From Acidimicrobiaceae bacterium (lineage in GTDB: Bacteria > Actinomycetota > Acidimicrobiia > Acidimicrobiales > Bog-793): a stretch of DNA of 53,640 bases. Numbering within the stretch: position 1 is the first letter of the stretch; each line of letters begins with the position of its first letter. The stretch lies in contig DAHUXW010000058.1 of assembly GCA_027306925.1 (NCBI GenBank), forward strand, positions 1 to 53,640. The letters are read 5' to 3'. The position numbers and the translations under genes were made by a program. Shown here one piece after another: positions 1-53,640 of this stretch. The notes below the pieces were generated by a model. It searched no databases. It was not told where the DNA came from and saw only the letters and a list, made by a program, of their open reading frames with translations.

Positions 1-243
1 CGTCAGCAGCGCGGTGGCGGGCGCCGCGGCGCGCAGCAGCGGCCGCCGTCGGACGCACCCGCCGAGGTCGAGGAGACGGCGCGCGCGAGCGTGGGCGACG
101 GCGGAGCGGCGGACGCGGCCGACGAGACGACGACGCGACCGGCGGGAGCGTCGCGCAAGCGGCGGGGTGGCCGGGGACGAGGAACGGCGGAGCGTGCTCC
201 GGTCGAACGGGGCTCCGGTGCTCCCGAAGAGGAGGAAGATCAG
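1..243 (+). other. Open frame upstream of jag, possible YidC tail
   Basis: The jag frame reads through from base 1 with no stop. It encodes a low-complexity stretch rich in Arg, Gly and Gln, then in Ala, Asp and Glu, like the disordered tails of actinobacterial YidC or an N-terminal extension of Jag. A second forward frame is also open here and stops at 245-247, overlapping the jag ATG as ATGA; it is extremely Arg-rich. Either could be the 3' end of yidC, which is expected upstream. The window edge prevents a decision. Confidence 0.4.
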
Positions 244-723
244 ATGAGCGTGGACCAGCAGGCGGAGATCGCCGGAGCGTTCGTGCGTGGTGTCGTGGAG
301 CGGTTCGGCCTCGACGCCGCGACGGACGTGCACGTGAGCGAGGAGCACATCTCGGTCGAGGTGACAGGCGAGGATCTCGGGCTGCTCGTCGGCCCGCGTG
401 GCGCGACCCTCGACGCGCTCCAGGAGCTCACCCGGACCGTCGTCCAGCGCCGCGGTGAGGAGCACGGCACGCGCATCGTCGTCGACGTCGCAGGCTTCCG
501 AGCCCGGCGTGCAGCGGCGCTCGAGACGTTCACGCGCCGGGTCGCCGACGAGGTCCTCGCTTCCGGCTCGGCCGAGGCACTCGAGCCGATGTCCGCGGCC
601 GACCGCAAGATCGTGCACGACGTCGTCAACGGCATCCACGGTGTGGAGACGACGTCCGAAGGCACGGACCCCCGGCGCTACGTGGTCGTGCGACCGGCAG
701 GAAGCGTCGACGCGGACCGGTGA
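244..723 (+). CDS. jag: Jag/KhpB-type RNA-binding protein (KH-R3H)
   Basis: This 159-residue protein has the Jag architecture: a KH-type domain with the GxxG loop at G50-P-R-G53, and a C-terminal R3H domain with R121 and H125 in the RxxxH motif. The family binds RNA and sits beside yidC in most bacteria, where it is linked to envelope and division control. I chose ATG 244 because a strong AGGAGG-type ribosome site ends a few bases before it. The frame is nevertheless open upstream to the window edge without a stop, so the protein could be longer or fused to what precedes it. The stop overlaps the GTG of rsmG, so the two are translationally coupled. The Jag assignment is firm; the start is less so. 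Confidence 0.9.
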   Translation: MSVDQQAEIAGAFVRGVVERFGLDAATDVHVSEEHISVEVTGEDLGLLVGPRGATLDALQELTRTVVQRRGEEHGTRIVVDVAGFRARRAAALETFTRRVADEVLASGSAEALEPMSAADRKIVHDVVNGIHGVETTSEGTDPRRYVVVRPAGSVDADR

Positions 724-1400
724 GCGGCCGCTCCGGCGGGCTGCATCGGCCTGACGGAGACGTGATGCGCAGCGGTGAGCCTGTCACGGTGCTGGAGATC
801 CTCCGCGAGGCGCGCGAAGTCGGCGCACTCGGCCCGGGGGAGCTCGAGGCGCAGGTCGCGCACGCGTCGGCGTTCGTCGACGCAGCCGGGCCGGAGCTGT
901 TCGACGACGCGTGGCTGGTCGACCTCGGTAGCGGTGGTGGGATCCCCGGCCTCGTGATCGCGGCGCGCTGTCCGACGCTGCGCGTGACCCTTCTCGACGG
1001 CCGCGTGCAGCGCGCGGCGCTGCTCGAGCGGGCGGTCGACCGCCTGGGGTGGGGCGAGCGCGTGACGGTGCTCGGCGAGCGAGCCGAGGTCGCAGGCCGG
1101 CGCGCCGAGCTCCGTGGTCGCGTGGACGTGGTCGTCGCACGCGGCTTCGGCCGACCTGCGGTCACCGGCGAGTGTGCGGCACCGCTCCTTCGTGTCGGTG
1201 GTCGTCTCGTCGTGTCGGAGCCCCCGGGAGCGGTGGCCGCGATACCGCGGTGGCCTGCGGGACCGTGTGACGAGCTCGGTCTCGAGCTCGTCCGCCTGGT
1301 GGAGATCCAGTGGTCCTTCGCGGTGCTCGCCCAGGTGCACGTGTGTCCGAGCCGCTTCCCACGGCGTGTCGGCATTCCGGAAAAGCGCCCGCTCTTCTAA
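720..1400 (+). CDS. rsmG: 16S rRNA (guanine-N7) methyltransferase RsmG
   Basis: RsmG methylates a guanine of the 530 loop of 16S rRNA with S-adenosylmethionine; loss of it gives low-level streptomycin resistance. The Rossmann SAM motif is at residues 68-77 (D68-L-G-S-G-G-G), and the C-terminal family signature of basic and aromatic residues ending in EKRPLF is intact. The GTG at 720 overlaps the jag stop. An in-frame ATG at 765 with GGAG before it is an alternative start that would remove 15 weakly conserved residues. The length of about 226 is normal. The jag-rsmG-parA-parB order is typical of Actinomycetota. Confidence 0.93.
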   Translation: MSGRSGGLHRPDGDVMRSGEPVTVLEILREAREVGALGPGELEAQVAHASAFVDAAGPELFDDAWLVDLGSGGGIPGLVIAARCPTLRVTLLDGRVQRAALLERAVDRLGWGERVTVLGERAEVAGRRAELRGRVDVVVARGFGRPAVTGECAAPLLRVGGRLVVSEPPGAVAAIPRWPAGPCDELGLELVRLVEIQWSFAVLAQVHVCPSRFPRRVGIPEKRPLF

Positions 1401-1885
1401 GGACGCTCGAGCAGGGACCGGTAGTTCTCCCGCATCTCCGCGAACCGCTCGCTCGTGCGCACGTCGAGGTGGTCGCCGAGGCGAGCCTCGAGGAGCGGCA
1501 CGAGCTCGTCGCGGAGGAACGCGCCGCGCGCCATCCACTGGAAGTACTCGCGGCCGCCGTGGTTGTACGGGCCGTACAGGCGGCCGCCCGGGAAGGTCCG
1601 CTCGATCCAGCGAAAGAGCGGCTCGTGGCGGACGTGCATGCGTAGCGTCACGTGCGGCTGCCGGCCGTCGCCGCCGAAGTGGCCCTCGCCGACGAGTATC
1701 CCGACGAGCACGCCGACCTCGAACTCGGTCGCCAACCGTCGCCCCCACTTCCGTCGCCGTGTTTCACCGTAAGGTACCACGTGGAACATCGGCCGGCGGC
1801 GTGGTGCTGTTTCACCGTAAGGTACCACGTGGAACATCACACGGCGACGTGGCGCTGTTTCACCGTCGTGCAGCACGTGGAACAT
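1397..1885 (-). CDS. LAGLIDADG-like endonuclease-family protein
   Basis: Up to 162 residues. After a basic N-terminal segment comes one LAGLIDADG-like helix (VGILVGEGHFGGDG) followed by a beta-strand pattern ending in GGREYFQW, as in compact single-motif homing-endonuclease-like proteins found free-standing in actinobacteria. The acidic residue of the motif is the Glu of GEG. The first 48 residues are three 16-residue repeats beginning MFHV, encoded by the parS-like DNA repeats, and each repeat offers an ATG. The true start may therefore be the innermost, ATG 1789, giving 130 residues. The gene converges on rsmG with a 4-base overlap. No intron or intein host is visible, so an adapted cellular role is as likely as homing. 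Confidence 0.65.
   Translation of the reverse strand: MFHVLHDGETAPRRRVMFHVVPYGETAPRRRPMFHVVPYGETRRRKWGRRLATEFEVGVLVGILVGEGHFGGDGRQPHVTLRMHVRHEPLFRWIERTFPGGRLYGPYNHGGREYFQWMARGAFLRDELVPLLEARLGDHLDVRTSERFAEMRENYRSLLERP
1760..1885. repeat. Three 48-bp-spaced parS-like elements
   Basis: Three copies start at 1760, 1808 and 1856, exactly 48 bp apart. Each is a TGTTTCAC half-site, a 13-bp spacer, then CACGTGGAACAT. The 16-mers at 1773-1788 and 1821-1836 (GGTACCACGTGGAACA) match the palindrome TGTTCCACGTGGAACA at 14 of 16 positions; the third, 1869-1884, matches at 13. The first two copies are identical across the 30-bp core. They lie just upstream of parA and parB, so they are very probably ParB-binding sites. 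They also encode the repeated N-terminus of the LAGLIDADG-like gene on the other strand. Confidence 0.75.
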
Positions 1886-2244
1886 CGGCAGCGGGCCCTC
1901 CAGCCGGCCGACGCGCCGCCGCCCGTCATGCTCCCCACGCCTCCGGTCCGCTTGACCGCGGCGCCGCGTGCGGCGAGGATGGGTCGGCTCGCCACGGGCT
2001 GGTGCGACACGAGGTCGCGACGACTGGGTGGGCGATCCGCGCGATCAGTCGCCGCGTGGTCCGCGTCGTCCCGACGGGCGGGTAGCACCGTGCGCGAGCT
2101 GGGGATTCGACTAAGTAGGGCCGGCGCCACGTTCAGCCGGACGAGTACCCGACGCCGTCCGGCGTCGGCGCCACAAGGTGAGTTGTCGAGAAGGGGCGAG
2201 ATGCTCGAGTACGTGGAGAGGCAGCGCGCGCCGCGCCGCGCCCG
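1886..2244. other. Intergenic region upstream of parA
   Basis: This 359-bp stretch separates the parS-like repeats from parA. I see no convincing gene in it. A small perfect hairpin, GACGCC-GTCC-GGCGTC at 2151-2166, lies about 80 bp before the parA start and could be a terminator or leader stem. No clear promoter could be fixed by eye, although TTGACC near 1952 resembles a -35 element. Confidence 0.5.
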
Positions 2245-3037
<793 letters not shown>

Positions 3038-3051
<14 letters not shown>

Positions 3052-4102
3052 CGGACTCGGCCGGGGCCTCGACGCCCTCATCCCTCCCGGCGCGGCCAGG
3101 GGCGCGGGCTCCGCGCTGCGTGAGGTCCCCCTCTCGAGCATTCGACCGAACCCGTACCAGCCGCGCAAGCAGTTTGACGAGCAGTCGCTCTCGACGCTCG
3201 TCGACTCGATCCGGGCGATCGGTGTGCTCCAGCCGGTTCTCGTGCGGGAGGTCGGCGACGGCGAGTACGAGCTCATCGCGGGCGAGCGACGGTGGCGTGC
3301 CTCCCGGCGCGCCGGCCTCCAGTCGATCGCCGCACTCGTGCAGGTGGCCGACGACGTGGCGAGCCTCGAGCAGGCGCTCGTCGAGAACCTCCACCGCGAG
3401 GACCTGAACGCGCTCGACGAGGCCGCCGCCTACCAGCAGCTCATCGAGGAGTTCCACCTGACCCACGAAGAGGTCGCGCGCCGCGTCGGCAAGAGCCGTG
3501 CGTCGGTCTCGAACGCGCTGCGCCTCTTCCAGCTGCCGCCGTCGGTTCAGCGTCTCGTGCGCGACGCGAAGCTGAGCCCGGGCCACGCGCGTGCGCTCCT
3601 CGGCTCGCCCGATCGCGACCTCCAGGAGCGCCTCGCCCGCGACGCGGTCGACGGCTCGCTCTCGGTGCGCGCCCTCGAGGAGCTCGTCCGGACAGAGATG
3701 CGCGACGACACCCTCGAGGACGCGGACGCCGTCGAGGACCCCGACGCGATGCCCGACCTTCTCTCGAGCGCCGCCTCGCCGTCCGCCGACGGTGCGGACG
3801 CGCCGCCGCCCGGAGCTCCGCAGCTTCACACCACCGACCCGATCGCCACCGCGGTGCAGGGCCTGAGGCCCGCGACCGCCTCGGAACCCGGCGCGACGAG
3901 CGGTCGGCCGCCGGTCTCGGCACGCGACCACCGGCTGCGACCACCGGGTGTCCTCGAGCTCGAGGAGCTTCTCGCGGACCACCTGGACACCCGCGTCCGG
4001 GTCGACATGGGGGCGCACCGCGGGCGCATCGTCGTCGAGTTCGCGACCGTGGAGGACCTGGAGCGAATCTATCGGGCGATGCTCGGCGCGCAGGGCGGCT
4101 GA
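3038..4102 (+). CDS. parB: Chromosome-partitioning protein ParB (Spo0J)
   Basis: ParB is a parS-specific CTPase clamp. The N-terminal LGRGLDALIP segment (residues 7-16) is the usual ParA-contact region. The CTP-binding GERR motif is at 82-85, the ENLHRED segment at 116-122, and the helix-turn-helix at about 142-165. A Pro/Ala-rich linker leads to a C-terminal dimerisation domain from about residue 305. It is 354 residues long and starts at GTG inside the end of parA. Its binding sites are plausibly the three parS-like repeats 1.2 kb upstream. Confidence 0.95.
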
Positions 4103-4391
4103 GCGTCGGCTCGACGTCAGGTGAAGGTCGAGGAAGCCGTCTCCGACTCCACCGAGACGGGTCCGCCGGGTCCGGCGCGCAGCGCCGGTGGCGCCTCGCA
4201 ACTTGAGAGACTACTTGACAGTTGTGAGGCTGTGACCTGCGGCCTCGGCCGCGGTGAGGCGGCCGGTGCGGCGTGTCGTCGCGGCGGAGCGGACGGTCTC
4301 CCGCTGGCTCGACCATTGATCGAGCGCGCTCGCTAACGCGCAGGTGTACGTTGATCCACAACCTGTGCATGAGGTTGTGGATCAGTCGCGG
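4103..4391. other. Intergenic region between convergent parB and cwlM
   Basis: About 290 bp with no credible gene. Around 4198-4225 lies an AT-richer island holding the spaced direct repeats TTGAGAG and TTGACAG within a CAACT...AGTTG inverted repeat, which looks like a regulator site or a relic promoter. The far end carries the perfect hairpin described separately. Short open frames here lack the third-position GC bias of the neighbouring genes. Confidence 0.4.
4352..4384. terminator. Perfect 13-bp inverted repeat, probable bidirectional terminator
   Basis: Arms TGATCCACAACCT (4352-4364) and AGGTTGTGGATCA (4372-4384) pair perfectly around a 7-base loop, between the ends of parB and cwlM. There is no T tract, but actinobacterial terminators often lack one. 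The arms contain TGATCCACA, close to a DnaA box, so a pair of inverted DnaA-box-like sites is the alternative reading. Confidence 0.55.
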
Positions 4392-5423
4392 TCACTCCCA
4401 GCTCGCGCCGAGCCAGGTGTCGAGCGCGTCGACGAGGACCCGTGCGAGGTCGGGGGTCCGGCGCACGACCTCGACGGGGGTGCCGAGCCGCAGCTCGACG
4501 GCGGGCATGCGCGTCTCCCGCAGGATCGTGAGCGCCATCCCGCTCGTCCCGCCGTCGCGAAGACGGAGCACCGAGGGCAGCTCGGCTTGGATGATCTCCG
4601 CGAGGTGACGGCTTGCCACCGACTCGTAGCGGTACCCCCGGTAGTACGAGGTCGTGCAGTCGTCGCGCCCTGCCGTGAGCTCGAGGTCGACCAGGCAGTG
4701 TGCCTCGGCGGCGTTGGCCTCGGCTGCGCGCCGCGACGCGTCGGGGTGCTGCAGCGCGAGCGCGGTCGCGCCCTCGCGCTCGAGCGCCCGGCAGACCGAG
4801 GCGATCCCGGCGGCGAACCCGCCGGAGCCGCTCACCGCGACGCGCCGCGCCGCGAGCGTGCGGCGGTCTCCGCCCGCGAGGAGGAGCCGCTCGCGCAATG
4901 GGCTCACGAGGTCCGCCCCGCCCTTCCGGGTCGTAAGGCGCTCGAGGTCCCCGATCGTGCGGTGCCCGCAGACGCCGTCGACGACGAGGCCGGCGTTGCG
5001 CTGGAAGTCCATGAGCGCCGCGACGGTCTCGTCGCCGAGGATGCCGTCGATGCGGCCCGGGTCGAAGCCGAGCTGGCTGAGCCGGCGCTGGAGGTCGGCG
5101 ACGTCGTCGCCGCGCAGCATCGGGCGGCTCCGGTAGAGCGGTCGGTCGCCGAGGTGGTAGCCGGCCTCGACGATCGCCGACCACGCGCTCCGGTCGACCG
5201 CACCGTCTTCGCGCAGGCCCCGGTCGCGCTGGAACGCGCGCACCGCGCGCTCGGTCTCGTGGTCGAAGACGTTGCCGTCGCACGAGTAGCCGAGGCGGGA
5301 GAGCCGTTGCTGGAGGTCGGCGACGGCACGGCCCCGCTGGCCACGGGCGAGCGGGAGCTGCGTTCCGGCGGGCTCGTCGTGGTGCCCCCCGGGCGGTCGG
5401 TGGGCTGCAGCCATCGGCGACAT
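4392..5423 (-). CDS. cwlM: CwlM-like protein with degenerate amidase domain
   Basis: A protein of 343 residues with two peptidoglycan-binding-1 domains (about 28-85 and 105-165) and a C-terminal N-acetylmuramoyl-L-alanine amidase_3 fold (about 190-343). In mycobacteria CwlM is cytoplasmic and regulates MurA and lipid II export with MurJ rather than cutting wall. Here there is no signal peptide, and the zinc-ligand motifs are absent: the usual DPGHGG is VSGSGGF, and the usual second His segment is VDLELTA. Catalysis is therefore unlikely. I chose ATG 5423; ATG 5414 is also possible. It follows trxA on the same strand, as in M. tuberculosis. Confidence 0.82.
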   Translation of the reverse strand: MSPMAAAHRPPGGHHDEPAGTQLPLARGQRGRAVADLQQRLSRLGYSCDGNVFDHETERAVRAFQRDRGLREDGAVDRSAWSAIVEAGYHLGDRPLYRSRPMLRGDDVADLQRRLSQLGFDPGRIDGILGDETVAALMDFQRNAGLVVDGVCGHRTIGDLERLTTRKGGADLVSPLRERLLLAGGDRRTLAARRVAVSGSGGFAAGIASVCRALEREGATALALQHPDASRRAAEANAAEAHCLVDLELTAGRDDCTTSYYRGYRYESVASRHLAEIIQAELPSVLRLRDGGTSGMALTILRETRMPAVELRLGTPVEVVRRTPDLARVLVDALDTWLGASWE

Positions 5424-5523
5424 GCTAGAAGGCCGCCGCGTGCACCTGGGCCGGGCGCGCGGCGGGCACGGGTCCCCCCGTGGCCGCCGGTCCGTGGCGC
5501 CGTGGCGCCGTTGCAATTCCTAC

Positions 5524-5850
5524 CTAGATGTGGGGCTCGATCTCCGCGAGCAGCGCCGACTTGGACTTCGCGCCGACGATTCGCGCCTTCACCTCGCCGT
5601 CCTTGAACAAGATGAGCGTGGGGATGCTCATGACCCCGTACCGCTGGGCCGTCTTCACGTTGTCGTCGACATTCAGCTTCGCGATGCGAAGGCTGTCGTG
5701 CTTCTCGGAGGCGATCTCGTCGAGGATCGGCGCGATCATCTTGCACGGCCCGCACCACTCGGCCCAGAAGTCGACGAGAACCGGGGTGTCCGACAGCGTG
5801 ATCTGCTCGTCGAAACTCCCGTCCGTCACCGTGACCGTCGCGTCTCCCAT
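5524..5850 (-). CDS. trxA: Thioredoxin
   Basis: Classic 108-residue thioredoxin with the active site WCGPCK and the cis-proline segment SIPT. It reduces protein disulfides in the cytoplasm using electrons from TrxB; likely clients include ribonucleotide reductase NrdA encoded in this window. A GGAGGAG ribosome site lies 8 nt before the ATG. It sits between trxB and cwlM on the same strand. The 144-bp gap to trxB may hold its own promoter. Confidence 0.97.
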   Translation of the reverse strand: MGDATVTVTDGSFDEQITLSDTPVLVDFWAEWCGPCKMIAPILDEIASEKHDSLRIAKLNVDDNVKTAQRYGVMSIPTLILFKDGEVKARIVGAKSKSALLAEIEPHI

Positions 5851-5994
5851 GACCTGTCTCCTCCCGTCACCCTGTGGGCGTGGCTATCTCCCGACCGCGC
5901 TCGACGCCCCGTGGCGCCCGGACCGCACGGTGCAGACTCGGAGGGTAGAACCCCGCGACACCGCCGGTCATTCCTCCCGGCCGGCCGGGGCCGG

Positions 5995-6993
5995 TCAGCT
6001 GTGGTGGACGTCCTCGAGGTACCGCTCGACGTCGAGGGCGGCCATGCATCCGGAGCCGGCGGCGGTGATCGCCTGGCGGTACACGTGGTCCTGGACGTCG
6101 CCGCACGCGAAGACGCCGGGGACCGCCGTGCGAGTGCCGTCGTGCGTGGCGAGGTAGCCGGCGGCGTCCATCTCGAGCTGGCCGGCGAAGAGCGCGGTGT
6201 TGGGCGCGTGGCCGATCGCGACGAAGCAGCCGTTCACCGCGACGTCCGACACCGCTCCGGTCACGACGTCGCGCACCCGCAGCCCCTCGAGCTTCGCGTC
6301 GCCGAGGACCTCTTCCACGACGGAGTCCCAGAGGAAGGCGATCTTCGGGTTGGCCAGCGCACGGTCCTGCATGATCTTCGAGGCGCGGAGCTCCTTGCGC
6401 CGGTGCACGACGAGCACCGACGAGGCAAACTTCGACAGGAATATCGCCTCCTCCAGTGCCGAGTCCCCGCCGCCGACGACCGCGATCGGCTGGTCGCGGA
6501 AGAAGAAGCCGTCGCAGGTCGCGCACGTCGACAGACCGTGGCCGAGGAGGCGCGCCTCGCCGGGCACGTCCAGCATCAAGGAGCGCGCGCCCGTCGCGAC
6601 GACGAGCGCGTGCGTGCGCACGTCGGGCTCGGGCGCGCCGGGGTCGCCCGTCCAGATCCCGATCGGCCTCGACGTCAGGTCGACGCGCGTCGCCTTGCGC
6701 GTGGCGATCTCGGCGCCGAAGCGCACCGCCTGGCCGCGGAAGCTCGTCATGAGCTCGGGCCCGGTCACACCGTCGACGAACCCGGGGAAGTTCTCGACGT
6801 CCGTCGTGAGCATCAGCTGCCCGCCGGGCTGGTCGCTCGTCGAGGACGGCTCGCCCTCGAGCACGAGCGGGCGCAGGTCGGCACGGGCCGTGTAGATGGC
6901 GGCGGTCAACCCCGCGGGGCCGGATCCGAGGATCACGACCTCCCGGGTCGCCGCGCGGTCCTGGCTGTCCACCACCTGCTCAACGTCCGACAT
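5995..6993 (-). CDS. trxB: Thioredoxin reductase
   Basis: A flavoprotein of 332 residues that passes electrons from NADPH through FAD to thioredoxin. The FAD-binding GSGPAG is at 23-28, the redox pair C157-A-T-C160 is in place, the NADP-binding GGGDSA is at 174-179, and the C-terminal FAD motif GVFACGD is intact. The start lies 14 bases inside the 3' end of the small membrane-protein gene, so the two are probably cotranscribed. The neighbourhood trxB-trxA-cwlM is the standard actinobacterial one. Confidence 0.97.
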   Translation of the reverse strand: MSDVEQVVDSQDRAATREVVILGSGPAGLTAAIYTARADLRPLVLEGEPSSTSDQPGGQLMLTTDVENFPGFVDGVTGPELMTSFRGQAVRFGAEIATRKATRVDLTSRPIGIWTGDPGAPEPDVRTHALVVATGARSLMLDVPGEARLLGHGLSTCATCDGFFFRDQPIAVVGGGDSALEEAIFLSKFASSVLVVHRRKELRASKIMQDRALANPKIAFLWDSVVEEVLGDAKLEGLRVRDVVTGAVSDVAVNGCFVAIGHAPNTALFAGQLEMDAAGYLATHDGTRTAVPGVFACGDVQDHVYRQAITAAGSGCMAALDVERYLEDVHHS

Positions 6994-7312
6994 GGTCGCT
7001 CCTTCGCTCTCCGCCCTGCTTCAGCAAGAACGCTCCGGCGCCGGCGAAGATTCCGCCGACGACGAGGTCGCTCGCCCAGACGCGACCGCCGAACGCGTCC
7101 GCCGTGAGCAGCCGGACGATGCCGATCGAGAGCGCGACGACGAGGAAGGTCGCGACGACGGCGACGAGGGAACCGACGACGAGGGCGCGCACGGCGAAGA
7201 GCACGGGCTTCGTCGACCGGTCGCGGACGGTCTCGACGACCTGTTCGACGATCCTCGTCGCGTGGGACGCCCAGTCGTCCGGTCCGTTCGGCGGGGGCTC
7301 GGCGCGCTCCAT
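6980..7312 (-). CDS. Small two-helix membrane protein
   Basis: A protein of 110 residues with a hydrophilic N-terminus, two hydrophobic helices (about 41-65 and 80-97) and a short charged tail. I do not recognise a named family. ATG 7312 is preferred over GTG 7318 because a TAACCT hexamer ends 7 nt before it, as at other apparently leaderless genes here. Its 3' end overlaps trxB. It occupies the place where M. tuberculosis has the sigM/anti-sigma pair, but it resembles neither. Confidence 0.6.
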   Translation of the reverse strand: MERAEPPPNGPDDWASHATRIVEQVVETVRDRSTKPVLFAVRALVVGSLVAVVATFLVVALSIGIVRLLTADAFGGRVWASDLVVGGIFAGAGAFLLKQGGERRSDHVGR

Positions 7313-7319
7313 GGTCACG

Positions 7320-7325
7320 AGGTTA
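7320..7325 (-). promoter_or_regulatory. Leaderless -10 box (TAACCT)
   Basis: TAACCT ends 7 nt before ATG 7312, so transcription would start at or next to the start codon. Confidence 0.4.
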
Positions 7326-7399
7326 GAAGCTCGCGGGCCCGGCGCGCGGCGGTCGTCGTCGGGCGGGCGCGCCCGTTCGGGCCGCGCGCTGTCGGGCGG

Positions 7400-8239
7400 T
7401 CACGAGCGCTCCATGCACAGGCCGACGGTCCCCGGCCCCGTGTGCGCGCCGATGACCGGCCCGAGGTGCGCGACGAGCACGTCGTCGTCCGGCCGCGCGC
7501 TCCTCAGCATCTCGAGGAAGTCGTCGATGTCCGCAGCGGCCCCGTGGGCGACCGCGAGGCGTGCGAGGGGCCCGGCCGTGGCCGCCGCGTCGGCGAGATA
7601 GCGCAGCGAGCGGGTGCGCGTGCGCTGGCGGGACTCCCCCTCGACGACGCCGTCGCGGAGCTCGACGATCGCCTTGATCGAGAGCAGTGAGCCGAAGAAG
7701 GCTTGCGCCGAGCCGATCCGGCCCCCGCGTCGCAAGGTGTCGAGCGTGTCGAGGGCTCCGAGGACCTTCAGCTTCTCCACCCGGGAGCGGACGGCCGCCG
7801 CGACCTGCGCGAGGCTCTCGCCCCGCTCGGCGCGCTCCGCGGCCTCGAGCACGAGGAAGCCCTCGGCGAGCGTCGCCGAGCGGGAGTCGACGACCTCGAC
7901 GGGGATCCTCGACGCCACGTCGCCGGCACCCGCGACCGCGGCCTGGTAGGTCGCGGAGAGCCTGGACGAGATCGTCACGCAGACGACGCCGTCGGCGCCG
8001 GCCGCGGCGGCCTCGAGGAACGCGGCGCGAAACGCGCCGGGCGACGGCGCGGACGTCTCGGCGAGCGCCGACGTCGACGCGACGGCCTCCCAGAACTGCT
8101 CGGCGGAGTACGCGCGGACCTCGTCGGCCGGCAGGTCACCGAGGCGCACGTCGAGCGGCACGACGACGACGCCGTGGGCGCGCAGCAGCTCGGGCGGAAG
8201 GTCCGATGCGCTGTCAGTGACGACGTGGATGCCGGGCAT
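7400..8239 (-). CDS. DegV family fatty-acid-binding protein
   Basis: 279 residues. The N-terminus carries the DegV signature (VTDSASDLPPEL), followed by the TSAPSPG and SSRLSATYQ segments that line the fatty-acid pocket, and the LDTLRRGGRIG helix. Related proteins (FakB) hold a fatty acid for phosphorylation by FakA. No fakA is in the window, so its lipid role is inferred from the family. The ATG lies 26 bases inside the end of murJ, which suggests cotranscription with it. Confidence 0.88.
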   Translation of the reverse strand: MPGIHVVTDSASDLPPELLRAHGVVVVPLDVRLGDLPADEVRAYSAEQFWEAVASTSALAETSAPSPGAFRAAFLEAAAAGADGVVCVTISSRLSATYQAAVAGAGDVASRIPVEVVDSRSATLAEGFLVLEAAERAERGESLAQVAAAVRSRVEKLKVLGALDTLDTLRRGGRIGSAQAFFGSLLSIKAIVELRDGVVEGESRQRTRTRSLRYLADAAATAGPLARLAVAHGAAADIDDFLEMLRSARPDDDVLVAHLGPVIGAHTGPGTVGLCMERS

Positions 8240-9983
8240 GTACCCCCCTTGGCTGCGACCGGCCCTCGCGGCGAGCGCGGCGCGAAGTCTGCCAGGACGA
8301 CAGCGAGGCTGCAGCGCCCGCGCCGCCGAGGTAGACGACGCCGCCGGTGGCGACCGTCGCGAGCAGCTTCGCCCATCCCGCGATCCCTGTCCCGGCGCCG
8401 AGGAGCGCGGAGACGACGGCGACGGCGACTGCCATCGCGAGGCTCAGCACGAGCGAGCGGGCGGACGAGACGAGCAGTGCCCGGCCGCCGACGCGGCCGA
8501 GCCGCTCGCGCAGCACCGCGACCGTGACGAGCGCGGCGACCGTGTACGCGATCGAGTACGAGAGCGCGAGGCCCCGGACGCCGAGCGGGTGGTAGAGCAG
8601 GACGGCGACGAGGATGTTCAGCCCGTTCTCGAGCACGTAGCAGACGAACGCGGTGCGAGTGTCCTGCATCGCCTGGAACGCGCGCGTCGCGAGGAGAAAT
8701 ACGCAGAACCCGGGCAGGCCGAGCGAGAACAGCGCGAGCACCTGCGCGGTGAGCTCGGTCGCCCGATGACTCTCCGCGCCGTGCTGGATCAGCAGCACCA
8801 TGGCCGGTCGGGCGAGCACGAGGTAGCCGACGGTCGCGGGAAGGATGAGCGCGAGCGTCTGGCGGGTCGCGGTCGCGAACCGGTCGCCCATGGTCCGCGG
8901 CGCGCCGGCCGCCCACGCGCGCGCCATGTCGGGGCTCGCGACGTTGATCGCGGACACCGCGACGACCGCGAAGGGAAAGACGAAGAACTGGTAGGCGTAG
9001 GTGTACGCGCTCACCGCCCCGCCGCCGAGGTGGTACTGGAGCGCGAGGAGCACGAACACCGCGACCTGGTTCGCGACGACGAAGCCGAACGTCCAACCCG
9101 ACAGCGACACGATCGTGCGCACCGCCGGGTCCCTCGGCCTCCAGACGAGCCGGAGCCGGGCGCCGCTGCGAAGCAGCGGGGGGAGCAGGGCGAGCGCCTG
9201 GACGACGACCCCGAGCGTCGTGCCGAGACCTAGCAGCGTCACCAGGCCCTGGTCGTGGCGGAGCGCCGAGACCGGGACCGTTCCGCCGACCGCGAGGTGG
9301 TGCGCGACGACCGCGAACGCGGCGAACACCGCGATGCTCACGAGGTTGTTGAGGACCGGCACGAGGCCGACGACCGCGAACCGGTCGCGGGTCGCGAGCA
9401 CGGCCGAGACGAGGCTCACGACGCCGTAGAAGAAGACCTGCGGGGCGAACCAGCGCAGAAGCTCGACGGCGACGTCGTGCGCAGCGGGCGTCGCGGCCGC
9501 GGCGCCCGACGTGTACGCGTCGACGACGAGCGGCGCGAAGACCGCGAGAAGTACCGTCGCCGCGGCGAGGACCGCGAGCGCCAGCGTGACGACCGCGGAG
9601 ATCGACTCGTCCGCCTCGCGTGGCGACCGTGTCGCGAGCCGCTCGACGAAGACCGGGACGAACGTGGCCGCGAGGATCCCGCCGAGCACGAGGTCGTGGA
9701 TCATGTTCGGCGTGTTGTTCGCGAGGTTGAACGCGTTCGCGAGCCCGGCCCCGCCGAGCGCCGCGGCGAGCACGACGAGCCGCACGAGCCCGCTCAACCG
9801 TGAGAGCAGCGTCCCGGCCGCGGTCCCGATCGAGGCGCGGTCGAGCTGCGCGCGCCTGCTGCGCGGCGGCGGTGTCCGCGCGCCCGAGCGGGGCGCGGTC
9901 GGGCCCGGAAGGTGCGCGCCGCCGCGGACGAAGCCCGGGCCGCGCGCCGACGGCGTCGGGAACGAGCGCGGGGGCTCGCTCAC
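8214..9983 (-). CDS. murJ: Lipid II flippase MurJ
   Basis: A protein of 589 residues with about 14 hydrophobic helices and the MurJ/MviN N-terminal signature (GTLLSRLSGLVRLVVLAAALG). It moves lipid II across the cytoplasmic membrane for peptidoglycan synthesis. The N-terminal 50 residues are Pro/Arg-rich and probably disordered, and the C-terminus ends in a basic tail. It lacks the long cytoplasmic pseudokinase part of mycobacterial MurJ. GTG 9983 overlaps the stop of the DUF6049 gene (GTGA). The nearby cwlM homologue supports a shared wall-control role. Confidence 0.92.
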   Translation of the reverse strand: MSEPPRSFPTPSARGPGFVRGGAHLPGPTAPRSGARTPPPRSRRAQLDRASIGTAAGTLLSRLSGLVRLVVLAAALGGAGLANAFNLANNTPNMIHDLVLGGILAATFVPVFVERLATRSPREADESISAVVTLALAVLAAATVLLAVFAPLVVDAYTSGAAAATPAAHDVAVELLRWFAPQVFFYGVVSLVSAVLATRDRFAVVGLVPVLNNLVSIAVFAAFAVVAHHLAVGGTVPVSALRHDQGLVTLLGLGTTLGVVVQALALLPPLLRSGARLRLVWRPRDPAVRTIVSLSGWTFGFVVANQVAVFVLLALQYHLGGGAVSAYTYAYQFFVFPFAVVAVSAINVASPDMARAWAAGAPRTMGDRFATATRQTLALILPATVGYLVLARPAMVLLIQHGAESHRATELTAQVLALFSLGLPGFCVFLLATRAFQAMQDTRTAFVCYVLENGLNILVAVLLYHPLGVRGLALSYSIAYTVAALVTVAVLRERLGRVGGRALLVSSARSLVLSLAMAVAVAVVSALLGAGTGIAGWAKLLATVATGGVVYLGGAGAAASLSSWQTSRRARREGRSQPRGVHARHPRRH

Positions 9984-12151
9984 GGCGCCGCGCCGGCGTC
10001 GGACCAGGCGGCGGCCCTCACCGCCGCGGCGCGCCGCCGGTGCCGGAGCACCGACCGCAGCCACCACGCGAGCAGGACGAGGAGCGCGCCGACGCTGAGC
10101 GTGACCGCGACGCCGGAGACCGCGGTCGACCGGATCGTGAACGAGCCCGCGAGGAGCACGGCGCCCCCGACCGGCGAGCGCACGACGACGTCGAGTCGCG
10201 AGGCGCCCGACGTCCGCGTGCTCACGTGGTACTCGCGCGCGGTGGTCTTCGTCTTGAAGACCACCGGCGTCGGCCCCGCTCCACCGCCGGGAAACGAAAG
10301 CGCGCTGTCGCGCACCTCGATGCTCGCGTGGACCGGGTACGGCGACGACGAGACGATCGTGATCGGGATCTGGCCCGTGCGGGACGTGAGGGTGACCGTC
10401 CGGCCACCGGAGATCGCGAGCGAGTGGTCGAACAGGCCGTACGAGGCGCGAGGCGCGCCCGCGTACCGCCGCCGCGTCGCGCGCGACATCGAGGAGGTCT
10501 CGCTCAGGAGGATCGAGTCGCCGAGGTGGGCGAGCACCGTCCGGTCGTCCGGCAGCACGGACGCGACCACGCCGAGCGCCCGGCGCGCGTCGACGACCGA
10601 CCTGCCGGTGATCGGGTGCGACGTGTGCACGGCGGCGGCGGCGAGCTGCTCGACGCGCGGCGAGCCGTTCCCTCCGACCGGGAGCTCCGCGAACGTGCCG
10701 CTGAGCGTGCGTGCGGCGAGGACGGGGCTCGTCGCGAGGCCCGAGAGGACCGTCGTGAGGAAGGACGGGTCCGGGTGCCAGGCCGCCGGTGCGACGACGA
10801 CACCGCGTGCCGCCCGGTCCGAGGGCGCGTCGAAGTAGATCTCCGCGAGGTCGGCGAGCAGCTGGTGGGCCCGGAGCACCGAGTCGGCGCCTGCGCCGGA
10901 GAAGTGCGCCGCGAGCCCGGGGTCCGCGACGAGCGCCGTCGCCGCGGGTGTGGCAGTCGCGCCCGACCCGGTCGCCTGCTCCTTCGCCGCGCCGGGGCGC
11001 ACGAGCCCGACCGGCGAGGTGAGCGCGACCGTCGGCGCGGGCGTCCCGGCGGTCACCGTGACCGAGTCGGTCGGCAGCACGAGGTCGTGCACGCCGAGCC
11101 GCTCGAGGAGCGCGAGCGAGCCCTGCCCGATCGGCGCGTACGACACGTACGGCGCGGGTGCCGCAGCGAGGCCGAGGCCGTTGTCGAGCGCCTGGGCACC
11201 GCGCGCGAGCTGGCGCGCGAGCTCGCCGCCGAGGCGCGCCGCGGACAGCGCAGCGACGTCGACCGGCGTGAACGTCGTGCCGAGCACCTCCCGGAGCGGT
11301 GCCGGCCCTCCTCCGCCGTGCGCGCCGAACAGCGAGACGAGCGTCGCGAGCACGGTCTTCGCCTGCTTCGACCGGTCCCGCTCCAGCGCGACGACGAGCT
11401 GGGGGTAGAGGTCGAGCGTGAGCGCGACGTCCGGTGCCGCCTGGACGGTTCCGAGAAGCTGCTCGACGGTCGCGAGCCGTGCCGGCGTGAGCAGCGAGGA
11501 GCCGTCGGAACGAAGCGCGACCTCGCTGCCTGCCGGCAGGACGAGCGCGACGCGCAGTGGCAGCGCGCCCGCGATTCCCGCCGTGTAGACGACGTGGGTA
11601 GTGAACGACGCGAGGATCGCCTCGCTCGTCGAGTCGACGAGCACGGCGCGCAGCGGGTACACGCCGTCGCACTGGTCGCCGCAGTCGAGCGCGAGCGCCG
11701 GCGACGAGATCCGGCGCGACTGTGAGGTCGCGGCAGTGGAGACCGAAAAGTGGATCGTGACCGCACCGTCGGCTCCCGAGCGGCGCACGAGCGACCGGAG
11801 CGGGATCGTCGCAGGAGCGTCGATCGGCAGCTCGCTCGGCGCCTCGGTGCCCGAGATGGACTGCTCGAACGCGGACCGGCTCGTGAGACGGCTGTAGAGG
11901 ACGAACCTCAGACCGAGCCGGGACACGGGTAGCGAGCTGCGGATCTGGACCTGCAGGTCGAAGCCGGAGGGCCCGCGCACCCACGACGTCTGGCCGGCGA
12001 GCGTCAGCGACGGCCCGGGCGCGCCCGCCGCCGCGGCGTGTGACGCCCCCGCGAGCAGCGCTCCGGTCGACGCGCTCGCGCCGACGAGGAGCGCGGCCGC
12101 GGCGAGCAGGCCCCGCCGGAGCGCCGAGCGGGCGCGCGTGTGAGACGGCAC
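9980..12151 (-). CDS. DUF6049 secreted, membrane-anchored protein (Rv3909-like)
   Basis: 723 residues. An N-terminal signal peptide with a hydrophobic Ala/Leu core (about 14-42) precedes a large Ser/Thr/Ala-rich extracellular part. Near the C-terminus there is one transmembrane helix (about 670-695) followed by an Arg-rich cytoplasmic end. Length, topology and position directly before murJ match the DUF6049 family represented by M. tuberculosis Rv3909, whose function is unknown. The overlap with murJ suggests a link to wall assembly. The call rests on synteny and topology rather than on catalytic motifs. Confidence 0.75.
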   Translation of the reverse strand: MPSHTRARSALRRGLLAAAALLVGASASTGALLAGASHAAAAGAPGPSLTLAGQTSWVRGPSGFDLQVQIRSSLPVSRLGLRFVLYSRLTSRSAFEQSISGTEAPSELPIDAPATIPLRSLVRRSGADGAVTIHFSVSTAATSQSRRISSPALALDCGDQCDGVYPLRAVLVDSTSEAILASFTTHVVYTAGIAGALPLRVALVLPAGSEVALRSDGSSLLTPARLATVEQLLGTVQAAPDVALTLDLYPQLVVALERDRSKQAKTVLATLVSLFGAHGGGGPAPLREVLGTTFTPVDVAALSAARLGGELARQLARGAQALDNGLGLAAAPAPYVSYAPIGQGSLALLERLGVHDLVLPTDSVTVTAGTPAPTVALTSPVGLVRPGAAKEQATGSGATATPAATALVADPGLAAHFSGAGADSVLRAHQLLADLAEIYFDAPSDRAARGVVVAPAAWHPDPSFLTTVLSGLATSPVLAARTLSGTFAELPVGGNGSPRVEQLAAAAVHTSHPITGRSVVDARRALGVVASVLPDDRTVLAHLGDSILLSETSSMSRATRRRYAGAPRASYGLFDHSLAISGGRTVTLTSRTGQIPITIVSSSPYPVHASIEVRDSALSFPGGGAGPTPVVFKTKTTAREYHVSTRTSGASRLDVVVRSPVGGAVLLAGSFTIRSTAVSGVAVTLSVGALLVLLAWWLRSVLRHRRRAAAVRAAAWSDAGAAP

Positions 12152-12225
12152 GGCGGTCTCGTCCTCCGATCGGTCCGCGAGTAAGTGCGGAGCCTACCGG
12201 TGACGGTGACGGGCCTGCGTGCCGC

Positions 12226-12231
12226 TAGGTT
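12226..12231 (+). promoter_or_regulatory. Leaderless -10 box (TAGGTT)
   Basis: TAGGTT ends 7 nt before GTG 12239 of the deacetylase gene; no ribosome-binding site is present between them. Confidence 0.45.
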
Positions 12232-12238
12232 CGTAGTC

Positions 12239-13285
12239 GTGAGCGTCCTTCTCGGCTCGCACGAGGCCTTCGTCGAGCACGACCCCGGCACCGAGCACCC
12301 GGAGTCGCCGGCGCGGCTCCTCGCCGTCTTCCGGGGCATCGAGGACGCGGACGTCGCGGACGCGGTCGTGCAGTTCGCGCCGCGGCGGGCGACGCGCGAG
12401 GAGCTCGGGCGGGTGCACGACATCGGCTACGTCTCGCGCCTCGAGGAGACGTGTCTCGTCGGGGGCGGCACGCTCGATCCCGACACCGCGGTCTCGCCGA
12501 CGTCGTACGAGGCCGCGATCCGGAGCGCGGGCGCGGGTCTCGACGCGGCCGAGCGTCTCGACCGCGGCGAGGCGGACGCGGCGTTCCTCGCGCTGCGTCC
12601 CCCCGGGCACCACGCCACCGAGGGCGGTGCGATGGGGTTCTGCCTGCTGAACAACATCGCGGTGACCGCGGCGGGACTCGTCGCGCGGGGCGAGCGCGTG
12701 CTCGTCGTCGACTGGGACGCGCATCACGGCAACGGCACGCAGGCCGCGTTCTACGAGACGCCCGAGGTGTTGTTCGTCTCGCTGCACCAGTACCCCTTCC
12801 ACCCGGGCACGGGCTCGCTCGACGAGATCGGCGACGGCGCGGGCGAGGGCGCCACGGTGAACGTGCCGTTCCCCGCGGGCACCGCGGGTGACGCGTACCG
12901 GCTGGCGGTCGAGGAGCTCGTGGTTCCGGTCGCGGAGGAGTTCTCGCCGACGTGGCTGCTCGTCTCGGCGGGATTCGACGCGCACCGCGCCGACCCGCTC
13001 ACCGACCTCGGGCTCAGCGCGACGGACTTCGCCGACCTGACCGATCGTGTCGCGCGCCTCGTGCTCCCGGGCCGGCGGATCTTCTTCCTCGAGGGCGGCT
13101 ACGACCTCGACGCGCTCGCCGCGTCGGCCGGGGCGACGGTCGCCGCGCTCGCGGGCACCTCGTACCGTCCGGAGCCGGTGACGACCGTCGGCCGGCTCGG
13201 CACTCTCGGCTCGGTCCGCTCGGGCGGTCCCGCCGCCGTCGTCGACGCGGCGAGATCGCTGCACGAGCGCTACCAGCGCGCCTGA
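12239..13285 (+). CDS. HDAC-like / AcuC family deacetylase
   Basis: 348 residues of the zinc-dependent arginase/deacetylase fold. The active-site signatures are complete: RPPGHHA (the catalytic His pair), DWDAHHGNGTQ and AGFDAH (zinc ligands), and the catalytic Tyr in EGGYDLDAL. Bacterial members remove acetyl groups from lysines, acetylpolyamines or small amides; the substrate cannot be read from sequence. GTG 12239 is chosen because the homologous region begins there and a TAGGTT box lies 7 nt upstream. The gene is divergent from the DUF6049 gene, and pcnA follows after 63 bp. Confidence 0.9.
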   Translation: MSVLLGSHEAFVEHDPGTEHPESPARLLAVFRGIEDADVADAVVQFAPRRATREELGRVHDIGYVSRLEETCLVGGGTLDPDTAVSPTSYEAAIRSAGAGLDAAERLDRGEADAAFLALRPPGHHATEGGAMGFCLLNNIAVTAAGLVARGERVLVVDWDAHHGNGTQAAFYETPEVLFVSLHQYPFHPGTGSLDEIGDGAGEGATVNVPFPAGTAGDAYRLAVEELVVPVAEEFSPTWLLVSAGFDAHRADPLTDLGLSATDFADLTDRVARLVLPGRRIFFLEGGYDLDALAASAGATVAALAGTSYRPEPVTTVGRLGTLGSVRSGGPAAVVDAARSLHERYQRA

Positions 13286-13335
13286 GCTCGTCGCCGCCCC
13301 CGTTCGGGACGGGCGCGGCACCGCGGCCGCCCCAC

Positions 13336-13341
13336 TAGCTT
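13336..13341 (+). promoter_or_regulatory. Leaderless -10 box (TAGCTT)
   Basis: TAGCTT ends 7 nt before GTG 13349 of pcnA, the same spacing as at the upstream deacetylase gene. Confidence 0.45.
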
Positions 13342-13348
13342 CGCCTCC

Positions 13349-14746
13349 GTGATACCCGAGCGATTCCGGCCCGTCGTCGAGGAGACCGCGGTCCTCGCGC
13401 AGCGGTTCGCGGCCGCGGGCCGCCGGCTCTACCTCGTCGGGGGCACGGTGCGGGACGGCTTCGTGGGGCGCCCCGGCGGTGGCGCGGCGTTCGACGAGTC
13501 GACCGACATCGACTGCACGACCGAGGCGCGACCCGGCGAGATCGAGACCATCGTGCGCGGCTGGGCGGACGCGGTCTGGCTCCAGGGCAAGGCGTTCGGG
13601 ACGATCGGGTGCAGCTACCGCGGCCGCAGGTTCGAGATCACGACGCACCGGGCCGAGGCGTACACGCGCGACTCGCGCAAGCCCGCGGTCGAGTTCGGCG
13701 ACGACATCGCGCAGGACCTCGCCCGGCGCGACTTCACGGTGAACGCGATGGCGCTGTCACTGCCCGAGGTCGAGCTCGTGGACCCCCATGGCGGGCTGGC
13801 CGATCTCGCGGCGAAGGTGCTTCGCACGCCGCTCGACCCGGAGGAGTCCTTCGGCGACGACCCGCTGCGCATGCTGCGCGCCGCGAGGTTCGTCGCGGGC
13901 TACGCGCTCGAGCCTGCGGCCGACCTCGTCGCCGCGATCGAGCGGCTCGCGCCGCGCCTCGAGATCGTCTCGGCCGAGAGGATCCGCGACGAGCTGGACA
14001 AGCTGCTCTGCCTCCCCGACCCGCAGGCCGGCCTCTGGCTCGTCGTCCGCACCGGTCTCGCCGCGCAGTTCCTCCCCGAGCTGAACGCGCTCGAGCTCGA
14101 GCAGGACCCGATCCACCGCCACAAGGACGTGCTCGCGCACACGATCGCGGTCGTGGCCAAGACGCGGCCGGACCTCACGCTCCGGCTCGCGGCGTTGCTC
14201 CACGACATCGGGAAGCCCCGCACCCGGGCCTTCGGCCCCGCGGGCGTGAGCTTCCACCACCACGACGTCGTCGGCGCGCGTATGGCCCGGTCGCGCATGG
14301 AGCAGCTGCGGTACCCGAGCGCCGAGATCGCCGCGGTCACCCGGCTCGTGGAGCTGCACCTGCGCTTCCACACCTACCAGCTCGGCTGGACCGACTCCGC
14401 GCTCCGGCGGTACGCGCGAGACGCCGGCCCGCTCCTCGGCCGGCTGAACGAGCTCACACGAGCGGACTGCACGACACGCAACCGGCAGAAGGCCGTCGCG
14501 CTCGAGCGGAGGATGGACGAGCTGGAGGAGCGGCTCGCAGCGCTCCGCGAGCGCGAGGCGCTCGACGCGATCCGGCCGGAGCTCGACGGGAGCGAGGTCA
14601 TGGCGCAGCTCGGCATCGGGCCCGGACGGGACGTCGGGCGCGTGCTCGCGCACCTGCTCGAGATCCGCCTCGACGAAGGGATCCTCGGCGAGGCGGAGAT
14701 CCGCCGCCGGCTCGACCGGTGGTGGAGCGAGCAGCACCCGGCCTGA
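13349..14746 (+). CDS. pcnA: CCA tRNA nucleotidyltransferase / polyA polymerase family, HD domain
   Basis: 465 residues. The nucleotidyltransferase head carries LVGGTVRDG (about 29-37), the acidic STDIDCT and RRDFTVNAMA. An RNA-binding domain follows, then an HD phosphohydrolase domain with HDIGKPRT and a downstream HHHD. The family adds or repairs the 3' CCA of tRNA. Annotation as CCA-adding enzyme rather than polyA polymerase is preferred because actinobacteria usually carry one such gene for CCA repair. Its place after murJ/DUF6049 matches M. tuberculosis pcnA. It converges on ino1. Confidence 0.93.
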   Translation: MIPERFRPVVEETAVLAQRFAAAGRRLYLVGGTVRDGFVGRPGGGAAFDESTDIDCTTEARPGEIETIVRGWADAVWLQGKAFGTIGCSYRGRRFEITTHRAEAYTRDSRKPAVEFGDDIAQDLARRDFTVNAMALSLPEVELVDPHGGLADLAAKVLRTPLDPEESFGDDPLRMLRAARFVAGYALEPAADLVAAIERLAPRLEIVSAERIRDELDKLLCLPDPQAGLWLVVRTGLAAQFLPELNALELEQDPIHRHKDVLAHTIAVVAKTRPDLTLRLAALLHDIGKPRTRAFGPAGVSFHHHDVVGARMARSRMEQLRYPSAEIAAVTRLVELHLRFHTYQLGWTDSALRRYARDAGPLLGRLNELTRADCTTRNRQKAVALERRMDELEERLAALREREALDAIRPELDGSEVMAQLGIGPGRDVGRVLAHLLEIRLDEGILGEAEIRRRLDRWWSEQHPA

Positions 14747-14771
14747 GCGGGCTCGCCCACTTCGGGCTCAG
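14743..14771. terminator. Inverted repeat between pcnA and ino1
   Basis: CTGAGC (14743-14748) pairs with GCTCAG (14766-14771) across the two stop codons, with an internal GGGCTCGCCC stem. It could end both convergent transcripts. There is no T tract. Confidence 0.35.
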
Positions 14772-15850
14772 CTGCCCGCCGAGAACTCCTCGATCATGCG
14801 GTGGGCGTCCTCGTCGCGGTACTGGACCGGCGGGGACTTCATGAAGTAGGCGGAGGGGCCGAGGAGCGGCCCGCCGATGCCCCGGTCGAGGCCGAGCCGG
14901 GCGCAGCGGACCGCGTCGATGATCACACCCGCGGAGTTCGGCGAGTCCCAGACCTCGAGCTTGAGCTCGACGTTGAGCGGGACGTCGCCGAAGTTGCGGC
15001 CCTCGAGCCGGATGTAGGCCCACTTGCGGTCCTCGAGCCAGGCGACGTGGTCGGACGGCCCGATGTGCACCGACTCGGCCGCGATGCCCCGGTCGATCTG
15101 GCTCGTCACGGCCCGGGTCTTCGAGATCTTCTTCGACTCGAGCCGGTCGCGCTCGAGCATGTTCTTGAAGTCCATGTTGCCGCCGACGTTCAGCTGGTAC
15201 GTCCGGTCGAGCACCGTCCCGCGGTCTTCGAACAGCCGGGCGAGCACCCGGTGCACGATCGTGGCGCCGACCTGGCTCTTGATGTCGTCGCCGATGATCG
15301 GCACGCCCGCGTCCTCGAAGCGCTTCGCCCAGACCGGGTCGCTCGCGATGAACACCGGGATCGCGTTCACGAACGCGACCCCCGCCTCGATCGCGGCCGT
15401 GGCGTACTGCTTCTGCGCGTGCTCCGAGCCCACCGGGAGGTAGGAGACGAGGACCTCCGCGCCGGTCGCGCGCAGCACCTCGGCGACGTCGACCGGCGGC
15501 GCCGGCGACTCCTCGACGACCTCGCGGTAGTACTTTCCGAGGCCGTCGAGCGTCGGGCCGCGCTCGACCGTCACGCCGAGGTCGGGGACGTCCGCGAACC
15601 GGATCGTGTTGTTCTGGCCGGCGAAGATCGCCTTGCCGAGGTCGAGGCCGACCTTGTCCGCGTCGACGTCGAACGCGGCGACGAAGTCGATGTCGCCCAC
15701 GTGGTATCCGCCGAGCACGACGTGCATGAGACCCGGGACGGTCTCGGTCGGGTCGGCGTTGCGGTAGTACCCGATGCCCTGGACGAGCGCGCTCGCGCAG
15801 TTGCCGACACCGGCGATCGCGACCTTGATCCTGTTTCCCCGAGCCGTCAT
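14768..15850 (-). CDS. ino1: Inositol-3-phosphate synthase
   Basis: 360 residues. It converts glucose 6-phosphate to inositol 3-phosphate with NAD, the first step toward phosphatidylinositol and mycothiol. The N-terminal dinucleotide motif is GVGNCAS, and the family segments [11 protein letters not shown] and SKKISKT (active-site Lys region) are intact. The ATG overlaps the stop of the PadR gene as ATGA, with AAGGA upstream, so the regulator and the enzyme form one operon. The same pair occurs in M. tuberculosis (Rv0046c, Rv0047c). Confidence 0.95.
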
Positions 15851-16614
15851 GAAACGATCCTTCCGTCCGTGCTGTCCATCGATCTGTCCGCCGACTGCGC
15901 TCCCGGCGAGTACCGGGTGGTCGCCGCGGCCTCCGGCGTGCCCCGACCCTCGCCCGACTCCTCGAGCGCCTTGCGCTCCACGGCGAGCAGCCGCTCGACC
16001 CACATGAGGTCGTTCTCCACCGTCTCCCTCGCGTGCTCGGCGATCGCCGCCTCGTAGCTCCCCGCGGTCGCCGCGCGCGCCGCCGAGGAGCGTCGCGCGC
16101 TCTGGAGGCGGTCCGAGAGCTGGATGCGGCGTCGCTCGAGCAGCCGGATCCGGGCCGCGGGGCTGAGGTGCTGGGCGAACGCGAGCCGCAGCGAGAAGCT
16201 GCGCGCCTCCTCACCTCGCGACTCGGGTGCCTCGAGGAGCTGCTCGAACACGAGCTCGCCCGCGGCGGTGATCTCGTAGACCTTGCGCGAGCGGGTGCCC
16301 CTCCCGCCGAGCGCGGCCGCTGCCTTCGCGGTCGCCCGCCGCGCGACGAGCGCGGCGCGCTCGCCGGTGAGCGAGCCGGTCATCGGGGGCACGGCCGGCC
16401 CGATCCCGTCGGCCCGGCGCCCTCGCGGCGCAGTCCCGGTGTCGAGCGCGCGTACGGACCCGCCTGCTTCGAGGCGGGCGAGCGCCGGGTAGAGCGAGCC
16501 GAACGACAGGTTCGCCATGGGGCCGAAGTCGTCCCTCAGGCGCTTGCGAAGGTCGTAGCCGTGCATCGGGCGCTGCTTCAGCAGGCCGAGGATCGCGAGC
16601 TCGAGCACGGCCAC
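15847..16614 (-). CDS. PadR family transcriptional regulator
   Basis: 255 residues. The N-terminal winged helix shows the PadR hallmark ([19 protein letters not shown] and [17 protein letters not shown]). It is interrupted by a Gly/Arg/Ala-rich insert (about 60-100) before the strand containing [16 protein letters not shown], and a PadR C-terminal dimerisation helix follows. GTG 16614 is chosen because [10 protein letters not shown] is the usual family N-terminus. It precedes ino1 with an ATGA overlap, so it probably controls inositol supply and itself. The effector is unknown. Confidence 0.88.
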
Positions 16615-16631
16615 ACTGTAGCACCGTGATG

Positions 16632-16644
16632 TATCGTCTCGATA
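16632..16644. promoter_or_regulatory. Candidate PadR operator
   Basis: TATCG-TCT-CGATA is a perfect inverted repeat about 18 bp upstream of the PadR start codon and overlapping AT-rich promoter-like DNA (GATACATCA on the minus strand). Position and symmetry suggest autoregulation of the padR-ino1 operon. Inferred. Confidence 0.45.
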
Positions 16645-16742
16645 TGTCGGCTGTGCGACGCGGACCGACGTCGCCGCCGCGCGGCCCACCGGGCCGCCAC
16701 CCGGGCGGGACCGGGTGGAGCCAGCCGTGACGAGGCGTCCGG

Positions 16743-16748
16743 TAGCCT
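16743..16748 (+). promoter_or_regulatory. Leaderless -10 box (TAGCCT)
   Basis: TAGCCT ends 6 nt before GTG 16755, without a ribosome site between. Confidence 0.45.
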
Positions 16749-16754
16749 TGCGCC

Positions 16755-17180
16755 GTGGCGATCGGCTCGCAGCCCTCCCCCGGGACGACCATTCCGACCG
16801 GCCTCGGCCAGGTCGAGTACCGGCTGCAGCGCGACTCCGCGGTGCGCGAGTACCAGCGCGGCCGGCTGTCGCGGCTCGACATCTGCGACGCCCAGCCGGA
16901 GCTGCTGCGCGTCGCCCAGCACCTCGGCCGCCCGACCGAGGTCGACTGCCCGATCTGCGAGGACACGAAGCTCGTCCACGTCTCGTTCGCCTTCGGCCCA
17001 CGCCTCCCGCCGAGCGGGCGCCCCCTCGCGTCGAACGCCGAGCTCCTCGCGATGGCGCGCAGCAAGGACGAGGTCGCGTTCTACGTCGTCGAGGTCTGCA
17101 CGGCGTGCCGGTGGAACCACCTCCTGCGGATGTTCAACTCGCAGGTCGCGCGCCGCCGGCCGCGCCCGGGGCGCGCGTAG
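16755..17180 (+). CDS. DUF5318 protein (Rv0049-like)
   Basis: 141 residues. Two CxxC pairs, CPIC (about 75-78) and CTAC (about 116-119), suggest a single zinc ribbon. The N-terminal VEYRLQRDSAVREYQRGRLSRLDICDAQPELLR and the central CEDTKLVHVSFAFGPRLP-like part match the DUF5318 family, typified by M. tuberculosis Rv0049. Its function is unknown. It sits between the padR-ino1 pair and panB/rpsF, the same region as in mycobacteria, but without ponA1. A GC-rich palindromic stretch after the stop probably terminates it. Confidence 0.82.
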   Translation: MAIGSQPSPGTTIPTGLGQVEYRLQRDSAVREYQRGRLSRLDICDAQPELLRVAQHLGRPTEVDCPICEDTKLVHVSFAFGPRLPPSGRPLASNAELLAMARSKDEVAFYVVEVCTACRWNHLLRMFNSQVARRRPRPGRA

Positions 17181-17230
17181 CCCGGGCCCCGGACCCCGGG
17201 CCCCGGGCCCCGTGGCCGCCGGCCGCCGTG
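17181..17230. repeat. GC-only low-complexity palindromic stretch
   Basis: Repeated CCCGGGCCCC units directly after the DUF5318 stop can fold in several registers. A terminator role is plausible; nothing else is visible. Confidence 0.4.
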
Positions 17231-17235
17231 GCCGG

Positions 17236-17241
17236 TAGTCT
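17236..17241 (+). promoter_or_regulatory. -10 box upstream of panB (TAGTCT)
   Basis: TAGTCT lies about 48 nt before the panB ATG, so this gene, unlike several neighbours, would have a leader carrying its AGGAGG ribosome site. Confidence 0.35.
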
Positions 17242-17289
17242 CCGATTGCCGCTGGCAGCCGCGTGGCGCTGGACGGTAGGAGGGGTGCC

Positions 17290-18153
17290 ATGACGACGCT
17301 CGAGGCTCGTCCGAAGGTCGGCGTACCGGGAATCGCCGCCCGGAAGCGGCGCGACGGTGCCGATCCCGTGGTGATGATCACCGCCTACGACACGCCGTTC
17401 GCGCGGATCGTCGACGACGCGGGGGTCGACCTGATCCTCGTGGGCGACTCCGTCGCGGACAACGTGCTCGGCTACGAGGACACGCTCCAAGTCGACGTCG
17501 CCCAGATCGCGCACCACGTCGCCGCCGTCGCGCGTGCGCGGCCCCGAGCGCTGGTCGTCGCCGACATGCCGTGGATGAGCTACCACCTCGGCCCGGCGGA
17601 CGCGCTGCGCAACGCCGCGGTGCTCGTGCGCGCCGGGGCCGACGCCGTCAAGCTCGAGGGTGGCAGGCGCCGCCTCCCCGTGGTGCAGGCGATCCTCGAC
17701 GCCGAGATCCCCGTCATGGGACACCTCGGCCTCACGCCGCAGTCCGTCCACGCGCTCGGCGGGCTCCGGGTGCAGGCGCGCGAGCCGGAGGCAGCCGCGG
17801 AGCTGCTCCTCGACGCGAAGGCCCTCGCGGCGGCGGGGTGCTTCGCGCTCGTCCTCGAGGGCGTGCCCGACGCGGTCGCGACCGCGGCGACCGGCGCCGT
17901 GGACGTGCCGACCATCGGGATCGGCGCGGGTGCCGACTGCGACGGCCAGGTGCTCGTCCTCCACGACGTGCTCGGGTTGTCGACGCGGCCGTCGCCGAAG
18001 TTCGTCCGGCGGTACGCGGACCTCGCGACGATCGCGCGCGACGCGGTCGCGGCCTACGCCGCCGACGTCCGATCCTCGGCGTTCCCGGGTGACGACGAGA
18101 CGTACCACGCGTCGCCCGCTCTGCGCGACTCGCTCGCCGCGCGCGGCGACTGA
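17290..18153 (+). CDS. panB: 3-methyl-2-oxobutanoate hydroxymethyltransferase
   Basis: 287 residues of the PanB TIM barrel. It transfers a hydroxymethyl group from methylenetetrahydrofolate to ketoisovalerate, the first committed step of pantothenate and coenzyme A synthesis. Recognisable are MITAYD, the metal-binding LVGDSV and DMPWMSY segments, KLEGG, and GHLGLTPQSVHALGG. A strong AGGAGG lies 6 nt before ATG 17290. It stands alone, between the DUF5318 gene and the rpsF operon, without other pan genes. Confidence 0.95.
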   Translation: MTTLEARPKVGVPGIAARKRRDGADPVVMITAYDTPFARIVDDAGVDLILVGDSVADNVLGYEDTLQVDVAQIAHHVAAVARARPRALVVADMPWMSYHLGPADALRNAAVLVRAGADAVKLEGGRRRLPVVQAILDAEIPVMGHLGLTPQSVHALGGLRVQAREPEAAAELLLDAKALAAAGCFALVLEGVPDAVATAATGAVDVPTIGIGAGADCDGQVLVLHDVLGLSTRPSPKFVRRYADLATIARDAVAAYAADVRSSAFPGDDETYHASPALRDSLAARGD

Positions 18154-18213
18154 CCTGCGGCGATCCGACGGGCGCCGGCTCGCCGCACGGCGCCGCGGCC
18201 GCGTCGGGGCCCC

Positions 18214-18224
18214 GGTGTCACACC
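18214..18224. promoter_or_regulatory. Palindrome GGTGTCACACC
   Basis: An 11-bp palindrome upstream of the rpsF promoter. The identical element recurs between rplI and dnaB (20218-20228), followed 16 bp later by GCTGTCACACC (20234-20244). The shared placement around the replication/ribosome operon suggests a common regulator, not identified. Confidence 0.4.
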
Positions 18225-18306
18225 ACTCGGCCATCATCGGGGGCGCCGGTGCCGCGAGGCCCGGAGCTCCCGGAGCGCCGCTGCGGGGCGTATCGCAGCC
18301 GTCGGC

Positions 18307-18312
18307 TACCAT
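18307..18312 (+). promoter_or_regulatory. Candidate -10 box of the rpsF operon (TACCAT)
   Basis: TACCAT about 85 nt before the rpsF start leaves room for the structured leader that follows. Confidence 0.4.
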
Positions 18313-18352
18313 GGCTCGGTCACACACGCCCCTGCCCCGGCTCGACCGGGGT

Positions 18353-18375
18353 CCCGAGCACCTCGAGGTGCCGGG
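18353..18375 (+). ncRNA. Candidate S6:S18-binding leader of rpsF
   Basis: In the rpsF leader CCCG-AG-CACC pairs across a TCGA loop with GGTG-C-CGGG, placing unpaired bases at a CCG on the 3' side, shortly before the ribosome site AGGAGG (18381-18386). The known S6:S18 leader motif is a hairpin with a bulged CCG upstream of rpsF, and both proteins are encoded in this operon. A further stem, CCCCGG-CTCGA-CCGGGG, precedes it. Confidence 0.5.
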
Positions 18376-18396
18376 TCCGGAGGAGGTACTGCCGCC

Positions 18397-18759
18397 TTGC
18401 GGCCCTACGAGATCGCAGTCATCTTCGACGCCAGCCTCGACGAGGCCGTCATCCGCGAGACCATCGACCGAGTGGTCAACCATGTCCGTGCCGAAGGTGG
18501 CACACCGGGACATGTCGACCGCTGGGGTCGCCGGACCTTCGCCTACGAGCTGAACCACCGGACTGAGGGCTACTACGTCTTCATCGAGGTGGTCGCGGCG
18601 CCCGAGGTGCTGGCCGAGGTCGACCGGACCCTCGCCCTCAACGACGCAGTGCTTCGTCACCGGGTCATCCGTCAGCCCGAGCACGTCGCCGGCCGCAAGC
18701 GCGGCCCGGCGACGACGCCCCCGGTTGCCGACGCGCCCCCGGCGGCCCAGGCGGGCTAG
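18397..18759 (+). CDS. rpsF: 30S ribosomal protein S6
   Basis: 120 residues. The first 95 are standard S6 (RPYEIAVIFDASLDE, then the GRRTFAYELNHRTEGYYVFIEV core); the Pro/Ala-rich tail is an actinobacterial extension. The start is a TTG with AGGAGG 10 nt upstream, and no ATG or GTG would give the conserved N-terminus. It leads the rpsF-ssb-rpsR-rplI operon and pairs with S18 in the 30S platform. The S6:S18 complex may bind the leader to regulate the operon. Confidence 0.95.
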   Translation: MRPYEIAVIFDASLDEAVIRETIDRVVNHVRAEGGTPGHVDRWGRRTFAYELNHRTEGYYVFIEVVAAPEVLAEVDRTLALNDAVLRHRVIRQPEHVAGRKRGPATTPPVADAPPAAQAG

Positions 18760-18784
18760 CAACAGTCGAAACGGAGACAGCGAC

Positions 18785-19252
18785 ATGTCAAACGGCAACA
18801 CGGTCACGCTCGTCGGCAACGTCACGCGCGATCCCGAGCTCCGCTTCACCCCGAGCGGCCAGGCGACCGCGAGCTTCGGTCTCGCGGTGAACCGTCGCTG
18901 GCAGAACCGTCAGACCCAGGAGTGGGAGGAGGCGACCTCCTTCTTCGACGTCGTGTGCTGGCGGGAGATGGCGGAGAACGTGAGCGAGAGCGTGACGCGC
19001 GGCGCGCGGATCATCGTCACGGGCCGGCTCGAGCAGCGCAGCTGGGAGACGCCGGACGGGGACAAGCGCTCGCGGGTCGAGGTCATCGCGGACGAGCTCG
19101 GGCCGAGCCTGCGCTGGGCGACCGCGCAGGTCGTGAAGAACGAGCGGAGGGGGCCGGGCGGTGACGGCCCGGGAGGCGGGTCGCCGCCCCCCCGAGCACC
19201 GCGAGCTGCGGCAGACGCCGGGTACTCCGGCGAGGACGAGGAGCCTTTCTAG
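18785..19252 (+). CDS. ssb: Single-stranded DNA-binding protein
   Basis: 155 residues. The OB fold occupies about 1-112 (NTVTLVGNVTRDPELRFTPSGQ, and WEEATSFFDVVCWREMAENV). A short Gly/Pro linker leads to the acidic tip ending DEEPF, which recruits replication and repair partners. It lies 25 bp after rpsF and ends immediately before the rpsR ATG, so it is in the same operon, as in most bacteria. Confidence 0.96.
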   Translation: MSNGNTVTLVGNVTRDPELRFTPSGQATASFGLAVNRRWQNRQTQEWEEATSFFDVVCWREMAENVSESVTRGARIIVTGRLEQRSWETPDGDKRSRVEVIADELGPSLRWATAQVVKNERRGPGGDGPGGGSPPPRAPRAAADAGYSGEDEEPF

Positions 19253-19717
19253 ATGGCACGGAGCAACGACCGAGACCGCTCGACGCGGCGCGCCCCGAAG
19301 GACAACGGCCGGCGTACGAAGAAGAAGGTCTGCATCTTCTGCAAGGACAACATCGGCTACGTCGACTACAAGGACGTGAACCTGCTCCGCAAGTTCATGT
19401 CGGACCGCGGCAAGATCCGTGCGCGGCGCGTGTCGGGCAACTGCGCGCAGCACCAGCGCGCGGTCGCCGTTGCGATCAAGACCTCGCGGGAGCTCGCGAT
19501 GTTGCCCTACACGCAGCGGACGACGACCGAGCGACCCGGCGGACGAGGTGGCGGTCGTGGCGGGCGCGACGGGGGCCGTGGCGGCGCGCCGTTCCCGCGC
19601 ACGCCGCCGGCGCCCGCGGGCGCGAGCGCCGACGACCTCGCGGCTGCCGGCGCGGACACCGGGGCGCTCGTGTCGGTCGCGGACGCTGGTGTCGAGGAGA
19701 TCGGGGCGGGCGAGTGA
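19253..19717 (+). CDS. rpsR: 30S ribosomal protein S18, zinc-binding type, with long tail
   Basis: 154 residues, about twice the usual 75-90. Residues 24-87 are a normal S18 core with zinc-type ligands C27, C30, C64 and H67 (VCIFC and NCAQH). Residues 88-154 form an extra tail: first Gly/Arg-rich, RGG-like, then Ala/Pro-rich and acidic. The ATG follows the ssb stop directly. The stop overlaps the GTG of rplI (GTGA). Third-position GC stays high through the tail, so it is translated rather than a missed stop. Confidence 0.93.
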
Positions 19718-20160
19718 AGATCGTTCTTCGCGCTGACGTGACCGGAATCGGCAAGCGCGGCGACATCGTCGACGTCGCCGACGGCCACGCCCGCAACTAC
19801 CTCGTCCCGGCGGGCAAGGCGATCGTCGCGACCGACGGCGTCACCGGCCAGGCGGCGGCGATGCGCCGCTCGCGCGACGTTCGCGACGCGAAGGACCGTG
19901 AGGGCGCCGAGGCCATCGCCCAGCGCCTCGTCCCGATGGTCATCACGATCCCGGCGCGCGCCGGGCGCGAGGGTCGACTGTTCGGTTCGGTCACCCCGAG
20001 CGACGTCGTCGAGGCCGTGCGCTCGCAGGCCGGTCTGGAGATCGACCGGCACAAGTTCCTCGACCACGAGCCGCTCAAGACGCTCGGCACGCACGAGATC
20101 GGCGTTCGCCTCCACCAGGAGGTCGAGTTCCGCCTGACCGTCGAGGTCGTCGCGGGGTAG
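19714..20160 (+). CDS. rplI: 50S ribosomal protein L9
   Basis: 148 residues. The N-terminal domain has [31 protein letters not shown], the L9 signature; a long connecting helix and the C-terminal domain ending in [10 protein letters not shown] follow. It binds 23S rRNA at the base of the L1 stalk. GTG 19714 overlaps the rpsR stop, which couples translation. A strong GC hairpin follows the stop. Confidence 0.96.
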
Positions 20161-20163
20161 CTG

Positions 20164-20188
20164 CCGCGCGCGCCGTCGCGGCGCGCGG
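20164..20188 (+). terminator. GC hairpin after rplI
   Basis: CCGCGCGC (20164-20171) pairs with GCGCGCGG (20181-20188) right after the rplI stop. It likely ends or attenuates the ribosomal operon before dnaB. No T tract. Confidence 0.45.
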
Positions 20189-20217
20189 GGCCGGGCCGGT
20201 CGCGCGTCCGGCGCCTC

Positions 20218-20244
20218 GGTGTCACACCGCATCGCTGTCACACC
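20218..20244. repeat. Tandem GGTGTCACACC-type palindromes before dnaB
   Basis: GGTGTCACACC (20218-20228) and GCTGTCACACC (20234-20244) are 16 bp apart. The first is identical to the element upstream of the rpsF promoter. Candidate regulator-binding sites. Confidence 0.4.
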
Positions 20245-20263
20245 TCGTCGGTACGCTCCGGCC

Positions 20264-20443
20264 GTGGATCGTCCGCGAATTCGCACGCCCGAACGCGGCC
20301 CGCGCACTGTGGTCGCTTTCGACCTGCGCTTCGCCGCGCTACCCACAGGCGGGCTCGGTTCGTCCCCGGTTCGTACACAGGAAGGCGGTAGATATCCCCC
20401 AGAAGTTGCCCTATCGGTTCCCAGGCCGGTAGGTGCAGGGTGA
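20264..20443 (+). CDS. Possible 59-residue leader ORF upstream of dnaB
   Basis: An ORF from GTG 20264, preceded at 6 nt by TACGCT (20252-20257), ends at a TGA that overlaps the in-frame GTG upstream of dnaB (GTGA at 20440-20443). Both features recur at real genes in this window. Against it, third-position GC is far lower than in neighbouring genes and the product (MDRPRIRTPERGPRTVVAFD onward) resembles nothing I know. It may be a regulatory upstream ORF or chance. The 290-bp rplI-dnaB interval otherwise holds only the hairpin and the palindromes. Confidence 0.25.
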   Translation: MDRPRIRTPERGPRTVVAFDLRFAALPTGGLGSSPVRTQEGGRYPPEVALSVPRPVGAG

Positions 20444-20451
20444 GTCCCGCC

Positions 20452-21831
20452 ATGCTCCAGCCGCTCGACGAGTCCCGACGGCGATCCCGGTCGCACGACG
20501 CCCCCGCTCCGTCGGGTGGATCGCGGGTCCCTCCGCACAGCCTCGAAGCCGAGGAGTCACTCCTCGGCGCGATGCTCCTGTCTCGCGACGCGACTGCGGT
20601 CGCGCTCGAGCGTTGCTCGGCGGGCGACTTCTACCGGCCGTCGCACGGTCAGGTGTTCGGGGCGATCACGTCCCTGTACGCGAAGGGCGAGCCCGCGGAC
20701 GCGGTGACCGTCGCCGAGGAGCTGCGACGTGCCGGCGTGCTCGAGGACGTCGGCGGGACCGCGGCGCTCGTCGGCCTGCAGTCGAACACGCCGGCGATCT
20801 CGAGCGCGGGGCGCTACGCGAGGATCGTCGAGGAGCACGCGCTGCTCAGGCGGCTCATCGGCGTCGCGCAGGAGATCGCCGAGATCGGCTACGGGCTGCC
20901 CGAGGACGTCACGGAGGCGGTCGACCGGGCGGAGACGCTCGTGTTCGACGTCGCGCAGCGGCGGACGACCGACACGATCGCACCGCTCCAGGACCTTCTC
21001 AGCCGAAGCCTCGATCGGCTCGAGGAGCTCTACGGCCGCGACGAGTCGATCACCGGCGTCCCCACCGGATACCACGAGCTCGACGAGCTCCTCGCGGGGC
21101 TGCAGCCCTCGAACCTCGTGGTCGTCGGTGCGCGTCCCTCGATGGGCAAGACCGCCTTCGCGCTCGGCTTGGCGTCGCACGCGGCGCTCCAGGGGACGCC
21201 CGCGCTCTTCTTCTCGCTCGAGATGAGCCATCTCGAGATCGCCCAGCGGGTTCTGTGCGCCGAGGCGCGGGTCGACGCCTCGCGGATGCGCAACGGCCGC
21301 CTCGTCGAGAACGACTGGTCGAAGATCAGCCACGCGATCGGCCGTCTCGGCAACGCCCCGCTCTTCATCGACGACAACCCGAACGTCACCGTCATGGACA
21401 TCCGGGCGAAGGCCCGGCGGATGAAGGCGCGCGACGGCCTCGGCCTCGTCGTCGTCGACTACCTGCAACTCATGACCGGGCGCAACAGCGCGGAGAACCG
21501 GCAGGTCGAGATCTCCGAGATCAGTCGCGGCCTGAAGATCCTCGCGCGGGAGCTCGAGATCCCCGTCGTCGCGCTGAGCCAGCTCTCGCGGGGCCTCGAG
21601 AGCCGCTCGGACAAGCGGCCGATGCTCGCGGACCTGCGCGAGAGCGGTGCGATCGAGCAGGACGCGGACGTCGTGATGTTCATCTACCGCGACGAGGTGT
21701 ACAACCACGAGTCGGCGGACCAGGGCTCCGCGGAGGTCATCGTCGCGAAGCACAGGAACGGGCCGACCGGGTCGGTCGACCTCGCGTTCGTGGGGAACTA
21801 CGCGCGCTTCGCGAACATGGCGCGGGTATGA
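20452..21831 (+). CDS. dnaB: Replicative DNA helicase DnaB
   Basis: 459 residues. The N-terminal DnaG-interacting domain (PHSLEAEESLLGAMLLS) is followed by the RecA-like domain with Walker A GARPSMGKTAFAL and the DNA-binding and H4-type motifs (YLQLM, SQLSRGLE). It unwinds the fork as a hexamer. No intein is present, although dnaB is a frequent intein site in actinobacteria. GTG 20440 is an alternative start 4 codons upstream. A strong palindromic hairpin follows the gene. Confidence 0.96.
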   Translation: MLQPLDESRRRSRSHDAPAPSGGSRVPPHSLEAEESLLGAMLLSRDATAVALERCSAGDFYRPSHGQVFGAITSLYAKGEPADAVTVAEELRRAGVLEDVGGTAALVGLQSNTPAISSAGRYARIVEEHALLRRLIGVAQEIAEIGYGLPEDVTEAVDRAETLVFDVAQRRTTDTIAPLQDLLSRSLDRLEELYGRDESITGVPTGYHELDELLAGLQPSNLVVVGARPSMGKTAFALGLASHAALQGTPALFFSLEMSHLEIAQRVLCAEARVDASRMRNGRLVENDWSKISHAIGRLGNAPLFIDDNPNVTVMDIRAKARRMKARDGLGLVVVDYLQLMTGRNSAENRQVEISEISRGLKILARELEIPVVALSQLSRGLESRSDKRPMLADLRESGAIEQDADVVMFIYRDEVYNHESADQGSAEVIVAKHRNGPTGSVDLAFVGNYARFANMARV

Positions 21832-21944
21832 GCGCCGGGGCTCGGTAGACCGCGCATCGCGGGGACCGGATGCCGACCGCCCGGCGCCGGGCCTCGCCCG
21901 CCGCCAGCGAGGGATCGTCCCTGCGCCGGCGGCCCGCCCGACGC

Positions 21945-21977
21945 AGCGCACCGCGCCGGGCACGTGCCCGGTGCGCT
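21945..21977 (+). terminator. Terminator-like hairpin after dnaB
   Basis: AGCGCACCG (21945-21953) pairs with CGGTGCGCT (21969-21977), enclosing a second palindrome, CCGGGCACGTGCCCGG. It lies 115 bp past the dnaB stop and just before the methyltransferase promoter. Confidence 0.5.
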
Positions 21978-22003
21978 GTCCCCGGCCGCGGCGAGGTGCC
22001 CGA

Positions 22004-22009
22004 TAGCAT
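22004..22009 (+). promoter_or_regulatory. -10 box (TAGCAT) of the methyltransferase gene
   Basis: TAGCAT lies 14 nt before ATG 22024. A GAGAGGA ribosome site fits in the short leader. Confidence 0.4.
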
Positions 22010-22023
22010 CGTCGAGAGGACAC

Positions 22024-23487
22024 ATGGGAGACCGACGGCGGACCACGACGTCCAACTTTGGAGTGGGCCGTCGCGAGAGCCACGACGCCACCGGCTTCTA
22101 CCGCCGCTTCCGCCCGCCCGAGGTGAGCGACGCGCAGGCCGTGCTCGTCCCCGAGCCGGTCGCGGCGCCGTTCGTGCTCGGCGACGCGCGCGATATGAGC
22201 GCGGTGCGCGACGGGTCGGTCGCACTCGTGGTCACGTCGCCGCCCTACTTCGCCGGCAAGGCCTACGAGGAGGAGCTCGAGCGCGAGGGCGTTCCCGCGT
22301 CGTACCTCGAGTACCTCGAGCTGCTCTCCGAGGTGTTCTCGGAGTGCGTCCGCAAGCTCGAGCCGGGCGGCCGGATCGCGGTGAACGTCGCGAACCTCGG
22401 ACGCAAGCCGTACCGGAGCCTGTCGTCCGACGTCATTCGGATCCTCCAGGACGAGCTGGGCCTGCTCCTTCGCGGCGAGCTCATCTGGCAGAAGGGGGAA
22501 GGGGCCAGCGGCTCGTGCGCGTGGGGCTCGTTCCGGAGCGCGGCCAACCCGGTGCTGCGCGACATCACCGAGCGCGTGGTCGTCGCGAGCAAGGGGCGGT
22601 TCGACCGGGCGCGCTCGGTCAAGCAGCGCGAGGTGGAGGGTCGCCCCTTCCGGAGCACGCTGATGACCGAGGACTTCATGGCGCTCACGCTCGACGTGTG
22701 GGCGATCCCGCCGGAGAGCGCGCGGCGCGTCGGCCACCCGGCACCGTTCCCGGTCGAGCTCCCCGAGCAGCTCATCCGCCTGTACACGTTCGAGGACGAC
22801 CTCGTCCTGGACCCGTTCATGGGCAGCGGCTCGGCGCTCGTCGCGGCCGCCCGGCTCAACCGTCGCTACGTCGGCTACGACCTCGACCCCGGGTACGTGG
22901 AGATCGCACGGCAGCGGGTGGAGCAGGAGCTCGCATCGCCCGCGGCCGAGCTGTCGGAACACCGGGCGCGGCGCGAGGTCGCCCCTCCGGGCGGGCAGGA
23001 GTTCGAGCGCCGGGCCGTCGCCGAGGGCAAGGCGGCCCAGAAGCTCGCCGAGGAGGTGCTCGTCGACGCCGGATTCGCGATCGTCGAGCGGAACCGCCGT
23101 ATCGCCCGAACCGGGGTCACCGTCAACTTCGTCGCGAAGGACCGGAGCGGCGGCGACTGGTTCTTCGACGTGTCGGGCGCGTTCACGAGCCACCGCGGCG
23201 GTCTCCTGCGCACGGACGCCGTGTGGAAGTCGCTCGGCCGGGCGAACGCGTTGCGCGGCCCGATGCGAGGTCACGTGCGCCTCGTCTTCTTGACAACCCA
23301 TCTCCCGAAGCGGCCGTCCGAGGGCGACACGGCGCTTCGCGCCGCGGGACCCACGGCGTTCTTCGACGCGATCGAGATGCTTTCCGACATCGGACGCGAC
23401 CGCCTCGAGCAGTACGCGAGCGGCGACTGCCGCTCGCCGCTCGCCGGCTTCTGGTCGCCGTCGGACCTCGCGGCGCCGCACCCCTGA
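22024..23487 (+). CDS. Orphan beta-class DNA methyltransferase with extra C-terminal domain
   Basis: 487 residues. Motif IV TSPPY (T71-Y75) precedes the SAM-binding motif I DPFMGSG (D263 onward), the beta-class order. An SPPY catalytic motif is typical of N4-cytosine enzymes, though N6-adenine is not excluded. After about residue 305 there is a further 150-residue domain whose predicted strands and helices resemble a PD-(D/E)xK nuclease core. The expected acidic residue is N368, and the ExK position reads D382-V-S, so it is probably inactive or divergent. No separate restriction gene is adjacent. I chose ATG 22024 from its GAGAGGA site. It directly follows dnaB. Confidence 0.8.
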   Translation: MGDRRRTTTSNFGVGRRESHDATGFYRRFRPPEVSDAQAVLVPEPVAAPFVLGDARDMSAVRDGSVALVVTSPPYFAGKAYEEELEREGVPASYLEYLELLSEVFSECVRKLEPGGRIAVNVANLGRKPYRSLSSDVIRILQDELGLLLRGELIWQKGEGASGSCAWGSFRSAANPVLRDITERVVVASKGRFDRARSVKQREVEGRPFRSTLMTEDFMALTLDVWAIPPESARRVGHPAPFPVELPEQLIRLYTFEDDLVLDPFMGSGSALVAAARLNRRYVGYDLDPGYVEIARQRVEQELASPAAELSEHRARREVAPPGGQEFERRAVAEGKAAQKLAEEVLVDAGFAIVERNRRIARTGVTVNFVAKDRSGGDWFFDVSGAFTSHRGGLLRTDAVWKSLGRANALRGPMRGHVRLVFLTTHLPKRPSEGDTALRAAGPTAFFDAIEMLSDIGRDRLEQYASGDCRSPLAGFWSPSDLAAPHP

Positions 23488-23533
23488 CGGCCCGCCTCGT
23501 GGCCTGCGCCGTCGTTCGCGACCCCCCCAGGTC

Positions 23534-23800
23534 TTGCTCGCCGAGGACCAGGAGCCCCTGAACCGGGTGCTCGCGCTCCGCCTCATCGCGCGCACGCGGG
23601 CGCCGGGCATCACCGCCGAGGAGCGCCCCCGGCTCCGCGTGGCGCTCCTCGAGGAACGCTGGGGTGACGCGGTCGAGCTGTGGATGAGCCTGGACGGCCG
23701 CCCCGAGGTCGACGGCTACCCTTCGCTCGACCACTACTCGGCCGACGACGTCGAGCTGGCGGAGCTCGAGCTGCGCTTCACCGCGCTGTTCGAGGAGTAG
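23534..23800 (+). CDS. Small conserved-looking protein of unknown function
   Basis: 88 residues, acidic and mostly helical (LNRVLALRLIARTRAPG, EERPRLRVALLEERWGDAVELWMSL, ADDVELAELELRFTALFEE). The frame has the strong third-position GC bias of real genes. The start is uncertain: TTG 23534 is the first possibility and GTG 23567 the next. It lies 46 bp after the methyltransferase and may be cotranscribed with it. I recognise no domain, so a partner role for the methyltransferase is only a guess from position. Confidence 0.55.
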   Translation: MLAEDQEPLNRVLALRLIARTRAPGITAEERPRLRVALLEERWGDAVELWMSLDGRPEVDGYPSLDHYSADDVELAELELRFTALFEE

Positions 23801-23823
23801 GCGCGCGGCGCGCGCGGCGACGA

Positions 23824-23839
23824 GACGCGGGTGCGCGTC
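23824..23839. terminator. Hairpin between convergent genes
   Basis: GACGCG-GGTG-CGCGTC sits between the small 88-residue gene and the PAS-GGDEF gene, next to a GCGCGCGGCGCGCGC palindrome. Probable shared terminator. Confidence 0.4.
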
Positions 23840-23879
23840 GTCCGGTGGCACCGCCGCCGGCGACGGCCCGGCAGCCGCG

Positions 23880-24773
23880 CTAGCGGTCGACGCGTCCCGA
23901 CTTCGCGGCCTTCACCTCGTACATCACGCGGTCCGCGGCCGCGAGCAGGTCGTCGACAGTGGTCGGGTCGAGCGCGTCGCGCGCCGCCCAGCCGATCGAC
24001 ACCTCGATGGCGCTTCCGACCTCGTCGACCGTCGCGGGCGCATGCAGCTGCTCGCGGACGCGCGCCTCGACGAGGTCGCACCCGACCTCGTCGAGGCCGA
24101 GCGCGAGCGCGACGTACTCGTCGCCCCCGATGCGCGCAACGAGGTCCGCGCGACGAAGCGCCCGCCCGAGCGCACGGCCGACCGCCCGAAGCGCGCGGTC
24201 GCCCGCCACGTGACCGAGCCGGTCGTTGAGGAGCTTCATGTTGTCGACGTCGAGCAGCATGAGCCGCACCGGGCAGCGCTGTCGGTCGGCGAGCGCGAGG
24301 AGGTGCGATCCCGCGTCCTGCAGCCCCCGACGGTTGCGAAGCCCGGTGAGGTCGTCGGTCAGCGCGAGCTCGCGGAGCTCGGCACTCATCTGCACGAGCC
24401 GTCGTTCCATCTGGACCCGGTCGGTGACGTCCCGGATGATCGTGCAGGTGCGCGACGTTCCATCCGGCTCGGTGAAGCACTGTGCGCTCATCTCGATCTC
24501 GACGGTCGTGCCGTCGCCGCGGACCATGCGTGCGACTCCCCGCACGCTCCCCGCGCGCTCGCGCTCGTGGAGCAGCATGGCCCACCGCTCGTCCGACGGG
24601 TCGGCGAGACCCTGGCGGCCGCGCGCGCATATCTCCTCCTCGGTCATCTTGAGGATCTCGCACGCGGCCGAGTTCGCCGAGAGGACGCGTCCGTCCGGCA
24701 CGGTGAAGAACACTCCGTCCGGGCACTTCTCGTAAAGCGCCCGGTACGCCTCGAGCTCCAACGCCGCCGTCAC
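23880..24773 (-). CDS. PAS-GGDEF diguanylate cyclase
   Basis: 297 residues. A PAS domain (about 10-125, CPDGVFFTVPDGRVLSANSAA, then the RTCTIIRDVTDR end) is joined by a short helix to a GGDEF domain (LALTDDLTGLRNRRG, LLDVDNMKLLNDRLGH, RIGGDEYVAL). The signature reads GGDEY rather than GGDEF, a conservative change, and the metal-binding and substrate residues look intact, so c-di-GMP synthesis is likely. No transmembrane segment is present, so it senses a cytoplasmic signal. GTG 24773 gives the compact N-terminus. Confidence 0.88.
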   Translation of the reverse strand: MTAALELEAYRALYEKCPDGVFFTVPDGRVLSANSAACEILKMTEEEICARGRQGLADPSDERWAMLLHERERAGSVRGVARMVRGDGTTVEIEMSAQCFTEPDGTSRTCTIIRDVTDRVQMERRLVQMSAELRELALTDDLTGLRNRRGLQDAGSHLLALADRQRCPVRLMLLDVDNMKLLNDRLGHVAGDRALRAVGRALGRALRRADLVARIGGDEYVALALGLDEVGCDLVEARVREQLHAPATVDEVGSAIEVSIGWAARDALDPTTVDDLLAAADRVMYEVKAAKSGRVDR

Positions 24774-24990
24774 GTCCCGCCTCCCGCGCCTTCGACCCCC
24801 GCGCAACCGCCCTGGTGGCGCGACGCTGAGATGTTAGTTGGGCCGATCGCGGCGCCGGTCCTCCCGGACGCGTCCGGGCGACTGCCGGCCCGGCGCCCCA
24901 CGCGCCGGGGGCGGACCGAGCCGGCAGGTGGGCGGGCGCGTGGTCGGCCGGCACGCGCGCGGACGAGCGCCGTCGGCGAGACTGTCGCCC

Positions 24991-25377
24991 ATGGCGTTCG
25001 GTCAGCAGTCCGGTCCACCCGCGTCCCCGCGACAGCTGCGCGAGCTGACCGAGCTGCTCGTCGCTGCCGGGCATCGCGACTTCCGCGACGCGCGTGGCCC
25101 GCTCGGCCTCACCCAGCGGCAGGCTGCGGGGCGGTTCAGCCGGGAGGAGGCCGACGCGCTCGTCGAGCGACTGCGCGGCGAGGAGGCCGGTAGCGACGGA
25201 CCGGCCGGGGAGGAGCCGCCGCCCGCCCCCGAGCCTTCGCTGCGCTGGGTGCCGGCCGAGCGGCTCGCAGGCGAGCTCCGTCGGCGCGGCTGGACGGTCG
25301 CCGGTCCGCGCGCACCGGACGACGACGGCGACCCCGCACGCGTCACCCGTGGGCCGCGGCCGCCGGAGCGGCCGTGA
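24991..25377 (+). CDS. Conserved actinobacterial hypothetical protein
   Basis: 128 residues. The N-terminal 65 (GQQSGPPASPRQLRELTELL, FRDARGPLGLTQRQAAGRFS, REEADALVERL) resemble a small family I recall from many actinobacteria, with no known function. The second half is a Pro/Glu-rich linker and a short basic segment. ATG 24991 is the natural start, without a clear ribosome site. Its stop overlaps the GTG of the next gene (GTGA). The 217-bp gap to the divergent GGDEF gene must hold both promoters, but I could not fix them. Confidence 0.6.
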   Translation: MAFGQQSGPPASPRQLRELTELLVAAGHRDFRDARGPLGLTQRQAAGRFSREEADALVERLRGEEAGSDGPAGEEPPPAPEPSLRWVPAERLAGELRRRGWTVAGPRAPDDDGDPARVTRGPRPPERP

Positions 25378-25916
25378 CGCCCCGACCGCGTCGAGGCGCT
25401 ACGGACCGGCCCGGGGGCGTACTGCGACCCGCCGCGCGGCGCGGTGGCCGCCTCCTCGTCCTCGCGGCCGGAGCGCTCGCCCCGTTCGCAGTGGGCGCCG
25501 CAGCGCTCTCGGCCGCGGGCGCGCCCGCAGCCGGCGCGCGCCCGCGGCCCCCGGTCGTGCACGAGGTGTTCTCGCCGACGCTCCCGTGCGACCACCGGAC
25601 GACGGTCGGCGAGCTGGGGTGCGAAGAGCACGCGTTGCTGGCGGCGGACGCGCGCATCGACCGGGAGGTCGCCGTGATCTTCCCGCTGCTCCACGACGAC
25701 GCCGCGCGGCGGCGGCTCGTCCGGGCCGAGGTCGCGTGGCTCGCATTCCGCGTCGCGGACTGCGCGAGCCAGTCGGACATCTACGAAGGGGGGTCGCAGG
25801 CCGCGGTCGCCGCCGCGGCCTGCGCCGTGTACGACGACGGGGCGAGGAGCGCCGATCTGCGCCGCTTCTACGACGGCCTCGTGCAGGGGAGGAGCACGTC
25901 CGCGACCTTCCCGTGA
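25374..25916 (+). CDS. LprI-like (DUF1311) secreted protein, putative lysozyme inhibitor
   Basis: 180 residues. A basic N-terminus and a hydrophobic Ala-rich segment (about 25-53) act as signal peptide or anchor. The mature part has the LprI pattern: spaced Cys residues (CDH, GCEEH, DCASQ, ACAVY), the RRRLVRAEVAWLAFRVADC core and a GGS loop. Members include M. tuberculosis LprI, which inhibits lysozyme. No lipobox Cys is evident at the cleavage region. It is translationally coupled to the upstream hypothetical gene. Confidence 0.7.
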   Translation: MTPRPRRGATDRPGGVLRPAARRGGRLLVLAAGALAPFAVGAAALSAAGAPAAGARPRPPVVHEVFSPTLPCDHRTTVGELGCEEHALLAADARIDREVAVIFPLLHDDAARRRLVRAEVAWLAFRVADCASQSDIYEGGSQAAVAAAACAVYDDGARSADLRRFYDGLVQGRSTSATFP

Positions 25917-25973
25917 GGAGGTCTGTGCGGCGCACGAGACCCGGCGGCAACGCTGCGCGCGCCGCCGCGACGC

Positions 25974-26228
25974 TCAGGCGGGGGCGCCGGGAAGGACGCG
26001 GTCGAGCAGCTTCGACATCGGGCACCATCCGGCACCGACCATGAGCAGCTGGTTCGCCCCGACGACCGCGGGTAGGAGCGAGAACCATGGGTTCACCACG
26101 ACCGCGAGCGCCGTGCCGACAAGGGTGAAGGTCCCGGCGAGCAGGAACAGGACGCGCTGCGTGGGCCACGGCCGCGCTGTCCGGCACGCGCTCGTCCGGC
26201 CCGGTCGCGGATGGTTCGACTCTGCCAT
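25974..26228 (-). CDS. DUF2892/YgaP-like small membrane protein
   Basis: 84 residues. After a polar N-terminus come two hydrophobic helices (RVLFLLAGTFTLVGTALAVVV and FSLLPAVVGANQLLMVGAG) and then CPMSKLL, the DUF2892 pattern of YgaP-like inner-membrane segments, often linked to rhodanese and persulfide metabolism. The ATG at 26228 is followed upstream by a perfect TATACCC/GGGTATA palindrome typical of CsoR/CstR-family repressors, so expression is probably induced by copper or reactive sulfur. It stands alone here. Confidence 0.75.
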   Translation of the reverse strand: MAESNHPRPGRTSACRTARPWPTQRVLFLLAGTFTLVGTALAVVVNPWFSLLPAVVGANQLLMVGAGWCPMSKLLDRVLPGAPA

Positions 26229-26236
26229 GCCGTGAG

Positions 26237-26254
26237 TATACCCTATGGGGTATA
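26237..26254. promoter_or_regulatory. CsoR/CstR-type operator
   Basis: TATACCC-TATG-GGGTATA is a perfect inverted repeat 8 bp upstream of the DUF2892 start. The form ATACCC-N4-GGGTAT is characteristic of CsoR-superfamily operators. No csoR/cstR gene is in the window. Confidence 0.7.
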
Positions 26255-26327
26255 AGTCCCGCGGCGCCCGGTCCACGTTCCGGACGGTCGCGCGGGGCGC
26301 GGCCCGGCGTCCGCCGGGCACGGGACG

Positions 26328-27860
26328 TCAGGCACCGGGCCGGGCGAGGCGGCTGCGCACGACGCGCTCGCCGCCGCCCGCCTTCGCGCGGTACAGGGCA
26401 GCGTCGGCGGCCGCGCGCAGCTCGCGGATGCGCGCGGGCGGTCCGGCCGCGACGCCGGCGCTGAGCGCGACGGCGAGCCGCGCGTCCCCGCTGTCGAAGC
26501 GCGCCTCGTCGATGCGCCGCAGGAACGCCGTCGCCCGCTCGCACGCGACGTCGATGTCCGCGCCGGATTTCACGACGGCAAACTCGTCGCCGCCGAGGCG
26601 CACGGCAAGATCGCACGGTCGGATGCCGCGCTCGAGGACCCGACCGATCCCGACGAGGACCGCGTCGCCGGCGAGGTGCCCGTAGCGGTCGTTCACGACC
26701 TTGAACGCGTCGACGTCGAGCAGGATGAGCGCGACGGACTCGACGTCGTCGCGCTCGAGGTCCGCGAGGTACTGCTCGAGCGCACGCCGGCTGCCGATGC
26801 CGGTGAGGTCGTCCATGCGCGCGTGCCGGCTCAAGACCTCTCGCTCCGACGAGAGCCGCTCGGCCTCCACCCGGGCCCGCATCGACGCGAGCGACGCGAG
26901 GCGGGCCGCCCAGTGCTCGTCGAGCTGGCGACGTCCGTATCGGAGGCCCGCGGACGCGCCGGCACCGGCCTCGATCGTCGCCGCGAGGTGGAGCGCGAGA
27001 TCGTAGAGCTGGGGGTGGAGGTGCGGGTCGATCGACGCGATCGCGGCGAGCACGAGCCCGAGCGAGTCGAGCTCGACGCGCCAAGTGTCGGGGATCTCGA
27101 AGCGCTCGACGGCGGCGGTGAGCTGCTCCCACGCTCGCCAGCGCTCGGCCGCGGCCTCGCGCTCGTCGAGCTGCACGAGCATCGCGGCCCAGGCCACCTG
27201 CACCTCGGCTCGGTTGAACACGATCGGCGCGAGCAGGAAGTCGACGGAGTGCGCGGGCTCGGCGGCGCCGAGCGCCAGCGCCGCGTCGTACTGCTCGTCG
27301 CACAGCTCGAACAGGCTGCGGCTGTACAGGGTGTTCCCGCACGCGGTGTGCGCGCTGGTGCGCTCGAGCACGGCGTCGCTCTCGGGCCCGGCGTGCTCGA
27401 GCAGCACGACGGCACGTGCGAGATCCTCCGCACGCGTCCCCGCGCCCGAGGGTGCGTCCCCCGAGACGCCCGTGTCCGCGCGCATCGCGAGGCCGAGCGC
27501 GAGCATCACCGGGTCGTTCTCCGCCGCGCTCCGCTCCCCGAGCTCGCCGACGGCGTCGCGTGCGCCGGGCGACTTCGAGTACCACGCGTGCACGGCTCGG
27601 CCGAACAGCCCGGCGCGAGCGACGTCCGACCAGCCGCGCCGGCGCGCGTCGGCTGCGAGCGCCTCGAGGTCGTCCAGCGCCGTCGGGGCGCCGGCCTGGA
27701 CGTCGCGGATCAGCTCGAACGCGCGCACCCGGGCAGCGCGCTGCTCGCTTGGCTGTGCCGCACCGCCCGACATCGAGAGCCTGTCCTCCGTGAGCGTCGC
27801 GTCCCCTCGAGCGGCCCGCCGGCCATCCGGCGAGGCACCCGTGCGAGGTGCGTCCTCCAC
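26328..27860 (-). CDS. GGDEF diguanylate cyclase with helical-repeat sensor
   Basis: 510 residues. The N-terminal 330 are helix-rich with TPR-like alternation (LFGRAVHAWYSKS, LYSRSLFELCDEQYDAALALG), and a coiled segment leads to a canonical GGDEF domain (MDDLTGIGSRRALEQYL, LLDVDAFKVVNDRYGHLAGD, RLGGDEFAVV). It is predicted to be a cytoplasmic c-di-GMP synthase with a protein-interaction sensor. GTG 27860 is supported by a TAGCGC box 9 nt upstream; ATG 27773 is the alternative. This is the second cyclase within 4 kb; no EAL or HD-GYP gene is present. Confidence 0.85.
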   Translation of the reverse strand: MEDAPRTGASPDGRRAARGDATLTEDRLSMSGGAAQPSEQRAARVRAFELIRDVQAGAPTALDDLEALAADARRRGWSDVARAGLFGRAVHAWYSKSPGARDAVGELGERSAAENDPVMLALGLAMRADTGVSGDAPSGAGTRAEDLARAVVLLEHAGPESDAVLERTSAHTACGNTLYSRSLFELCDEQYDAALALGAAEPAHSVDFLLAPIVFNRAEVQVAWAAMLVQLDEREAAAERWRAWEQLTAAVERFEIPDTWRVELDSLGLVLAAIASIDPHLHPQLYDLALHLAATIEAGAGASAGLRYGRRQLDEHWAARLASLASMRARVEAERLSSEREVLSRHARMDDLTGIGSRRALEQYLADLERDDVESVALILLDVDAFKVVNDRYGHLAGDAVLVGIGRVLERGIRPCDLAVRLGGDEFAVVKSGADIDVACERATAFLRRIDEARFDSGDARLAVALSAGVAAGPPARIRELRAAADAALYRAKAGGGERVVRSRLARPGA

Positions 27861-27869
27861 CTCCCGGGC

Positions 27870-27875
27870 GCGCTA
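27870..27875 (-). promoter_or_regulatory. Leaderless -10 box (TAGCGC)
   Basis: TAGCGC ends 9 nt before GTG 27860 of the GGDEF gene. Confidence 0.35.
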
Positions 27876-27910
27876 TCGGCGTGCTGCACCGGATTATGGA
27901 TGCCCGCGGT

Positions 27911-29584
27911 TCAGCAGGCCCGTGGGTCGTAGGGGGGGACGGGCGGCGTCGCGGACGTCGGCGCGCTGAAGTTCGGGTTCGTCGTGTTCGTGACCGGCAC
28001 CGCGGTCGAGGCCGTCGTCGCGCCAGGCGCCGTCGAGCCGACCGCGCCCGTCTTCGCGGCCGCCGGCGCCGGCGAGGCGACGGTCAGGTCCGATCCCGCG
28101 ACCACGCTGACGTCGGCTCCCGCCGCCGGCGTGCCCTGCCCGAGCACGACCGTCCCCGAGAGGGATGCCATCACGCGCTCGGCCTGGTCGAGGTGGCCCG
28201 CGGCGTAGCGCACGGTCGTCTCCGACACCGGCCCGACGTACTCGGACTCGGACGACGGCACGATGCGGTAGCCGAGCGCGCGGAGCCGCGCGGACGTCGC
28301 CGCGGTCGCGGCGGGCGAGTTCGTGCCGTCGACGACGGAGACGGAGATCGACGCCGGGTGGAGCGCGAGTCCCGGTGCGGGGTGCCCCATGAACTCGGCG
28401 ATCGTCCGTGAGTCCTGCGGCTGGGTCGGGAACACGACGTCGCCGTAGTTGTAGCCCTTGTAGTAGTAGGTCGCCGCGTTGACGACGATCGGCGCGGTGA
28501 GCTGCGGCGCGGTGCCGAAGTCGGCGTGCCGGAAGTCGAGCGCGAGCCGGAGCATCTCGGTGACGCCGAAGGTGCTGTCGACCGTGAGGTCCGGAGCGAT
28601 CGCTCCGATCAACGCGTTGTCCGTGAGCGGGTTGCCGAGCCCGCGCTTCGCGATCTCCGACGCGAGGACCCGGACGAACGCGTGCACTCTCGTGATCCGG
28701 CCGAGATCGCCCGACCCGTCGTAGTGACCGCCGGAGTCCGGCGTGTAGTAGGTCCCGGCGACACCCGCGGCGCGGATCGCCGGGACGTTCATCTTCTGGC
28801 CCTTCGTGAAGTAGTAGAGGTGGCGCGAGCGCACGAGCTCGAGCGCCTGGACCCCGTTCAGGTACTGGCAGCCCGTCCGGGTGATGTCGAGGTCGGAGTT
28901 CGCGTCGTAGAGGCGGTCGGGGAAGTACATGCGGATGCCGCCGAGCGCGCTGACGACGTTCGCGAACGTGCCGAAGTTCAGCTCGACGAAATGGTTGATC
29001 GGGATCCCGAAGTCCTGCTGGATCGCGGCCGCGAGCTGGTTGGGACCGTCGACGAGCGACGCGTCGATCTTGTTGTAGAGCCCACCGGCGCGCGCGCCGG
29101 GCACGAAGGTGTCCCTCGGGATCGAGAGCAGCGTGACGCGGTGGTCGGCCGGGACGAGCCGGAGCACCATGACGACGTCGCTGTTGATCCCGGTCACGCC
29201 CGCCTTGCACTGCGCGACGAAGTTCGCGAGCCCCTTGACCGCGCACCGGTTCGTCGAGCCGATGAGCAGGATGTTCTCGGTGGGTCCCGTGACCGTCGTC
29301 GGCGTGAGGTGGTGCGCGGCGACGCGGTGGATCTGGTGGATACGGTACGCGCCGTACCCGGTCACGGCGCCGGCCACGACGACGACGACGAGCACGAGCC
29401 CGATCGCCGTCCTCGTGAGGTTGCGGCGGAGCCTGCTCCGGCCGGCGACGCGGGCGCGCCGCCTCGCCCTCCAGCCGGCGCGGGGCGCCGCGTGCCCGCC
29501 CGTCGCGTCGCCGGACGCGCCCGCGCCCGCGCTCGGCCCGAGGTCGTCGGGGTCGTCGTCTCCGGGCTGTTGCTCGTCGGCCAT
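27911..29584 (-). CDS. LytR-CpsA-Psr (LCP) family ligase with LytR_C domain
   Basis: 557 residues: a basic cytoplasmic N-terminus, one transmembrane helix (about 58-80), the LCP catalytic domain (NILLIGSTNR, GINSDVVMVLRL, TLLSIPRDTFVP with the key Arg, and ELVRSRHLYYF), then a C-terminal LytR_C domain (SVSVVDGTNSPAATAATSARLRALGY). LCP enzymes attach lipid-linked glycopolymers such as arabinogalactan or teichoic-acid-like chains to peptidoglycan. ATG 29584 is chosen over an upstream TTG because TAGCTT precedes it at 8 nt. The SGNH and MBOAT genes upstream suggest an acylated cell-wall polymer. Confidence 0.9.
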   Translation of the reverse strand: MADEQQPGDDDPDDLGPSAGAGASGDATGGHAAPRAGWRARRRARVAGRSRLRRNLTRTAIGLVLVVVVVAGAVTGYGAYRIHQIHRVAAHHLTPTTVTGPTENILLIGSTNRCAVKGLANFVAQCKAGVTGINSDVVMVLRLVPADHRVTLLSIPRDTFVPGARAGGLYNKIDASLVDGPNQLAAAIQQDFGIPINHFVELNFGTFANVVSALGGIRMYFPDRLYDANSDLDITRTGCQYLNGVQALELVRSRHLYYFTKGQKMNVPAIRAAGVAGTYYTPDSGGHYDGSGDLGRITRVHAFVRVLASEIAKRGLGNPLTDNALIGAIAPDLTVDSTFGVTEMLRLALDFRHADFGTAPQLTAPIVVNAATYYYKGYNYGDVVFPTQPQDSRTIAEFMGHPAPGLALHPASISVSVVDGTNSPAATAATSARLRALGYRIVPSSESEYVGPVSETTVRYAAGHLDQAERVMASLSGTVVLGQGTPAAGADVSVVAGSDLTVASPAPAAAKTGAVGSTAPGATTASTAVPVTNTTNPNFSAPTSATPPVPPYDPRAC

Positions 29585-29592
29585 GGGCGCCA

Positions 29593-29598
29593 AAGCTA
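29593..29598 (-). promoter_or_regulatory. Leaderless -10 box (TAGCTT)
   Basis: TAGCTT ends 8 nt before ATG 29584 of the LCP gene. Confidence 0.4.
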
Positions 29599-29648
29599 TC
29601 GAGTGGTGTGTCCGCCGAGGACGCGGCCCCGCGACGCGCCGTCGGGGA

Positions 29649-30764
29649 TCAGAGCTTGACGTGCCACGCGCGCTCCATCGCCTTCACCGCGTACCCCCCG
29701 ACGAGATCGGTGCCGCCCGGCGGGTCGATGTGGATCTCGTCCGGGTCCCGGACCTGCACGAGACCGCTCCCGGGGACGTCGAGGTAGGTGGAGTAGTGAC
29801 CCGCGGGGTCCTCGAACAGTCGCTGCGTCGACACGTAGGTCACGCCCGGGTGGGTCTCGGCCTGCGCCGCGTAGATCGCGTTCTCGCGCGCGACGTCCAC
29901 GTTCGACAGACCGGACGTCGGCCCCATGACCGGCATGCCGACCCAGAGCACTCGCGCGCCGCTCGAGGTCGCCTCGCTCATGAGCTGCGCGACCCGCTGC
30001 GCGTAGATTCGCGACCAGGCGGGCGTGCCGAGCTGGACGACCTGCCCCCCCGCCTCGAACGACTGGACGTCGTTGCCGCCGAGCATGACGACGACAACCT
30101 GCGGGTGGTAGGTCGCGATCTTCCGAGGTAGCTCGACCAGCCAGTCGTAGTAGCCGATGTTCGCAAGCCCGGTGTCGCCGACCGAGGCCTGGACGACGTT
30201 CACGTGCGGTGCGCCCGCGAGCACGTTGGCGAGACCGATGCCGAGGTCCTCGCCGATCGAGTCGCCGATGTCGAGGATCGTGAGCGGGTGCGCCGCGCTC
30301 GGCTGGGCGAGCGGGGCGGGCCCAGGCGCCGTCGTCGTCGTGGTCGTGCCGCTCCGGGTTGTCGTGGTCGTGCCGCTCCGGGTCGTCGTGGTCGTCCGCC
30401 CCCTGGGCGGGAGCGTCGTCGCGGGGAGCGTGGTGGTCGGCGGGGGTGGAGGAGGGCCGACCGCGGAGCCTCCAGGGCTCCCCTGCTTGCCGATCACGCG
30501 GTTCACCCCGTCGACGAGGCGGTCGAGGCCGAGCGCATCCTCGACGCGCGCCACCGGGTGCGTGATCGCCATCGAGACAGAGCGCCGGGTGCCGATCGGC
30601 GAGCTCGTCGCCGACTGGTAGAGCTCGCGCGCGTCGAACAGGAACCACGCGCCGAAGGCGACGAGCCCCACGCCGATGACCCGGCCGGCGCTCGCCAGCT
30701 GGCTCCCGGCGCGCCGCCGGGGCGCGCCCGCAGGCCCGACCGGTCCGCGCCTCGCTCCCCCCAT
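29649..30764 (-). CDS. DUF459 SGNH hydrolase, membrane-anchored
   Basis: 371 residues: one N-terminal transmembrane helix (about 28-44), a Pro/Thr-rich spacer with three runs of Thr (about 110-147), and an SGNH esterase/acyltransferase domain from residue 160. GDS with catalytic S169, the GGND block and the final DEIHID (Asp/His) are all present. The domain faces outside. The MBOAT gene ends 15 bp upstream; MBOAT plus SGNH pairs transfer acyl groups onto extracellular polysaccharides, as in alginate O-acetylation. GAGGTGA lies just before ATG 30764. Confidence 0.85.
   Translation of the reverse strand: MGGARRGPVGPAGAPRRRAGSQLASAGRVIGVGLVAFGAWFLFDARELYQSATSSPIGTRRSVSMAITHPVARVEDALGLDRLVDGVNRVIGKQGSPGGSAVGPPPPPPTTTLPATTLPPRGRTTTTTRSGTTTTTRSGTTTTTTAPGPAPLAQPSAAHPLTILDIGDSIGEDLGIGLANVLAGAPHVNVVQASVGDTGLANIGYYDWLVELPRKIATYHPQVVVVMLGGNDVQSFEAGGQVVQLGTPAWSRIYAQRVAQLMSEATSSGARVLWVGMPVMGPTSGLSNVDVARENAIYAAQAETHPGVTYVSTQRLFEDPAGHYSTYLDVPGSGLVQVRDPDEIHIDPPGGTDLVGGYAVKAMERAWHVKL
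30337..30400. repeat. 24-bp tandem repeat encoding Thr runs
   Basis: GTCGTGGTCGTGCCGCTCCG-type units start at 30337 and 30361, with a partial copy at 30385. They encode the Thr5-Arg-Ser-Gly spacer of the SGNH protein. Copy number is likely variable. Confidence 0.8.
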
Positions 30765-30778
30765 CGTCACCTCCGCGC

Positions 30779-32215
30779 TCAGAACTTGTAGTAGATGAAC
30801 GGCGCGACGCCCGGCGGCCCGAGCGTCGTGATCACGAGCAGCGTGGCGCCGACCGCGGCTCCCTGCGCGACCGCGGACATCCGGCCGAAGACCTCCCGCG
30901 CTCGCGCGGACCAGCCGTTCGGCACGAACTGGAGCGCGAGCGAGCCGACGATCGCCGCGACGACGGGCAGGCGGACGAGCGGGTCGGGGCCGGACCACGC
31001 GGTGACAAGGCGCGAGATCATCGTGAACGCGTCGTTCACGGTCGCCGAGTCGAAGAAGATCCAGCCGATGCAGACGACGTGGAACGTCGCGAGCCGCTGG
31101 AGCCACACGGCGATCGGGCGCTCGGACTGGGGCGTGAGGCCCCGGGCGATCCGGCGCTGGCGGTGCCAGTGCCCGGTGCACTGCGCGACGCCGTGGATCG
31201 CGCCCCAGATCACGAAGGTCCACGCGGCCCCGTGCCACAGGCCGCCGAGCACCATCGTGACCATGAGGTTGCGGTACAGCATGCGACGCGACCCGCGGCT
31301 GCCACCGAGCGGGATGTAGAGGTAGTCGCGCAGCCAGAACGAGAGGGTCATGTGCCAGCGCCGCCAGAACTCCTGCATCGATCGCGCCGTGTACGGCACG
31401 TCGAAGTTCTGCGGGAACTGGAAGCCGAGGAGCAGCGCGCAGCCGATCGCGATGTCCGTGTAGCCGCTGAAGTCGCAGTAGATCTGGACCGCGTACCCGT
31501 ACGCGGCGAGCAGGATCTCGGGCGCCGAGTGGACGCTCGGAGCGTCGAAGACGGGCTGGACGATCGCGGTCGAGACGTAGCTCGAGATCACGACCTTCTT
31601 GAACAGCCCCCCGAAGATGAGGAACGTCGCAGTCGGGAGGTCGATCGCGCGCGGGTCCCGCTGGCGCGAGCGCGCGATCTGCGGGAGCAGCTCCGAGCCG
31701 CGGACGATGGGCCCGGACAGCAGGTGGGGAAAGAACGACAGGTAGACCGCGACGTCGACGAACGGCGCGGGCTCGAGGTCGTGGCGGTAGATGTCGATGA
31801 CGTACGACATGGCCATGAACGTGAAGAAGGAGATCGCGACCGGGACCGTGACGTCGAGGAGCCCGATGGGCGTGCCGCCGACACCGAGGTGGTGCAGCGC
31901 GTTGTCCACGCTCGCCGCGAAGAAGTCGGCGTACTTGAAGAAGCCGAGCAGACCGAGGTCGGCGGCGACTGCGAGCACGAGGACGCGCTTTCGCACCCGA
32001 GGCGAGCGCGAGGCGTGGATGAGCCGGCCGGCGACCGCGCTCACGATCGTCGACACCGCGAGCAGGAAGATGAACCGCCAGTCGTACCAGGCGTAGAAGA
32101 CGTAGCTGGCGAGGATCGCGAATAGCTTCCAGCGCAACGCGAACGGGGCAAGGAGCCAGTTGCAGACGAAGACGACCCCGAAGAAGATCGCAAAGTCGGT
32201 CGTCGGAAACAGCAC
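30779..32215 (-). CDS. MBOAT family O-acyltransferase (AlgI/DltB-like)
   Basis: 478 residues with about 11 hydrophobic helices and the MBOAT core: QIYCDFSGYTDIAIG, FWRRWHMTLSFWLRDYLYIPLGG and the catalytic His in LGGLWHGAAW. Such proteins pass an acyl group from a cytoplasmic donor to an extracellular acceptor or to an SGNH partner, here the DUF459 protein encoded next. GTG 32215 has GAGGAG 6 nt upstream and begins at the first helix; the frame continues 19 codons upstream without conserved features. The substrate is probably a wall polysaccharide; which one is unknown. Confidence 0.92.
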   Translation of the reverse strand: MLFPTTDFAIFFGVVFVCNWLLAPFALRWKLFAILASYVFYAWYDWRFIFLLAVSTIVSAVAGRLIHASRSPRVRKRVLVLAVAADLGLLGFFKYADFFAASVDNALHHLGVGGTPIGLLDVTVPVAISFFTFMAMSYVIDIYRHDLEPAPFVDVAVYLSFFPHLLSGPIVRGSELLPQIARSRQRDPRAIDLPTATFLIFGGLFKKVVISSYVSTAIVQPVFDAPSVHSAPEILLAAYGYAVQIYCDFSGYTDIAIGCALLLGFQFPQNFDVPYTARSMQEFWRRWHMTLSFWLRDYLYIPLGGSRGSRRMLYRNLMVTMVLGGLWHGAAWTFVIWGAIHGVAQCTGHWHRQRRIARGLTPQSERPIAVWLQRLATFHVVCIGWIFFDSATVNDAFTMISRLVTAWSGPDPLVRLPVVAAIVGSLALQFVPNGWSARAREVFGRMSAVAQGAAVGATLLVITTLGPPGVAPFIYYKF

Positions 32216-32294
32216 GTCACTCCTCAGCGCGGCGATGGCCCGAGCACCCCGAGTCGAGCACACTACCGGCACGCTCCGGGGTCGTCACCGCGAC

Positions 32295-32318
32295 GGGCCG
32301 CCGTCACGGTGACGGCCC
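32295..32318 (-). terminator. Hairpin after the CDP-alcohol phosphatidyltransferase gene region
   Basis: A GGGCCG-CCGTCAC / GTGACGG-CCC stem lies between the end of the phosphatidyltransferase gene and the start of the MBOAT gene. Likely terminator of the former. Confidence 0.4.
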
Positions 32319-32334
32319 GGCACCCCGGCGGATC

Positions 32335-32955
32335 TCAGGCCGTGTCGAGGGGTCGCGCCGTCGCCTCCGCCGCACGGCGGGCCGCGATCGCCCGCCGCGC
32401 GATCGGGACGTACCCGAGCGCTGCGGCGAGCGAGAGGGCGAGCGACGGAGCCGCGACGACCCAGCCGGTGACGACGGCCGAGTGCGCCCACGCGCCCGGA
32501 CCGTGGCCGAGCAGCAGGAGCGGGAAGCAGACCATGAGGCCGAAGGTCGCGGCCTTGCCCGTGCGGGTCACGTCGATCCGGGGCGCCCCGCGCGCGGCGA
32601 GCACGAGGACCGTGCCGGCGACGGCGCCTTCGCGGCCGAGCACGGTTGCGGCGAGCCAGACGGGGACCGCGCCGTAGGCGATCATGGAGGAGACGGCCGC
32701 GCCGAGAAGGATGCGGTCCGCGACGGGGTCGAGGACCTTACCGAGGGTCGTGACCTGGTCGAACCGGCGCGCGATCTGACCGTCGGCGAAGTCGGTCGCG
32801 CCCGCGACCGCGAGCACGACGGTCGCGGTGACCCGGTCGTTCGCCCCGAACAGCAGCCAGAGGTAGACGCCGACGAGCAGGACGCGCGAGACCGAGAGCG
32901 CGTTCGGGACGGTGAGGACGCGACCGAGGTCGCCGTGGAGCGGCTCGTCGGGCAC
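32335..32955 (-). CDS. CDP-alcohol phosphatidyltransferase (PgsA-like)
   Basis: 206 residues with five or six hydrophobic helices. The family signature D-x2-DG-x2-AR-x8-G-x3-D-x3-D is complete (DFADGQIARR through GKVLDPVAD). It joins a CDP-diacylglycerol lipid to an alcohol, most likely glycerol 3-phosphate or inositol phosphate. The N-terminal VPNALSVSRVLL favours the PgsA branch, but specificity cannot be fixed. GTG 32955 is preferred because TACACT ends 6 nt before it and homology starts there; the frame is open far upstream without meaning. Confidence 0.88.
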   Translation of the reverse strand: MPDEPLHGDLGRVLTVPNALSVSRVLLVGVYLWLLFGANDRVTATVVLAVAGATDFADGQIARRFDQVTTLGKVLDPVADRILLGAAVSSMIAYGAVPVWLAATVLGREGAVAGTVLVLAARGAPRIDVTRTGKAATFGLMVCFPLLLLGHGPGAWAHSAVVTGWVVAAPSLALSLAAALGYVPIARRAIAARRAAEATARPLDTA

Positions 32956-32961
32956 GCACGG

Positions 32962-32967
32962 AGTGTA
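32962..32967 (-). promoter_or_regulatory. Leaderless -10 box (TACACT)
   Basis: TACACT ends 6 nt before GTG 32955. Confidence 0.4.
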
Positions 32968-33062
32968 GGGAGCGCCGGGCCCCGGCGCGCGCCCCCGGTC
33001 GCGCCGGGGGCCGGGACCGTTCCGCGCGCGGCGTCGGTGCGCTCGTCGCGGCGCGCGCGGCG

Positions 33063-33311
33063 TCAGCCGACGACGACTTGCCCGAAGACGCTGCACAGGC
33101 CGAGCGCCTCGAGCACGACGAGCGTCACGACGAGCGTCACGACGACCGGTGCCTTCCAGCCCGACACGCGCGCCACGGTGGCCGGGGGCATGTACCACGA
33201 CGCGAGTAGCCCGCCGCCCTCGTCGCCGAGGACGAGCGGGACCGCGTCCGGGTCGATCCTCCCGTCCGGCTCCGCGGCGAGCGCGAGCTCGGTGAGCTCG
33301 GCGTCGGTCAT
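33063..33311 (-). CDS. Small single-pass membrane protein
   Basis: 82 residues. An acidic N-terminal part (TDAELTELALAAEPDGRIDPDA) precedes a LASWYMPP segment and one hydrophobic helix (APVVVTLVVTLVVLEALGLCSVFG). I recognise no named family. ATG 33311 has GGGAG upstream. The gene lies between the PgsA-like and the CxxC protein genes on the same strand. Probably a real membrane micro-protein, function unknown. Confidence 0.5.
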   Translation of the reverse strand: MTDAELTELALAAEPDGRIDPDAVPLVLGDEGGGLLASWYMPPATVARVSGWKAPVVVTLVVTLVVLEALGLCSVFGQVVVG

Positions 33312-33500
33312 CCACTCCCGTTCAGGCCGCGACGCGCGGGGTCGAGCCGGGCCACGCCCGTCCCGGGGCGCGACCCCGGCGCCCCGCCTGCCTACGGTCC
33401 GCGATCTGCGCGACACGACGCGATCGTACCGAGCGCGGAGCGGCCGGGTCCGGCTCGCGTCACGCGCGCCGGCCCGCGCGACGCGACGCCCGTGGCGCCG

Positions 33501-33788
33501 TCAGCGATCCGGGAACGGGAGCCTCGGCTCCCGATCGTCCCGCGCCGCCTCGCGCGCCAGGCGGCGGGCGTGGCGCCCGTCGACCCACGGCGTGATCTCG
33601 AGCCGGTACGCGGTTAGGCCGATCCGCTCGCTCAGGCGGGGCTCCTCGACGAACCCGATCGAGTAGCGCGCGCCGCAGCGCGGGCACGCCCGCCTGACCG
33701 GTGCCGCCGACACCGCGAGCCGCAACGCGCGCACGCCGTGGCACGGGAGCACGCGGCTCCCGACGATCGTCGCGGTCGCGCGGGTCAC
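33501..33788 (-). CDS. Small CxxC protein of unknown function
   Basis: 95 residues. A CPRCG knuckle (about 35-39) with an earlier Cys/His pair (C15-H16) may bind zinc, and a C-terminal half rich in Arg follows. GTG 33788 lies 10 bp after the S4-ASCH stop, so the two are probably one transcript. TAGAAC overlapping that stop could also act as a -10 box. No family recognised. Confidence 0.5.
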   Translation of the reverse strand: MTRATATIVGSRVLPCHGVRALRLAVSAAPVRRACPRCGARYSIGFVEEPRLSERIGLTAYRLEITPWVDGRHARRLAREAARDDREPRLPFPDR

Positions 33789-33798
33789 GCCAGCGGTT

Positions 33799-34482
33799 CT
33801 ACTCCCCGGCTGTGACGGGGTCGACGATTCGGAACCACTCGACGACCACCGGCGAGTCGTCGTCGAGCACCCAGCCGGGCTCGCCCAGCGCGGCACGCAC
33901 GTCGGGAAGCGATCCGCCCCACTCGTGCTCGCGCGCGTCGCGCCACTCGCCGGCGTCGGCGAAGCCCTCACCTTCGGCGAGCGCGACGTCGTCGCCGACG
34001 TCAGCGAGGCGGCACACCTCGACCCGGACGATCTCGACCGACGCGAGGCGCTCGCCAGCGCTCCCGACGAGCGTCGAGCGGTCACCCGGGCGCGGCGGCG
34101 CGATCTCGGCGATGCGGTAGAAGACCTCGGGGCTCGTCGCGGCGGTCTTTTGGCCGCGCAGCGCCGCGGCGACGAGCCGGTCGCGGCGCGGTCCGGGGTC
34201 GCCGAGCGCGTACCCGGCGCGGTCGGACCCGCCCTCGCGCCCTGCGACGCGCACCTCGACGCCGCCGACGGAGACGACGTCGCCGACCTCGAGGCGGCGG
34301 CCGCGCCGCGTCTCCTCGACGCCGTTCACGGCGACCTCGCCGGCCGCGAGCAGCGGTCGTGCCTCGGAGCCGATCGCGACGAGGTCGGCGAGCTTCAGGA
34401 ACTGACCGAGGCGGATCCCGCCGCCGCCGACCGCGACCTCGCGCACGCCCGGCTCCGCACGGGGCGTCCGCGGCTGGCCCAT
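33799..34482 (-). CDS. S4 RNA-binding domain fused to ASCH domain
   Basis: 227 residues. Residues 22-80 form an S4 domain of the RlbA/YaaA type (GGGIRLGQFLKLADLVAIGSEA, LLAAGEVAVNGVEETRRGRRLEVGD). Residues 88-222 form an ASCH domain (RLVAAALRGQKTAATS, ALAEGEGFADAGEWRDAREHEW), the fold of the N4-acetylcytidine amidohydrolase YqfB and of RNA-binding PUA-like proteins. K112 and the EGEG acidic cluster match the usual active-site positions. The fusion implies action on RNA or a modified nucleotide. ATG 34482 has a TACGAT box 6 nt upstream. Confidence 0.8.
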   Translation of the reverse strand: MGQPRTPRAEPGVREVAVGGGGIRLGQFLKLADLVAIGSEARPLLAAGEVAVNGVEETRRGRRLEVGDVVSVGGVEVRVAGREGGSDRAGYALGDPGPRRDRLVAAALRGQKTAATSPEVFYRIAEIAPPRPGDRSTLVGSAGERLASVEIVRVEVCRLADVGDDVALAEGEGFADAGEWRDAREHEWGGSLPDVRAALGEPGWVLDDDSPVVVEWFRIVDPVTAGE

Positions 34483-34488
34483 GTGCCG

Positions 34489-34494
34489 ATCGTA
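34489..34494 (-). promoter_or_regulatory. Leaderless -10 box (TACGAT)
   Basis: TACGAT ends 6 nt before ATG 34482 of the S4-ASCH gene. Confidence 0.45.
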
Positions 34495-34630
34495 CGGGAC
34501 GCGGGACCGGATCGGGCGGACCGCTCGCCGGCGCTCCTGCCGGGGAATGCGGTGCGGCGCGTGGGCGTTGGGCTGGCAGGAACCGCGGTTCGAGGACTGA
34601 CGGAACGGCGCGCGGCTCCGCCCCACGACC

Positions 34631-34680
34631 CGGGAGACCGGGAGCGACCGAGGTCCGGGAGACCGGGCGGCGACCGAGGA
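34631..34680. repeat. Two 25-bp direct repeats before the MFS gene
   Basis: Copies at 34631-34655 and 34656-34680 share CGGGAGACCGGG and a CGACCGAGG end. The second copy includes the GAGGA ribosome site. It could be a regulator site or duplication noise. Confidence 0.5.
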
Positions 34681-34686
34681 GCGCGC

Positions 34687-36210
34687 ATGAGCGAGACTGA
34701 ACCGGTGGACCCGACGCGAGATCGCCCGCCTGCCCGGCCGCCGCGCGCCGCGGGCGAGTGGCCGCACTGGATCGTGCTGGCGCTCGCGTGCGTCGGCCAG
34801 TTCATGGTCGTGCTCGACGTGTCCGTCGTGAACGTCGCGCTCCCGTCGATCCATCGCGACCTCAACTTCTCGGCCGACGGCCTGCAGTGGGTCGTGAACG
34901 CGTACACGCTCAGCTTCGCCGGCTTCCTCCTCCTCGGCGGTCGCGCCGCCGACCTGTTCGGCCGACGGAGGGTCTTCCTGGTCGGGCTCGCGACCTTCAC
35001 GGTCGCGAGCCTCGCCGGCGGCTCCGCCCGGGACCAGGCGATGCTCGTCGCCGCTCGGGCGCTCCAGGGCCTCGGTGGAGCGATCCTCGCTCCGGCAACG
35101 CTTTCGATCATCACGACGACGTTCACCGAGCCGCGCGAGCGCGCCCGTGCGATGGGGATGTGGAGCGCGGTCGCCGGCGCCGGCGGCGCGTTCGGGGCGC
35201 TGCTCGGCGGCGTGCTCACCGACATGCTCTCGTGGCGATGGATCCTGTTCATCAACGTCCCGATCGGAATCGCCGCACTCGTCGTCGGCCGGCTCGCGCT
35301 CCGGGAGGGCCGTCGCGCCGAGAAGACGGGGCTCGACCTTCCCGGGGCGGTGCTCGTGACCGCGGGGCTCACCGCCCTCGTCTACGGCGTCGTCCGCACG
35401 GACACGCTCGCGTGGACCGCGCCGCAGACCGTCGGCATGCTCGCGCTCGCCGCGGTGCTGCTCGCGGCCTTCGTGCTCCGCGAGGGACGGTACGCGGCGG
35501 CTCCGCTCATGCCGTTGCGCATGTTCGCGTCGCGCACGATCTCGGGCGCGAACCTCGTGACGCTCGCGATGTCGGGGGCGATGTTCCCGATGTGGTACCT
35601 GCTCACCCTCTACCTCCAGGAGGTACGGGGCTACTCGGCGCTGCGGACCGGCTTCGTCTTCTCTCCGGTCGCGTTCGCGATCGTCGTCGGCGCGCAGACG
35701 GCGTCGCGCGTCGTGAACCGCGTCGGCGCCCGGCGCCTCCTGCTCGCCGGGACCGCGACGATGACGCTCGGGCTGCTGATGCTGTCGCGCATCGGCGCGA
35801 CGAGCAACTTCTGGCTCGACGTCTTTCCCGGCGCGGTGCTCTCCTCGCTCGGCCTCGGCCTGTCGGTCACGCCCGTGACGCTCGCCGCGACGGCAGGGGT
35901 GGCCCGCCACGAGGCGGGCCTCGCGTCCGGGCTCGTGAACACCGCGCGCCAGGTCGGCGGCTCGCTCGGTCTCGCGGCCATCGCGACCGCGGCGACGACG
36001 CGCACGATGGACGTGACGCGGGCCGGCGGCGCCGCGCGCTCCGCAGGCCGCGCGCTCAGCGCGGGCTTCTCGTTCGGCTTCGCGCTCGCGACCGGCCTCG
36101 CCGCCGCCGGCATCGTCGCGACGCTCGTCCTGCCCGCGGTCGCGTCGCGACGCGCGCAGCGCCCGGACGAGCCGTCCGCCGAGCTCCCGCTCGCGGTCGA
36201 GGCCGGCTGA
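34687..36210 (+). CDS. DHA2-family MFS drug exporter (EmrB/QacA type)
   Basis: 507 residues with 14 predicted helices. It has the family marks: FMVVLDVSVVNVALPSI (motif D1), GRAADLFGRRRVF (motif A), RALQGLGGAILAPATLS (motif B) and GGAFGALLGGVLTD (motif C of exporters). It uses the proton gradient to export cationic or hydrophobic drugs; the substrate is unknown. ATG 34687 has GAGGA 7 nt upstream. It is divergent from the S4-ASCH gene, and no TetR gene lies beside it. Confidence 0.9.
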   Translation: MSETEPVDPTRDRPPARPPRAAGEWPHWIVLALACVGQFMVVLDVSVVNVALPSIHRDLNFSADGLQWVVNAYTLSFAGFLLLGGRAADLFGRRRVFLVGLATFTVASLAGGSARDQAMLVAARALQGLGGAILAPATLSIITTTFTEPRERARAMGMWSAVAGAGGAFGALLGGVLTDMLSWRWILFINVPIGIAALVVGRLALREGRRAEKTGLDLPGAVLVTAGLTALVYGVVRTDTLAWTAPQTVGMLALAAVLLAAFVLREGRYAAAPLMPLRMFASRTISGANLVTLAMSGAMFPMWYLLTLYLQEVRGYSALRTGFVFSPVAFAIVVGAQTASRVVNRVGARRLLLAGTATMTLGLLMLSRIGATSNFWLDVFPGAVLSSLGLGLSVTPVTLAATAGVARHEAGLASGLVNTARQVGGSLGLAAIATAATTRTMDVTRAGGAARSAGRALSAGFSFGFALATGLAAAGIVATLVLPAVASRRAQRPDEPSAELPLAVEAG

Positions 36211-36279
36211 GCGCGCCGGCCCGGCGCGGCCCGCACCGCGCCATCAGCTGAGTCACAGCGCGCGCTCAGGAACTCGCCG

Positions 36280-36285
36280 CACAAT
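36280..36285 (+). promoter_or_regulatory. Candidate -10 box (CACAAT) of the two-component operon
   Basis: CACAAT ends 6 nt before GTG 36292, the third of three consecutive GTG codons at the response-regulator start. Confidence 0.35.
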
Positions 36286-36990
36286 GTGGTGGTGGACAAC
36301 CTCGTGAGCCGCGTGCTCGTCGTGGACGACGAGCCGAACATCACCGATCTCGTCGCGACCGCGCTCCGCTACGAGGGGTTCGAGGTCGCGGCCGCGGGGA
36401 CCGGCCGTGACGCGCTCGACCAGGTCACGGCGTTCCGGCCACACCTCATCGTGCTCGACGTCATGCTGCCCGACCTCGACGGGTTCGAAGTGGCCCGGCG
36501 CCTGCGTCAGGAGGGGCGCAGGGTCCCGATCCTGTTCCTGACCGCGCGTGACGCGACCGAGGACAAGGTGCGCGGACTCACCCTCGGCGGCGACGACTAC
36601 GTCGCGAAGCCGTTCTCCCTCGCCGAGCTCCTCGCCCGCGTGCGCGCGGTGCTGCGGCGCGTGAAGGAGGGCGGCGAGAGCTCGTCGCGCCTCGTCTTCG
36701 CGGACCTCGAGCTCGACGAGGATACTCGCGAGGTCTTCCGCGGCGCGACGCCGATCGAGCTCACGCCGACCGAGTTCAAGCTGCTCCGGTACCTGATGCT
36801 CAACCCGCGCCGGGTCCTGTCGAAGGCGCAGATCCTCGACCACGTCTGGGAGTACGACTTCGGGGGCGATGCGAACGTCGTCGAGACCTACATCAGCTAC
36901 CTGCGCAAGAAGGTCGACACGCTCGGTCCGCCCCTGATCCACACGCTCCGGGGCGCCGGCTACTCGATGCGCGTCCCGGTGAACGTCTGA
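36286..36990 (+). CDS. OmpR-family response regulator
   Basis: 234 residues. The receiver domain has the acidic pocket VVDDEPN, phosphoacceptor D58 (VLDVMLPDLDG) and K108 (YVAKPF). The C-terminal winged helix has LTPTEFKLLRYLMLNPRRVLSKAQILDHVW and VVETYISYLRKKVD. It resembles the TcrA/MprA group. Three successive GTG codons (36286, 36289, 36292) make the exact start uncertain. The histidine kinase follows 11 bp later. Confidence 0.95.
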   Translation: MVVDNLVSRVLVVDDEPNITDLVATALRYEGFEVAAAGTGRDALDQVTAFRPHLIVLDVMLPDLDGFEVARRLRQEGRRVPILFLTARDATEDKVRGLTLGGDDYVAKPFSLAELLARVRAVLRRVKEGGESSSRLVFADLELDEDTREVFRGATPIELTPTEFKLLRYLMLNPRRVLSKAQILDHVWEYDFGGDANVVETYISYLRKKVDTLGPPLIHTLRGAGYSMRVPVNV

Positions 36991-37001
36991 GGGCGCGGCC
37001 C

Positions 37002-38603
37002 GTGCGTCCCCGGAGCACCGCCCGCGCGGTGACCGGATGGGCCCGGTCGGTCGGCGGCGGTCTGTCGCTCCGCTCGCGCCTGCTGCTCGGCCTCGTCCTC
37101 GTCGCCGCCGTCGGGCTCGTGGCCGCCGACGTCGTCGTCTACGGCCAGGTCGACTCGTTCCTCACGAGTCAGGTCGACGGCCAGCTGCCGTCGTCGCTCA
37201 ACCCGTTCATCCGCCAGGTGCGGTCGCAGCTCGGCGGCATCGCCGGCTTCGGCGGAGGCTTCGCCGGCTCGCTCGACTTCCGTCAGGACACTCCGCGGGG
37301 CGCGTACGGCGCGGTCGTCTACGGCCACGGCACGATCTACACCCAGACCTTCCAGGGGAACACCCCGCTCGGCCCCCCGCCCGCGATACCTCGCGACCTC
37401 GTCACGGAGACCGAGAAGAGCCCGACCGGGATCATCACCACGCTCGGCAGCGCGCCGGCGATCCACCTGACCGTCGGAGCGGTCGGCCGGCCGTCCTTCC
37501 GCTACCGGCTCATCTCGGTCGCGCTCCCGACGAACCAGCCGTCGGTCGCCGTGGTCGCGCTCCCGCTCGACGGCGTGGACGCGACGCTGCGCCATCTCGT
37601 GGCCGTCGACATCGTGGCATCAGCCGCCGTGCTCGCGGTCCTCGCGGGCCTCGGCTATCTCGTCGTGCGCCTCGGAATGCGGCCGCTCGAGGAGATCGAG
37701 TCGACGGCCGAGGGGATCGCCGCGGGCGACCTCGGCCGGCGGGTGGCCCGCGAGGACGAGCGCACCGAGGTCGGGCGGCTCGGTGCCTCGCTCAACTCGA
37801 TGCTCGGCCAGATCGAGCACGCGTTCGCGGAGCAGCGCAGCTCCGAGCTCCGCCTCCGGCAGTTCCTCGCCGACGCGTCCCACGAGCTGCGGACACCGGT
37901 GACCTCGATACGCGGCTACTCGGAGCTGTTTCGCCGCGGCGCCTCCGGCCGCCCCGAAGACCTCGCGCTCGCGATGCGCCGGATCGAGGACGAGTCGGTC
38001 CGCATGGGCCTGCTCGTCGACGACCTGCTGCTGCTCGCACGACTCGACCAGGGCCGGCCGATCGAGCACGTCCCGGTCGACCTCGTCGCGGTCGCGGCGG
38101 ACGCGGCGGCGGACGCGCAGGTGCTCGCTCCCGACCGGGCGGTCGTGCTCGACGCCGCGGGGCCGGTGACCGTGTCGGGCGACGAGCAGCAGCTGCGCCA
38201 GGTCGCGACCAATCTCGTCCAGAACGCGCTCCGTCACACCCCGGCGGGGTCGCCCGTCCACGTGGGCGTCCGCCGCGCGGACTCGCTCGCCGTGCTCGCC
38301 GTGCGCGACGAAGGCCCGGGGCTGAGCCACGAGCACGCCGCGCGGGTCTTCGAGCGCTTCTACCGCGCGGACCCCTCGCGCACGCGCGGGAGCGGGGGAA
38401 CCGGCCTCGGACTGTCGATCGTGAAGTCGATCGCCGAGGCGCACGGGGGCAGGGCACGGGTCGAGACCGCGCCGGGCGAGGGAGCGACGTTCGTGGTCGA
38501 GCTCCCCGCGGCGCCCGGGGCGTCCGAGCTCGTCTCCTCAGGCCCAGTCGCCGGTGAGGTGGGCCGTGTCGTTGAAGCACCGAAGCGTCCACCGGTCGCC
38601 TGA
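37002..38603 (+). CDS. Sensor histidine kinase
   Basis: 533 residues: a helix at about 28-48, an extracellular sensor of about 150 residues with a Gly-rich stretch (GGIAGFGGGFAGS), a second helix at about 203-222, HAMP, HisKA with H294 (DASHELRTPVTS) and HATPase_c (NLVQNALRHTP, DEGPGLS, GTGLGLSIVKSI). It pairs with the response regulator upstream. The signal is unknown. Its last 66 bases overlap the convergent phosphatase gene, an unusually long antisense overlap. Confidence 0.94.
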   Translation: MRPRSTARAVTGWARSVGGGLSLRSRLLLGLVLVAAVGLVAADVVVYGQVDSFLTSQVDGQLPSSLNPFIRQVRSQLGGIAGFGGGFAGSLDFRQDTPRGAYGAVVYGHGTIYTQTFQGNTPLGPPPAIPRDLVTETEKSPTGIITTLGSAPAIHLTVGAVGRPSFRYRLISVALPTNQPSVAVVALPLDGVDATLRHLVAVDIVASAAVLAVLAGLGYLVVRLGMRPLEEIESTAEGIAAGDLGRRVAREDERTEVGRLGASLNSMLGQIEHAFAEQRSSELRLRQFLADASHELRTPVTSIRGYSELFRRGASGRPEDLALAMRRIEDESVRMGLLVDDLLLLARLDQGRPIEHVPVDLVAVAADAAADAQVLAPDRAVVLDAAGPVTVSGDEQQLRQVATNLVQNALRHTPAGSPVHVGVRRADSLAVLAVRDEGPGLSHEHAARVFERFYRADPSRTRGSGGTGLGLSIVKSIAEAHGGRARVETAPGEGATFVVELPAAPGASELVSSGPVAGEVGRVVEAPKRPPVA

Positions 38604-39248
38604 CACGACGAGGGTCGAGACCGACGCGTTGTCGAGGGCGATGAATGCGAACGGGCTCGACCGCGTGGCGTGCGCGAGCACGCTCGAGATCGCGACCGCG
38701 TGCGACACCGCGACCACGCAGCCGCCCGGGTGCTCGCGCGCGATCCGCTCGATCGCTCCCGCGGTGCGGGAGCGCAGGGACTCGTTGGACTCGGCGCCGG
38801 GGACGACGTCCCAGCGCTCCTCGGCGAACACGCGCGCTGCGAGCGGGTCGCGCTCCGCGATCCGCCTCCGGTACGCGCCGCCCTCCCACTCGCCCATGTG
38901 CACCTCGACGAGGTCGGGCTCGACGAGGGTCCGCGCGCCGAGCGCGAGCGCGAGCGGCGCCGCGGTCTGCACCGTGCGGCGGAGCTGGGTCACGTAGATC
39001 GCGTCGAGCTGTTGTCTGCTCAGTCGCCGGCCGAGCGCCTCGGCCTGGGCCCGTCCGGTCTCCGACAGCTCCGGGTCGCCGCGCCCGTCGACGAGGGGGA
39101 ACGGACGGTCGGGGTCCGTCGGCGCCGACTCCCCGTGGCGCACGAGGTGGACGACCGTCGAGCCGGGAGGGCGCTCGAAGCGGACCTGTGCGTACGAGGC
39201 CGGAACCGCCGGCGCGCCGGAGCCGCTCGATCCCTCGGGCGCGCGCAT
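38538..39248 (-). CDS. Histidine phosphatase (phosphoglycerate mutase-like)
   Basis: 236 residues. The catalytic RHGES motif (about 34-38), the second conserved Arg (QLRRTVQTAAPLA), the acid Glu in GEWEGG and the second His in VSHAVAIS are present. The family covers acid phosphatases and sugar-phosphatases as well as mutases; without a partner gene the substrate is open. ATG 39248 follows TAGGCT by 7 nt. The gene converges on, and overlaps, the histidine kinase. Confidence 0.9.
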   Translation of the reverse strand: MRAPEGSSGSGAPAVPASYAQVRFERPPGSTVVHLVRHGESAPTDPDRPFPLVDGRGDPELSETGRAQAEALGRRLSRQQLDAIYVTQLRRTVQTAAPLALALGARTLVEPDLVEVHMGEWEGGAYRRRIAERDPLAARVFAEERWDVVPGAESNESLRSRTAGAIERIAREHPGGCVVAVSHAVAISSVLAHATRSSPFAFIALDNASVSTLVVSGDRWTLRCFNDTAHLTGDWA

Positions 39249-39255
39249 CGGCCCG

Positions 39256-39261
39256 AGCCTA
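39256..39261 (-). promoter_or_regulatory. Leaderless -10 box (TAGGCT)
   Basis: TAGGCT ends 7 nt before ATG 39248 of the histidine phosphatase gene. Confidence 0.45.
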
Positions 39262-39288
39262 CGCGGCCGAGCGGGGGCCCGCGACCCG

Positions 39289-40131
39289 CTACGCGAGCCG
39301 GGTGAGCTCGACGGTGACCTCGAGCGACTCGAGGGTGCCCCCGTGGTAGAGGCCGTGGAGCGGGGAGACGTCCGCGTAGTCGCGGCCGCGTGCGACCGTC
39401 ACGTGCCGCTCGCCGACCGGGTCGCCGTTCGTCGGGTCGACGGGCTGCCACGCGCCGAGGAAGACCTCGACCCACGCGTGGCTCGCTCCGTTCACGGTCT
39501 CGCCGACCGGGGCGTCGGCCATCGGGTGCAGGTATCCGGAGGTGTAGCGCGCCGGGATGCCGAGGTTGCGCAGGAGGACGAGCGCGACGTGGGCGAAGTC
39601 CTGGCACACGCCGCCTCCCTGGCGCCACGCCTCGAGGGCCGACGTCGACACCTGGGTCGTCCCCGGCTCGTAGCGCATCGCGGACCGGATCCAGGCGCAG
39701 AGCGCGTCGACCGCGTCGGCCGGCGCCTCGTGCGCCGCGACGGCGCGCGATAGCTCGGCGAGCTCGGGCTCGAGCGGCGCGTACGCGGTCGGCTCGAGGA
39801 GCTCCACGTAGCGGTCCCGAACCGCCGGGTCGCCGAGCGCGGCCCAGGTCACGTCGCGGTCGAGCGGCTCGGCCGGAGTGGTCTCGACGACCGAGGACGC
39901 CGTGACCACGAGGTCGTCGTGGGGCTCGTGGATGTCGAACGCGTGGACGGTCGTCGACCAGTAGTCGACGTACCGGAGCGCGGGCGCGACCGGCCGCACG
40001 GACACGTGGCTCTCGAGCACGGCCTGGCGGTGCGAGGCGACCGGCGTCATGCGCGCCTCGTTGTAGGACGCGGACACCGGGCTCGAGTACCGGTAGGTCG
40101 AGATGTGCCTCGTCGCGATCCGCCAGCTCAT
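39289..40131 (-). CDS. Transglutaminase-like cysteine protease family protein
   Basis: 280 residues. An N-terminal bacterial transglutaminase-associated domain (RHISTYRYSSPVSASYNEARMTP) is followed by the transglutaminase core with the Cys-His-Asp triad in GGVCQDFAH, ASHAWVEV and PVDPTNG. Such enzymes act as proteases or amidases in this gene context. The ATG overlaps the alpha-E stop (ATGA). With the ATP-grasp and alpha-E genes it forms the operon known from M. tuberculosis Rv2411c-Rv2409c, thought to make and process a peptide. Confidence 0.92.
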   Translation of the reverse strand: MSWRIATRHISTYRYSSPVSASYNEARMTPVASHRQAVLESHVSVRPVAPALRYVDYWSTTVHAFDIHEPHDDLVVTASSVVETTPAEPLDRDVTWAALGDPAVRDRYVELLEPTAYAPLEPELAELSRAVAAHEAPADAVDALCAWIRSAMRYEPGTTQVSTSALEAWRQGGGVCQDFAHVALVLLRNLGIPARYTSGYLHPMADAPVGETVNGASHAWVEVFLGAWQPVDPTNGDPVGERHVTVARGRDYADVSPLHGLYHGGTLESLEVTVELTRLA

Positions 40132-41107
40132 CGCGCCCGTCCCGCGGCTGCGGCGGGCGCGAGGTCGGCCCGGTCGGGTGCGATCTCGGCCCGCCACTCG
40201 AGGTCGGGCTCGCGGTGGAAGTAGCGGGCGGCGACCGCGGACGAGGCCTCCGAGCACGAGCGCTGGAGCGAGGTGAGGCGGGTGGGCAGGCCGTCGAGCA
40301 GCTCGCCGATCCTCCGGTACTCGAGCGCCGCGCGCGCCCGCCCGAGGACCCGGCGCGCCTCGTCCTCGGGACCGAGGCGCCCCCGGTCCGGGTCGAGCTC
40401 GGAAAGGCAGCTCTCGGCCGTCGCGAGCGCGAAGTAGGCGCTGCGCGGGAAGAGCCGGTCGAGCAGGAGGAACTCGGTGGAGCGCGCCGCGTCGACCGTC
40501 CCGTGGTACGTGCGCAGGTACGCCTCGTGCGCGGAGCAGCAGCGAAGCGTCGTCACCCAGTCGGACATGCTCTCGGGGAGGCTGAGGCGGACCCCGAGGA
40601 GCCGCGCGGTCATGTCGACGCGCTCGAGGCTCCGGCCGAGCACGAGGAAGCGCCATCCGTCGTCGCGGCTCATCGTCGCGTCCGCGATGCCCGCGGCGAT
40701 CGCGACGCGTTCCTTCACGAACTTCGCGAAGCGGAAGAACGCGTGCGGCCCGATCGCGCGCGCGGTCGCGACACGCTGGTCGAGCGCGACGTACGTCGCG
40801 TTCAGGCACTCCCAGAGCTCCGAGGAGATGGTCTCGCGGATGCCCCGGGCGCTCTCGCGCGCGCCGACGATCGAGGAGACGATCGAGCTCGGCTGGGAGG
40901 TGTCGAACGCGAGGAGCGCGGTCACGCGCCCGAGCTCGAGTGCGGCACCGCCGGTCTCGGGGATCCCCATGACCGACAGCAGCGCTCGCGACGCGACGGC
41001 CTCGTCGCTCGCCGCGTCCTCGAGGAGCTGGTGGATCTGGACGTCGAGGATGCGCGCGGTGTCCTCGGCGCGCTCGAGGTAGCGCCCGACCCAGAACAGC
41101 GACTCGG

Positions 41108-41123
<16 letters not shown>
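40128..41123 (-). CDS. Alpha-E domain protein
   Basis: 331 residues, almost all helical. The N-terminal LSRIAESLFWVGRYLERAEDTARILD is the alpha-E signature, and RFLVLGRSLERVDMTARLL repeats the motif. It always accompanies the circularly permuted ATP-grasp and transglutaminase proteins and probably scaffolds or assists peptide synthesis. GTG 41123 lies 16 bases inside the ATP-grasp gene, and the stop overlaps the transglutaminase start, so all three are tightly coupled. Confidence 0.92.
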
Positions 41124-42715
<1,592 letters not shown>

Positions 42716-42722
42716 CGGCCCA

Positions 42723-42728
42723 TGTGTA
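42723..42728 (-). promoter_or_regulatory. Leaderless -10 box (TACACA)
   Basis: TACACA ends 7 nt before GTG 42715 of the ATP-grasp operon. Confidence 0.35.
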
Positions 42729-42791
42729 CCAAGGGCGTGTTTCGGCACGATTTCGCCCGCCGCCCTGCGGAGCTGGCGATCGACCACCTGC

Positions 42792-43712
42792 TCAGGGTAC
42801 CGGGTCGCCGGCGTCCGGCCCGGGGCGGCGCGCGCCGGCGCGGATCACGCGCGAGAGCGCGGACACGACGTCGTCGCCCTCGCGCACGAGCGCGTCGACG
42901 CCGCGCACCGCGTCCGCGGCCGGATCGCCCGTCGCGAGCCCGCCGAGGAGCACCGGGAGCCGCGGCACGGCCGCGCGCACCGAGTCGACGACGGCCTGCG
43001 CGGCGGGGAGGTGCTCGGCCCGGGTCACGCCGACGCCGACCGCGACCGCGCGGGCCGAGCGCGTCGCGGCCGCTGCGAAGACCGCCGGAGGCACGTCCGC
43101 ACCGAGCTCGAGGACGTCGAAGCCGCCGAGCCGGACGAGGTCCGCGGCCATCGCGATCGGGAGGCCGTGCAGCTCGCCGAGCGGCGCGCCGAACACCACG
43201 ACGCCGCGCGACCGCCCGGGCCGTCGGACTCTCGCGCCGAGTCGTGACACGACGCGCGACGCGACCGCGGTCGCGAGGTGCTGGTCGGCCAGGTCGAGCT
43301 CGCCCGCCTCGCCCCGAGCGCCGATCGACGCGAGCGCGCCGCCGAGCATCTCGGTGTAGCAGTACGCGAGGTCGTGCGCGGACGCGAGGGCCGACTCGAC
43401 GACGCGCCACGCCGCCACCTCGTCGCCGGCGACGAGGTGGCGCTCGAGGCGTGCCGGCCACGGCGCGCCCGAGGTGGAAGCGCCGGCCGTGCCCGGCCCG
43501 CTCGGCGCCCGGGCGGCGAGCGGCGCGCGGGCGGCCGAGGCCGTGAACCTCGCGAGCGCGGCCGGCGAGACGACCCACCCGGTGCCCGAGCGCTCGGCGT
43601 CGAGCAGGCCCTGGCGCACGTAGCGGTACGCGGTCATGTAGTGGACGTGCAGCTCGGAAGCGACCTGCTTCAGGTTCATGGACTCGCGCCCGGCGGGCTC
43701 CGCCGCGGTCAT
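42792..43712 (-). CDS. CarH/MerR-like regulator with cobalamin-binding domain
   Basis: 306 residues. An N-terminal excisionase/MerR-type helix-turn-helix (NLKQVASELHVHYMTAYRYVRQGLL) is followed by a B12-binding helical domain (about 85-165) and a Rossmann B12-binding domain (about 169-290). The cobalamin base-off ligand motif reads E180-L-H182, with the axial His kept. In the helical domain, where CarH has W-x9-E-H, this protein has G134 and Q144-H145, so the Trp cap is missing. It is divergent from nrdAB across 173 bp, suggesting B12-responsive control of ribonucleotide reductase. ATG 43712 is chosen; ATG 43679 is possible. Confidence 0.8.
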   Translation of the reverse strand: MTAAEPAGRESMNLKQVASELHVHYMTAYRYVRQGLLDAERSGTGWVVSPAALARFTASAARAPLAARAPSGPGTAGASTSGAPWPARLERHLVAGDEVAAWRVVESALASAHDLAYCYTEMLGGALASIGARGEAGELDLADQHLATAVASRVVSRLGARVRRPGRSRGVVVFGAPLGELHGLPIAMAADLVRLGGFDVLELGADVPPAVFAAAATRSARAVAVGVGVTRAEHLPAAQAVVDSVRAAVPRLPVLLGGLATGDPAADAVRGVDALVREGDDVVSALSRVIRAGARRPGPDAGDPVP

Positions 43713-43775
43713 CGCGCCCTCGGGCGGCGGCCGACGGGCGCGACCGGTTGCGCGCTTAACACTGAAAGGCGGCCC

Positions 43776-43804
43776 TTGCGATACGCGAATCGCACTGGTG
43801 TAGT
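43776..43804 (+). promoter_or_regulatory. Candidate nrdAB promoter
   Basis: TTGCGA (43776-43781) and TGTAGT (43799-43804) are 17 bp apart, upstream of nrdA. The spacer holds the near-perfect palindrome described next. Confidence 0.5.
43778..43793. promoter_or_regulatory. Palindrome in nrdAB promoter spacer, candidate regulator operator
   Basis: GCGATACGCGAATCGC is symmetric at 14 of 16 positions (one mismatched pair) and sits between the -35 and -10 elements. A repressor bound here would block nrdAB. The divergent cobalamin-binding regulator is the obvious candidate. Inferred. Confidence 0.4.
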
Positions 43805-43850
43805 TAACAACATCTTGTACGTGGGACTCCAGGTACCACTACATCTGGGG
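43805..43850 (+). promoter_or_regulatory. Tandem NrdR-box-like elements
   Basis: ACAACATCTTGT (43807-43818) and CCACTACATCTGGG (43837-43850) share ACATCT with start positions 31 bp apart, three helical turns, just after the nrdAB -10 element. Paired boxes at this spacing upstream of RNR genes are the hallmark of NrdR repression. nrdR itself is not in the window. Confidence 0.6.
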
Positions 43851-43885
43851 GCACGGCGCGGTGAGCGCCGGCGAGGAGGACGACC

Positions 43886-46312
43886 GTGACGACTGCGACG
43901 CTCGACGAGACCGGTGGCGGAGCGCCACAGGAGCACCCGGCCGCGCCGGTGTCGATGCGCGTCCGCAAGCGGGACGGGTCGCTCGAGCCGGTCGACGTCG
44001 GCAAGATCGTGCGCGCGGTCGAGCGCTGCGCGGCCGGCCTCGAGCGCGTCGACCCGCTGCGCGTCGCGACCCGGACGATCTCCGGCCTGTGCGACGGCGC
44101 GACGACGACGGAGCTCGACGAGCTGTCGATCAGGATCGCAGCGTCGCTCGTGACCGAGGAGCCCGACTACTCGCGCCTCGCGGCGCGCCTGCTCGGTGCG
44201 GTCGTCGACAAGGAGGTTCGCAACCAGGACATCCAGTCGTTCTCGCAGTCGGTCGCCGCGAGCCACGCGCTCGGTCTCGTCGCGGCGCCGACCGCCCGGC
44301 TCGTAGCGACGCACAGCCGCAAGCTCGACGACGCGATCGTCCCGGGCCGGGGCGAGCTCTTCGAGCTGTTCGGGCTCCGGACCGTGTACGACCGCTACCT
44401 GTTGCGCCACCCGGACACGCGCGCCGTCCTCGAGACCCCCCAGTACTTCTTCCTGCGCGTCGCGTGCGGCCTCGCGACGGCGCCGGAGGAGGCCGCCGAG
44501 CTCTACGAGCAGATGTCGCTCCTGCGCTATCTGCCGTCGAGCCCGACGTTGTTCAACTCCGGCACGACCCATGCGCAGATGTCCTCGTGCTACGTGCTCG
44601 ACTCCCCGGCCGACGAGCTCGACGCGATCTACGCGCGCTACGGCGACATCGCGCGGCTCTCGAAGCACGCGGGCGGCATCGGTGTCGCGTTCCACCGGGT
44701 GCGGTCCCGAGGCTCGCTCATCCGGGGCACGAACGGCCTGTCGAACGGCATCGTGCCGTGGCTGAAGACGCTCGACGCGTCCGTGGCCGCGGTCAACCAG
44801 GGCGGGCGTCGCAAGGGAGCGGCGTGCGTCTACCTCGAGACCTGGCACGCGGACATCGAGGACTTCCTCGAGCTGCGCGACTCGACGGGGGACGAGGCCC
44901 GCCGCGCCCACAACCTGAACTTCGCCAACTGGGTGCCGGACCTGTTCATGGAGCGGGTCGAGAAGGACGAGGACTGGTCGCTGTTCGACCCGAAGCGGGC
45001 TCCGGAGCTGTGCGACACCTACGGCGAGGAGTTCGCGCGCGCGTACCGCGCGGCCGAGGACGTCGGGCGCTACGAGCGCCGGCTCCCCGCGCGCCAGCTC
45101 TACACGCGGATGATGCGGACGCTCGCGCAGACCGGCAACGGGTGGATGGCGTTCAAGGACGCGGCGAACGCGAAGTGCAACCAGACGGGCGCGCCGGGCA
45201 ACGTCGTGCACCTCTCGAATCTCTGCACGGAGATCATCGAGGTCACGAGCGCCTCGGAGACCGCGGTCTGCAACCTCGGATCGGTGAACCTCGGCCGGCT
45301 CGTCGAGGAGGGCGCCTTCAGCTTCGACCGGCTCGCCGCGACCGTGCGGATGGCGGTCACGTTCCTCGACCGCGTCGTGGACCTCAACTACTACCCGACG
45401 CCCGACGCGGCGCGCTCGAACGCGCGCTGGCGGCCCGTCGGGCTCGGCGTGATGGGACTGCAGGACGTCTTCTTCAAGCTCCGCCTGCCCTTCGACTCGC
45501 CCGAGGCCCGGGAGCTGTCGCGCGCGATCGCGGAGGAGGTCTACTTCAGCGCGCTCTGGCGCTCGACGGAGCTCGCGCAGGAGCACGGCGCGCATCCCGG
45601 CTTCGCCGAGACGCGCGCCGCGGCGGGCGCGCTGCAGTGCGACCTGTGGGGAGTCGAGCCGAGCGACCCGGAGCGCTTCGGGCGGCTACGCGAGCGGATC
45701 GGGCGCGTCGGGCTGCGCAACTCGCTGCTCGTCGCGATCGCGCCGACCGCGACGATCGCGGCGATCTGCGGCGCGTACGAGTGCGTCGAGCCGCAGGTGT
45801 CGAACCTGTTCAAGCGGGAGACCCTCTCGGGCGAGTTCGTCCAGCTGAACACCTACCTCGTGCGCGACCTGCAGGCGCGCGGGCTGTGGACCGACGAGGT
45901 CGTCGGGGCGATCCGCCGGGACGAGGGCTCGGTCCAGCGGGTGGCGGCGATCCCCGAGGAGCTCCGTGCCCTCTATCGCACGGCCTGGGAGCTGCCGATG
46001 CGCTCGCTCGTCGACATGGCCGCCGAGCGCGGTGCGTTCGTCGACCAGAGCCAGTCGCTCAACTTGTTCGTCGAGTCGCCGACGATCGGCAAGCTCTCCT
46101 CGATGTACCTCCACGCGTGGAAGCGGGGCCTGAAGACCACGTACTACTTGCGGTCGCGCCCCGCGACGCGCATCGCCCAGGTGCGCGGCGCTCCCGGTGC
46201 CGCCGCTGGAGCGAGCGACGGAGCGACCGCGCGCCCGGGCGCAGCGGCGGACGACCGCGCGGCCCTGGCCTGCTCGCTCGAGAACCCCGAGAGCTGCGAG
46301 GCGTGCCAGTGA
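43886..46312 (+). CDS. nrdA: Class I ribonucleotide reductase, alpha subunit
   Basis: 808 residues. An N-terminal ATP-cone (about 23-112) gives overall allosteric control. The active-site cysteines are C235 (SSCYVL), the thiyl C447 (NLCTEI) and C462 (VCNLGSVNL). The radical-path Tyr pair is in KTTYYLRSR, and the C-terminal redox pair is in ESCEACQ. It reduces ribonucleotides with the NrdB radical and thioredoxin. A C-terminal Ala/Gly-rich linker precedes the Cys tail. nrdB overlaps by GTGA. I first considered a B12-dependent NrdJ; the following beta subunit argues against it. Confidence 0.95.
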   Translation: MTTATLDETGGGAPQEHPAAPVSMRVRKRDGSLEPVDVGKIVRAVERCAAGLERVDPLRVATRTISGLCDGATTTELDELSIRIAASLVTEEPDYSRLAARLLGAVVDKEVRNQDIQSFSQSVAASHALGLVAAPTARLVATHSRKLDDAIVPGRGELFELFGLRTVYDRYLLRHPDTRAVLETPQYFFLRVACGLATAPEEAAELYEQMSLLRYLPSSPTLFNSGTTHAQMSSCYVLDSPADELDAIYARYGDIARLSKHAGGIGVAFHRVRSRGSLIRGTNGLSNGIVPWLKTLDASVAAVNQGGRRKGAACVYLETWHADIEDFLELRDSTGDEARRAHNLNFANWVPDLFMERVEKDEDWSLFDPKRAPELCDTYGEEFARAYRAAEDVGRYERRLPARQLYTRMMRTLAQTGNGWMAFKDAANAKCNQTGAPGNVVHLSNLCTEIIEVTSASETAVCNLGSVNLGRLVEEGAFSFDRLAATVRMAVTFLDRVVDLNYYPTPDAARSNARWRPVGLGVMGLQDVFFKLRLPFDSPEARELSRAIAEEVYFSALWRSTELAQEHGAHPGFAETRAAAGALQCDLWGVEPSDPERFGRLRERIGRVGLRNSLLVAIAPTATIAAICGAYECVEPQVSNLFKRETLSGEFVQLNTYLVRDLQARGLWTDEVVGAIRRDEGSVQRVAAIPEELRALYRTAWELPMRSLVDMAAERGAFVDQSQSLNLFVESPTIGKLSSMYLHAWKRGLKTTYYLRSRPATRIAQVRGAPGAAAGASDGATARPGAAADDRAALACSLENPESCEACQ

Positions 46313-47406
46313 GCGCGCGCTTCGCGGCCGCGCCGCGCGGGCGCCCCGCCGCGGGGGCGGAGGGGGCCGTCGCCGGTGCGCCGAGCGGGGGCGCGCGCGA
46401 GCGCCGGGCCATCCTCGACCCGGGCCTCGACCTCACCCTCCGGCCGATGCGCTACCCGGAGTTCTACGAGCGCTACCGTGCCGCGATCCGCAACACGTGG
46501 ACGGTAGAGGAGGTCGACTTCTCCGGCGACCTCGTCGACCTCGAGCGGCGGCTGCTCCCCGCCGAGCGGCACCTCGTGCGGCGCCTCGTCGCGTTCTTCG
46601 CGACGGGCGACACGATCGTCGCGAACAACCTCGTGCTCAACCTCTACCGGCACTGCAACGCGCCCGAGGCGCGCCTGTACCTCTCGCGCCAGCTGTTCGA
46701 GGAGGCCCAGCACGTCCAGTTCTACCTGACCTTGCTCGACACCTACGTCCCGGACCACGACGAGCGCGCCGAAGCGTTTGCCGCGATCGAGCACGTGCCG
46801 TCGATCGGGGCGAAGGCCGGATTCTGCTTCAGGTGGATGGACACGGTGTCCTCGCTCGACCGGCTCGAGAGCCGGTCCCACCGTCGGCGGTTCCTGCTGA
46901 ACCTCGTGTGCTTCGCCGCGTGCATCGAGGGGCTCTTCTTCTTCGCGGCGTTCGCCTACGTGTACTTCCTTCGCTCGAAGGGTGTGCTGAACGGCCTCGC
47001 CTCCGGGACCAACTGGGTCTTTCGCGACGAGAGCGGTCACATGGACTTCGCCTTCGCGCTCGTCGACGTCGTGCGCGCCGAGGAGCCGGAGCTGTTCGAC
47101 GACGAGCTCGCCGCGCGGATCGTCTCGATGGTCGAGGACGCCGTCGAGGCGGAGACCGCGTTCGCCGCGGACCTCCTCGCGGACGGAGTGCCCGGGCTTT
47201 CGCTCGCGCAGACCCGCGAGTATCTCGAGTACGTCGCCGACCGCCGGCTCGCCCGGCTCGGGATCCCGCCCCGTTACGGGACGGCGAACCCGTTCGGGTT
47301 CATGGACCTGCAGGACGTGCAGGAGCTCGCGAACTTCTTCGAGCGCACGGTCTCGGCCTACCAGGTCGGGGTGCCGGGCGACGTCGCGTTCGACGAGGAG
47401 TTCTGA
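46309..47406 (+). CDS. nrdB: Class I ribonucleotide reductase, beta subunit
   Basis: 365 residues. Di-metal ligands are D101 (TGDTIVAN), E132 and H135 (FEEAQH), the Glu in CIEGLFFF, and the Glu and His of RDESGHMDF. The radical Tyr is Y139, four residues after H135, so this is a tyrosyl-radical enzyme and not the class Ic type with Phe. GTG 46309 overlaps the nrdA stop. The N-terminal 35 residues are Ala/Gly/Arg-rich and probably flexible. The C-terminus ends FDEEF, the tail that docks on NrdA. Confidence 0.95.
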   Translation: MSARFAAAPRGRPAAGAEGAVAGAPSGGARERRAILDPGLDLTLRPMRYPEFYERYRAAIRNTWTVEEVDFSGDLVDLERRLLPAERHLVRRLVAFFATGDTIVANNLVLNLYRHCNAPEARLYLSRQLFEEAQHVQFYLTLLDTYVPDHDERAEAFAAIEHVPSIGAKAGFCFRWMDTVSSLDRLESRSHRRRFLLNLVCFAACIEGLFFFAAFAYVYFLRSKGVLNGLASGTNWVFRDESGHMDFAFALVDVVRAEEPELFDDELAARIVSMVEDAVEAETAFAADLLADGVPGLSLAQTREYLEYVADRRLARLGIPPRYGTANPFGFMDLQDVQELANFFERTVSAYQVGVPGDVAFDEEF

Positions 47407-47425
47407 CGCCGCGCAGCGCCGGGCG

Positions 47426-48115
47426 TCACGACGCGAGGATCTCGAGCACCTCGCCGGTGTCCGAGAGGTCCTCGAGCACGGCGTCGGGGCCGAGCGCAGC
47501 GAGCTCGCCGCGCGCCGATCGACCGGTCGCGACGAGCAGGCAGCGCACTCCGCCGGCGCGGGCGCACGCGAGGTCGTTGGCCGAGTCCCCGACGATCCAG
47601 ACGCGCGATCGGTCGAAGGCCAGTCCACGGTTGGCGAGCACGCGCGCGAGCGCGATCGGCACGAGCTCGGTGCGGTCCGCGTGGTCGCTGCCGTATGCGC
47701 CGACCTCGAGGTCGAGGAGCGAGTCGAGGCCGAACACCGCGAGCTTGCGCAGCGCGTTTGGCGCGATGTTGCCCGTGAGCACGCTCTGCAGGACGTGACC
47801 CCGGTCCGTGAGGCCGGTGATGACCTCGAGCACGCCGGGGAGCACCCTTCCGGCCGCGCGGATGTCGTCCTCCGCCGCCTCGAGCTCGCGCTCGAGCTGC
47901 GCGAGGACCGCGGGCAGGTGCGCGCCGGGGTCGTCGATCCCGAGCATCGCGAGGTACTCGCCGACGATCTGCGGGTCGGTCTTGCCGCTCATCTGGACGC
48001 GCTCCGGCGGCCGGGTCCCGAGCGACTCCTCGAGGGCGCGGTCGAAGACCTCCGCGCCGACGCCGCCCGCGTGCACGAGCGTGCCGTCGATGTCCCAGAG
48101 CACGAGCGCGTCCAC
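47426..48115 (-). CDS. HAD-superfamily phosphatase
   Basis: 229 residues. HAD motif I is WDIDGTLVHAG, motif II is VLTGN, and motif IV is VWIVGDSANDLACARAGG, with a helical cap between about 20 and 85. It resembles phosphoglycolate phosphatase and similar small-molecule phosphatases; the substrate is open. GTG 48115 is placed two codons before the conserved core. It converges on nrdB with a 19-bp gap. Confidence 0.88.
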   Translation of the reverse strand: MDALVLWDIDGTLVHAGGVGAEVFDRALEESLGTRPPERVQMSGKTDPQIVGEYLAMLGIDDPGAHLPAVLAQLERELEAAEDDIRAAGRVLPGVLEVITGLTDRGHVLQSVLTGNIAPNALRKLAVFGLDSLLDLEVGAYGSDHADRTELVPIALARVLANRGLAFDRSRVWIVGDSANDLACARAGGVRCLLVATGRSARGELAALGPDAVLEDLSDTGEVLEILAS

Positions 48116-48153
48116 GGGTGGAGTCTCGCAGAGCCGGCGGCCGCCCGTGGCGC

Positions 48154-49260
48154 TCAGATCGTGCCCGTCGCGGCCTGGAGGCCGAGGCTGACCACCGCGA
48201 CGAGCAGCCAGAGAACGGCACCCATCGCGAGGGGCTTTCCTCCGGCACGCGCGACGTCGCGGACGCGCGTCGAGAGCCCGATCGCCGCGAGCGCGACCGT
48301 GATCATCGCCTGCGCGGCGTCGGAGAGCGGCGCGTGCAGGCCGTGCGGGAAGAGACCGACCGTGTTCGCCCCGACTGCGACGAGGAACCAGCCGATGAAG
48401 ACGGGGAGCACCTGGCGCACGCGACGCGCGATCGACGGTGCGACCGCGCTCCCGTCTCCCGGGGTCGCGCGCCGCGAGCGCCAGAGCGACAGGGCGATCG
48501 TGATCGGGATGATCGCGAGCGTCCTCGTGAGCTTCACGACGATCGCGTAGGCCGCGGCTCCGCCGCCGAAGATCGTCGACGCGGCGACCACGGAGGACAT
48601 GTCGTTCACCGCGGTGCCCGACCACAGGCCGAACGCGTGCGGTCCGAGGCCGAGCAGGTGGCCGAGCGTCGGGAACGTGAGGACCGCGGCGACGTTGAAG
48701 GTGAAGATCGTCGCGATCGCGTAGGAGACGTCCGCAGCCGACGCGGAGATGACCGCGTCGGTCGCCGCGATCGCCGACGCACCGCAGATCCCGGTCCCCA
48801 CGCCGATCAGGACGCTGAGGTCGGTCCCGATGCCGAGGAGGCGGCCGAGGATCCACGCGCCGCCGAGGGCGGTGACGAGCGTGCCCGCGAGCACGGGCAG
48901 CGACGACGATCCCGTCGACAGCACCTGGCCGAACGAGAGACCGGTCCCGAGAAGCACGATCGAGGTCTGCAGCACGGTCCTCGACGAGAACGCGAGCCCG
49001 GTCGCGAGCACCGGCTTCGGACCGGCGACGACCGCGATCACGATCCCGACGACGATGGCGATCACGGGCGCCCCGACGACCGGCACGAGGTGGCCGAGCC
49101 CGGTCGCGACCGACGCGACCGCGACCGACGCTGCGATGCCCGGGAGCATGCCGACCGTGCCGGGCCGTCGCCGTGCCGGGCTCCTCCGCTCGCCGGCGTC
49201 CGCGAGCCGCGAGGCGCGCGTCCCCGGTAGTGGCGCCTCCTGGCGCTGCGATGCGTCCAT
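48154..49260 (-). CDS. yeiH: YeiH/PSE-type sulfur-compound exporter family (UPF0324)
   Basis: 368 residues with a charged N-terminus and about 10-11 hydrophobic helices. The family signatures GTGICGASAIAATDAVI, LLGTGLSFGQVL and GTAVNDMSSVVAAS are present. YeiH-like proteins have been proposed to export sulfate, sulfite or related sulfonates. It is divergent from a LysR gene, the arrangement of E. coli yeiH-yeiE, where YeiE responds to sulfite. An operator lies between them. Confidence 0.88.
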   Translation of the reverse strand: MDASQRQEAPLPGTRASRLADAGERRSPARRRPGTVGMLPGIAASVAVASVATGLGHLVPVVGAPVIAIVVGIVIAVVAGPKPVLATGLAFSSRTVLQTSIVLLGTGLSFGQVLSTGSSSLPVLAGTLVTALGGAWILGRLLGIGTDLSVLIGVGTGICGASAIAATDAVISASAADVSYAIATIFTFNVAAVLTFPTLGHLLGLGPHAFGLWSGTAVNDMSSVVAASTIFGGGAAAYAIVVKLTRTLAIIPITIALSLWRSRRATPGDGSAVAPSIARRVRQVLPVFIGWFLVAVGANTVGLFPHGLHAPLSDAAQAMITVALAAIGLSTRVRDVARAGGKPLAMGAVLWLLVAVVSLGLQAATGTI

Positions 49261-49317
49261 GCCGGGCAGTCTGCGGCGCAGGGCGCCGGTCCGGAAGACG
49301 GGAGCTGGTTCGCACGC

Positions 49318-49333
49318 TATAAGGTTTGCTTAT
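49318..49333. promoter_or_regulatory. LysR box overlapping the regulator start
   Basis: ATAAG-GTTTG-CTTAT (49319-49333) is a perfect palindrome containing a T-N11-A LysR box (TAAG/CTTA). It covers TATAAG (49318-49323), a -10 element 8 nt before ATG 49332, and the ATG itself, so the regulator would repress its own leaderless transcript. Confidence 0.6.
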
Positions 49334-50264
49334 GCCTATCGCGTTGCCGGTCCCCGACGTCGTCTCGCTCGACCTCCTCCACAGCGTCGCCGAGCTGGGC
49401 TCGATCCGGCGGGCCGCCTCGGCGCACGGGGTGAGCCAGCCTGCCGCGAGCATGCGGCTGCGCTCGCTCGAGGCGACCCTCGGCGTGCAGCTGCTCGACC
49501 GCTCCGCCGGCAGGGCGCGGCTCACGCCGGCCGGCGTCGCCGTCGTCCGCTGGAGCGAGGAGGTGCTCGACGGCGTCCGGACGTTGCTCGCGGGCACCGC
49601 GGCGCTGCGCGCCGGCGGCCGCACCCAGCTCAGGATCGCGGCGAGCATGACCGTCGCCGAGTACCTCGTCCCGGGCTGGCTCAACGCGCTGCGCGGCACC
49701 GAGCCCGGCGCGGTCGTGTCGCTGCAGATGGGCAACAGCGAGCAGGTCCTCGAGATCGTCTCGCGCCACCGCGCGGACCTCGGCTTCGTCGAGGGGAGCG
49801 CAGCGCCGGCAGCGCTCGCATCGCGAGTGGTCTGCGACGACGACCTCGTGCTCGTCGTCGCGCCAGGCCATCCGTGGGCGGGCCGCCGCGGTCCGGTCAG
49901 CGCGGCCGAGGTCGCGGCCGCCCCGCTCGTGCTGCGGGAGCCGGGCTCGGGGACCCGCGAGGTGTTGGAGGCAGCGCTCGCCGCGAGCGGCCTCGTCCCG
50001 AGTCCGCTCGTCGAGCTCGCGTCGACGACGGCGATCAAGGCCGCGATCGGCGGCGCCGCGGGCGCGGCGGTGCTCAGCCGCCTCGCGACCCGGGCCGAGG
50101 TGGAGGACGGGCGCCTCGTGGCGGTCGCGACGAGCGACCTGCCCCTCAACCGGGTGATCCGCGCGGTGTGGGACGCGAGTCGCGTGCTCGCGCCGGTCGC
50201 GCGCCGGCTGCTCGCGCAGCTCGGCGTCGACGACGCCGGCCCGCCGGCCGCCCGCGCGCGCTAA
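49332..50264 (+). CDS. LysR-family regulator (YeiE/CysB-like)
   Basis: 310 residues. The winged helix (LDLLHSVAELGSIRRAASAHGVSQPAASMRLRSLE) is followed by a LysR substrate domain with the RIAASMTVAEYLVPGWL start common to YeiE, CbbR and CysB regulators. It is divergent from the yeiH gene and shares the LysR box, so it probably controls that exporter in response to a sulfur compound. ATG 49332 is preferred over TTG 49326. The stop overlaps the convergent peroxidase gene by 4 bases. Confidence 0.9.
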   Translation: MPIALPVPDVVSLDLLHSVAELGSIRRAASAHGVSQPAASMRLRSLEATLGVQLLDRSAGRARLTPAGVAVVRWSEEVLDGVRTLLAGTAALRAGGRTQLRIAASMTVAEYLVPGWLNALRGTEPGAVVSLQMGNSEQVLEIVSRHRADLGFVEGSAAPAALASRVVCDDDLVLVVAPGHPWAGRRGPVSAAEVAAAPLVLREPGSGTREVLEAALAASGLVPSPLVELASTTAIKAAIGGAAGAAVLSRLATRAEVEDGRLVAVATSDLPLNRVIRAVWDASRVLAPVARRLLAQLGVDDAGPPAARAR

Positions 50265-51217
50265 GGCAGCGGCGGCGGGTCCTCGAGGAAGTCGACGGTC
50301 GGGACGAAGAAGAGGCCGCCGGTCGCGGCGGTCGAGAAGTCGAGCAGCCGGTCCGTGTTCCCCGGCGGCTCGCCGAGGAACATCCTGCGGAGCATGAGCT
50401 CGGTGACGCTCGGCGTGCGCGAGTACCCGATGAAGTACGTGCCGAACTCTCGACTGCCGGTCGTGCCGAACGCCATGTTGTCTCGAAGGATCTGGCGCTC
50501 CGTGCCGTCGGGGTCCTCGACGACGTTGAGCGCGACGTGCGAGTTGCTCGGCTTCACGTCGTCGGCGAGCTCCAGGTTCGAGAGCTTCGTGCGGCCGACG
50601 GCGCGCTCCTGCTCCTCGACCGTGAGGGCGTCCCATGCCGCGAGGTCGTGGAGGTACTTCTGCACGATCACGTAGGCCGAGCCGGCGAACGGCGGGTCGT
50701 CCGCGCCGACGAGCGCGGCGTCGCGGGCGGCGACGCCGGCCGGGTTCTCGGTCCCGTCGACGAAGCCGAGGAGGTCCCGTTCGTCGAAGTACTTGAAGCC
50801 GTGGACCTCGTCGACGACGCGGCCCGCGTCGCCGAGCGCGCCGACGACGTGTGCGGCGAGCTCGAAGCACAGGTCCATCCGGTCGGCGCGGATGTGCAGG
50901 AGAAGGTCCCCGGGCGTCGAGACCGCCCGGTGCCGCGGGCCGTCGATCGCGACGAGCTCGTGCAGCTCGGCCGGGCGCGGCCCCGAGAAGCAGCGGTCCC
51001 ACAGGCGGGACCCGACGCCGGCGACGACGGTGAGACCGCCCGACGGCGCGCGCGAGCCGATCGCGCGCGCGACGCCGTGGAGGTCGGCGAGGAGGTCGCG
51101 CGCCGCGCCCTCGCCGCCGTCGCCGACGGTCACGACGAGGAAGATGGCCGCTGCGGTGAGCGGCGCGAGCACCGGCTGCGGCGTCGCGCGCGTGGCGGGG
51201 GTGGGTTCGTCGCTCAC
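50261..51217 (-). CDS. DyP-type heme peroxidase
   Basis: 318 residues. The dye-decolorizing peroxidase motif GFVDGTENP (catalytic Asp), the proximal His in SNSHVAL and the distal Arg in ILRDNMAFG are present. It has no Tat or Sec signal and no encapsulin-targeting tail that I recognise, so it is likely cytoplasmic, class B-like. It oxidises bulky substrates with hydrogen peroxide. It converges on the LysR gene, and its start lies 73 bp from the following gene's end. Confidence 0.92.
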   Translation of the reverse strand: MSDEPTPATRATPQPVLAPLTAAAIFLVVTVGDGGEGAARDLLADLHGVARAIGSRAPSGGLTVVAGVGSRLWDRCFSGPRPAELHELVAIDGPRHRAVSTPGDLLLHIRADRMDLCFELAAHVVGALGDAGRVVDEVHGFKYFDERDLLGFVDGTENPAGVAARDAALVGADDPPFAGSAYVIVQKYLHDLAAWDALTVEEQERAVGRTKLSNLELADDVKPSNSHVALNVVEDPDGTERQILRDNMAFGTTGSREFGTYFIGYSRTPSVTELMLRRMFLGEPPGNTDRLLDFSTAATGGLFFVPTVDFLEDPPPLP

Positions 51218-51290
51218 GTTGGGCGTCCCTCTCGGCGTCGACGGCTCCGCAGGTGCACGGTCACCGCCGAGCGTAGCGAACGGGCACGCG

Positions 51291-52061
51291 TCAGCCGACG
51301 ACGGACTTGGTCACCGCCGCGAGCGTGCGAGCACCGCGCGGCACGGTGATGTGGACGGACTTCGGGTAGCTGAACACGATCGTTCCCGAGGAGCCGCCGC
51401 CGCTCCCGCTCACCTCGATCGGCAGCGGCGGCCCGTGAAGCGCGACGTAGAGCGTGCCGCCGCCGCCCGAGACGATCGGCAGCGCGAGCACGCCCCGGAC
51501 CTTCGTCGGCCGGCCCTTCGAGACGCTCCCCCCGTTCGCGAGGACGGCGGACGCGACCGAGCGCGGGTTCGTGAGCTCGCCGAGCGCGCTCGTGAGGGTC
51601 CTCGCATAGGAGGGGCCGAGCACGATCCACCCGTCGCTCAGCGCCTTGACGGTCTTGGCGGCCTGCGCGGCCGTGAGGCCGGATCCGGGCGTGACGAACT
51701 GCTGCCAGAAGAGCCCCGTGGCGTGGACGTAGAAGGTCTTGCCGATCGCGACGTACGCGAGGGGGCCGAGGAAGCCGACGCTCTTCGAGTCGGAGTCGAG
51801 GACACCGTGCGAGACCGCACCGTTGCGCCCCGACTCGAGCTTGATCGCGACGGCCGCCGTGCCGTGGCGGATCGTCCCCGCGATCGCGAGCGTCCGCTCG
51901 CTCGAGAGCGCCGCCTTGCTCAACGTGACGATGCGCGCCGCAGGAAGCGACCCCGTCGCGGCGCGCGGCGCGCCGCCGCCCCAGCCGCCGAGCGCGACTG
52001 CCACGACCGACGCGGCGGCGGACGCGGCGAGCGCCTGTCCGGATCTCGACCTGCGTGACAT
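51291..52061 (-). CDS. Secreted LppX/LprG-like protein lacking lipobox Cys
   Basis: 256 residues. A signal-type N-terminus (SRRSRSGQALAASAAASVVAVALGG) ends where a lipobox would be expected, but the Cys position is W27 (LGGW). The rest alternates strands and Ser/Ala/Gly (GTIRHGTAAVAIKLESGRNG, AYVAIGKTFYVHATGLFW) as in lipid-binding LppX/LprAFG lipoproteins of actinobacteria. A single-base change TGC to TGG would explain the lost anchor. AAGGGGG precedes the ATG. The fold assignment is moderate. Confidence 0.6.
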   Translation of the reverse strand: MSRRSRSGQALAASAAASVVAVALGGWGGGAPRAATGSLPAARIVTLSKAALSSERTLAIAGTIRHGTAAVAIKLESGRNGAVSHGVLDSDSKSVGFLGPLAYVAIGKTFYVHATGLFWQQFVTPGSGLTAAQAAKTVKALSDGWIVLGPSYARTLTSALGELTNPRSVASAVLANGGSVSKGRPTKVRGVLALPIVSGGGGTLYVALHGPPLPIEVSGSGGGSSGTIVFSYPKSVHITVPRGARTLAAVTKSVVG

Positions 52062-52201
52062 GGAGCCCCCTTCGCTGCCGACCGTGTCGTGGCGCGCACC
52101 GCGAGCACCGGGCCGACCGCGAGCACGATACTTGCGCGGATCGGGCCTCCGGCCCGGACCTGCCCGGGCGAGCGTGCGACCCCGCGCCGGAGCCGCCTCG
52201 G
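52062..52201. other. Intergenic region between two secreted-protein genes
   Basis: 140 bp with the ribosome site of the LppX-like gene at one end. I see no further gene, repeat or clear promoter. Confidence 0.4.
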
Positions 52202-53599
52202 TCACGCGCTGGAGCCGGCGCCGGCCGGCGCGGCGACCCGCTCGTAGGCGGGCAGGTGGCGGAGCACCTGGGCGTCCCAGGCGAAGACCAGCCGGGGGGC
52301 GCTCGTGGGTCGCACGACGAGCACCGTGTAGGAGCGGAGCGCCGCGGCGTACCCGACGCCCGCGACGCACGTCCTGCAGTCGGTCCCCGAGTAGCGGCCG
52401 AGGAGCTCCATCCGGTGCCCCCAGCAGCCAGCGGCCGACGGGCCCGAGCAGTCGACGTTGCTCGTCGCGGCGCGGCTCCCTCCCCACCCGTCGTCGTAGA
52501 CCCAGTCGCGCACCGCGGCGAGCGCGTTCGGCTCACCTCCCGCCCACGTCCCTCCGAGCCCGTAGACGTCGCCGACGACCGCGACGTGCACCGGGCCGTA
52601 GGACGTGCGCGTCGCCGGGTCCCGCGAGCGCGCGGCTCCCTGCTGCGCTGCCGCGTCGAGGGGCGCGACGAGCCCGGCCAGCGGCGGGACGCCCCGCACG
52701 ATCCGCTCCAGGTTCACGAGCACGAATAGCTGCTCGCCGGTGCCGAGCCGCGCGAACCCGGACGGGAGCACGAGCGGCCGGAGGCGCTCGGCCGTACGGC
52801 CCCGGTCGACCGCGGCGAGCGCGAGTCGCATGCACCCGGGCGCGTCCGGGGTCGGGGTCTGCGGCCCGCGCGCGTAGCACGGGGACGCGCACGTCTCGGT
52901 GCCGGACGCGCCGACGGTGCACGGACCGCTGGACTGGACGAGCGGCGGCGGCGCGAGGTCGCGCGGCGGGTTCGGGATCCGGTAGGGGACCGCGGCGACG
53001 CGCGGCCGCTGCGCGACGAAGTCGACGACGACGCGGGTCGTGCACGTCGTCGTCACGAGCGGCGAGCCCGGGCCACACAGCTGGCCCGGGGCGAGAAGCG
53101 CCGGGTCGACCACCGCGACCGTGACCGCGACCGCTCCCGCACGGCGCGGGCGGATCGCGAATGTCGCGACCCCCGCCGCGTCCGTCGCCTGCCCCGCCGG
53201 GCCGGCGAGCTGTGCACCCGCGGTGACGGTCGCGTGGACGAGCACCCCGGCACCCGGGAGCGCCGACGCAGCGCCCGCGTGGGTGCACGCGAGGCGGACG
53301 CGCACGGACGCGTCACGGCTCGACGCTCCCGAGAAGGAGCCCTCGGTGACGGTCGCCGTCGCCCCCATCGCGACCGCGCCGACGCAGGGGCCGGCTGCGG
53401 CTGTCGCCGGGCCCGGCACGGCGACGAGCCCGGTACCCGCCCGCTCCCGCGTGGCCCGTGCCGCAGCCGCACCCGCGGCCGACGTCGCCGCGACCCCGAA
53501 CGCCGAGGCGGCCGCGACCCCGAACGCCGAGGCGACCACGACCGCGGCCGCACGAGCGGTCGCGCGGTGGCGCGAACCGCGAGCTCCCACACGGGTCAT
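52202..53599 (-). CDS. Secreted Cys-rich protein, CAP-like C-terminal domain
   Basis: 465 residues. A basic start and an Ala-rich hydrophobic segment with an internal ASAFGVAA duplication act as signal peptide. Then comes an Ig-like beta region (about 70-200, with ATVTEGSFSG, VVVDFV) and a C-terminal domain of about 180 residues: LFVLVNLERIVRGVPPLAGLV, GGTWAGGEPNALAAVRDWVYDDGWGG and WGHRMELLG. That pattern resembles CAP/SCP-type extracellular proteins of actinobacteria. Twelve or more Cys residues suggest disulfides. Enzyme activity is not evident. The ATG lies 41 bp from the window end. Confidence 0.6.
   Translation of the reverse strand: MTRVGARGSRHRATARAAAVVVASAFGVAAASAFGVAATSAAGAAAARATRERAGTGLVAVPGPATAAAGPCVGAVAMGATATVTEGSFSGASSRDASVRVRLACTHAGAASALPGAGVLVHATVTAGAQLAGPAGQATDAAGVATFAIRPRRAGAVAVTVAVVDPALLAPGQLCGPGSPLVTTTCTTRVVVDFVAQRPRVAAVPYRIPNPPRDLAPPPLVQSSGPCTVGASGTETCASPCYARGPQTPTPDAPGCMRLALAAVDRGRTAERLRPLVLPSGFARLGTGEQLFVLVNLERIVRGVPPLAGLVAPLDAAAQQGAARSRDPATRTSYGPVHVAVVGDVYGLGGTWAGGEPNALAAVRDWVYDDGWGGSRAATSNVDCSGPSAAGCWGHRMELLGRYSGTDCRTCVAGVGYAAALRSYTVLVVRPTSAPRLVFAWDAQVLRHLPAYERVAAPAGAGSSA
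53490..53534. repeat. 24-bp direct repeat in a signal-peptide coding region
   Basis: Identical 21-bp blocks at 53490-53510 and 53514-53534 duplicate the ASAFGVAA-coding segment in the signal peptide of the secreted Cys-rich protein. Confidence 0.85.
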
Positions 53600-53640
53600 G
53601 GCGCGCGCCGTCGCATCCCCGCCATCGTTGCACCGCGCCC

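Follow-up and report, generated by a model that had tools for sequence, protein, structure and literature searches.

The S4–ASCH gene and its neighbours

In the window, by which we mean the whole stretch of 53,640 nucleotides that was analysed, a minus-strand frame running from 34482 to 33799 is free of internal stops and translates to a protein of 227 amino acids in which an S4_2 domain is followed by a linker and an ASCH domain (Table 1). Both domains lie above their Pfam gathering cut-offs, S4_2 (PF13275) with 67.1 bits against 24.6 and ASCH (PF04266) with 32.9 bits against 21.2; the fusion proposed in the sequence-only reading is therefore real at the level of domain profiles, including the ASCH assignment of its C-terminal part.

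The true start of the gene is probably the GTG at 34446 and not the ATG at 34482. In the alignment the column of this GTG holds Met in 18 of 28 stand-alone S4 proteins and in two of three fusion proteins from a second genus of the same family (g16), the third having a GTG codon there; this GTG also follows a GGAG at a distance of 6 nt. This assignment is a judgement because the fusion's frame stays open for 814 codons, far upstream of the gene. Between 33799 and 36210 long open frames overlap on both strands, among them a plus-strand frame of 761 amino acids that begins antisense to the fusion, at 33925, and includes the MFS gene; these opposite-strand overlaps are likely an effect of high GC content and not additional genes.

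Seven neighbours were scanned by family: a CDP-alcohol transferase, an MBOAT protein, a DUF459/GDSL protein, a LytR protein, an MFS transporter, a response regulator and one protein without a family. A kinase and a phosphatase-like gene near the fusion were named by eye. Each of the three g16 contigs carries homologues of these two genes and of the response regulator, on the same side of its fusion as in the window, and in one contig the last of these genes is truncated where the sequence ends; in the window the MFS gene intervenes between the fusion and the two-component genes. The two-component, MFS transporter and envelope neighbours give no RNA or translation context. The envelope genes themselves (LytR-CpsA-Psr, DUF459/GDSL hydrolase and MBOAT acyltransferase; 27911–32272, minus strand) possibly form one acylation unit.

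Immediately downstream of the fusion a gene encodes a small protein that contains a single CxxC pair and a PCHG stretch; by eye it resembles a zinc ribbon, and its Pfam match lies below the cut-off. Homologues were found at the same locus in the only other genome of the window's genus that was compared (G001) and downstream of the fusion in two g16 contigs. In both of these an opposite-strand gene, of PNPOx type by Pfam in one (L155) and similar by eye in the other (L154), lies between the fusion and the CxxC gene, and the third contig ends before this point; a conserved fusion–CxxC operon was rejected on these grounds.

Table 1. Coordinates of the fusion gene, its parts and the adjoining CxxC gene.
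Feature	Coordinates	Strand	Description	Basis
S4_2–ASCH fusion gene	33799..34482	-	227 aa; start more likely GTG at 34446 (215 aa)	translation, Pfam, alignment
S4_2 RNA-binding domain	34246..34419	-	residues 22–79; conserved RRGR motif	PF13275, E 1.3e-18
Linker	34180..34245	-	residues 80–101; residues 80–92 poorly conserved	comparison with g16
ASCH domain	33823..34179	-	residues 102–220; 3s9x/1t62 type	PF04266, E 1.1e-7; profile
Motif G110-Q-K112-T-A-A115-T-S117	34132..34155	-	other rows mostly GxKxxTx[SGA]; YqfB KxxTxR	
R184 codon	33931..33933	-	position is His in 14/14 other ASCH rows	alignment
CxxC protein gene	33501..33788	-	95 aa; GTG start 10 nt past the fusion stop	Zn_ribbon_19, E 0.23

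The S4 half and the linker

Across 29 aligned S4 sequences 22 columns are invariant, including R59, R60, G61 and R62, and the S4 half of the fusion retains both the LGQFLKLAD and the RRGR stretches that are invariant in the family. Among PDB sequences it matches 1p9k (E 0.0034), which is annotated as a hypothetical protein and is presumably YbcJ. From its family membership, RNA binding by this half can reasonably be expected.

In keeping RRGR and scoring above the Pfam cut-off the domain is like the S4_2 family (PF13275; NCBIfam YaaA/RlbA and YbcJ models); unlike the family members YaaA and YbcJ it has an ASCH domain attached and falls below the equivalog cut-offs, with 53.7 bits against a required 84.75 for YaaA/RlbA (TIGR02988) and a score below the cut-off of the YbcJ model as well. 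The yaaA gene sits beside recF, a pairing also found in the model name of TIGR02988; neither dnaN nor recF is present among the seven scanned neighbours of the fusion. By the NCBIfam cut-off the domain is not an RlbA/YaaA equivalog, and the 'RlbA-type' label first attached to it is a loose one.

Within the linker, residues 80–92 are identical to the g16 proteins at only 2–3 of 11–12 positions. An AF2 model of the protein is good in the S4 half (pLDDT 79–92 by block over residues 11–80) and poor in the ASCH half (mean pLDDT 58.4 and pTM 0.39 for the model); its alignment held S4 sequences besides the window's protein and no deep ASCH alignment.

The ASCH half and its pocket

On its own the ASCH part matches the PDB sequences 3s9x (E 9.3e-6) and 1t62 (E 1e-4), and a profile of 15 ASCH sequences (A2) extends these matches to almost the full length of the domain (E 8.7e-29 for 3s9x and 1.4e-25 for 1t62). 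We take 3s9x and 1t62 to be Ef3133/YhfF-like; no assigned activity or ligand was found for ASCH proteins of this type. The domain shares with them its Lys and the EGEG and WR..HE motifs, and differs in being fused to S4 and, in the window, in lacking the motif His and the Thr three residues after the Lys. Because the ASCH half was modelled poorly, its pocket is placed by sequence alone.

Thirty-two positions of the domain are near-invariant, each being conserved in at least 12 of the 14 other ASCH sequences. The window's domain departs at five of these (T115A, L118P, L129P, T152V and H184R), two of the changes being to proline, by comparison with none in the three g16 fusions and 0 to 8 in the other sequences. 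Since five departures fall within this range, fast decay of the window's ASCH domain was rejected as a description; judged from the alignment, the count alone is not unusual, and what is striking is the lost His. This His of the WRxxHE motif is present in all 14 other sequences and in both 3s9x and 1t62, and is Arg (R184) in the window, where the codon may have been missequenced or misassembled. The Lys (K112) is invariant among the family sequences compared. The five departures do not prove a loss of activity in the window's domain, and the g16 domains may be active.

YqfB, an amidohydrolase of N4-acetylcytidine and a stand-alone ASCH superfamily protein of 103 residues, was compared with the fusion given its known catalytic residues. 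According to the YqfB study these are Lys21 as the base, Thr24 as the nucleophile (Ser also works), Glu74 as the acid and Arg26 in the oxyanion hole, and replacing Lys21, Thr24 or Arg26 by Ala leaves the enzyme inactive (PMC6972931). The ASCH profile reaches YqfB weakly (E 0.88), and in this match Lys21 aligns with K112 and Glu74 with E170. The Thr24 position is A115 in the window, by comparison with Thr in 13 of the 14 other sequences and Ala in one (G582); the Arg26 position is S117, and none of the 14 others has Arg there (Ser in 7, Gly in 5, Ala in 2). The active-site-like Lys and acidic residues first ascribed to the domain are there (K112, E170 and E172), and the Thr nucleophile and oxyanion Arg of YqfB are unmatched. 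On these alignments kinship of function with YqfB looks weak for the window's protein and less weak for the g16 copies, which keep Thr at the nucleophile position.

Distribution and origin of the fusion

Among 60 genomes of relatives, the window's own included, ten contain a match to the protein and four of these match over both domains: the window's own genome and three species of g16, whose proteins are 60–61% identical to it and all pass the Pfam cut-offs for both S4_2 and ASCH. The fusion is not an artefact, since three species of a second genus carry it near the same two-component genes. Between the genera the two halves are similarly conserved (38–39 of 58 residues identical in S4 and 81–83 of 128 in ASCH), and in both, identity is higher at codon positions 1 and 2 than at position 3; by this measure both halves are under constraint.

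A profile built from the four fusion sequences was used to assess how rare the architecture is, with up to seven candidates scored per genome in order, class and phylum samples that overlap one another. Matches over the full span were found in 4 of 35 family genomes, in 3 of 397 genomes of the order (a sample that did not include the third g16 species), in 1 of 395 of the class and in 1 of 396 of the phylum; in every sample these were the same four genomes, all of them drafts that are 81–98% complete. As far as searched, the fusion is confined to two genera of one family, and the search for S4 plus ASCH suggested by the sequence-only reading has thus returned a rare architecture. In its own genome the fusion is the sole S4_2 match and the sole ASCH match, and ASCH occurs in only six of the 35 family genomes, four of which are those with the fusion. 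A tree of 17 ASCH sequences contains a fork of exactly the four fusions (92/91, just below the starred level), which fits a single origin of the fusion; set against the nearest stand-alone ASCH group alone, the four received 95/99.

Each half is also found by itself. Named genomes were scanned in the stretches that exactly matched one of six peptide patterns, and the best 80 of 424 relatives found in this way, including Actinoplanes, Frankia and Nocardioides, all match mainly over the S4 part; this is not a full census as the g16 genomes are absent from the list. Open frames read by eye at nine of these best 80 loci encode S4 only, and a profile scan of the fetched flanks of the best 80 of the 424 found no ASCH gene, so that at these loci no adjacency of S4 and ASCH genes prefigures the fusion. 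Conversely, dozens of places matched in the phylum sample cover the ASCH part of the profile only, and 13 frames taken from these show no S4 by eye.

ASCH domains of this type join other partners too, as is indicated by a 328-aa frame (L108; G362:C1:147090-147473) that combines a mycothiol-S-transferase/DinB domain (PF04978, E 2.1e-45) with ASCH (E 3.4e-17). A stand-alone ASCH gene in another genome (L157; G008:C22) lies near a frame that by eye resembles a PIN toxin of the VapC type. A phage or plasmid origin of the fusion was considered and rejected: no phage record matched, and 12 plasmid records matched in the ASCH part only. Three scans of viral contigs gave no confirmed relative of the fusion, PADLOC assigned it no family, and the PHROGs collection produced two weak hits (E 0.011 and 0.081).

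In G001 the S4 part lies at the same locus, flanked on one side by the matching response regulator and MFS genes and on the other by the gene of the CxxC protein, and the ASCH stretch is missing within a single contig; no ASCH match was found anywhere in this genome, which is 85% complete. Given that the g16 fusion lies near the same genes, it is simpler to suppose that G001 has lost ASCH. Faulty assembly may also explain the gap, but the fault would then have to sit inside the contig. As S4 stands alone at this locus in G001, the lineage can do without the ASCH half. Around the S4 genes of three further family genomes with S4 only (G017, G026 and G032) none of the window's other tested genes was found, two of the contigs being short.

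Discussion

The domains of this protein are known and their combination appears to be unreported. A full-text literature search, which lay outside most subscription papers, found no description of an S4–ASCH fusion, in keeping with the initial impression that it is uncharacterised; one paper names both superfamilies, as separate entries of a table. What we describe appears to be a lineage-restricted architecture of two RNA-related domains.

Our preferred reading, to which we give a probability of roughly 0.45 and which is accordingly tentative, is that the fusion would be a lineage-specific accessory RNA-binding factor whose S4 half anchors it to RNA, with an ASCH pocket that binds and an ASCH half that the lineage can dispense with. 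It would have originated by one joining of an S4_2 domain, which stands alone in many actinobacteria, with an ASCH domain of the 3s9x/1t62 type. Through its S4 half the protein would be kept on structured RNA, the likeliest being the rRNA of a ribosomal subunit, and the ASCH pocket may add a second contact with a single-stranded stretch or a single nucleotide. That second contact is proposed by likeness to EOLA1, an ASCH protein which, in its structural report, is argued to bind without cleaving (PMC6803910). In the window's species the pocket probably binds and does not catalyse, since the domain has changed at several of its near-invariant positions.

Use of S4 as an RNA anchor, predicted here for the fusion, is a feature of RqcP, Hsp15 and YlmH, which one study describes as S4 factors of the 50S subunit; these are other S4 proteins with other partner domains, YlmH for instance coupling S4 to further RNA-binding domains (PMC11317155). 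According to the same study, overexpressed YaaA and other S4 proteins failed to replace RqcP in Bacillus subtilis (PMC11317155), and S4 domains are therefore not interchangeable. YaaA has been proposed to act in 50S assembly, and its pneumococcal homologue is reported to migrate chiefly together with 30S proteins (PMC7196914). A point against anchoring on rRNA is that membership of S4_2 does not require binding to the ribosome.

An alternative that we hold to be unlikely is that the ASCH pocket senses a small ligand or nucleotide and switches RNA binding by S4 while making no contact with RNA itself. The many ASCH-only matches in the phylum, together with the ASCH-free flanks of the best 80 of 424 named S4 loci, fit a ligand-binding role that was independent and was joined to S4 later; set against this, the search for a ligand of the 3s9x/1t62 type found none.

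It is improbable that the fusion is a weak ribonuclease of the ZmASCH type, aimed by S4 at structured or ribosome-bound RNA. ZmASCH belongs to the ASCH superfamily, as does the fusion's domain, and according to its report it binds nucleic acids and cuts single-stranded RNA, with Tyr47, Lys53 and Ser128 contributing to binding and cleavage (PMC5615036); the fusion's ASCH domain also carries the Lys that is invariant in its own family. ZmASCH is, however, absent from the three PDB sequences that the ASCH profile reaches up to E 1, which makes it a distant subclass, and for EOLA1, another ASCH protein, binding alone has been argued.

More improbable is an accidental and nearly neutral joining in which S4 does the work and ASCH is a passenger in the course of being lost. 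The S4 part without ASCH in G001, and the loss in the window of a His present in all 14 other sequences, would both be expected of a passenger; but ASCH is conserved about as well as S4 between the genera and shows the same codon-position constraint, and none of the 32 near-invariant positions has changed in g16.

We would assign a low probability to a mixed case in which the g16 fusions are rRNA-anchored enzymes or readers of a so far unknown base modification and the window's copy binds only; S4 would then place the ASCH pocket over one ribosomal nucleotide. A YqfB-like amidohydrolase tethered to RNA, deacylating cytidine in rRNA or tRNA, is very doubtful: against the weakly aligned Lys and Glu and the Thr kept in g16 stand A115 and S117 at positions of which Ala mutants of YqfB are inactive, the result that no PF13718 acetyltransferase (the writer of ac4C) was found in the genome by a search whose control run detected the family in 3 of 14 named genomes, including E. 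coli, and a report which states that YqfB-type enzymes bound no tRNA, ssRNA or ssDNA and favours free nucleosides as their substrates (PMC9599836). The same observations leave without support the original proposal that the protein is an enzyme whose target is a modified base in structured RNA.

ASCH proteins occur widely, and for most of them no role is known. Their joining to S4 suggests that at least one uncharacterised type of ASCH domain works on or beside structured RNA. Seen in these searches only in two genera of one family, the fusion is a clue and not a widespread system, and it offers a ready construct for finding that RNA.

Follow-up and report, generated by a model that had tools for sequence, protein, structure and literature searches.

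REG, a protein with B12-binding domains encoded divergently upstream of the class Ia ribonucleotide reductase genes nrdAB, would on balance probably turn these genes on when cobalamin is scarce. The window (the whole stretch of DNA analysed, 53,640 nucleotides) contains both, and the fact that the pair and a likely control site are kept together in relatives suggests an enzyme that is switched on when B12 is short. The preliminary description of this DNA had suggested a protein-based B12 switch for nrdAB, and this part fits, because the pair recurs, there is a candidate operator, the genome encodes NrdJ, no CbiC was found in it, and a riboswitch precedes REG in two relatives; the palindrome then named as the site does not fit. 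Cobalamin binding by REG, the sign of regulation and the binding of REG at 43755-43769 are what we infer from these features:

42792-43712, minus strand: REG, 306 amino acids, with HTH_17, B12-binding_2 and B12-binding domains
43755-43769, plus strand: candidate REG operator CTTAACACTGAAAGG, nrd-clade pattern TTARYRCYNRAWG
43776-43781, plus strand: likely degenerate -35, TTGCGA, predicted, 20 bp downstream of where the TTARYRC core begins
43778-43793, no strand: 16-bp palindrome GCGATACGCGAATCGC, at chance level and not conserved
43799-43804, plus strand: likely -10, TGTAGT, predicted, with a 17-bp spacer, kept in relatives
43805-43820, plus strand: presumed NrdR box 1, TAACAACATCTTGTAC, with box 2 the best tandem pair (27/32, period 31)
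43836-43851, plus strand: presumed NrdR box 2, CCACTACATCTGGGGG, second of the tandem pair (31-bp period)
43886-46312, plus strand: nrdA, class Ia ribonucleotide reductase alpha subunit, GTG start with AGGAGG upstream; product a class I alpha by TIGR02506 (700 bits)
46309-47406, plus strand: nrdB, beta subunit (PF00268), predicted GTG start at 46309 overlapping the nrdA stop codon

The open reading frame of REG, its HTH and two B12-binding domains, and its divergence from nrdA across 173 bp (43713-43885) are confirmed as first described. The protein combines an excisionase-type HTH (approximately residues 12-58; HTH_17 at 26.4 bits, slightly below the Pfam cut-off of 27, with weak matches to the excise and HTH_23 models and no match to a MerR model in the profile search) with B12-binding_2 (88-158) and B12-binding (172-286), both at 42.2 bits. 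Like CarH/LitR of Thermus and Myxococcus, it has a two-part B12 domain with the lower-ligand motif D/E-x-H-x2-G/P, in REG GELHGLP (E-L-H-G-L-P) with His182 as the ligand; its fold matches CarH (5C8D-F) and LitR (3WHP), and its family profile matches 5c8d_A (E 6e-12). In contrast to CarH/LitR, REG lacks a MerR-type (winged-helix) head and the adenosylcobalamin-capping motif W-x9-E-H, its candidate site looks like a palindrome rather than 11-bp direct repeats, and its predicted target is nrdAB; it scores 28.9 bits against an NCBI CarH cut-off of 400. Among the closest solved B12 domains are also a MerR-family protein (8jbs) and, by sequence and fold, the photocobilins (8j2w, 8j2x, 8j2y), which according to PMC10979010 add bilin photochemistry for enzyme control, and from which REG differs by its HTH. 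The proposed origin of REG is a B12-based photoreceptor of CarH/LitR-like type, bearing an excisionase-type HTH, that came to serve the accessory class Ia ribonucleotide reductase specifically, as its cobalamin-responsive switch.

The co-occurrence of REG and nrdAB, which had been suggested as a check, extends across families: REG adjoins nrdA in six genomes from three families. In the family of the window nrdA was found (E <= 1e-60) in 3 of 35 genomes, together with a 59-aa fragment where a contig of G032 ends, and nrd-type REG is present in exactly the same four, which are not independent of each other. Six other genomes of the 35 carry a light-type REG, and a search for nrdA in these six found none. 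Outside the family, the genes are divergent in G040 (family f7) and G164 (f3), and in G174 (f24) nrdA lies approximately 4 kb downstream of REG. The nrd-linked REGs form a single clade (10 rows without G164, support 100/100; with G164, 12 of 137 rows, support 0.993), in an alignment from which relatives weaker than about 1e-29 were mostly left out. Most clade genomes are draft assemblies; nrdA is present in all 11 that have a genome handle, on another contig than REG in four of the 12 members (G105, G243, G197 and G100). In these four no riboswitch was seen at REG in the stretches covered, the upstream regions of G105 and G100 being short at contig ends. A phylum-wide search of 396 genomes matched in 21 at E <= 1e-25, and the new loci (L193-L207) all retain W-x9-E-H, none with nrdA beside REG. 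Family f7 (221 genomes, 123 with a match) held only G040 itself above 48% identity to the REG of G040; the loci of 28 of the other matching f7 genomes added 19 new distinct rows to the motif table, none of them in the nrd clade.

The candidate operator is an imperfect palindrome and a variant of a family palindrome, ATTTAGYRCTAAAT. With a matrix built from other genomes only, position 43755 ranks first among 107,252 window positions (19.1 bits, the next 10.0), and nine of the ten pattern matches in six whole genomes lie at REG/nrdA or in the G174 cluster. When 80 nrdA upstream regions were scored (these and those of G000, the genome of the window, G007, G040 and G174 being the ones covered, out of 146), the sole high scorer, from G164 (24.5, falling to 20.4 when its own site is withheld from the matrix; runner-up 15.2), turned out to be REG-linked. 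The linked sites had been picked by eye from the spacers before the matrix was made, a circularity that the leave-out scores answer in part. Other REG loci, nearly all light-type, gave 11 distinct ATTTAGYRCTAAAT-like sites, 10 of them intergenic, vs 0-8 (mean 2) for 20 shuffled palindromes used as control. No candidate site was found in the nrdA upstream region of G105. The site adjoining nrdA in G174 scores 12.1 bits, a weak value inside the background range; the strong sites of this genome are at some distance from REG, where they precede a transporter gene and the gene before nrdA. A CIRCE/HrcA site, TTAGCACTC, was considered because G007 reads TTAGCACTCAATG, and was set aside as no second half was seen by eye. 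The near-perfect palindrome at 43778-43793, originally put forward as the place where a repressor would act, is ruled out as an operator by its chance-level count and its lack of conservation: it pairs at 7 of 8 positions, a score that 151 16-bp segments of the 53.6-kb window reach or exceed when the palindrome is counted too, and it was not found in the spacers of G014, G007, G032, G040, G164 and G174. Its position coincides with the -35/spacer part of the probable nrdA promoter.

Along the spacer, the candidate site is followed 43 bp on by the TGTAGT -10 and then by the tandem NrdR boxes, and REG would bind TTARYRCYNRAWG at 43755-43769 approximately 50 bp upstream of the predicted nrdAB start site. 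Between site and -10 there are 43 bp in G000, G014, G007 and G032, 42 bp in G164 and 54 bp in G040; G007 and G032, alone among these, have a further site, 21 bp from the first and 64 bp from the -10. These distances differ by about one or two helix turns. Measured to an alternative -10 candidate in G007 the values would be 29 and 50 bp, and in G174 the distance is 59 or 73 bp. The -35 matches TTGACA at no more than 4 of 6 positions in G000, G014, G007, G032 and G164; G040 and G174 retain a good one, and matches of at least 5 of 6 occur in 38 of 73 nrdA upstream regions (from the set of 80). From this arrangement, REG is more probably an activator bound near -50 and switched off by cobalamin than a holo-repressor. 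The latter, in which cobalamin-bound REG would repress at 43755-43769 by the logic of CarH and be released when cobalamin is scarce, has the same physiology with the opposite sign, and its probability, rather low, is counted within that of the cobalamin switch as a whole. It would agree with CarH, which when loaded with B12 occupies its operator and prevents transcription in the dark (PMC4557120, PMC9304148), and with the locus L089, where the family site and the likely -10 overlap as judged by eye. At nrdAB, however, the position of the site, ahead of a degenerate -35 and in roughly fixed helical phase, does not favour the repressor role first supposed; a riboswitch that lowers REG at high B12 (G164 and L014, going by the usual direction of cobalamin riboswitches) would also work against a holo-repressor.

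As an activator of this kind, REG would leave nrdAB low when cobalamin is plentiful and the B12-dependent NrdJ suffices, and nrdAB would be expressed when cobalamin is scarce. A search for nrdJ elsewhere in the genome, proposed at the outset, located it at C98:10701-12584 (595.6 bits, cut-off 400). Eight of the 10 clade genomes checked (G197 left out) have nrdJ over the cut-off; across 30 genomes only pieces were found in G012 and G100 and none in G164 (92% complete), where the sole match is nrdA. In G000 a riboswitch precedes a Peripla_BP_2 gene (putative uptake), and a search for CbiC, which belongs to the de novo route to corrins, gave no hit, so the genome probably imports B12. The earlier statement that no B12 riboswitch-like sequence is seen here was borne out: 42000-45000 is without an Rfam match, which rejects a cobalamin riboswitch in the REG-nrdA spacer, near nrdAB or before REG. 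Cobalamin riboswitches lower the downstream gene when B12 is high. Directly upstream of REG they are present in two relatives, both from the REG clade: G164 (46.6 bits), yet without an nrdJ match, and L014 (51.8 bits; cut-off 31.5). In G381, another relative from the order, nrdA itself is preceded by a riboswitch in sense orientation (102 bits). The nrdABS genes of Streptomyces carry a cobalamin riboswitch (Borovok 2006, as cited in PMC4991794). There too class Ia nrdAB is under B12 control beside NrdJ, the same physiological job as proposed for REG, with an RNA element in place of a protein.

A further reading, unlikely in our view, is that REG regulates nrdAB independently of B12, with the B12 fold as a scaffold and redox, oxygen or an antirepressor as the signal. 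Its model is CarA of Myxococcus xanthus, a CarH-derived protein which, according to PMC9304148, has kept the B12 motif, has lost an intact W-x9-E-H and works without B12; therefore REG may not need cobalamin, although the two differ in DNA-binding head, target and lineage. W-x9-E-H is intact in 124 of the 137 aligned relatives, the wider family being light-type, and is altered in all 12 members of the REG clade and one other row, the loop being shortened in some. REG has G-x9-Q-H (ARGEAGELDLADQH; CarH-type relatives have, e.g., ERWAAGELSVAEEH); nrd-linked members have G, F, S, P or I for the Trp, which G007 keeps, and Q, R, W or nothing for the Glu. Against independence from B12, all 137 relatives retain the cobalt-ligand (lower-ligand) His, REG stands behind a cobalamin riboswitch in two relatives, and nrdJ accompanies nrdA in most of the clade genomes checked.

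It is improbable that REG is still a CarH-type light sensor that raises nrdAB in the light, supplying dNTPs for the repair of UV damage. The sister group of the nrd clade keeps W-x9-E-H, has photolyase, ImuB-like/DnaE2-like, CFA-synthase and flavin-oxidase genes as neighbours, and looks light-regulatory; the Trp of G007 and the match of the B12 fold to CarH and photocobilin structures point the same way. However, the adenosylcobalamin-capping residues are changed in every nrd-linked member, which makes the light-sensing part of the CarH-type control first suggested unlikely and led us to reject direct light control; the site is also upstream of the -35, whereas that of L089 overlaps the likely -10.

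NrdR is a separate ATP-cone repressor, and it would act on its own through boxes at the nrdAB core promoter. The elements at 43805-43820 and 43836-43851, which we take to be NrdR boxes from the NrdR consensus, have a counterpart 31 bp apart at the nrdJ of the same genome (28/32), and pairs with a spacing of 31-32 bp also occur in G014, G007, G032 and G174, thus in five of the seven linked spacers; for G040 and G164 the spacing, judged by eye, is approximately 42 bp. A rough scan for tandem boxes flagged 12 of 80 other nrdA upstream regions; either the scan is weak, or many such regions are without these pairs. REG would be an extra, nrdAB-specific layer beside an NrdR regulon that would include nrdAB and nrdJ. 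The site at 43755-43769 could also serve the promoter of REG itself, but that it only autoregulates REG, with NrdR alone controlling nrdAB and a merely historical neighbourhood, is very improbable: the shared spacer of divergent promoters and the NrdR boxes at both nrdA and nrdJ would allow it, and the near-whole helix turns kept between site and nrdA -10 in three families, the strong G174 sites away from REG and the tracking of nrdA with nrd-type REG in 35 family genomes speak against it.

Few protein B12 sensors are known to control gene expression, and those of the CarH family are noted for their response to light; in the literature listings searched no description of such a B12-type regulator paired with nrdAB was found. 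More tentatively, a B12 photoreceptor lineage without the light cap may have become a cobalamin-scarcity activator, carried with nrdAB as a patchy cassette among B12-importers of the order and sometimes itself under riboswitch control. The defined site, clade and residue changes make the cobalamin switch directly testable. If true, it would be a dedicated protein switch between B12-dependent and B12-independent ribonucleotide reductases, matching in protein what the nrdABS riboswitch does in RNA, and where a cobalamin riboswitch controls REG in turn it would amount to a double B12 lock. A single order would then hold both a protein and a riboswitch answer to one problem, and the REG clade would show a route from photoreceptor to metabolite sensor.

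Downstream readers of the locus will find REG, the candidate regulator, arranged with the genes for the class Ia, B12-independent ribonucleotide reductase as follows:

42792-43712, minus strand: REG, 306 aa, with an HTH_17/excisionase-like head at residues 12-58 and both B12-binding domains
43886-46312, plus strand: nrdA, in the opposite direction to REG
46309-47406, plus strand: nrdB, inferred to start at a GTG that overlaps the stop codon of nrdA

The preliminary description of an HTH protein with both B12-binding domains, divergent from nrdA across 173 bp, was borne out in domains, coordinates and spacer. By structure comparison, the AlphaFold2 model of REG (mean pLDDT 82.9, pTM 0.66) matches the B12 domains of photocobilins, a Chloracidobacterium MerR-family protein, CarH and LitR; CarH (5c8d_A) was also matched, at E 6e-12, by a sequence profile of 15 REG relatives. 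On the REG strand, a circularly permuted ATP-grasp gene (41108-42787) starts a few bases past the REG stop and, as a relative of it likewise comes after REG in G014 (locus L016), the two genes may share an operon.

Among the 35 genomes of the window's family, nrdA was found at E <= 1e-60 in the window's own genome (G000), G007 and G014, and a 59-residue nrdA piece lies beside REG at a contig end in G032. REG relatives at 58-62% identity occur, besides G000, in exactly G014, G007 and G032; six more family genomes carry relatives at 38-48% identity, and nrdA was not found in these six. Across the order (397 sampled genomes; cut-offs E <= 1e-15 for REG and E <= 1e-60 for nrdA), 110 genomes have a REG relative and 146 have nrdA. 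In two genomes from elsewhere in the order, G040 (family f7) and G164 (f3; REG cut by the contig end), REG and nrdA form a divergent pair, and in G174 (f24) they share a contig about 4 kb apart. The co-occurrence of REG with nrdAB recurs, in four genomes of the family and in G040, G164 and G174, the only loci with both REG and nrdA among those examined. Besides G040, none of 221 f7 genomes has a REG more than 48% identical to that of G040, and the spread is therefore patchy. Between REG and nrdA, G174 carries a Peripla_BP_2 gene, a FecCD/BtuC-like permease and a weak FhuF-like gene (L074:1123-5156); for the transporter, models of F420-0 and BtuC types scored best, and none of them reached its cut-off. 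Two strong REG-type sites (4083-4095 and 4189-4201) lie in the divergent spacer of this stretch.

Among 137 distinct REG relatives, 124 have all three fixed residues of the CarH motif W-x9-E-H. One of the other 13 is a fragment (L296), and 12 form a single clade (support 0.993) that includes every nrd-linked REG; its members are G000, G014, G007, G032, G040, G164, G174, L014, G105, G243, G197 and G100. In a careful tree of 43 rows, with G164 and G197 left out, the 10-row clade stands at 100/100. The motif reads G..QH in G000, G..QY in G014, W..QH in G007, F..RH in G032, S..WP in G040 and I..QY in G174, and its loop is shortened in G164, L014, G105, G243 and G197; the lower-ligand His is kept in 137/137. 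Passages of PMC9304148 describe the motif as touching the adenosyl group and crucial to photoreceptor activity, and CarA, which has lost it, as B12-independent. This precedent is the main caution against a B12 reading of REG.

REG proteins that keep the motif (light-type) neighbor genes for photolyase (L024, L080), WhiB (L080), CFA synthase (L020) and flavin oxidase (L089), and in L010 cobalamin adenosyltransferase, impB-like and DNA polymerase III alpha genes. At L010:2081-12828, and also in L012 and L013, a light-type REG with intact motif lies upstream of ImuB-like polymerase and DnaE2-like polymerase III alpha genes, with the adenosyltransferase gene further upstream; L079, L082, L090 and L091 appear similar by eye. 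Mutagenic repair under B12 light control looks possible at such loci.

The spacers of G000, G014, G007, G032, G040 and G164 have in common TTARYRCYNRAWG-like elements (TTATCACCAAATG in G164), a TGTAGT/TGTAAT -10 and NrdR boxes; the palindrome at 43778-43793, which the preliminary description put where a repressor would act, is not among these common elements. The candidate element resembles a family-wide palindrome, ATTTAGYRCTAAAT, of which the remaining REG loci, light-type with few exceptions, hold 11 distinct sites with <=2 mismatches, 10 of them intergenic, compared with 0-8 (mean 2) for 20 shuffled palindromes. In two loci (L080:5001-5423 and L051:1327, the latter in G308) the family palindrome lies in the gap between a light-type REG and a downstream WhiB gene. 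A matrix made from the sites of other genomes gives 43755 the top score among 107,252 window positions (19.1 vs 10.0 bits for the next), and linked sites score 16.2-22.8 with their own genome left out, the exception being the G174 nrdA site (12.1). Across six whole genomes, a site pattern written from the very sites it recovers gave 10 matches (seven in REG/nrdA spacers, two in the G174 cluster and one elsewhere, in G032:C415); a backwards control pattern gave 15. The strict pattern is found in none of 80 nrdA upstreams, and the matrix has G164 as sole high scorer there (24.5, or 20.4 once its own site is excluded; next 15.2). We infer that REG binds the candidate element at 43755.

The site lies 43 bp from the -10 in G000, G014, G007 and G032, 42 in G164 and 54 in G040, with second sites at 64 bp in G007 and G032, distances close to whole helix turns; for G007 the downstream of two -10 candidates was used, the other giving 29 and 50. 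The weak G174 site lies 59 or 73 bp away. The -35 matches TTGACA at <=4/6 positions in G000, G014, G007, G032 and G164, at 5 in G040 and at 6 in G174. Of the 80 nrdA upstreams, G164 included, 73 have such a -10, and 38 of these match at >=5/6; the contrast is only modest because a best-of-several scan pushes scores up in both sets. NrdR pairs are spaced 31-32 bp in G000, G014, G007, G032 and G174 (26-29 of 32), and by eye about 42 bp in G040 and G164. In the G000 nrdJ promoter (TTGACA-18-TGTAAT) the NrdR boxes stand in tandem at a 31-bp spacing, and a REG site is absent. With moderate confidence, we regard the candidate REG site as an activator site.

The gene for the B12-dependent reductase, nrdJ, which the preliminary description suggested looking for elsewhere in the genome, is present in G000; it exceeds the cut-off in 27 of 30 genomes checked, with pieces only in G012 and G100 and none in G164. 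CbiC was found in 3 of 30 genomes; G000 (97.6% complete) is not one of them, so that de novo corrin synthesis, judged by this one family only, is probably missing there. G000 yielded a single cobalamin riboswitch (31.9 bits against a cut-off of 31.5), which lies ahead of a Peripla_BP_2 substrate-binding-protein gene; the best NCBI models for that gene (TIGR04281, 128 bits; BtuF, 75 bits) are both under cut-off.

Riboswitch control of Streptomyces nrdABS is described in passages of PMC4991794. Within the present order, G381 has a sense cobalamin riboswitch upstream of nrdA itself (L173:173-382, 102 bits), a riboswitch solution to nrdA control; the remaining 78 of 80 nrdA upstreams lack an Rfam match at E <= 0.1. 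Among the matches listed from mostly open-access literature, by title and abstract start, no paper concerns a B12-binding transcription factor for ribonucleotide reductase, and none describes CarH-type control of such an operon, as the preliminary description had it. The passages of a B12 review that name CarH and nrdA do not join the two; CarH operators are described in part of PMC8156234.

Upstream of REG, in REG sense, cobalamin riboswitches were found in G164 (46.6 bits) and in L014, an Acidimicrobiales MAG (51.8 bits), and not at REG of G105, G243, G197 and G100, the upstreams being short in G105 and G100. Cobalamin riboswitches usually lower expression of their gene at high B12. In these two relatives the riboswitch would cut REG at high B12, an effect in keeping with an activator but not with a holo-repressor. 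As an activator, REG would act from the candidate site upstream of nrdAB, cobalamin or its absence would alter REG, and scarce B12 would raise nrdAB.
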